Of a stretch of DNA of 22,898 bases, positions 1 to 22,898 are shown piece after piece (position 1 is the first letter of the stretch; every line of letters begins with the position of its first letter). A program made the position numbers and the translations under genes. Below the pieces are notes generated by a model. The model had not been told where the DNA came from and did not search any database. It worked only from the letters and a program-made list of their open reading frames with translations. Source of the DNA: a virus; IMG/VR virus record IMGVR_UViG_3300034110_000398, positions 1 through 22,898 of that record. The stretch is one strand, 5' to 3'.

Positions 1-432
1 GAGGCTGCCCGTGCCGCCTGTCACGACGGCGACGGCAGACGCCAGCGCGGTCTCGGCGCCGACCCGGGCGGCCTGGGCCTGCGTGGCGCTGCTGGCGGAC
101 TGGGTCGCGCTGCCGGCGGCAGCAGTGGCGCTGGCGGCGGAGGCGCCGGCGAAATTCGAGGCATCGGTGCGACTGATGGCGGCGGCGGAAGCCGAGTCGG
201 CAGCGGCGGTCTTGCTCAGCGCGGCGGCGGCTGCCGAGTCGGCGGCAGCGGTCTTGCTCAGCGCGGCGGCGGCAGCAGAGTCAGTGGCAGCAATCTGCTT
301 GGCAACGACATCGGACTGCAGCGCATCGAGTTCGTCGCCATAGGTCGGCAGCGCATCGAGCAGCGCGCCGGCGTCAGCCTCGAACGTCTCAGAGCCAGGA
401 ATTGGGCGAGGTGGCAGCGGGGTAATAGGCAT
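1..432 (-). CDS. Tail fibre/collar-like protein, N-terminal part (runs off the left edge)
   Basis: An open frame reads leftward from an ATG at 432 to the window edge with no stop, giving 144 codons of a longer protein. The first 15 residues are proline rich (MPITPLPPRPIPGSE), followed by a short helical segment and then about 90 residues dominated by Ala, Ser, Thr and Asp. Within these the unit ADSAAAAALSKTAA recurs with a 14-residue period. Alanine-rich, repeat-bearing N-terminal shafts of this kind are common in phage tail fibres that attach to the tail tip, and the gene lies last after tape measure and distal tail genes, where host-recognition proteins usually sit. The function is inferred from position and composition. 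The start is 29 nt after the stop of the preceding gene and has only a weak ribosome-binding site. The receptor-binding part is outside the window. Confidence 0.75.
   Translation of the reverse strand, partial: MPITPLPPRPIPGSETFEADAGALLDALPTYGDELDALQSDVVAKQIAATDSAAAAALSKTAAADSAAAAALSKTAAADSASAAAISRTDASNFAGASAASATAAAGSATQSASSATQAQAARVGAETALASAVAVVTGGTGSL
185..300. repeat. 42-bp tandem repeats in the tail-fibre gene
   Basis: The motif GCCGAGTCGG recurs at 191 and 233, and a diverged copy (GCAGAGTCAG) lies at 275, so the period is 42 bp. Each unit encodes 14 residues (ADSA...LSKTAA). The first two units are nearly identical and the third has drifted. In-frame repeats like these let a fibre shaft change length by recombination or slippage. 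Confidence 0.7.
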
Positions 433-461
433 GATTGGTCAGTCCAGTGGGAATGAACGGA

Positions 462-1466
462 TTACAGGGACAAGCCCTGTACCTCGACGTTGATGATGGA
501 GTACGTGGCAAAACTCAAAGCAACATTGAATCGCGCCACGCGGCCGAATACCGTGAATGGGGTGTATCGATAGTCATCCGACCCAATGAACACAGCTGGC
601 GTCGCGCGCAATGCAGCAAGCGTGGAAAACGCCCGGCGCATGGCCCAGTTTTCTACCGTGATGGGGTAATTGACGCGTTTGACGTAATCACGCTCGACCA
701 GCTTGCTGACGCCCCATTCGTCGGTGGTAACCACGCTGTAATCGTCAATGCTCGAGCTGACGCCGTATCCTGCGTCACCCAGCTCGATGAAGTTTCCTAT
801 CATCAATGCGCCAACTTTTGGATAAGCATTGGTGATATTGATGTAAACCGTCATGTCGGCCCGACTCGGAAACCCTATGAAAACATCAGTCTTGATGACG
901 AACGGTTCCAGGAAATATTGAGTCCAGTTGCTGACGTTGCGGTTTTGCAGCGTAACGTCGTACAGCAGCGTCACGGACCCCGTCAGCGATCCAGCAACCC
1001 CTCTGGTATCAGTGATGGTCGTGAGGACAATCCCGAACGCGTAGTCGCGCACCGTTGTAGTCAGGGCACCCTTGTCGCCCTGGGCGGTGACCGGATACGT
1101 GCAGGCAATTGACAACGCCGTGATGCCTGACAGCTCAAGCAATGCCAGCCCGTTGCATCGGCCCGGCTTTAGGGTCAGCTGCAGCCCGGCCGGCAAACCG
1201 GTTGTCGGCGTGCTGACCTTGGAGTCAAACATTGCCCAGCGGTTGGTCGGGCCCAGATCGACCCAGTTGGTGCTGTCCGACTCTGGCGGCGTGGTGCCGC
1301 TGACAGCGGCCAGGCACTGGTAGATCCGGTGCTTGTTGAGCCGGATGGCGCGGTTTCCAGCGGCATAGCTGGCACCAGATACCCATTCCGCATAGTCGGC
1401 CTCGGGTACGCTGGTCGACGGCAGCATGGCGTCGGTGACGGTGGTGGGCTTGAGGACCTTGAGCAT
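462..1466 (-). CDS. Putative distal tail protein with a carbohydrate-binding-like N-terminal segment
   Basis: A 334-residue protein starting at ATG 1466, 9 nt after the tape measure stop. Residues about 25-70 contain the pattern YAAGNRAIRLNKHRIYQCLAA followed by a tryptophan (TNWVDLG), which resembles the short aromatic-rich chitin/carbohydrate-binding repeats often found in phage tail and baseplate proteins. The rest is rich in beta-strand-forming residues and has no motif I recognise. Its position directly after the tape measure and before a fibre gene fits a minor tail or tail-tip component that contacts the cell surface. I cannot assign it to a lambda M, L, K, I or J homologue. The role is inferred from order and the N-terminal resemblance only. 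Confidence 0.65.
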   Translation of the reverse strand: MLKVLKPTTVTDAMLPSTSVPEADYAEWVSGASYAAGNRAIRLNKHRIYQCLAAVSGTTPPESDSTNWVDLGPTNRWAMFDSKVSTPTTGLPAGLQLTLKPGRCNGLALLELSGITALSIACTYPVTAQGDKGALTTTVRDYAFGIVLTTITDTRGVAGSLTGSVTLLYDVTLQNRNVSNWTQYFLEPFVIKTDVFIGFPSRADMTVYINITNAYPKVGALMIGNFIELGDAGYGVSSSIDDYSVVTTDEWGVSKLVERDYVKRVNYPITVENWAMRRAFSTLAALRATPAVFIGSDDYRYTPFTVFGRVARFNVALSFATYSIINVEVQGLSL

Positions 1467-1475
1467 GCCGTCCCC

Positions 1476-4400
1476 TTACGCCGCGGCCGTGGCAGGCAGA
1501 CCCACCACGTTCCAGCGTTCGACCAGCCGAGCCAGGCGATCAGCCGAGTCGGCGATCTTGCTGTTGCCGATGTTGTTCTCCTGCCGCGCCTGGTCGCTGG
1601 TGCGCTTGGCCTCTTGCAGCTGGGCATTCAGGCGCTGCACCTCGGCCACCAGGTCGCGCAGCAGGCGCTCGGTCGTGCTCGCGTCGGCGCGGTCGCCGGA
1701 CGGGGTGCCAAAGGCCTGCACGCCCAGCACACCGCCCGGGCCGCGCGACAGCGGCATGATGGCCTCGTCGCCAGCCTCGCCGAACAGCGCCATGGGCGCC
1801 AGGGTCGGCGTGCTGACGATCGAATTCGTGAACACTCCGCCCTTGGCAAAGGCGCTGACGCTCTTGCCCTGCAGCGCGTTGATGATCTGCTGCAGACCGC
1901 TTGCCGTGCGCGTGGCGCCATCATTGATCGCCTTGCTGATGACGGCCTCGGCTGAGGTGGCGCTGGAATTGACCGCCAGCAGCTTGGCATCGATGGCCGA
2001 TAGCAGGGTGTTGGCCTCGGCCTGGTAGTTCTTCGGGGCGGTGGTATCCAGCTGCTTGGCCACGGTCTCAGCCTGGGTGCTAAGGCGTGCGACCGCCGTG
2101 GCCCAGTCCGCGCGACTGAGCGACATCGAGGCGAGATCCTGGCTCAGCTGCGGTAGTGCGCCGGCCAGCTGGTCTGCGTAGCCGGCCTTGGTCGCTCCCG
2201 TGGTCGATAGCGCCAGGCTGTAGTTGCGGCCGAATTCGGCCTGGCGCGCAGCCATCGACTGGTCGGTCGTGAGCGTCTGCAGCTTGGCCAGCTTGATCGA
2301 CTCGCGCACACCGGCAGCGCTGGCTTGCATGACACCCGCCAACTCCTTCTGCGATTCGTAGTAGGCGACAGTTTCCTCGCGCAAATTCCCTAGCGTCTGA
2401 ATGGAAATCTTGGACGCATCAACAAACCCAATCAGCGCAGTCATGTAGGCAGACTGGGCGGCAGATAGTTCGTTCTTTGATTTCTGCACATACCATTCGC
2501 CGGCATCCTTGGTGACGCCAAGGCGCTTTTCCAAACGGTATTGGTCGTAGGCCAGCGCTGATGCCGCAGAGCTCACGACCGCTTTGGCCGCCGTCACTTT
2601 TTGTGCAGCCGCATCGGGTCCAGCTGCCGCAATGCTGGCCTGTATTTGGGCGAATTGGCGTATAGGGGCTGGTCCGTTGACTGTCTTCTTGGCCTCGGCA
2701 ATCGCCGCCCTGCCCTCGCTCACCGACTGGGTCAGTGCAGCAAACAGGCCGGTGATGGCATCCTGAGCGGTCTGCAGCTGCGTGGCCAGCTCGGCAGCCG
2801 ACGGCGTGATGGCAGCGAATGCGCTGGACAGGCCCATCAGCGCGGCGTAGGTCGAGCGGCCGGACTCAGTCGTCAGGTCCTGCGCTTCGATCAGGTCACG
2901 GTAGGCCTCGCGGGTGGCGGGCAGGTCCAGGCCCAGTGCCGACAGGGAGGCGGTGAGCTGGCGCGTCGCGACCCCGGCGCGCTCGGCGTCGGTGTAGTAG
3001 GACTGGTAGTAGGCGGTCGTGGTGGTCTGGTACTGCTCCAGGCCGCCCATCAGTTCGACCAGGCTGCTGGCCATGTCTGCCCCCGACAGGCTGGCGGCGT
3101 ACAGCGTACGGCCCAGCACGTCGAACGTGCCGTTGACGGTGCTCAGGCTGCCGGACAGCCGCTGCAAGGTCTGCGACGCGGTTTCGCCGCTGCGGGTATA
3201 GGCATCGGTGCCCAGGGCGGCGGAGGCCAGGCTGTTGCCAATCTTGTCGAATTCTTCGGACAGCCGGGTCTGGATCTGCTCTTCGGTCAAGCCCCGGAAG
3301 CTCAGCTTGATGCTGGACGTGAAGCTGCTGATGGCCGTGGTGCCCAGGCCCAGCGTCGCGGCCATCGCGCTGGCCGACGTCTGCAGGGCGCGGTACTGGC
3401 TGTCCAGACCAGCCTCGAGCTCTGGGTCCAGTGCGCTGCGGCTGGTCTTGTTGGAGCGGAACAGGCCGCCCTTGTAGAACTGGTAGCTGTTGCCGCTGAA
3501 GCCGGTGTCGCCGCCGAACATGCCCTCGATGCCTTGGTCCTTGAGCTTGCGACCGAACAGGCTGCTCCAGCTCGAGGCCAGCGCCAGGCCGCCGGCAATC
3601 CACGGCATGGCGGCAGCCAGCGAAGCGCCCGCACCCATGGCGCCGGTAGCACCGGCGGTGGTGGGGCCGGCCAGGCCGGCGGCCAGGGTGGAGCCATTCA
3701 TGCCGGCAGCAAAGCTCGTCAAGGCACTGCTACCGAACAGCGATCCGGCGCCGGCGGCAACCCCAGCCAGCGACGACGTGATGCCGCCCGTCATGGCGCC
3801 GTAGAGCGACGACAGGCTGTTGACGCCGTTCAACGCGGCCATGCCCCGCCCCGCCGACGCCGCCTCAGGCAGACCCAGCGCCCCAGTCACCGCACCCGCC
3901 ACCGGGTTGACGATTGCCTGGATCACCGGACGCAGTACCAGGGTCTGGAACATGTTCTTGAGCGTGTCGATCAGGTTTTGGCCGAAGCCCTTGCCCGACT
4001 CGAAGCCGCGCATGAGCGCGTCGGTCAGCGACTGCTCAATCTGGGACGCGGTCTTCTTCCAGGCTTCCTGGGCCTCCTGATTGGCGTCGGCTAGCACCTG
4101 CTTGGCGGCGCCGGCTTGCTTGGCGTCTGCCAGGCCCTGCAGGGCAGCGGCCTGGCGGCGATAGCTCTCGGCGATGCCGGGATCGATGCCGTCCATGATG
4201 GCGGCCTGGCGGGTTTTCTCGGCGGCGGCGTCGCGCAGGCGGATCGCCTCGAGGTCGGCCAGGGCGGTGCCGGTCAGGCCGATGGCTTGGTTCGCTAGAA
4301 GCTGCTCCTGTACCTGCTTTTCGACCGCGTCGGCTGCCTCGAATGCGGACTCGGCAAACTTGAGGTTTTCACCGGCGGACTCCTCCATCCACTTGGCCTC

Positions 4401-5900
4401 GGCCTTGGCCAGCTCCTGCGCCTTGATGGTCTCGCTGTTGCGGTCGAATAGCACGCGCACCGCCTCGCGCTGGCCGGCGGTCCACTTGGGCCAGGCGTCG
4501 CCAGCCATGATGTCAGCCAGCTTCTTCTCGGCGGCGTTGAGCTTGTCGGTCTCGGCGGTCAGGTCGCGCGCCTGGCCGGCGCCGGCACCAAGAGCGTCCT
4601 GGTAGGATTTTTTGAGCGCATCGGCAGCCTTCTTGGCTTCTTCGGCCGCTTTTTTGGCGGCCTCGGCGCCGATGCCCATGCCGGACATACTCTTGCCAGC
4701 GGCCTGGGCGGCTGGCTGCACAGCGCGCAATGCGGCATTGAGCTGCTCGGTGCTGATGGCGCCGCTGTTTTGCATGCCGGCCAGCTGCTCGACCGACTGC
4801 ACGAATTCATCTGAACCGAACTTGGCTTTCTTGAGATCATCGCTCAAGGCGAAATATTCCTTGGCATTCTTGCTGGCGTTCATGATGCGCTGCTCGAATT
4901 TCGCGAGTTCAGCGCGACTGTTGGCAGCTTCCTGATCGACCCTGTTTCCGATGGCAACGGCACCCTTGAAGTCCAGCTTTGCCAGCGCTGCTGCCTGGTC
5001 ATACAGTCCGACCAAATCAGCGCCTGCCTGCCTGATGACGTTGCCGACGTTGGCACCAACTACAACGATGGTTTCAAAGACCGTACGGATGCCAACGCCG
5101 GCCATCTCTGCAATCTCGCTGTTTCGGCTGAAATCAGCAAAGCCCCTTGCTGCTTCAGTCAGCGCTGGAAACAGCTGTTCTGCCAGCGTGTTACCTGCGG
5201 CCTTGAGCTGGGTATCAAGCTCTCCGACTTGCTCGGTCAGCTGCTTGGACGACGCGATCAGGTAGTCTGACATCTGGGCGCCGGAGGCCTCGGCCTTGTC
5301 ACCCAGTCGCTTGAACTCGGCGCCGTTGTTAGCCAGCAGCGGGGCCAGCAGCGTGGCGTCGTCGGCAATGGATTCCATCCAGAAGACGGTTTCCTTCTGC
5401 CCCAGGTTGGCCTTCTGCAAGCTGCTGTAGAACAGCTGCAGCGCCTGCGGGCCGCTCAGGTTCTTGAACGACTCGGCCGTGACGCCCACCTTGGGGCCGA
5501 TCTTCTCAAAGAAGTCCTTGAGCTCGCCGCCGCCAGTCTGCATGAAGTCGCCCAGCTTGTCCTGGGTGTCCTTCATGATCGACGCGAACTTCTCCATGTC
5601 GACGTTGACCGACTTGGCCCCAGCAGCGAAGCGCTGGAACTCCTGCGGCGTGGATCCGGCCAGCACGGACAGGCGCTCGATCTCGCTGGCCGTGTCGCGC
5701 ACCGTGGTCATCATCTGCGTCACGCCGGCGACCGCTGTGGCAGCACCCAGCGCCGGCACCAGCGACAGCAGCGACTGGCGCGCGGCGCCCAGCGCCGAAT
5801 CCATGCCGCTGACCGCACCGGCGAACTTTTTCAGACCGACCTCGGCCTGCTGTGCGCCATCCAGTCTTAGGCGGATGCCGATTTCGCTCTTGCTGCTCAT
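1476..5900 (-). CDS. Phage tail tape measure protein
   Basis: The longest gene of the window, 1474 residues, lies between the tail assembly chaperone and the distal tail genes, which is the standard place for the tape measure. The N-terminus (MSSKSEIGIRLRLDG) leads into long alanine-, lysine- and glutamate-rich helical stretches likely to form coiled coils. Residues about 640-785 are hydrophobic and glycine/alanine rich, as expected for the part that may insert in the host membrane during DNA entry. Residues about 1350-1390 carry FAKGGVFTN...FGEAGDEAIMPL, a segment I recognise from the C-terminal parts of many tape measure proteins. The C-terminal 60 residues are again a charged helix. In long-tailed phages this protein sets tail length and is the scaffold for tube assembly. 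The start follows the DUF1799 stop by 12 nt. Confidence 0.95.
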   Translation of the reverse strand: MSSKSEIGIRLRLDGAQQAEVGLKKFAGAVSGMDSALGAARQSLLSLVPALGAATAVAGVTQMMTTVRDTASEIERLSVLAGSTPQEFQRFAAGAKSVNVDMEKFASIMKDTQDKLGDFMQTGGGELKDFFEKIGPKVGVTAESFKNLSGPQALQLFYSSLQKANLGQKETVFWMESIADDATLLAPLLANNGAEFKRLGDKAEASGAQMSDYLIASSKQLTEQVGELDTQLKAAGNTLAEQLFPALTEAARGFADFSRNSEIAEMAGVGIRTVFETIVVVGANVGNVIRQAGADLVGLYDQAAALAKLDFKGAVAIGNRVDQEAANSRAELAKFEQRIMNASKNAKEYFALSDDLKKAKFGSDEFVQSVEQLAGMQNSGAISTEQLNAALRAVQPAAQAAGKSMSGMGIGAEAAKKAAEEAKKAADALKKSYQDALGAGAGQARDLTAETDKLNAAEKKLADIMAGDAWPKWTAGQREAVRVLFDRNSETIKAQELAKAEAKWMEESAGENLKFAESAFEAADAVEKQVQEQLLANQAIGLTGTALADLEAIRLRDAAAEKTRQAAIMDGIDPGIAESYRRQAAALQGLADAKQAGAAKQVLADANQEAQEAWKKTASQIEQSLTDALMRGFESGKGFGQNLIDTLKNMFQTLVLRPVIQAIVNPVAGAVTGALGLPEAASAGRGMAALNGVNSLSSLYGAMTGGITSSLAGVAAGAGSLFGSSALTSFAAGMNGSTLAAGLAGPTTAGATGAMGAGASLAAAMPWIAGGLALASSWSSLFGRKLKDQGIEGMFGGDTGFSGNSYQFYKGGLFRSNKTSRSALDPELEAGLDSQYRALQTSASAMAATLGLGTTAISSFTSSIKLSFRGLTEEQIQTRLSEEFDKIGNSLASAALGTDAYTRSGETASQTLQRLSGSLSTVNGTFDVLGRTLYAASLSGADMASSLVELMGGLEQYQTTTTAYYQSYYTDAERAGVATRQLTASLSALGLDLPATREAYRDLIEAQDLTTESGRSTYAALMGLSSAFAAITPSAAELATQLQTAQDAITGLFAALTQSVSEGRAAIAEAKKTVNGPAPIRQFAQIQASIAAAGPDAAAQKVTAAKAVVSSAASALAYDQYRLEKRLGVTKDAGEWYVQKSKNELSAAQSAYMTALIGFVDASKISIQTLGNLREETVAYYESQKELAGVMQASAAGVRESIKLAKLQTLTTDQSMAARQAEFGRNYSLALSTTGATKAGYADQLAGALPQLSQDLASMSLSRADWATAVARLSTQAETVAKQLDTTAPKNYQAEANTLLSAIDAKLLAVNSSATSAEAVISKAINDGATRTASGLQQIINALQGKSVSAFAKGGVFTNSIVSTPTLAPMALFGEAGDEAIMPLSRGPGGVLGVQAFGTPSGDRADASTTERLLRDLVAEVQRLNAQLQEAKRTSDQARQENNIGNSKIADSADRLARLVERWNVVGLPATAAA

Positions 5901-5912
5901 GCGGTGGTGTGC

Positions 5913-6371
5913 TCAGTGATGGGGTGACGACTTGGCGCGCTGCTCGGACCAGACTTCCAGCGTGACGCGCTCGCAGGCTTGCAGCAGCCCGAAGACCTCG
6001 CGGGCCTCATTAGGTTCAAGCGGCTGCCGATCAAGAAAGGCCGACACGCCCTGATAGTCCAGCCCCGTGGGGCCTGACATGCCGCTTCGCCACTGGGTCT
6101 GGCAGCCTTGCCAGCAGTTCCAGGCCAGCAGGTTTTCCGGCCAGAGGTGGTAGACCTGATCGGTATCGACCCGATCCAGATCGCCATCGACGACGATGCC
6201 CAGCGCGGCGGCAGCAGATTGCAGGTCATCAATTTCGGATTGCTTGGGTTGCCTGGTTAGATCCCCGCGCGCCCACAGGCGCGCGAGGTCGCTCAGTTTT
6301 TTGCTTTGGCCCCCGACTCCTGGCGGTAGGCGGCCAGCGTCACCAGCGACAGACCGGGGACGTTGCGGCAC
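5913..6371 (-). CDS. DUF1799 tail assembly protein, probably made as a -1 frameshift extension (GT-like)
   Basis: This frame overlaps the end of the preceding chaperone gene by 79 nt and is shifted by -1. Its clearly protein-like part begins at KKLSDLARLWARGDL and continues with DLQSAAAALG, VYHLWPENLLAWNCWQG and GLDYQGVSAFLDRQ, a pattern I associate with DUF1799. The residues upstream of KKL, back to the ATG at 6371, are low-complexity and read as out-of-frame translation of the chaperone gene, so independent initiation there is doubtful. A slippery heptamer with a downstream hairpin lies exactly where the ribosome would need to shift, which would give a fusion of about 242 residues starting at 6640. 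By analogy with lambda G and GT, the short and long products act together as chaperones that load tail tube subunits onto the tape measure. Confidence 0.8.
   Translation of the reverse strand: MPQRPRSVAGDAGRLPPGVGGQSKKLSDLARLWARGDLTRQPKQSEIDDLQSAAAALGIVVDGDLDRVDTDQVYHLWPENLLAWNCWQGCQTQWRSGMSGPTGLDYQGVSAFLDRQPLEPNEAREVFGLLQACERVTLEVWSEQRAKSSPHH
6266..6302 (-). promoter_or_regulatory. Programmed -1 ribosomal frameshift signal (slippery heptamer plus hairpin)
   Basis: On the minus strand the zero-frame codons GCA AAA AAC TGA contain the heptamer A AAA AAC (6302-6296), a canonical X XXY YYZ site, directly before the chaperone stop codon. Slipping back one base places the ribosome on AAA AAA CTG AGC, which is precisely the DUF1799 frame. 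After a 10-nt spacer comes a perfect 8-bp stem, CGCGCGCC/GGCGCGCG, with a four-base loop (6285-6266). Tail assembly chaperone genes of many siphoviruses use such a shift. The site, frame and hairpin are seen directly; the efficiency is not known. Confidence 0.85.
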
Positions 6372-6640
6372 AGCTGCAGCCAGGCGTTGCGGCTGAACGG
6401 CACGGACTGCTTGTCGCCGTCGATCACGTCGGACCAGTCATCGACCACGTCGGCCATGAATTCGGTGGCGAACTCAGCGATCGAGCCGTCAAATCCTTTC
6501 ATGCGGGCGGTGATGTCTTCTTCGGGCAGGCGGTCGCAGGTCAAGCCGAAGGTGAACGGCTGATCGATGCCAGCGGAATCCTTGATGGAGCCCTTGACCT
6601 TGAACTGAACGGTATTGGAGACGGAAATGGAAATAGCCAT
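6293..6640 (-). CDS. Tail assembly chaperone (gpG-like)
   Basis: A 115-residue protein beginning MAISISVSNTVQFKVKGSI, with a central DRLPEEDITARMKGFDGS segment and a helical C-terminus (WLQLCRNVPGLSLVTLAAYRQ). It lies between the tail tube and tape measure genes, where the G-type chaperone always sits. The start ATG at 6640 is preceded by AGGA about 10 nt upstream. The gene ends in AAA GCA AAA AAC TGA, and this end is part of the frameshift signal that extends a fraction of the product into DUF1799. The family's known role is to coat the tape measure and recruit tail tube subunits; it is absent from mature virions in lambda. No unusual residues stand out. Confidence 0.85.
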   Translation of the reverse strand: MAISISVSNTVQFKVKGSIKDSAGIDQPFTFGLTCDRLPEEDITARMKGFDGSIAEFATEFMADVVDDWSDVIDGDKQSVPFSRNAWLQLCRNVPGLSLVTLAAYRQESGAKAKN

Positions 6641-6729
6641 GATGGGTGAATCCTGGTGAGCGGGTAGCGATGGGAAGCGTCGCAGCAGCGCCCATGCAGT
6701 TCATGCACCGGGCGGCTGCGGCAGAGCGA

Positions 6730-7719
6730 TTACATGAAGGCGATGGTCACTTCGTCATCGCCGACATTCGGCATGAAGCGGGCGTCGAAGCTGGTCATGG
6801 CAATGCCGTCTTGGTCGACGATTTGCGGGTTCGTGAGCTGTGCTGCCGGGGCATGCACCAGCAACTTGGCGCCGGCAGTGATGCCGTGATTGAACGTCAG
6901 CGACTTGGCGGTGTTGGCGCGCACATCGGTTCGGAAGCTCACTTCGTCGGCAGCCGTCAGATCCAGGGTGATGGAGCCGGTGGCCTCGCGGTCAGAAATC
7001 AGGACGCGGTCGACGCCCAGCATGGGCTGATAGACCACGCTGTTGCCCAGGTTAAAGTTGAAGCCGCGCGAGGCGTACTGGTCACCGCCAGTCAGCGCCA
7101 GGGTGGCCAGCGTCAGGATGGCGCCAATGTTGACCATGCCCGAGTTGTAGCTGGTCACCACCAGCGGGTTCTTGAACTGGCCGTAAGCGATACCCGTCAC
7201 GGCCTCGGCCACCGGCGACAGCTGGGAATAGCGGCAGGTGAAGGTGAACTTCGCTTTCGGGATTTCGCCAATGCCCAGCATCAGCTCGAAGGTGCCGCGC
7301 GCGCCGGTGGTGGTGTAGCTCACGCCGTCGAGCGCGTACTTGAAGGCCACCGACTCGCCCAGCGTGGAGATAGGCTTGTAGTACACGCCCTTGGTGGCCA
7401 CGATCACTTCGGCCATGCCGCAAGCGCGGAACAGCTTGCCGATGGCGGGGGCGGTGGCCACGGTGCCCGATGGCGCCAGATCGCAGGTGAAGGCGATCTG
7501 CATGTGATCGTCGCCGGCCAGCTCTTCGGAGGCCCCCAGGTAGCCGCGGATCACGTCACGCTTGACGTTGTTGCTGTTGTACGTCAGCGAGACATCGGAC
7601 ACCATCAAGGCATCGGTGGCCGGCGCAAAAGCGGGGGCAGTGCCATAGATGGTTTCGCGTGCGGCCAGAAGGATGGTCTTGCGGATGAACCGCGGTGCGA
7701 GGTTGGTCTTGTCAGCCAT
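6730..7719 (-). CDS. Phage tail tube (major tail) protein
   Basis: A 329-residue protein starting MADKTNLAPRFIRKTILLAARETIYGT, with a good AGGAG site 8 nt before ATG 7719. The opening 'kr.llla..E..YGt...' pattern and the later segments VSLTYNSNNVKRD and GYLGASEELAG are what I recognise from siphovirus tail tube proteins. The middle is rich in alternating hydrophobic residues, consistent with the beta-barrel fold of tube subunits, and an immunoglobulin-like extra domain could account for the length being above the usual 150-250 residues. It sits upstream of the chaperone pair and the tape measure and downstream of the tail terminator, the expected order. Subunits of this family stack as hexameric rings around the tape measure. 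Confidence 0.85.
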   Translation of the reverse strand: MADKTNLAPRFIRKTILLAARETIYGTAPAFAPATDALMVSDVSLTYNSNNVKRDVIRGYLGASEELAGDDHMQIAFTCDLAPSGTVATAPAIGKLFRACGMAEVIVATKGVYYKPISTLGESVAFKYALDGVSYTTTGARGTFELMLGIGEIPKAKFTFTCRYSQLSPVAEAVTGIAYGQFKNPLVVTSYNSGMVNIGAILTLATLALTGGDQYASRGFNFNLGNSVVYQPMLGVDRVLISDREATGSITLDLTAADEVSFRTDVRANTAKSLTFNHGITAGAKLLVHAPAAQLTNPQIVDQDGIAMTSFDARFMPNVGDDEVTIAFM

Positions 7720-7722
7720 GGC

Positions 7723-7899
7723 TTATTGCTCCTTGGTGGCGACGGTTTTGGGGCTGGTGGGTACGGGCGCGGCGGCAGGCGCAGGCGCGGCAGGTGCCGC
7801 CGCGAGCGTGTCGTCGTCGCTCCGACGCTCCAGGCGGCCGTCGGGCTGCTGCAGATAGCTGCCGGCGGCCTGCGGGGTGTAGGTGTTCTGGTGAGTCAT
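7723..7899 (-). CDS. Small Ala/Pro-rich hypothetical protein of the tail operon
   Basis: A 58-residue frame starting at ATG 7899 directly after the preceding stop (TGAC-ATG) and ending 3 nt before the tail tube start. The N-terminus (MTHQNTYTPQAAGSYLQQPDGRLERR) is polar and the C-terminal half is an alanine/proline run ending KTVATKEQ. I do not recognise it. Tight spacing to both neighbours supports its being translated. It could be a minor tail or assembly factor, or its main purpose could be to keep ribosomes running into the tail tube gene. Confidence 0.6.
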   Translation of the reverse strand: MTHQNTYTPQAAGSYLQQPDGRLERRSDDDTLAAAPAAPAPAAAPVPTSPKTVATKEQ

Positions 7900-7900
7900 G

Positions 7901-8344
7901 TCAGGTCCAGTGGCTGATGTCATGGGTCGGGGTGCGGTGCCGCACCATCACGCGAATCAACGCGCAGGCCATCACGGTCTCGGCCTTGTCGAACTGCCAC
8001 TCGATGCCACCACCCGCCACCTCGAGGCTCATGGCGCCCAGGGCATGGGCATCCAGGCTCAGCAGGCGCTGCCAGACGGCCTGCAGCAGCGGATCGACAG
8101 CAGCAGCGGGGTCGCTGCGCGCGCCACCCCGGGCGTGGCACTCCACCGTCAGCACGGTGCGCCAGGTCAGAGCGCCGATCGTGCTGTCGTCGGGGGTCGA
8201 CTGCTCCAGCCGCACCACGACAGCGGTCGGCAGCTTGTCGGCGATCGGGTCCAGCATGTTGGCGTAGACGCCGTGGCAGATGGCCGGCGCGGCGGACAGC
8301 GCGGCCGTCAGGGCGGTGCTGATGGAATGGAAGGCGCTGCTCAT
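7901..8344 (-). CDS. Tail terminator-like minor tail protein (gpU-like)
   Basis: A 147-residue protein starting MSSAFHSISTALTAALSAAP at ATG 8344, overlapping the preceding stop in an ATGA. The longer upstream frame is out-of-frame translation of the preceding gene, so the internal ATG is chosen. The pattern of a short N-terminal helix, LPTAVVVRLEQSTPDDS, a beta strand with TWRTVLTVECHARG and a C-terminal WQFDKAETVMACALIRVMVRHRT is typical of small tail terminator proteins of the lambda U type, which cap the tail tube and join it to the head. Location between a head-tail joining gene and the tail tube agrees. I infer the function from this and from resemblance, not from a catalytic motif. Confidence 0.7.
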   Translation of the reverse strand: MSSAFHSISTALTAALSAAPAICHGVYANMLDPIADKLPTAVVVRLEQSTPDDSTIGALTWRTVLTVECHARGGARSDPAAAVDPLLQAVWQRLLSLDAHALGAMSLEVAGGGIEWQFDKAETVMACALIRVMVRHRTPTHDISHWT

Positions 8345-8694
8345 GCGGCCTCCTTTGATAGCACCAGCACGCTCATGCCGGTGCCGTCGGGCTCGTGCGC
8401 GGCGATCTGGTAGCGCACGCCGCGCACGGTGCAAGTCAGGTCGACGGGCAGATCCGGCGCCGAGAAGAAGCTGAACCAGTCCACGATCTCGGTCGGCACC
8501 GAAGCGGTCGGCAGCGTCAGCGTGACGCGGGCGGATGCGGCCCCCATCAACCCGACCTGACCCAGCTCGTGGCCAGCATCGAAGATGCCCTGCACTTCGC
8601 GGCCGGCCAGGGTGGCGACGGCGTTGGAGAGGTGCTTGAACACCGAGGCATTCAGGCGCTGCTCAAGCCGCTCGAAGGGGGTGGACAGGCTCAC
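8341..8694 (-). CDS. Head-tail joining protein (FII-like)
   Basis: The chosen start is GTG 8694, giving 117 residues (MSLSTPFERLEQRLNASVFKHLSNAV); the frame stays open upstream, but that part is out-of-frame translation of DUF2190. The end GVRYQIAAHEPDGTGMSVLVLS is a beta-rich segment like those in small head-tail attachment proteins such as lambda FII. Its neighbours are a capsid-associated DUF2190 gene and the tail terminator-like gene, which is the head-tail junction of the gene order. It overlaps the next gene by 4 nt (ATGA), so the two are probably translated together. An alternative is a head completion protein of another family; the joining role is inferred. Confidence 0.65.
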   Translation of the reverse strand: MSLSTPFERLEQRLNASVFKHLSNAVATLAGREVQGIFDAGHELGQVGLMGAASARVTLTLPTASVPTEIVDWFSFFSAPDLPVDLTCTVRGVRYQIAAHEPDGTGMSVLVLSKEAA

Positions 8695-8708
8695 GGGGCG
8701 GATTCCTA

Positions 8709-9056
8709 TCAGGCGCCGACGGCGGTCGACGCTTCGAGCTTGACCAACACGGTCGCGCTTGGGTTGGCAGCTGCCGACACGGCGATGCCAATGCAGACCT
8801 GGCCGGCCGCCGTCTTGTTGACGCACTTGTTGTTGGCATCCCAGAACAGGCGGTCGCCGATCGAGATGGCGAGCGCCGATGTCTTGGCCAGCTCCCAGAC
8901 GCCTTCGGTGGCGAATGGGCCGGCCGCGTTGGCAGTCACGGGGGCCAGTGCCACGCCAAACAGCGCAGCGCCGAACAGGTAGCCCTCGCCAGCGGCGACA
9001 GCGGCGGCGGGGGTCAGGATGAGGGTGTCGCCCTCTTGCTTGTAATTGCGTGCCAT
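8709..9056 (-). CDS. DUF2190 family capsid-associated protein
   Basis: A 115-residue protein with MARNYKQEGDTLILTPAAAVAAGEGYLFG at the start and GDRLFWDANNKCVN...ATVLVKLEA at the end. This is the pattern of DUF2190, small beta-rich proteins encoded next to phage major capsid genes. Databases sometimes label the family a RecA/RadA recombinase, which is misleading; a decoration or cement role at the capsid surface fits better. The ATG at 9056 has AAGGAA 7 nt upstream. It directly follows the capsid fusion gene. Confidence 0.8.
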   Translation of the reverse strand: MARNYKQEGDTLILTPAAAVAAGEGYLFGAALFGVALAPVTANAAGPFATEGVWELAKTSALAISIGDRLFWDANNKCVNKTAAGQVCIGIAVSAAANPSATVLVKLEASTAVGA

Positions 9057-9105
9057 GGTGGGTTCCTTGTGTCAGGCGAGGCCGGCGGCGCCGGCCCCAG
9101 GTTCA

Positions 9106-11157
9106 TCAGGCGCCGGCGTTGGTCACGGCACCACGGAAGTCAACAGCGCCGACGCCGTAGTCCAGGCGCACCTTGTAGCGGGCGCCGTCCACGTCGAAGC
9201 CGTTTTGCACTTCCAGGTAGGGGGTCTGGTTGCCGTCCAGGAAGGCGACTTCCAGCACCGGGGCTTCCATGGCATCGGCGAACAGGTAGCGGCGGGTGCC
9301 CGACAAGCGAGGGGTGTCCACGATGTCGCGGAACAGGCCGTTGACCATGTTCGGGCGCTGCAGCTTGTTAGCGGTGTCGGGGTCGTACAGCGCCTCGTTG
9401 ATCGTGCGGGCGGTGCCGCCCAGGCCAATCGGCACCAGCAGAGCTGCCGGGCGCAGATCCAGGAAGTCGTTGCCGCTGACATCGCGCTGGCTGGCCATGG
9501 CGATGCGGTCGGCGTCGATGGCGGCCATGCTCAGGGCCGCAGCAGCGGTCAGGTTGCCGTGGTCGGCGTGGAACAGCGTCTTGCCGTCAGCCATCACAGG
9601 GCCCAGGCCGTTGTTGAGCGCGAGCAGCGCGTAGACATCGACCTCGACGGTGCGAGCAGCGGCGCGGCCCAGCATGGCCGACAGGCCGACGAAAGCGCCC
9701 AAGTCGTCGTTGATGACGGCCTCGCGGCTGATGTTGACGATGTTGCCCTTGGTCGAGGCCTGGATCGAGGCCTTCTCGCCGTCCGGGATCGACTTGTTGA
9801 CGAACTCGCCCAGCTCGTTCTTGGCGTCCAGGCTGCCGAAGCTGCCCAGGCGGTAGCGGTTGTGGGCGCGGAAGTCGCTCACGGTGCCGGTGGCACAGAA
9901 GCGGTTCCAGGTCAGCGCGGCGTTGGCGTAAGCCGCCTGCAGCGCCTTGTGCATGGTGTTTTCCAGCAGGATCGGGAAATCGCTGGTGCCCTGGGTGAAG
10001 GCGGCAGCGACGATCTGCATCTGGTCCATGCCGTCGGTGTTGCGGCCGGTGCGGGCCAACGAGGCGCGGGCGATGTCGAGCAGCTTGTGGCCACGGAACG
10101 GGTTGGCGGCCAGTGCGGCGCGGGCATTGGCATCTTGCGGCACGCCAGCGCGGGCCAGCATGGCAGCCACGGCAGCGCCGCGCTGCTTGTCGACCTCGTC
10201 GGCCACGATCTGCACATTCGGATGTGCGCCTTGCGGATTGGCGGGCTCATTGCCTTTGCCGATCTCGACCAGCAGGCGGGACTGGATCTGCTCGATCGTC
10301 AGCGACGGATCGGCCAGCGCCTCATCCTTGAAGGCCTGCACGGCCGGCAGATGGGCAAACGGCTTGATCATGTCCAGCACCTGGACGTTCATGTCCTTGG
10401 TACGTGCAAAGGGGGCGACGGGGGTGGCAGCTGATTGAGCCGCCGGGGTCACGGTTCCGGTCATCGGATCTTCCTGGTGGGTGCCGGCGGCTGCCGGCGG
10501 TTGAGAAAGGGGTTTTGCTGCGGCTACAGGTGCGGCAGCAGACTTGAAGCGGGATAGGTCAAAGCTGCTGACGGCCAGCGAGGCAACGGCATCCACCTCG
10601 GCGCCGACGGCATCGGCGAAGCCTTCGGCCAGGGCTTCCTCGGCGGAATACCAGTGGTCCTTGCCGTCGGTCAGGATGGCTAGCGCCTGTTCATAGGTCT
10701 TGCCGCTCTTGTCGGCGTAGGCGCTGGCCATGGCCTTGGCATAGCGATCGAGGATGTCGGCCTGGTCGCGCAGATCGGCCGCGTTGCCGCCGGCGTAAGT
10801 CCAGGGCGCATGGATCATCATCTGGGCGTTCTTCGCCATCGTGATCGTGTCGCCGGCCATGGCAAGGTACGAGGCGCAGCTGATCGCCACGCCATCCACA
10901 TGCACCGCCACGGGCGCCGGGTGGCGCTTGAGGGCGTTGTAGATGGCCAGACCGTCCGTCACCGAGCCGCCGTAGCTGTTGATGCGCAGCGTGATCTCGT
11001 CGGCTTCGAGGGCGGCGATGTCGCGCACCATCTCGCTGGCGATCACGCCGTCCTCGTTCCAGCGGTCGCCGATGTTGCCGTAGACGTAGATCTCGGCCAC
11101 GCGGGTCGTGCTGTCGCCCTGCTGGGCCTGTGCTTTGATTTCGTACCACTTGGACAT
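9106..11157 (-). CDS. ClpP-like prohead protease / major capsid protein fusion
   Basis: A single 683-residue frame from ATG 11157 (MSKWYEIKAQ); codons upstream to 11223 lie inside a non-coding repeat and are not used. Residues 1-190 are a ClpP-like (S14) protease: RINSYGGSVTDGLAIYNAL, the nucleophile Ser93 in GVAISCASYLAM, His116 in MMIHAPW and Asp167 in KDHWYSAEEA, all spaced as in ClpP. Residues about 190-235 are a proline/alanine linker. From about 232 comes a helical scaffold-like part, then the major capsid domain (about 325-683), including ANPFRGHKLLDIARASL, HNRYRLGSFG and TIEQIQSRL-type helices. In tailed phages such a protease matures the prohead by cutting scaffold and capsid; here enzyme and substrate share one chain. 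The gene is separated from the portal gene by a terminator and a palindromic repeat. Confidence 0.9.
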   Translation of the reverse strand: MSKWYEIKAQAQQGDSTTRVAEIYVYGNIGDRWNEDGVIASEMVRDIAALEADEITLRINSYGGSVTDGLAIYNALKRHPAPVAVHVDGVAISCASYLAMAGDTITMAKNAQMMIHAPWTYAGGNAADLRDQADILDRYAKAMASAYADKSGKTYEQALAILTDGKDHWYSAEEALAEGFADAVGAEVDAVASLAVSSFDLSRFKSAAAPVAAAKPLSQPPAAAGTHQEDPMTGTVTPAAQSAATPVAPFARTKDMNVQVLDMIKPFAHLPAVQAFKDEALADPSLTIEQIQSRLLVEIGKGNEPANPQGAHPNVQIVADEVDKQRGAAVAAMLARAGVPQDANARAALAANPFRGHKLLDIARASLARTGRNTDGMDQMQIVAAAFTQGTSDFPILLENTMHKALQAAYANAALTWNRFCATGTVSDFRAHNRYRLGSFGSLDAKNELGEFVNKSIPDGEKASIQASTKGNIVNISREAVINDDLGAFVGLSAMLGRAAARTVEVDVYALLALNNGLGPVMADGKTLFHADHGNLTAAAALSMAAIDADRIAMASQRDVSGNDFLDLRPAALLVPIGLGGTARTINEALYDPDTANKLQRPNMVNGLFRDIVDTPRLSGTRRYLFADAMEAPVLEVAFLDGNQTPYLEVQNGFDVDGARYKVRLDYGVGAVDFRGAVTNAGA
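10462..10475 (-). promoter_or_regulatory. Internal ribosome-binding site and ATG for a separate scaffold/capsid product
   Basis: Within the fusion gene, AGGAAG (10475-10470) precedes an in-frame ATG at 10464 with 5 nt between. This is a far better site than that of the ATG at 11157, which has no visible Shine-Dalgarno sequence. Initiation here would give residues 232-683 (about 452 residues, MTGTVTPAAQS...) without the protease. Lambda makes its scaffold Nu3 from an internal start of the protease gene C in the same way. The site is seen; its use is inferred. Confidence 0.65.
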
Positions 11158-11180
11158 GGAACGGACTTTGCCGGGGGGCT

Positions 11181-11213
11181 TGTGCAAAATCTCAAAAATC
11201 CTGCACAACTTGC
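11181..11213 (-). repeat. 33-bp palindromic element, copy A, upstream of the protease/capsid gene
   Basis: This 33-bp stretch is 30/33 identical to 12998-13030. Its core is an imperfect palindrome with arms GTGCA and TGCAC separated by an A/T-rich centre (CTCAAAAATC on the plus strand). It ends 24 nt from the first base of the ATG at 11157, the same distance as copy B from the gpW ATG. It lies directly downstream of the terminator that follows the portal gene. It may be a binding site for a late activator or part of a promoter; no sigma70 -10 box is convincing. Confidence 0.75.
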
Positions 11214-11221
11214 ACAGACGC

Positions 11222-11244
11222 AAAAAAGCCCGCGCGTGGCGGGC
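11222..11244 (-). terminator. Rho-independent terminator after the portal gene
   Basis: On the minus strand GCCCGC-CACGC-GCGGGC forms a 6-bp GC stem with a five-base loop and is followed at once by six T residues. It starts 6 nt after the portal stop. It is oriented to stop or reduce leftward transcription before the capsid gene, or to require antitermination. Confidence 0.8.
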
Positions 11245-11249
11245 CGGGT

Positions 11250-12758
11250 TCAGTCCTGGGTGTCGGGGTCTGGTGGTGCTGGTGCACCGCCTGACTGCTG
11301 GCCCGCATTGGCTGGCAGGCCCTGCGCCTGCTTCTCTCGGGTCCAGCGGCTTTGCTGCTCCAGCGTGTCGATCGGGTTGCCGCCACGGCGGCGGATCACT
11401 TCGGGGCCACTGACGTAGCAGCGGTCCTCCAGCAGACCCCAGGCTTCGGCCTCCTTCTTCGGGTCGATCCAGGGCATGGCTGGTGGCATGTAGGCAGCGT
11501 CATCCAGCGTCTCGGGCTTGATGCCGGCGGGCAGCTTCAGCACGCCACTGGCCACCGCGGCGGCAATGAACTGCTCGTACACCGGGCGCACGATGCGGCC
11601 TATGAACTCGTTGGCCAGCGTCGCGTAGATGGCGTAGCCCTCGACCAACTCCTGGCGCTGCGCCGAGTAGGTGCCGTCGTAGGTGCGTGCGATGCTGCTG
11701 AAAGTCGGCCCGGCGCCGGCCGCGATGGCCTTGAGCTGGCCGCTGCGGTAGGTCTCCAGGTTCGGGTTCGGGCGGTTGGTGTCGATGGTGCCGATTTCCT
11801 CGCCAGGACGCAGGTCATCGAAGATCATGCCGGGCCGGAACTTCAAGTGCCGCTGCTCGGCGTCGGCGTCCGGCTCGTACAGGTCGGGCTGACCCTTCTT
11901 GATGAAGGCGGCCATGCTGGCGGCGATCTTGGCGGCGATGCGCTCGCTTTCCTCGTAGTCCTTGAGGTCATCGAAGCGATTCAGCACGCTGGCGAACACG
12001 CTCACACCGCGCATCTGGCGGATGCGGTGCACGTTCTTCAGGTGCAGCATGCGGTCAGCGCCGACACGCTTGGTCTGACCGCCGATCATCATCGACGTGG
12101 TGTTGCCGTCGAGTGGGCTGACCTTGAGCACGTGGTAGCCCGTCGGCATGCCCCAGGTGTTGACCTCGATGCCCTGCACCACCGTCGCCGGCGCCTGCGC
12201 GTTAAGTTCCATCGGCACCAGGTCAGCCTCGATCATCTCGATCGAAAACGGCACCCGTGTGCCATGACTCAACCCCGGCGTCGAGCCAGCCAGGGTTTGA
12301 GCGAACACCTCGCCATCGCGGAAAAAGCTGCGGCAAAGCAAGCGCTGCGCGCTGGCCCAGTCGTGCTGCTTGGTCACCTCGGGCGCGGTGCACCAGTCCT
12401 TCCACAGCTCCAGGATCTGGCGCGCCAGGGCGTCATCGATGCTGCCGTCAGCGCGGCGCGGCTGCGGCTCGATGCCGACCCCATTGGGGCCAACCACGTT
12501 GGCGACCAGCGTGTTGAGCACGCCCAGCGCCAGGTCGTAGTTCTGCTCCAGGTGACGCGCAGTCTGACGCAGCGAGGCCCCGGCATGCGCGACCTCGTGG
12601 TTGGCAGTGCCCACAGAGCGCCGGCCCTTGCGGGTGCGGTCGGGCTTGGCGGCCTCGTAGTAGGCCAGCACGGTGCGCGCCTGAGCGCGCCTGATGGCGG
12701 CCACCGGGTTGATCCAGGCCACCGCGCGGTCGATCAGCGTCAGTTTGCGGTCGGTCAT
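11250..12758 (-). CDS. Phage portal protein, lambda family
   Basis: A 502-residue protein from ATG 12758, placed 3 nt after the gpW-like stop. The N-terminus (MTDRKLTLIDRAVAWINPVAAIRRAQAR), the segment LEQNYDLALGVLNTLVANVVGPNGVGIEPQPRR, FFRDGEVFAQT, and GEEIGTIDTNRPNPN followed by a run ending YAIYATLANEFIGRIVRPVYEQFI are recognisable features of lambda-type portals (Phage_portal_2). The length matches that family (about 500-530). The C-terminal tail is proline, glutamine and glycine rich. The portal forms a dodecameric ring at one capsid vertex, docks the terminase during packaging and later carries the head-tail connector. It lies in the usual order gpW, portal, protease/capsid. Confidence 0.93.
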   Translation of the reverse strand: MTDRKLTLIDRAVAWINPVAAIRRAQARTVLAYYEAAKPDRTRKGRRSVGTANHEVAHAGASLRQTARHLEQNYDLALGVLNTLVANVVGPNGVGIEPQPRRADGSIDDALARQILELWKDWCTAPEVTKQHDWASAQRLLCRSFFRDGEVFAQTLAGSTPGLSHGTRVPFSIEMIEADLVPMELNAQAPATVVQGIEVNTWGMPTGYHVLKVSPLDGNTTSMMIGGQTKRVGADRMLHLKNVHRIRQMRGVSVFASVLNRFDDLKDYEESERIAAKIAASMAAFIKKGQPDLYEPDADAEQRHLKFRPGMIFDDLRPGEEIGTIDTNRPNPNLETYRSGQLKAIAAGAGPTFSSIARTYDGTYSAQRQELVEGYAIYATLANEFIGRIVRPVYEQFIAAAVASGVLKLPAGIKPETLDDAAYMPPAMPWIDPKKEAEAWGLLEDRCYVSGPEVIRRRGGNPIDTLEQQSRWTREKQAQGLPANAGQQSGGAPAPPDPDTQD

Positions 12759-12761
12759 GGG

Positions 12762-12974
12762 TCAGTCCGAGAAATCGGCCAGCTGGTGGCGCGGGTAGGC
12801 GCGTGGGCGCGGTGCGGCAGTCGACGCCATTTCGATCTGGATGGCGGTACGTGCCTTGAGCAGCTCGTCCATGGTGCGCAGCGTGACCTGCTTGCCGTCG
12901 GCCGCACGGATGCTGAGTTCGCCCGAGGCGATGGCCGCGTCGATTGCGGCGAGATCTTGTTGAGTGAAAGCCAT
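12762..12974 (-). CDS. gpW-like head-tail connector protein
   Basis: A 70-residue protein (MAFTQQDLAAIDAAIASGELSIRAADGKQVTLRTMDELLKARTAI) with the short helix, beta-hairpin and helix pattern of gpW, the small protein that joins the filled head to the tail connector in lambda. The typical 'SGELSIRAADG..VT.RTMDEL' core is clear. It directly precedes the portal gene, as in lambda. No Shine-Dalgarno sequence is visible before the ATG at 12974, but copy B of the 33-bp palindromic element ends 24 nt upstream, so this gene probably opens a separately controlled transcript. Confidence 0.85.
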   Translation of the reverse strand: MAFTQQDLAAIDAAIASGELSIRAADGKQVTLRTMDELLKARTAIQIEMASTAAPRPRAYPRHQLADFSD

Positions 12975-12997
12975 GCGAGCGAGGCTACCTGCCGGTC

Positions 12998-13030
12998 TGT
13001 GCAGAATCTCAAAAATCCTGCACTACCTGC
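12998..13030 (-). repeat. 33-bp palindromic element, copy B, between gpW and the rightward membrane-protein gene
   Basis: Differs from 11181-11213 at 3 of 33 positions. In this copy the palindrome arms extend to GTGCAG and CTGCAC, with an A/T-rich centre. It ends 24 nt before the gpW ATG and lies 78 nt before the ATG of the divergent gene at 13109, so it could serve either gene. It shares the 11-mer GTGCAGAATCT with the repeat array in the O-like gene. Confidence 0.75.
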
Positions 13031-13108
13031 CGACCTTCACCGCCAAGCCATGAAACAGGGTGGCCAGTTAAGATGCTATGCAGAAAGCAATTGAAAAAAG
13101 GAAACGCA

Positions 13109-13651
13109 ATGGGACTACTGGGTGGAATCAAGGGCGCTGCATCAGGGCTGGCGCGATCAAGGGCGCAACGCCAGGCACCGGGGCAGAGCAAGCCAATCTA
13201 CAGACGCTGGTGGGCGCTGCTGCTGCTTGCCGTCGTCGGAGTCAACGCAGTGTCGAGCTACCAGCACTACACCACGCCGCCGCCTGCACCACCGACTGCC
13301 GAGCAGCTGGAAGAGAAGAAAAAGGCGGATGCGGCAGAAATGGTGGCAAATGCCAAAAGGCAGGCTGATTTGATGGCGGAGAAAGTGAAGCGGGATAACG
13401 TGGTATCGGCGGTTTTATCCGTCAAATCCAATATGCACAATCCAGCATCGTTCGAGTTGATCACCGCCATGTTGATGGATGACGACGCGGTATGCATGGA
13501 GTACCGAGGCACCAATGGCTTTGGTGGCATCGTCAGATCGAAAGCCACCGCAGTTGGCGATCGCATCAGCACTATGCCAAAGCCATGGAACAAGCATTGC
13601 ACAGGCCGTCACGGCAGAGACTACGCTGACGATATTCGGCACATGCTTTGA
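13109..13651 (+). CDS. Single-span membrane protein, moron candidate inside the late operon
   Basis: A 180-residue protein on the opposite strand to all neighbouring genes. I choose ATG 13109 because GGAAA lies just upstream; ATG 13073 in the same frame has no such site. Residues 20-34 are basic, residues 35-50 (WALLLLAVVGVNAV) are a membrane span, and the rest should be periplasmic: a proline-rich link, a charged helix (about 64-95), then a compact domain with NPASFELITAMLMDDDAVCMEYRGTNGFGG. I recall this C-terminal pattern from small exported or membrane proteins of proteobacteria, without known function. A rightward gene in a leftward structural operon is the mark of a moron expressed from the prophage, for example one altering the cell surface. 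Its base composition is somewhat less GC rich than its neighbours. Confidence 0.75.
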   Translation: MGLLGGIKGAASGLARSRAQRQAPGQSKPIYRRWWALLLLAVVGVNAVSSYQHYTTPPPAPPTAEQLEEKKKADAAEMVANAKRQADLMAEKVKRDNVVSAVLSVKSNMHNPASFELITAMLMDDDAVCMEYRGTNGFGGIVRSKATAVGDRISTMPKPWNKHCTGRHGRDYADDIRHML

Positions 13652-13659
13652 TCAAGAGC

Positions 13660-14004
13660 TCAACTCGCACCGCTCCGACGCCGCGCCAAGATCGAGTACA
13701 GCAGCCGGCGGCTGATGCTGAATTCGCGCATCACCTCGGCATGGTTGCGGCCGTTGAATCGCTTCCACACCGCCTGGTCACGCGCGACGCGCTCATCGCG
13801 CTTGGGAATGTAGCGACCACCGATCATGGGGGCCAGCCGAAGCGCCATCATCTCGGCCAGGCGCTCGACCTGCTCGCTGGTCGCCAGCGGGTGAAAAATG
13901 CCGTGCATGCCGCTGTCGCGGTGGCACTCGATCAGGATGCAGGTCATGTCGTGGCGCAGGGTCACGCCGTCATCAATCACGTCGTTCAAAGCTCCAGCTT
14001 TCAT
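13660..14004 (-). CDS. Mor-like DNA-binding protein
   Basis: A 114-residue protein overlapping the end of the large terminase gene by 32 nt. The C-terminal half, IGGRYIPKRDERVARDQAVWKRFNGRNHAEVMREFSISRRLLYSILARRR, matches the Mor/C activator pattern: GG..YIPK, then FNGRNH and a helix-turn-helix ending in a basic recognition helix. In phage Mu, Mor activates the middle promoter and C the late promoters by binding dyad-symmetric sites. The N-terminal part here is less typical, and initiation at ATG 13947 is possible. Its place between terminase and connector genes is unusual for a regulator, but a pair of palindromic elements lies just downstream in front of two structural genes, making it a natural candidate for their binding protein. 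That link is inference. Confidence 0.75.
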   Translation of the reverse strand: MKAGALNDVIDDGVTLRHDMTCILIECHRDSGMHGIFHPLATSEQVERLAEMMALRLAPMIGGRYIPKRDERVARDQAVWKRFNGRNHAEVMREFSISRRLLYSILARRRSGAS

Positions 14005-16024
14005 CTTGGGTGCGGGGGTTTTTCTTGGGTGGAATGGGGCTTTTTGCTACAGCGCGGGCAGTGACTGGCGCAACAGCGGTGGCCACTGATGCAGCGGGAA
14101 CACTGACTGAGAACAGATCCTCGGGTGGCTGCACGGCCTGCTCAAGCTGCTGCCATTTCTTGTCGGTGTAGTTGTGCAGCCCCAGGCTGAAGGCCGCGTG
14201 CAGCGCATAGTTGCGGCAGTCCAGTACCTCGTTGCGCTTACGCCTGGGCACCCACTTGTAGGTGTCGCGCCCCTTGACCTTGGTCAGGATGCGCTGCTCG
14301 GCGGTCAGCTGTTCGTACCACTCGCGCGGCAGTTCCTGGCTGAAGTGGACATAGCCCGCGCCCGGCTTGTCGATCGCCAGTTGGCCCAGCAGCAGGTCCT
14401 TGGCGGTGTCCACGCCGATGTTCCAGAGCTTGACGCCGTTGGGCCATTTCTTGCCGCGCCAGTTGATTTCCTGGCTGCTGCTGGGTCCAAGAATCGGCTT
14501 GTACTCCTCGCTCGACCCCTTGATGGCGCGCAGCGTGGGCAGCTGGTGCTGCGCGGTGCGGACCCAGTTGTAGACCGAGTGCGTCTGGTCCGACGAATCG
14601 ATGCTAATCGCGCTGATGCCCAGGCTGCCGCCGTGCCAGGACTGGGTGTAGCGGCGCTGCAGGTAGGTGGTGACGCGCTCCCATTCCTCGTCGCTGGCCG
14701 GGTTGCCCTCGATGATGTGATGGTCGACCACCCAACTCTCCAGCCCCCTGCCCCAGGCCCAGACGCCGATTTCCCAGCGGTTGCGCTGCAAGTCGATGCC
14801 TGCGGTCAGCACCAGGCCGCCGGCGGGCACGGTGCACAGCGCGTAGTCCTCGGCGCGGGCCTGAAGTGCATGCTCGTCGGTGCGGTCGCCAGCCAGCTCC
14901 CAGGTCTCGCCCAGGGTTTCGTTGACAAACAGCTGCATCGGGCCGACATCGCCTTTTTCCAGCGCGGCCAGTGCCTGTTCAAACTCGGTGATGATGCTGG
15001 CCCAGCTGCGCTGCGGGCTGTAGGCCGACCAGACCTGCACGCCCAGCGTCTTGGGTGGCAGGCAAGGCATGCCCTTGCTGTCGCGCCACACGCGGTCCAT
15101 GCCGTAGCGCCGGCCGGTGCGCTGGCAGACCCAGGCCCCGGATGCCGGCTGGCCGCCCTTGAGGTAGTCGGCCTGGGTGATGCTGCCAAAGCAGTGCGGG
15201 CAGACATGGCGCACGCTGGCCGACTGGCCGCGCTCCCATTTGAAGCCGTAGGGCTTGTCCTTGCCGCCCCACAGCAGAGGGTGATCGGCGCCGCAGTGCG
15301 GGCAGTCGATGTGGAACTTGACGAAGGCCTCGGCGTGGTCGCAGGCGCGCTCGACATGGCTCAAGCCCTTGATGCGCGGCGTGGTGCCGCCCACGAACTT
15401 CGGGAACGGAGCGCCCTCGAGCCGGCCCTTGGCCAGGCCGCCCGGGCCGCCCGACTTCTCGACCTGCTGCTCGAACGCGTCCCACTCGTCCAGCATGGAG
15501 ACCGCGACCGTGATGCGGCGGAACGCGCGCGCAGCCCGGCCGCCCAGCAGGTGCAGCACGCTGTCGCGGAAGCTCTTGAGCTTGATCGTGTCCTCGAGGC
15601 CCTTGCCCTGGCGCCGCGCTGCACGCACCGCTTCGACCTGGTCGAGCACCGGGTCGATCTCGCTCTTGACGTAGCTGTCGCGGTCGTCGTCGGTCGGCTG
15701 CCAGATGGCCTGCTTGCGGCGGCGGTGCGCGATGTTGTAGGCCACGAAGGCGGTCAGCATCTTGGTGTAGCCGACGCGCTTGGACTTCATGACGTACAGA
15801 TCCTCGATCCGGTCGTCACTCATGAAATCAAGGATGCCAAGCTGGAAAGCCCACGCCTCCCAGGCCCCCTTCTGGTGGCTGGACTCGCCAGCCAGGCGGA
15901 AATGCTCTGCCGCCCATTCGCTCAAGCGCTGCGGCACGTCGGCGCGCAGGCTGTCCAGCCCCAGGCGCAGGGCCTTGAGGATGCCCACTTGGGTCCGCTG
16001 GTGCAGCGCCGCGGCGATCATCAT
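13973..16024 (-). CDS. Terminase large subunit, GpA family
   Basis: A 683-residue protein coupled to the small subunit gene by an ATGA overlap. It shows the GpA hallmarks: the variant Walker A KSKRVGYTK (residues 80-88), as in lambda gpA; Walker B AVSMLDEWD with Asp179 and Glu180; two CPHC zinc-finger-like pairs (about residues 240-285); and, in the C-terminal nuclease part, AGIDLQRNRWEIGVWAWG and ISIDSSDQT with aspartates suited to metal binding. The end (about 640-683) is proline and lysine rich and probably disordered. This ATPase and endonuclease cuts cos and pumps DNA into the prohead through the portal. The length is close to lambda gpA (641). Confidence 0.95.
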   Translation of the reverse strand: MMIAAALHQRTQVGILKALRLGLDSLRADVPQRLSEWAAEHFRLAGESSHQKGAWEAWAFQLGILDFMSDDRIEDLYVMKSKRVGYTKMLTAFVAYNIAHRRRKQAIWQPTDDDRDSYVKSEIDPVLDQVEAVRAARRQGKGLEDTIKLKSFRDSVLHLLGGRAARAFRRITVAVSMLDEWDAFEQQVEKSGGPGGLAKGRLEGAPFPKFVGGTTPRIKGLSHVERACDHAEAFVKFHIDCPHCGADHPLLWGGKDKPYGFKWERGQSASVRHVCPHCFGSITQADYLKGGQPASGAWVCQRTGRRYGMDRVWRDSKGMPCLPPKTLGVQVWSAYSPQRSWASIITEFEQALAALEKGDVGPMQLFVNETLGETWELAGDRTDEHALQARAEDYALCTVPAGGLVLTAGIDLQRNRWEIGVWAWGRGLESWVVDHHIIEGNPASDEEWERVTTYLQRRYTQSWHGGSLGISAISIDSSDQTHSVYNWVRTAQHQLPTLRAIKGSSEEYKPILGPSSSQEINWRGKKWPNGVKLWNIGVDTAKDLLLGQLAIDKPGAGYVHFSQELPREWYEQLTAEQRILTKVKGRDTYKWVPRRKRNEVLDCRNYALHAAFSLGLHNYTDKKWQQLEQAVQPPEDLFSVSVPAASVATAVAPVTARAVAKSPIPPKKNPRTQDESWSFERRD

Positions 16025-16581
16025 TCGCCGAAGTCCTCAAGGTCAATTCCGCCAGGTTCGACCTGGTCGTCGTCGGACTCGTCGACCAGCTCGTCCAGGC
16101 GCTCGGTCACCAGCTTGGCCGTCGAGCGAATCCACTCGTTGCGCGCGCTGGCGATCACGGTGGCCACCGCCGTGCGGGCCTCGTCGGGCAGATCCGGGCA
16201 GGCCTTGCGCAGCGTGCCTTCGAGCTGCTCGAAGCGATCGACAACGGCCGAGCTGGCCATGCCCAGCACGTCGGCCAGCAGACCGATGGGCGCGTACTCG
16301 CCCCGGGCGATGTCGTTTTTCAGGTCCTGGGCGATGCGCTGCGACCGCGCCAGGGCGGCCCGCTCCTGCACCAGGTCGAGCCCGCCGGTCTCGCTGCCGG
16401 CGCGGCCGGCCGCCTGGTCGCGCAGGCGCTCGCAATAGCCGATCAGCCACTCATGGGCCGTGTCGCCGCGCACGATGATGGCCTCGCTCACCAGCTGGCT
16501 GACGCGGGCCTCGCTGACGCCGATCATCTGGGCAAATTCCGCCTGGGAAACCGGCTGATCCAAAACGGGGATGACCTTCAC
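16021..16581 (-). CDS. Terminase small subunit, Nu1-like
   Basis: A 186-residue protein starting MKVIPVLDQPVSQAEFAQMIGVSEARVSQLVSEAIIVRG, a winged helix-turn-helix as in lambda Nu1, followed by a basic helix (ERAALARSQRIAQDLKNDIARGEYAP) that resembles the oligomerisation region, and an acidic C-terminus (DESDDDQVEPGGIDLEDFGE) that would contact the large subunit. Nu1 binds the cosB sites and positions the large subunit for cutting. It directly precedes the GpA gene with a 4-nt overlap, and the 97 nt upstream carry a cos candidate. Confidence 0.9.
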   Translation of the reverse strand: MKVIPVLDQPVSQAEFAQMIGVSEARVSQLVSEAIIVRGDTAHEWLIGYCERLRDQAAGRAGSETGGLDLVQERAALARSQRIAQDLKNDIARGEYAPIGLLADVLGMASSAVVDRFEQLEGTLRKACPDLPDEARTAVATVIASARNEWIRSTAKLVTERLDELVDESDDDQVEPGGIDLEDFGE

Positions 16582-16678
16582 TTAACCCCCTTAGGGAAGT
16601 CGTTGAACAGTCCGACCACGCGGCTGAATGAACCCGCACCGCCCGCCTCCAGGGAGGACCCGTGATGGGGGGTGCCCC
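16582..16678. other. Candidate cos region upstream of the small terminase gene
   Basis: A 97-nt gene-free gap lies immediately before the Nu1-like gene, where cos is found in lambda. On the minus strand it contains GGGCGGTGCGGGTT (near 16645), which shares GGGCGG and CGGGTT with the lambda cosN core, flanked by GC-rich runs. No clear set of cosB repeats is seen. Assignment rests mostly on position. Confidence 0.3.
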
Positions 16679-17440
16679 TCATGCCCTACCCCCTTGGGCC
16701 TGCTGCATCCGGGCCAGCGACTCGGCCAGAGCCCGGCCGATTTCCTCGACTGCGATGGCGTTGCCCTGCTGCTGGCCGCGCTCGATCAACGACAGGCGCT
16801 TGCCGTAGGTCACGTCCTTGCGGAAGAGGAAGACCGACTTGAGCGAGCCATTGGGCATGCGCTCGTAGATGCCAGGGCTGACGCGGGCGGGGTTGGGCTT
16901 GACCACGATGTAGCGCCGGCCGCGCTTGGCTTGCGAGGCCAGGCGCTTGTCGGATTTCTTGCTGATGACCTGCTGATAGCCGGGAGAGAAGTCCTTGCCC
17001 AGCTGCGAGATGACGGCAATGATCAGCGACCGGGAGACGTTGCCGTAGCTGTCGCGCTGCGCATGCTTGCCAGGGACCGTGACGTAGCCACGAGGCATGG
17101 CGCCCGATGCAACCAGGGCGCGCTCGAACTTCTTCAGCAAGCGATCGCCGCCTCGCTCCTGCGGCGCCAGGTAGGTCGCCGGAGCCAGGCCGGCCATCTG
17201 GTCCTTGAGCTTGACCTCGGCCATCAGATGGTTGGCCGACGCACCCCGGAACATCGAGGCCGACCGGGTACGCGCCACCGGCTTGTCGATCTTGCTGTTG
17301 ACCTGTCCTTGCCAATCCTGCGATAAGCGCCTGGCGGCGCGCGTCAGGCCGGTGGCTAGAGCGGCATTCATGCGGCGCTGGCTGAAGTCCTGGAACTGGG
17401 CTTGCAGCTCCTTGATGCCAGTCACTTCGATCTTGATCAC
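16679..17440 (-). CDS. Tail-completion/minor tail protein-like (Z- or gp10-like), tentative
   Basis: A 253-residue protein if GTG 17440 is the start, which GGGGA 7 nt upstream supports; GTG 17455 would add five residues but overlaps the preceding stop. It begins VIKIEVTGIKELQAQFQDFSQRRMNAALATGLTRAARRLSQDWQGQV. This opening, 'i.v.Gi.eL...f......r...Al..al..aa..l', is shared by small tail-completion proteins of the HK97 gp10 and lambda Z groups. The later part is basic (KKSDKRLASQAKRGRRYIVVKP) and includes PNGSLKSVFLFRKDVTYGKRLSLIERG, again like Z proteins. Such a gene would be expected in the tail block; here it lies between the replication genes and terminase. The assignment is inference. Confidence 0.55.
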   Translation of the reverse strand: MIKIEVTGIKELQAQFQDFSQRRMNAALATGLTRAARRLSQDWQGQVNSKIDKPVARTRSASMFRGASANHLMAEVKLKDQMAGLAPATYLAPQERGGDRLLKKFERALVASGAMPRGYVTVPGKHAQRDSYGNVSRSLIIAVISQLGKDFSPGYQQVISKKSDKRLASQAKRGRRYIVVKPNPARVSPGIYERMPNGSLKSVFLFRKDVTYGKRLSLIERGQQQGNAIAVEEIGRALAESLARMQQAQGGRA

Positions 17441-17444
17441 TGGC

Positions 17445-17705
17445 TTATCCCCCACGCCTGTGCGGTGACACGGGCAATTTGCTGGGCACGTCCCACCAGT
17501 TGCCCTGCTCGGACGGGTGCGGCTTGAAGCCGGCCGCCTTGATGCGCTGGCCCACTGCGGCCCGCAGGCCCTGCCAGCAGCCGTGGTGCTCCGGGTCCTG
17601 CTCCATGCTGATGACCTGCTGCTGCGCGTAAGCCCAGCAGCCGCGCGTCATGGCCAGCGCCGCATAGTGCGCGGCGGTCGTCTCGAAGGCGGTGGTCCAT
17701 GTCAT
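17445..17705 (-). CDS. Hypothetical early-operon protein, 86 residues
   Basis: It starts MTWTTAFETTAAHYAALAMTRGCWAYAQQQVISM at ATG 17705, overlapping the preceding stop in an ATGA. The first 60 residues look like two or three amphipathic helices, and the end (PHPSEQGNWWDVPSKLPVSPHRRGG) is rich in Trp, Pro and His. I recall similar short helical proteins downstream of replication genes in betaproteobacterial prophages, without a known role. A competing frame over 17437-17808 is rejected because it lacks a coupled start. Confidence 0.6.
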   Translation of the reverse strand: MTWTTAFETTAAHYAALAMTRGCWAYAQQQVISMEQDPEHHGCWQGLRAAVGQRIKAAGFKPHPSEQGNWWDVPSKLPVSPHRRGG

Positions 17706-17887
17706 GCGCCTTTGCGGTGTTGGGCCAGCAGCTGGCGGGCCACCTTGAGCTCGGCTTGGTTGACCGGCAGGCGCTGCACGTCGGCGCGGTGCACCAGGCG
17801 GCGGGCAAGGTCGAGGCCGAAGGTGGCGCTTATGTCGCCACGGCCGTGGCCGTTGGCTTTGCTGATCAGTTCACGGCCCAGGCTCAT
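17702..17887 (-). CDS. Small basic hypothetical protein, 61 residues
   Basis: The chosen start is ATG 17887, overlapping the preceding stop in an ATGA; the open frame continues upstream but only as an out-of-frame reading of the P-like gene. The protein reads MSLGRELISKANGHGRGDISATFGLDLARRLVHRADVQRLPVNQAELKVARQLLAQHRKGA: basic, with two helices. I do not recognise it. Overlaps at both ends make it part of the early operon with the replication genes. Confidence 0.6.
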   Translation of the reverse strand: MSLGRELISKANGHGRGDISATFGLDLARRLVHRADVQRLPVNQAELKVARQLLAQHRKGA

Positions 17888-18345
17888 GCGATCCCCCTGG
17901 CTGCCGCGGCTTCGCGAATCATCTGGACGACCAGTGGCGAGCGCTTGATGCCGGCCTCGAGGTCGGCCAAGCCACGACGGATCCAGTCGGTGTGGCGTTC
18001 GGCGGGCTGGGCGTTGCGGTCGACCTTGGCCAGCTCGGCCTTGACGCGGGCTGGGTCGGCTGGCACTGGCGGCAGGGCCAAGGCCGGGGACGGGGCGCCC
18101 AGGCACAAGGCGCGGAACTGGGCCACATTGGGCGCGCGCTCGGGCAGATGGGCAATGGCGTGGGCCAGCGCTTCGGGGCGGGCGCCGAATCCGCCCAGCT
18201 CCTCGGCCCAGTCGGCCATGACGTCCTCGAGAGCGACGCCGTCGTACTGGCCCAGGAAGGCCTTGCCGTAGCGGGCCGATAGCTTGCGGAACAACTTCTC
18301 GACCCAGTGCTGGGGCAGCGGTGCGGGTGCAGCGTGGTGGTGCAT
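17884..18345 (-). CDS. Replication protein P-like (putative helicase loader)
   Basis: A 153-residue protein starting MHHHAAPAPLPQHWVEKLFRKLSARYGKAFLGQYDGVALEDVMADWAEELGGF, then ALAHAIAHLPERAPNVAQFRALCLGAP. This pattern (a 'vekLF.kl...YG..f...w.g' opening, then an '...lP..aP...qF..lc' motif) is one I associate with P-type replication proteins of lambdoid phages, which bring the host DnaB helicase to the O-origin complex. It directly follows the O-like gene, as P follows O in lambda, with AGGAG 6 nt before the ATG. It is shorter than lambda P (233 residues), so the loader function is inferred mainly from context and the N-terminal resemblance. Confidence 0.7.
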   Translation of the reverse strand: MHHHAAPAPLPQHWVEKLFRKLSARYGKAFLGQYDGVALEDVMADWAEELGGFGARPEALAHAIAHLPERAPNVAQFRALCLGAPSPALALPPVPADPARVKAELAKVDRNAQPAERHTDWIRRGLADLEAGIKRSPLVVQMIREAAAARGIA

Positions 18346-18362
18346 GACGGGCTCCTGGTGGG

Positions 18363-19196
18363 TCAGAACGGGATGGCGGGGAAGGTCGGGCTCTGGGCGT
18401 GGCCTGCAGCCGGCGCGACGTCGATCACATCGGCTCGGCGGCTGGCGGCTGGCTGGCTGTCGGGGTGGCGCTGGCCGGTGGCCTGCTCCCAGCGTTCGCG
18501 GGCCAGGCGCTGGTCGCGCTCCCGGAAGGTCTCGACTGGCTGCTGGGCAGCGGTGCGGCCAGGGGCGGTGGCGTACCAGTCGGCCCGGAATCCGGTCCAG
18601 CCGCGTTCGCAGCAGACGACCAGGGCGTCGGCCAGGTTGATGCCCGCCTTGTCGGCTTCGCGGCCAATGCCGGCCAGGGCGGTGGCCGACAGCGGGCTGC
18701 GCTTGGCCTTGCGGATGGCCAGGAAGTCGGTCCAGACCTGTTCGTCAACACCGTCGGGGCGACCGATCGACACCGCCTTGCGCGGTGCTTGACGGTTACT
18801 TGACGGTTCTATTGACGGTTCTATGACGGTTATGGGTGCAGATTCTGCGGGGGTGGGGTGCAGAATCTGCGGGGGTTGGGGTGCAGATTCTGCGGGGGTG
18901 GGGTGCAGAATCTGCGGGGGTGCAGAATCTGCGGGGGTGCAGAATCTGCGGGGGTTGATGGTGTAGATCGAGCTGCGACCATGGCGCTCGAAGATGGTTA
19001 GGACGCCGACCTTCCTGAGGTCCTGAATGTGGCCTTGGACCGAGCGCTCGGACATGCTGCAGCGCTTGGCAATCATCGGGATGGAGGGGTAGCACTCGCC
19101 TTGGTCGTTGGCGTTGTCGCACAGGCTCAGCAGCACCAGCTTGCGGCCTGACGGCATGCAGGACTTCCAGGCTTCGGTCATGAGGGCGATGCTCAT
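18363..19196 (-). CDS. O-like replication initiator with origin repeats inside the gene
   Basis: A 277-residue protein. Residues 1-80 form a winged helix-turn-helix (MPSGRKLVLLSLCDNANDQGECYPSIPMIAKRCSMSERSVQGHIQDLRKVGVLTI) of the type at the N-terminus of phage O-like initiators. Residues 82-136 are low-complexity Pro/Ala/Ser sequence encoded by DNA repeats. The C-terminal part (VDEQVWTDFLAIRKAKRSPLSATALAGI...) is a helical domain found in similar phage replication proteins. In lambda, O binds iterons located inside its own gene and recruits P with DnaB; the same arrangement of initiator, internal repeats and following P-like gene is seen here. The start overlaps the preceding gene in an ATGA. 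An antisense RNA is predicted just upstream. Confidence 0.85.
   Translation of the reverse strand: MSIALMTEAWKSCMPSGRKLVLLSLCDNANDQGECYPSIPMIAKRCSMSERSVQGHIQDLRKVGVLTIFERHGRSSIYTINPRRFCTPADSAPPQILHPTPAESAPQPPQILHPTPAESAPITVIEPSIEPSSNRQAPRKAVSIGRPDGVDEQVWTDFLAIRKAKRSPLSATALAGIGREADKAGINLADALVVCCERGWTGFRADWYATAPGRTAAQQPVETFRERDQRLARERWEQATGQRHPDSQPAASRRADVIDVAPAAGHAQSPTFPAIPF
18789..18831. repeat. Four helically phased TGACGGTT repeats (origin part 1)
   Basis: TGACGGTT starts at 18790, 18801, 18813 and 18824, all in one orientation and spaced 11, 12 and 11 bp, so all face one side of the helix. The stretch is clearly richer in A and T than its surroundings. It adjoins the palindromic iterons. 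The repeats fall in different reading frames of the O-like gene, so the protein sequence does not explain them. Confidence 0.75.
18838..18949. repeat. Six palindromic iterons GCAGA(A/T)TCTGC (probable replication origin)
   Basis: Copies of the 11-bp palindrome start at 18838, 18860, 18883, 18905, 18922 and 18939, giving spacings of 22, 23, 22, 17 and 17 bp. Each is followed by a GGGGG run. None of the 22, 23 or 17 spacings is a multiple of three, and the repeats are translated in all three frames (RFCT, ADSA, QILH). The conservation is therefore at DNA level. Position inside the O-like gene matches the lambda origin. Confidence 0.85.
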
Positions 19197-19375
19197 TTCC
19201 AGCCCCCTTCTGTCGGGGCTGCAGCCACTGTGATATCGAGCCCGTTGATGCGGGCGTTGCTTTCGGTCATAATCGCTTCACTCTCTTTCGAGTAGCCCAC
19301 CCGAGCTGTTGCTGCAGCGTTGACGGTGGGCTTTTTCTTGCCTGCTGTTTGGAGGTTGGCCGCAGGCATCGCCAT
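19193..19375 (-). CDS. Small hypothetical protein upstream of the O-like gene, 60 residues
   Basis: The frame starts at ATG 19375, 5 nt after the preceding stop, and ends with an ATGA overlap into the O-like gene. It reads MAMPAANLQTAGKKKPTVNAAATARVGYSKESEAIMTESNARINGLDITVAAAPTEGGWK. I do not recognise it. Coupling implies that translation of this gene sets the level of the O-like protein. A predicted rightward RNA (19280-19339) is complementary to codons 13-32, so the gene may serve mainly as a control leader. A start at ATG 19268 (25 residues) is possible. Confidence 0.55.
   Translation of the reverse strand: MAMPAANLQTAGKKKPTVNAAATARVGYSKESEAIMTESNARINGLDITVAAAPTEGGWK
19245..19273 (+). 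promoter_or_regulatory. Sigma70-type promoter for an antisense RNA
   Basis: TTGATG (19245-19250), a 17-nt spacer and CATAAT (19268-19273) on the plus strand. The -35 box matches consensus at 4 of 6 positions and the -10 box at 5 of 6, with ideal spacing. It points against the early operon and lies inside a coding region; transcription would start near A19280. Confidence 0.7.
19280..19339 (+). ncRNA. OOP-like antisense RNA (predicted, about 60 nt)
   Basis: A promoter ending at 19273 and a terminator ending at about 19339 bound a transcript of roughly 60 nt with no open frame of useful size. It is fully complementary to the early operon mRNA just upstream of the O-like gene. Lambda OOP RNA (77 nt) has the same layout: short, ended by an intrinsic terminator, opposite to the early operon, next to O. 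There it pairs with cII mRNA and triggers RNase III cleavage. Here it would be expected to lower expression of the 60-residue gene and, through coupling, of the O-like initiator. The promoter and terminator are seen; the RNA and its effect are inferred. Confidence 0.65.
19294..19339 (+). terminator. Rho-independent terminator of the antisense RNA
   Basis: AGCCCACC (19294-19301) pairs perfectly with GGTGGGCT (19325-19332). Inside lies a second small stem, GCTG/CAGC, with a six-base loop. The outer stem is followed by TTTTCTT. The T-rich tail is only on the plus strand, so the signal acts rightward and should not block the leftward operon. Confidence 0.75.
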
Positions 19376-19380
19376 GGTGA

Positions 19381-19758
19381 TCACACGCCCAGGCCGGCCT
19401 GCTGGGCCACGGCAAACACCGGGTTGCACTTGGCACCCGTCACGCTGCAGGCGCGGGCCGGGCCGCGCGCCAGTCGGCGGCTGGCCACCAGCGAGGTGAC
19501 GCGACCGCTGATGCCGTTGGGGTTGACGCGTTTGCCCAGCTGCTCTTCCATGACGAGGCAGATCTCGTTGAGGCTGAGGTCGCGGCGCCGGCGCGCATGG
19601 GCCAGCCGCACCGCGTTCATGACCAGCTGCTCGCCGCGCGTGAGCTTGGCGGCAGACATGGCCTTGAAGTTGTCGGACTGGATGTCACGGCTGGTGACGG
19701 CGGTGTGGGTGTGCATGGTGAATCGCTGCGGGTAGATATCAGGGAGGTTCTGGAGCAC
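19381..19758 (-). CDS. Winged-helix-like hypothetical protein of the early operon
   Basis: Up to 125 residues from GTG 19758 (8 nt after the preceding stop); ATG 19716 would give 111 residues, and neither has a strong ribosome-binding site. The core MSAAKLTRGEQLVMNAVRLAHARRRRDLSLNEICLVMEEQLGKRVNPNGISGRVTSLVASRRLARG looks like a winged helix-turn-helix: three helices followed by a wing. The end CSVTGAKCNPVFAVAQQ could be a short strand region with two cysteines. It sits between small regulators and the replication genes, where lambdoid phages carry CII-type or replication-accessory proteins. I cannot name a family; DNA binding is inferred from the fold pattern. Confidence 0.65.
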   Translation of the reverse strand: MLQNLPDIYPQRFTMHTHTAVTSRDIQSDNFKAMSAAKLTRGEQLVMNAVRLAHARRRRDLSLNEICLVMEEQLGKRVNPNGISGRVTSLVASRRLARGPARACSVTGAKCNPVFAVAQQAGLGV

Positions 19759-19766
19759 TGCGTGAC

Positions 19767-19961
19767 CTATTCGTCACTGCGATTCCGATTGCTGTAGGTG
19801 GCTGACATGCCGACACTTCCGTACATGGAGCGACGCACCAAAAACCGGATGAACTCGCCAGGCTTCTGGTCCATGCGGACGGCCTCGCGGCAGACGTCGA
19901 GGTACTCGCGCTCTGTCAGGTTGACCGGCACGCGCTCGGTGTGTTTGTTGTCGTCAGGCAT
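19767..19961 (-). CDS. Small ribbon-helix-helix-like protein, 64 residues
   Basis: The start at ATG 19961 has GAGG 6 nt upstream; codons above it in the same frame read through a non-coding gap. The protein MPDDNKHTERVPVNLTEREYLDVCREAVRMDQKPGEFIRFLVRRSMYG... has a short strand (RVPVNLT) followed by two helices, the layout of Arc/MetJ-type DNA-binding proteins. It may regulate the early operon or the divergent DUF2513 gene, whose start lies 92 nt away. The family is a guess from the pattern. Confidence 0.65.
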   Translation of the reverse strand: MPDDNKHTERVPVNLTEREYLDVCREAVRMDQKPGEFIRFLVRRSMYGSVGMSATYSNRNRSDE

Positions 19962-20053
19962 GGGAAACCTCGCTGATAACCATGAGGGCGGGCCGGTCCA
20001 GTCGGCTACGATGGCAGTTCTCACGCTGAACACCGTTACCGAAGGACCGACCC

Positions 20054-20419
20054 ATGAAACGAGACATGGACTTGATACGCTGCATCGCGCTGGCAACGGC
20101 CGAGCTGCCAGCGGGCCGCAAGCTGGCGAAGCTGGACGGGGTCGAGCAGCTGGCGTTCAACGAGCACGTGCTGTGGATGGCGCAAGCCAACCTGGTGCAG
20201 GCCAGGCTGCACACCAACCAGAACGACGTGGTGGTGACAGCGCATGTGCTGCGCTTGACCTGGGATGGCTGCGAGTTCGCGGACTCGGTGGGCAGCGAAA
20301 CGCTGTGGCAGAAGGCGAAGGACAGCATCATCAAACCCGGGGCCTCATTCACCTTTGGCCTGCTGAAAGAAGTCCTGGCCAACGAGCTGCGCAATGGCCT
20401 GCCGGCCCTGCGGGGTTGA
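20054..20419 (+). CDS. DUF2513 family protein
   Basis: A 121-residue protein on the strand opposite to its neighbours. It begins MKRDMDLIRCIALATAELPAG, contains LAFNEHVLWMAQANLVQA and LTWDGCEFADSVGSETLWQKAKDSI, and ends FTFGLLKEVLANEL. This is the DUF2513 pattern, often found in prophages; the predicted fold is winged-helix-like, and the role is unknown. GAAGGA 6 nt before the ATG supports the start. The last 75 nt overlap the end of a leftward frame (20345-20671). Being oriented like the repressor-like gene, it may be expressed in the lysogen. Confidence 0.8.
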   Translation: MKRDMDLIRCIALATAELPAGRKLAKLDGVEQLAFNEHVLWMAQANLVQARLHTNQNDVVVTAHVLRLTWDGCEFADSVGSETLWQKAKDSIIKPGASFTFGLLKEVLANELRNGLPALRG

Positions 20420-20671
20420 ATCAAGCAGGCGCAGCAGGTCAAGCGCGGCAGCGAGAAGTCCAGGCCGGGGAGAGGCTGCAACCTGCGCTGCACCCAGGCC
20501 GCGCCACATGTCGACGCTGCAGCCAGCCAGGCACAGCCAGTCGCATGCCATGGAGGCAATCGCGTGCAGCAGCGCAGGGGTCGTGTGGTCGGCGGGTGCA
20601 GGCTGGGAGTAGTAGCCGACAGAAAGCTCGTCGGCTCCAGCCTCAGTCATGGTCATTCTTTGCAGCATCAC
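20345..20671 (-). CDS. Hypothetical protein coupled to the Cro-like gene, 108 residues
   Basis: It starts at ATG 20671 overlapping the Cro-like stop in an ATGA; a second ATG follows at once. The sequence MTMTEAGADELSVGYYSQPAPADHTTPALLHAIASMACDWLCLAGCSVDMW... is followed by two helices (LLAAALDLLRLLD, GRQAIAQLVGQDFF). I do not recognise it. It holds the place of cII in lambda but shows no helix-turn-helix. The 3' 75 nt run into the end of the DUF2513 gene on the other strand, which is unusual and lowers confidence. Confidence 0.5.
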   Translation of the reverse strand: MMLQRMTMTEAGADELSVGYYSQPAPADHTTPALLHAIASMACDWLCLAGCSVDMWRGLGAAQVAASPRPGLLAAALDLLRLLDSTPQGRQAIAQLVGQDFFQQAKGE

Positions 20672-20925
20672 GCCCCCTGCCCAGCCGCAGCCGTTGCGAT
20701 ATCGGAACCAGCCGGCGCCAGGGTAGAGGCCGTGCCGCGCAGGTAGGCCCAGTCCACATCGGGGCGCAGGTCTTCGCAGCGCACCGCGCCCCCGGCAGCT
20801 TTCTCGATCTCAATGCAGCGCTCGGCTCGCATGGACTTCCGCCCAGTGAGGACTTGGTAGAGGTAGTCGTCGCTGATGCCGCATTTGTGCGCGATGTGTT
20901 GACGAGCTTGGCGTGACATGTTCAT
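20668..20925 (-). CDS. YdaS/Cro-like transcriptional regulator
   Basis: An 85-residue protein from ATG 20925; ATG 20919 is an alternative and a TTG at 20931 is less likely. It reads MNMSRQARQHIAHKCGISDDYLYQVLTGRKSMRAERCIEIEKAAGGAVRCEDLRPDVDWAYLRG. The helix-turn-helix and the ending 'AERCIEIEKA.GGAV.CEDLRPDVDW.YLRG' are the signature of YdaS/Cro-like regulators in prophages. As first gene of the leftward early operon, divergent from the repressor-like gene, it should act as Cro: blocking repressor synthesis and tuning the early genes. A 17-bp palindrome lies 9 nt upstream of its ATG. Confidence 0.85.
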   Translation of the reverse strand: MNMSRQARQHIAHKCGISDDYLYQVLTGRKSMRAERCIEIEKAAGGAVRCEDLRPDVDWAYLRGTASTLAPAGSDIATAAAGQGA

Positions 20926-20933
20926 GCACAAAT

Positions 20934-20996
20934 TCTAGCTGATAGCTAGATTTATGCGAGCCAAGAGAAAGACTTTTTTTGTCGCTTGGAGCTAGA
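20934..20996. promoter_or_regulatory. Immunity operator region: palindrome plus a half-site
   Basis: TCTAGCT-GAT-AGCTAGA (20934-20950) is a perfect palindrome with 7-bp arms in the 73-bp space between the divergent regulators. A further AGCTAGA half-site lies at 20990-20996, over the ribosome-binding site of the repressor-like gene (GGAG at 20988-20991). The layout suits binding by one or both regulators. No convincing -35/-10 pair was found; TAGAAT on the minus strand (20937-20932) is a possible -10. Confidence 0.65.
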
Positions 20997-20998
20997 AA

Positions 20999-21535
20999 AT
21001 GGATATGAGCATTCAAGACATCTGGCTAGCACGCTTCAAGGCTGCCGTGGACATGGAAATCCAAGATGCAGGCGGCAAGGCCGCCGACGGATATAAAGGG
21101 GTCGCACTAAAAACCGGCCTCGGTTATGACTACATCTATCAAATCTACAAGGGAAAGCCGGCCAACAAACCCAAGGTGCCAAGCGCCGATGCAATGAACA
21201 CCATTGAGCGGGTGTATGGAGGAAGATTGGGTGATGTTCCCGCCACTCATCAGGACCATCCTCCTGAGTCAGTCGTGCCGCAAACGATGGACCAGATGCT
21301 TGAAACCATCACGCAGATGGCGAAACAGATCAGAGAGTTGCAGCAGCGTGCAGATCAACCGGGCAGCATCACGCAGATAGAGCACGCGTGGCCATTCCAG
21401 TCGATCACGCGCGAGCAGTGGAGCATCCTGGCGGATGCGCAGCGAGAGCATGTCGAGGCCGGCATCAGGATGCTTCTAGGCGCCACTCCAGTATCAGGAA
21501 GCGGCAGCGGCACTGAAAAACGCCATGCCGCCTGA
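20999..21535 (+). CDS. Phage repressor-like HTH protein
   Basis: A 178-residue protein from ATG 20999, with GGAG 7 nt upstream; ATG 21005 is an alternative. Residues 8-80 (LARFKAAVDMEIQDAGGKAADGYKGVALKTGLGYDYIYQIYKGK... SADAMNTIERVYGG) are a HTH domain of the Cro/CI type. Residues 95-125 are a helix (TMDQMLETITQMAKQIRELQQRA) that could mediate dimer formation. The end contains FQSITREQWSILADAQREHVEAGIRMLLG. There is no LexA-type Ser/Lys peptidase domain, so RecA-stimulated self-cleavage is not expected. The opposite orientation to the Cro-like gene across shared operators supports its being the immunity repressor. Confidence 0.75.
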   Translation: MDMSIQDIWLARFKAAVDMEIQDAGGKAADGYKGVALKTGLGYDYIYQIYKGKPANKPKVPSADAMNTIERVYGGRLGDVPATHQDHPPESVVPQTMDQMLETITQMAKQIRELQQRADQPGSITQIEHAWPFQSITREQWSILADAQREHVEAGIRMLLGATPVSGSGSGTEKRHAA

Positions 21536-21683
21536 GCGCCCGGATCATCCCCTTTCGACCAAGGTCAGCGCAGCGGCCACATCCCCCATCAACCACTCGA
21601 CCAAAGCCCACCCCATGACTGAAGACCCCTCCATCGCAGACCCGGCCGCAGGACGAGACCTCTGAAATTACCTGGAGCAGCAC

Positions 21684-21932
21684 ATGACGGATGATGCAAC
21701 CGAAAAAAACAAGGCCACGCCCACGCAGATGATGCTGCTGGGCATGGCGGCTTCCCTGGCCGAGGTCGTCCAGGAGCTCAAGCGCAGCGAGAGCGTCGAC
21801 ACCGAGCGGCTGGATACCAGGCTGGGCGAGCTGTCTGAAAAGCTGCGGCGCAGCTACGAGGCGGGTGAACATGGGGCCTTGATGGTGGACTTTGTCCGGA
21901 AAGGCAGCGGTGGCGATGGCTACTACCGATAA
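21684..21932 (+). CDS. Small acidic helical protein, 82 residues
   Basis: It starts MTDDATEKNKATPTQMMLLGMAASLAEVVQELKRSESVDTERLDTRLGELSEKLRRSYEAGEHG at ATG 21684, with GGAG 6 nt upstream. The body is two amphipathic helices. I do not recognise it. It overlaps the next gene by 17 nt and lies 148 nt after the repressor-like gene, so it may be expressed in the lysogen. The 148-nt gap itself holds no gene that I can support. Confidence 0.65.
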   Translation: MTDDATEKNKATPTQMMLLGMAASLAEVVQELKRSESVDTERLDTRLGELSEKLRRSYEAGEHGALMVDFVRKGSGGDGYYR

Positions 21933-22467
21933 CCACCAACGGCATCCGGACTTCGACGGCTTCCTGGACAAAATCATGGAGGCCACCAGCGCGGCGCCGC
22001 CGGCGGCACCCCCGCCAGACGCCTTGCCAGGCTATGACAGCATGCCTGATTCCAATGATAATGCGCGCATGAGCACCGTAACCCATGTCGAGCTTGATGC
22101 CAAGCTGGAAGCCATCGAGGCCCGAGCCGATGCCCGGCTGAGCCGGTTCGAGGATCGCATCGACCAAGCCATCCTCGAGATGCGGCGCGACCGGGAGGAA
22201 CTCAGGCGCGGACTGGAGACGGACCAGCAGGGGCGCCGGGATGAATTGCGCAACCTGAAGACCAACCTGTGGGTGGCGGCCATCACCATCATTCTGGGTG
22301 TAGCGGCCTTCAACGCCACCGTGCTGTCGAACATGGTGACGTCGTTCGACTCCGGTCGGTCGACGGCTGAAGCCATCGGCAAGGCCGGCCAGGAGGTCGA
22401 GAAGGCCCGCGAGTTATTGGAGCAAGTGCGACAGCAACAGCAGGCCAGCGCTGCGCCCAAGCAGTAG
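21916..22467 (+). CDS. Coiled-coil inner-membrane protein, prophage exclusion candidate
   Basis: A 183-residue protein from ATG 21916 (MATTDNHQRHPDFDGFLDKIMEA); TTG 21892 is an alternative. Residues 22-55 are a proline-rich link, 58-113 a highly charged coiled coil (KLEAIEARADARLSRFEDRIDQAILEMRRDREELRRGL), 118-137 a membrane span (LWVAAITIILGVAAFNATVL), and 150-180 a second helix rich in Glu and Gln. With a basic stretch before the span, the long coiled coil should be cytoplasmic. The family is not one I can name, but similar coiled-coil plus one-span proteins occur in prophage immunity regions. A role in superinfection exclusion is a hypothesis from place and topology only. A terminator follows. 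Confidence 0.7.
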   Translation: MATTDNHQRHPDFDGFLDKIMEATSAAPPAAPPPDALPGYDSMPDSNDNARMSTVTHVELDAKLEAIEARADARLSRFEDRIDQAILEMRRDREELRRGLETDQQGRRDELRNLKTNLWVAAITIILGVAAFNATVLSNMVTSFDSGRSTAEAIGKAGQEVEKARELLEQVRQQQQASAAPKQ

Positions 22468-22487
22468 GTCAAGGCCACCAACAACCC

Positions 22488-22509
22488 ACCGCCTCCAAGC
22501 GGTTTTTTT
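22488..22509 (+). terminator. Rho-independent terminator after the membrane-protein gene
   Basis: ACCGC-CTCCAA-GCGGT forms a 5-bp stem with a six-base loop, followed by six further T residues (seven in the run). It starts 20 nt after the stop at 22467 and closes the rightward immunity transcript. Confidence 0.75.
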
Positions 22510-22641
22510 GCGCATCCAACTGGTTGCCGGCCGGGTGCGACGCGGAGCGATCAGGCGGTGATCTTTGCTCACACCATGGCACGACCACGGAGCCCGTCGG
22601 GACGTCAAGGGGCTGCCAGCCTCTGCCAAGACCCCACGATC

Positions 22642-22669
22642 TAGACACACATTGCAAATTTGGTATGCT
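22642..22669 (+). promoter_or_regulatory. Promoter candidate overlapping the toxin-gene start
   Basis: TAGACA (22642-22647), a 16-nt spacer and an extended -10, TGG-TATGCT (22661-22669). The boxes match consensus at 5/6 and 4/6. The -10 box includes the ATG at 22665, so a transcript from here would begin after that ATG. Either it is not the promoter of this gene, or translation starts later. Confidence 0.35.
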
Positions 22670-22898
22670 CCAATGGAAGTTCCAAACGTATGTCTCGCCC
22701 ACTGGGCGCAATGACGTACAAGATGCGATAGACGGCTATGACATCTACGGACAAACCATGTTCGAACGAGCCGTCATGCACTTGGCAGTCTCGCCCAAGA
22801 AGCAATGGGACGAACCACACGGAAAGAAGCTGAAAAATGAAGACCCGCTCTACGAAATCCGATACCAAGCGTTCCGGCGACAGGAGCGCGCGCTCGGC
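22665..22898 (+). CDS. Gp49/HigB-like (RelE superfamily) toxin, 5' part
   Basis: An open frame of 78 codons from ATG 22665 to the window edge, without a stop. It reads MLQWKFQTYVSPTGRNDVQDAIDGYDIYGQTMFERAVMHLAVSPKKQWDEPHGKKLKNEDPLYEIRYQAF. The elements 'W.f..YvS..GrN.VQ', 'FeRAv.HLa..Pk.qW.eP..KKL', and 'LYEIR' are characteristic of the phage-derived Gp49-like family, relatives of HigB/RelE mRNA-cutting toxins. Basic residues after LYEIR would be in the catalytic region, which is partly outside the window. Such genes are usually followed by a HTH antitoxin; that would lie beyond the edge. No ribosome-binding site is clear. Confidence 0.8.
   Translation, partial: MLQWKFQTYVSPTGRNDVQDAIDGYDIYGQTMFERAVMHLAVSPKKQWDEPHGKKLKNEDPLYEIRYQAFRRQERALG

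Follow-up and report, generated by a model that had tools for sequence, protein, structure and literature searches.

A conserved OOP-like promoter and terminator, with a predicted kink-turn, set against the replication genes of diverse phages

The locus analysed here raises the question of whether a plus-strand promoter and terminator set against the replication genes of a phage form a real transcription unit and, if they do, how such a unit would act. The OOP RNA of phage lambda, the obvious precedent, has for the most part been seen as something peculiar to enterobacterial lambdoid phages, and how it bears on replication is still disputed. The DNA in question (hereafter, the window) comprises all 22,898 bases of an IMG/VR record and is a fragment of a tailed phage with a lambda-like terminase that shows 37-38% identity to those of mEp237, N15 and HK225.

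The promoter claimed in an initial, sequence-only reading of the window was recovered by a promoter scan and scores beyond controls. It is a pO-like sigma70 promoter on the plus strand (19245-19273) that consists of TTGATG (19245-19250), a 17-nt spacer and CATAAT (19268-19273). The -10 box, complementary to ATTATG, lies over the start codon of a 25-aa ORF on the opposite strand; read in reverse complement, its first three bases are the ATG of this ORF. The predicted antisense RNA, about 59 nt long, close to the earlier estimate of about 60, would start at about 19280 and end at about 19338 on the plus strand, shortly after a terminator hairpin (19294-19332) that combines an 8-bp outer stem, AGCCCACC/GGTGGGCT (19294-19301/19325-19332), an inner 4-bp stem, GCTG/CAGC (19305-19308/19315-19318), and the hexaloop TTGCTG (19309-19314). 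The hairpin reads AGCCCACC-CGA-GCTG-TTGCTG-CAGC-GTTGAC-GGTGGGCT and is followed by the T-rich tail of an intrinsic terminator, TTTTTCTT (19333-19339); as had been proposed, no such tail is present on the opposite strand of the window hairpin. The predicted RNA fold has a z-score of -3.8, with none of 200 shuffles equally stable. Past the T tail, a second hairpin is found on the leftward strand (G-C/T-CTGCGGCC...GCAGAC/GGC; 19340-19375 in the window), and also in the relatives L012, L050, L051 and L058.

The early gene within which the unit had been placed, and which was said to be coupled by ATGA to the O-like initiator, is a different matter. The 78-aa leftward ORF (19193-19429) is probably not a gene, judging by the pattern of substitutions: all 6 codons that differ between the window and its close relative L002 changed nonsynonymously, with 0 synonymous changes, and in L012 the hairpin sits in a frame different from that of this ORF. 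On the same two observations, we rejected protein-coding constraint as the source of the conservation. The ORF that is ATGA-coupled to O is the 25-aa one (19193-19270, minus strand), which occupies the position of orf48 of P22 (PMC3349717) and the leader of which is the presumed target of the RNA. The O-like replication initiator itself (277 aa; 18363-19196, minus strand) contains six exact iterons, GGTGCAGANTCTGCGGGG, at 18835-18953, compared with four copies in the O gene of L002; these iterons represent the probable replication origin, placed as in lambda. On the other side of the element, a 125-aa early gene (19381-19758, minus strand) has no family match and, specifically, no match to CII; the predicted RNA end at 19338 lies about 43 nt short of this gene, which ends at 19381.

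To gather relatives of the element, we scanned viral contigs with patterns, searched with covariance models and ran BLAST against plasmids. Altogether, 32 distinct elements were identified including that of the window, the 31 further ones residing in phage contigs and one phage-plasmid; because close relatives are included, the number of independent lineages is below 32. Loss of the promoter or the hairpin among the relatives was looked for, and both persist, with compensatory changes in the stem and identical promoter boxes around unrelated spacers. Thus, L002 and the distant relative L003 (O proteins 45% identical), which were found by protein search without a T-tail criterion, both retain the plus-strand promoter and hairpin, and the promoter boxes of L003 are identical to those of the window around an unrelated spacer.

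The promoters stand out from several kinds of background. At the first 18 homologous sites, the best upstream sigma70 score averages 8.27. The corresponding means are 3.45 at 170 antisense-start-codon controls taken from the contigs that carry these sites (Mann-Whitney p = 1.3e-8), 3.33 for the opposite strand (p = 7.6e-6) and 4.97 for shuffled sequence, the p values being optimistic because related loci are counted as independent. A further 16 sites, identified from their hairpins regardless of the promoter, have a mean of 9.81, compared with 2.52 for the other strand. Within the 1.70 Mb of strands scanned, TTGATG-N17-CATAAT is matched exactly five times, each time preceding the element; the spacer is 17 nt long in 26 of the 32 members; and in 20 of the 32 a start codon is overlapped by the -10 box, with one directly adjoining it in several others. 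L012, L014 and L050 have promoters that do not outscore the controls. A plus-strand T tail is found in essentially all members (T-richness was a filter in one of the searches, and was absent from an earlier pattern scan and from the protein search that yielded L002 and L003). The wobble pairs in the stems are 5 G-U and 0 A-C when read in the plus-strand sense, which favours a plus-strand RNA.

The stems covary strongly. In the first alignment, 100% of 163 cells are paired; in the second, which was fitted to the covariance model and includes a small number of weak rows, 98% of 398 cells are paired, with 63 double changes and a covariation score of 0.413 compared with 0.107 for shuffles. The first search patterns demanded CGA and TGAC, so that the invariance of these motifs was built in, and the search was therefore repeated with the internal loop left free. 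Every match with complementary stems and a T tail once more carried two GA dinucleotides, one on the 5' side of the inner stem and the other preceding the outer stem. The tandem GA/GA is present in 32 of 32 members, and the internal loop and the hexaloop are kept while the outer stems change completely, as in the low-GC phage L094, whose outer stem is entirely different and whose promoter, TTGAAA-17-TATAAT, is nearly perfect. This conserved loop, as well as the breadth of the family, goes beyond what the sequence-only reading had noticed. Sequence and comparison establish the promoter and the terminator, how they are arranged and conserved, the setting before replication genes and the GA/GA loop, and we are highly confident that the unit is a real, conserved transcription unit.

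The internal loop of the terminator is predicted to form a kink-turn (k-turn). A standard simple k-turn comprises a 3-nt bulge, G.A and A.G pairs, one non-Watson-Crick pair and regular pairing (PMC4316175); under this definition, the window would contribute C-G-A (19302-19304) as the non-bulged strand and G-U-U, G-A, C (19319-19324) as the bulged strand. The standard signature, tandem G.A/A.G beside a 3-nt bulge, is found in the window and in about 20 of the 32 members, and about 12 of the 32 carry a shifted or 4-nt-loop variant. The energy model, which cannot score k-turns, prefers partial ordinary pairing in the internal loop; across the members, the G opposite U does not become part of a Watson-Crick pair, an argument in favour of a non-canonical loop. 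The hexaloop was also inspected for a YUNR U-turn, which is not consistent.

Nearly all the further members lie just upstream of phage replication modules that belong to several unrelated families. Downstream, on the opposite strand, are O-like and other initiators, DnaD-like loaders, primosomal proteins, and helicases or primases, spanning many PHROG families and reached either directly or past a small ORF or an antirepressor. A phage-plasmid of Marinobacter sp. M3C that carries the element is annotated "KilAC antirepressor - replication protein O". Upstream of the elements are Cro/CII-like HTH genes, RusA or small genes (unannotated genes were named by eye). The exceptions are L014 and L054, where the context is ParB/methyltransferase, and L056, with two copies. 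In the latter, a phage of an isolate genome, the tandem copies (695-743 and 960-1007) are 265 nt apart and precede small ORFs instead of a replication gene, inside a larger repeated intergenic segment. In L094 (8800-8960), an inverted repeat, GAAATAGAAAAAGCT / AGCTTTTCTATTTC, surrounds the entire short-RNA gene, such that the leader could fold alternatively.

The element family is not universal among O-like relatives: under a strict rule, an OOP-like unit was found before 0 of 25 others. When 399 genomes sampled from a single phylum were searched with the covariance model, no true member was detected, indicating that the element is rare in the sampled chromosomes. Several matches were set aside. 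A 37-nt intergenic stretch in a plasmid of Streptomyces sp. NBC_01485 (L099, 3001-3037) is 92% identical to the hairpin core of L058; it has part of the core but lacks a T tail and was excluded from the set. A Bradyrhizobium match from a genome scan (L015) has neither T tail nor promoter and looks like chance, a match in a Subdoligranulum plasmid is due to chance, and L069 has a plain hairpin without the internal loop. In Pseudomonas phage PseuP_222 (L127, 1940-2060), an OOP-like unit without the internal loop, with CATAAT on a start codon and a plain terminator hairpin with a T tail, is located between a CII-like gene and a regulator-O operon.

For the window and 12 further loci, no Rfam 15 match reaches the gathering threshold, and no description of such an RNA was found in Rfam 15 or in the open-access papers searched. 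The recurrence of the unit before unrelated replication genes points to a candidate family of phage control RNAs that has so far gone undescribed.

How might such an RNA act? In our view, it is somewhat more probable than not that an OOP-type counter-transcript restrains the expression of the replication operon through its RNA, with transcriptional interference contributing. The pO-like promoter, its -10 box doubling as the complement of a start codon, would fire against the early operon and yield the RNA of about 59 nt that would end at the intrinsic terminator with its k-turn-like bend. This RNA would be complementary over its full length to the leader of the operon, immediately before the O-coupled small ORF; pairing with the leader would block ribosome entry and expose the duplex to RNase III, and pairing together with convergent transcription from the promoter would restrain early expression of the replication initiator, an effect of which we infer both the direction and the size. 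This reading draws on the plus-strand promoters that score above controls, the exact promoter string that, in the strands scanned, occurs only before the element, the covarying stems, the plus-strand T tail, the G-U bias, the GA/GA recovered unasked, the replication genes downstream, the lambda-pO geometry and the iterons in O. It is weakened by several observations: the 5' part of the RNA varies between phages and the ribosome-binding site is only partly covered; in L094, the initiator start is 81 nt from the stem; three promoters, those of L012, L014 and L050, do not exceed controls; L014, L054 and L056 precede other genes, and the 25 other O-like relatives lack the unit under the strict rule; and in lambda the OOP RNA affects cII, not the O-P mRNA (PMC3985674).

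This evidence from lambda makes interference a serious rival to antisense pairing. If interference alone is at work, convergent polymerases cut early transcription into the origin region, and the RNA is a by-product that the terminator keeps short. The promoter geometry is the same as that of lambda pO, which lowers transcription from pR and mutants of which replicate poorly, with the RNA having no effect on the O-P mRNA (PMC3985674); however, interference requires no conserved internal loop or hexaloop, yet both are kept despite the complete change of the outer stems, so we regard this explanation as possible but clearly the less likely one. A second alternative gives the loop a role of its own, as the k-turn hairpin would serve as a platform, either for a protein encoded by host or phage or for a tertiary contact with RNA, and the short RNA would titrate that protein or make termination conditional. 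The tandem GA/GA in every member would fit, and the binding of proteins or the support of tertiary contacts is common among k-turns (PMC4316175), but the k-turn is a prediction, about 12 members deviate from the standard form (shifted or 4-nt-loop variant), and a gene for an L7Ae-type k-turn protein was found in none of the 16 carrier records searched, which makes this account doubtful. Finally, that the element works in the leftward mRNA, as a leader structure by the ribosome-binding site of which the plus-strand features are a mirror image, would suit its location in operon intergenic regions beside ribosome-binding sites and the second upstream hairpin that recurs on the leftward strand of several loci, but was rejected as highly improbable because it is on the plus strand that the T tail, the promoter, the G-U bias and the GA/GA loop are found.

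Extending the counter-transcript reading, one may tentatively envisage an undescribed family of phage RNAs with a terminator-borne k-turn to which a protein or a partner RNA binds, in which the pO-type counter-transcript is a portable replication brake attached to unrelated replication modules in phages of hosts apparently ranging from Proteobacteria to low-GC Gram-positive bacteria; this broader proposal is speculative. The presence of the same geometry before unrelated initiators, with an RNA structure that is much more conserved, suggests that an opposing promoter together with its RNA, placed where a replication module begins, is a general, recurrently selected device. The conserved bases of the GA/GA loop, the hexaloop and the promoter boxes are separately alterable, which offers a means of telling RNA pairing from polymerase collision and from protein binding.

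The likeness to lambda that the sequence-only reading perceived, in layout but not in sequence or target, is real and conserved. The scan that finds TTGATG-17-CATAAT in the window, with the -10 box over the start codon of the O-coupled ORF, finds TTGAGT-17-CATAAT at lambda pO, with the -10 box over the O ATG. In both cases, a short self-terminating RNA (here, a predicted one) is directed against the early operon where the replication genes begin; as in lambdoid phages, iterons lie in O, and as in P22, a small ORF precedes the O-like gene. In lambdoid phages, oop lies between cII and O, orf48 separates oop from the O-like gene in P22, and conservation extends over a 33-bp pO/oop segment (PMC3349717); no copy of this segment with up to 3 mismatches is present in the window. 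Whereas lambda OOP is antisense to the 3' end of cII, the window RNA is predicted to stop before the upstream ORF. The absence of the segment and the shortness of the RNA indicate an OOP-like layout but not an OOP member by sequence or target. The lambda terminator is a plain hairpin with no k-turn, compared with the GA/GA internal loop in the window (11.7 as against 69.6 bits under the covariance model of the element), and unlike lambda OOP, the element is found before unrelated initiators. The idea of a second solution to RNA control of replication in this lineage therefore holds as far as the terminator and the target, which is the leader and ribosome-binding region of the operon and not the end of cII, differ from those of lambda; the restriction to one lineage does not, the element being spread over many phages. 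In the Salmonella prophage BTP1, RNA-seq revealed a non-coding RNA, OOP-BTP1, in the OOP position (PMC7067206). This RNA comes from an enterobacterial lambdoid relative and is likened to the window element by position. Antisense RNAs to replication-gene leaders are also known from plasmids, namely, RNAII of pMV158 and CopA/CopT of R1, of which CopA acts via a coupled leader peptide. Unlike these, the window element resides in a phage early operon and has a k-turn-like terminator. With the k-turns of Kt-7, box C/D RNAs and the SAM-I riboswitch, it shares the same signature, and the predicted fold of the window sits inside a terminator.
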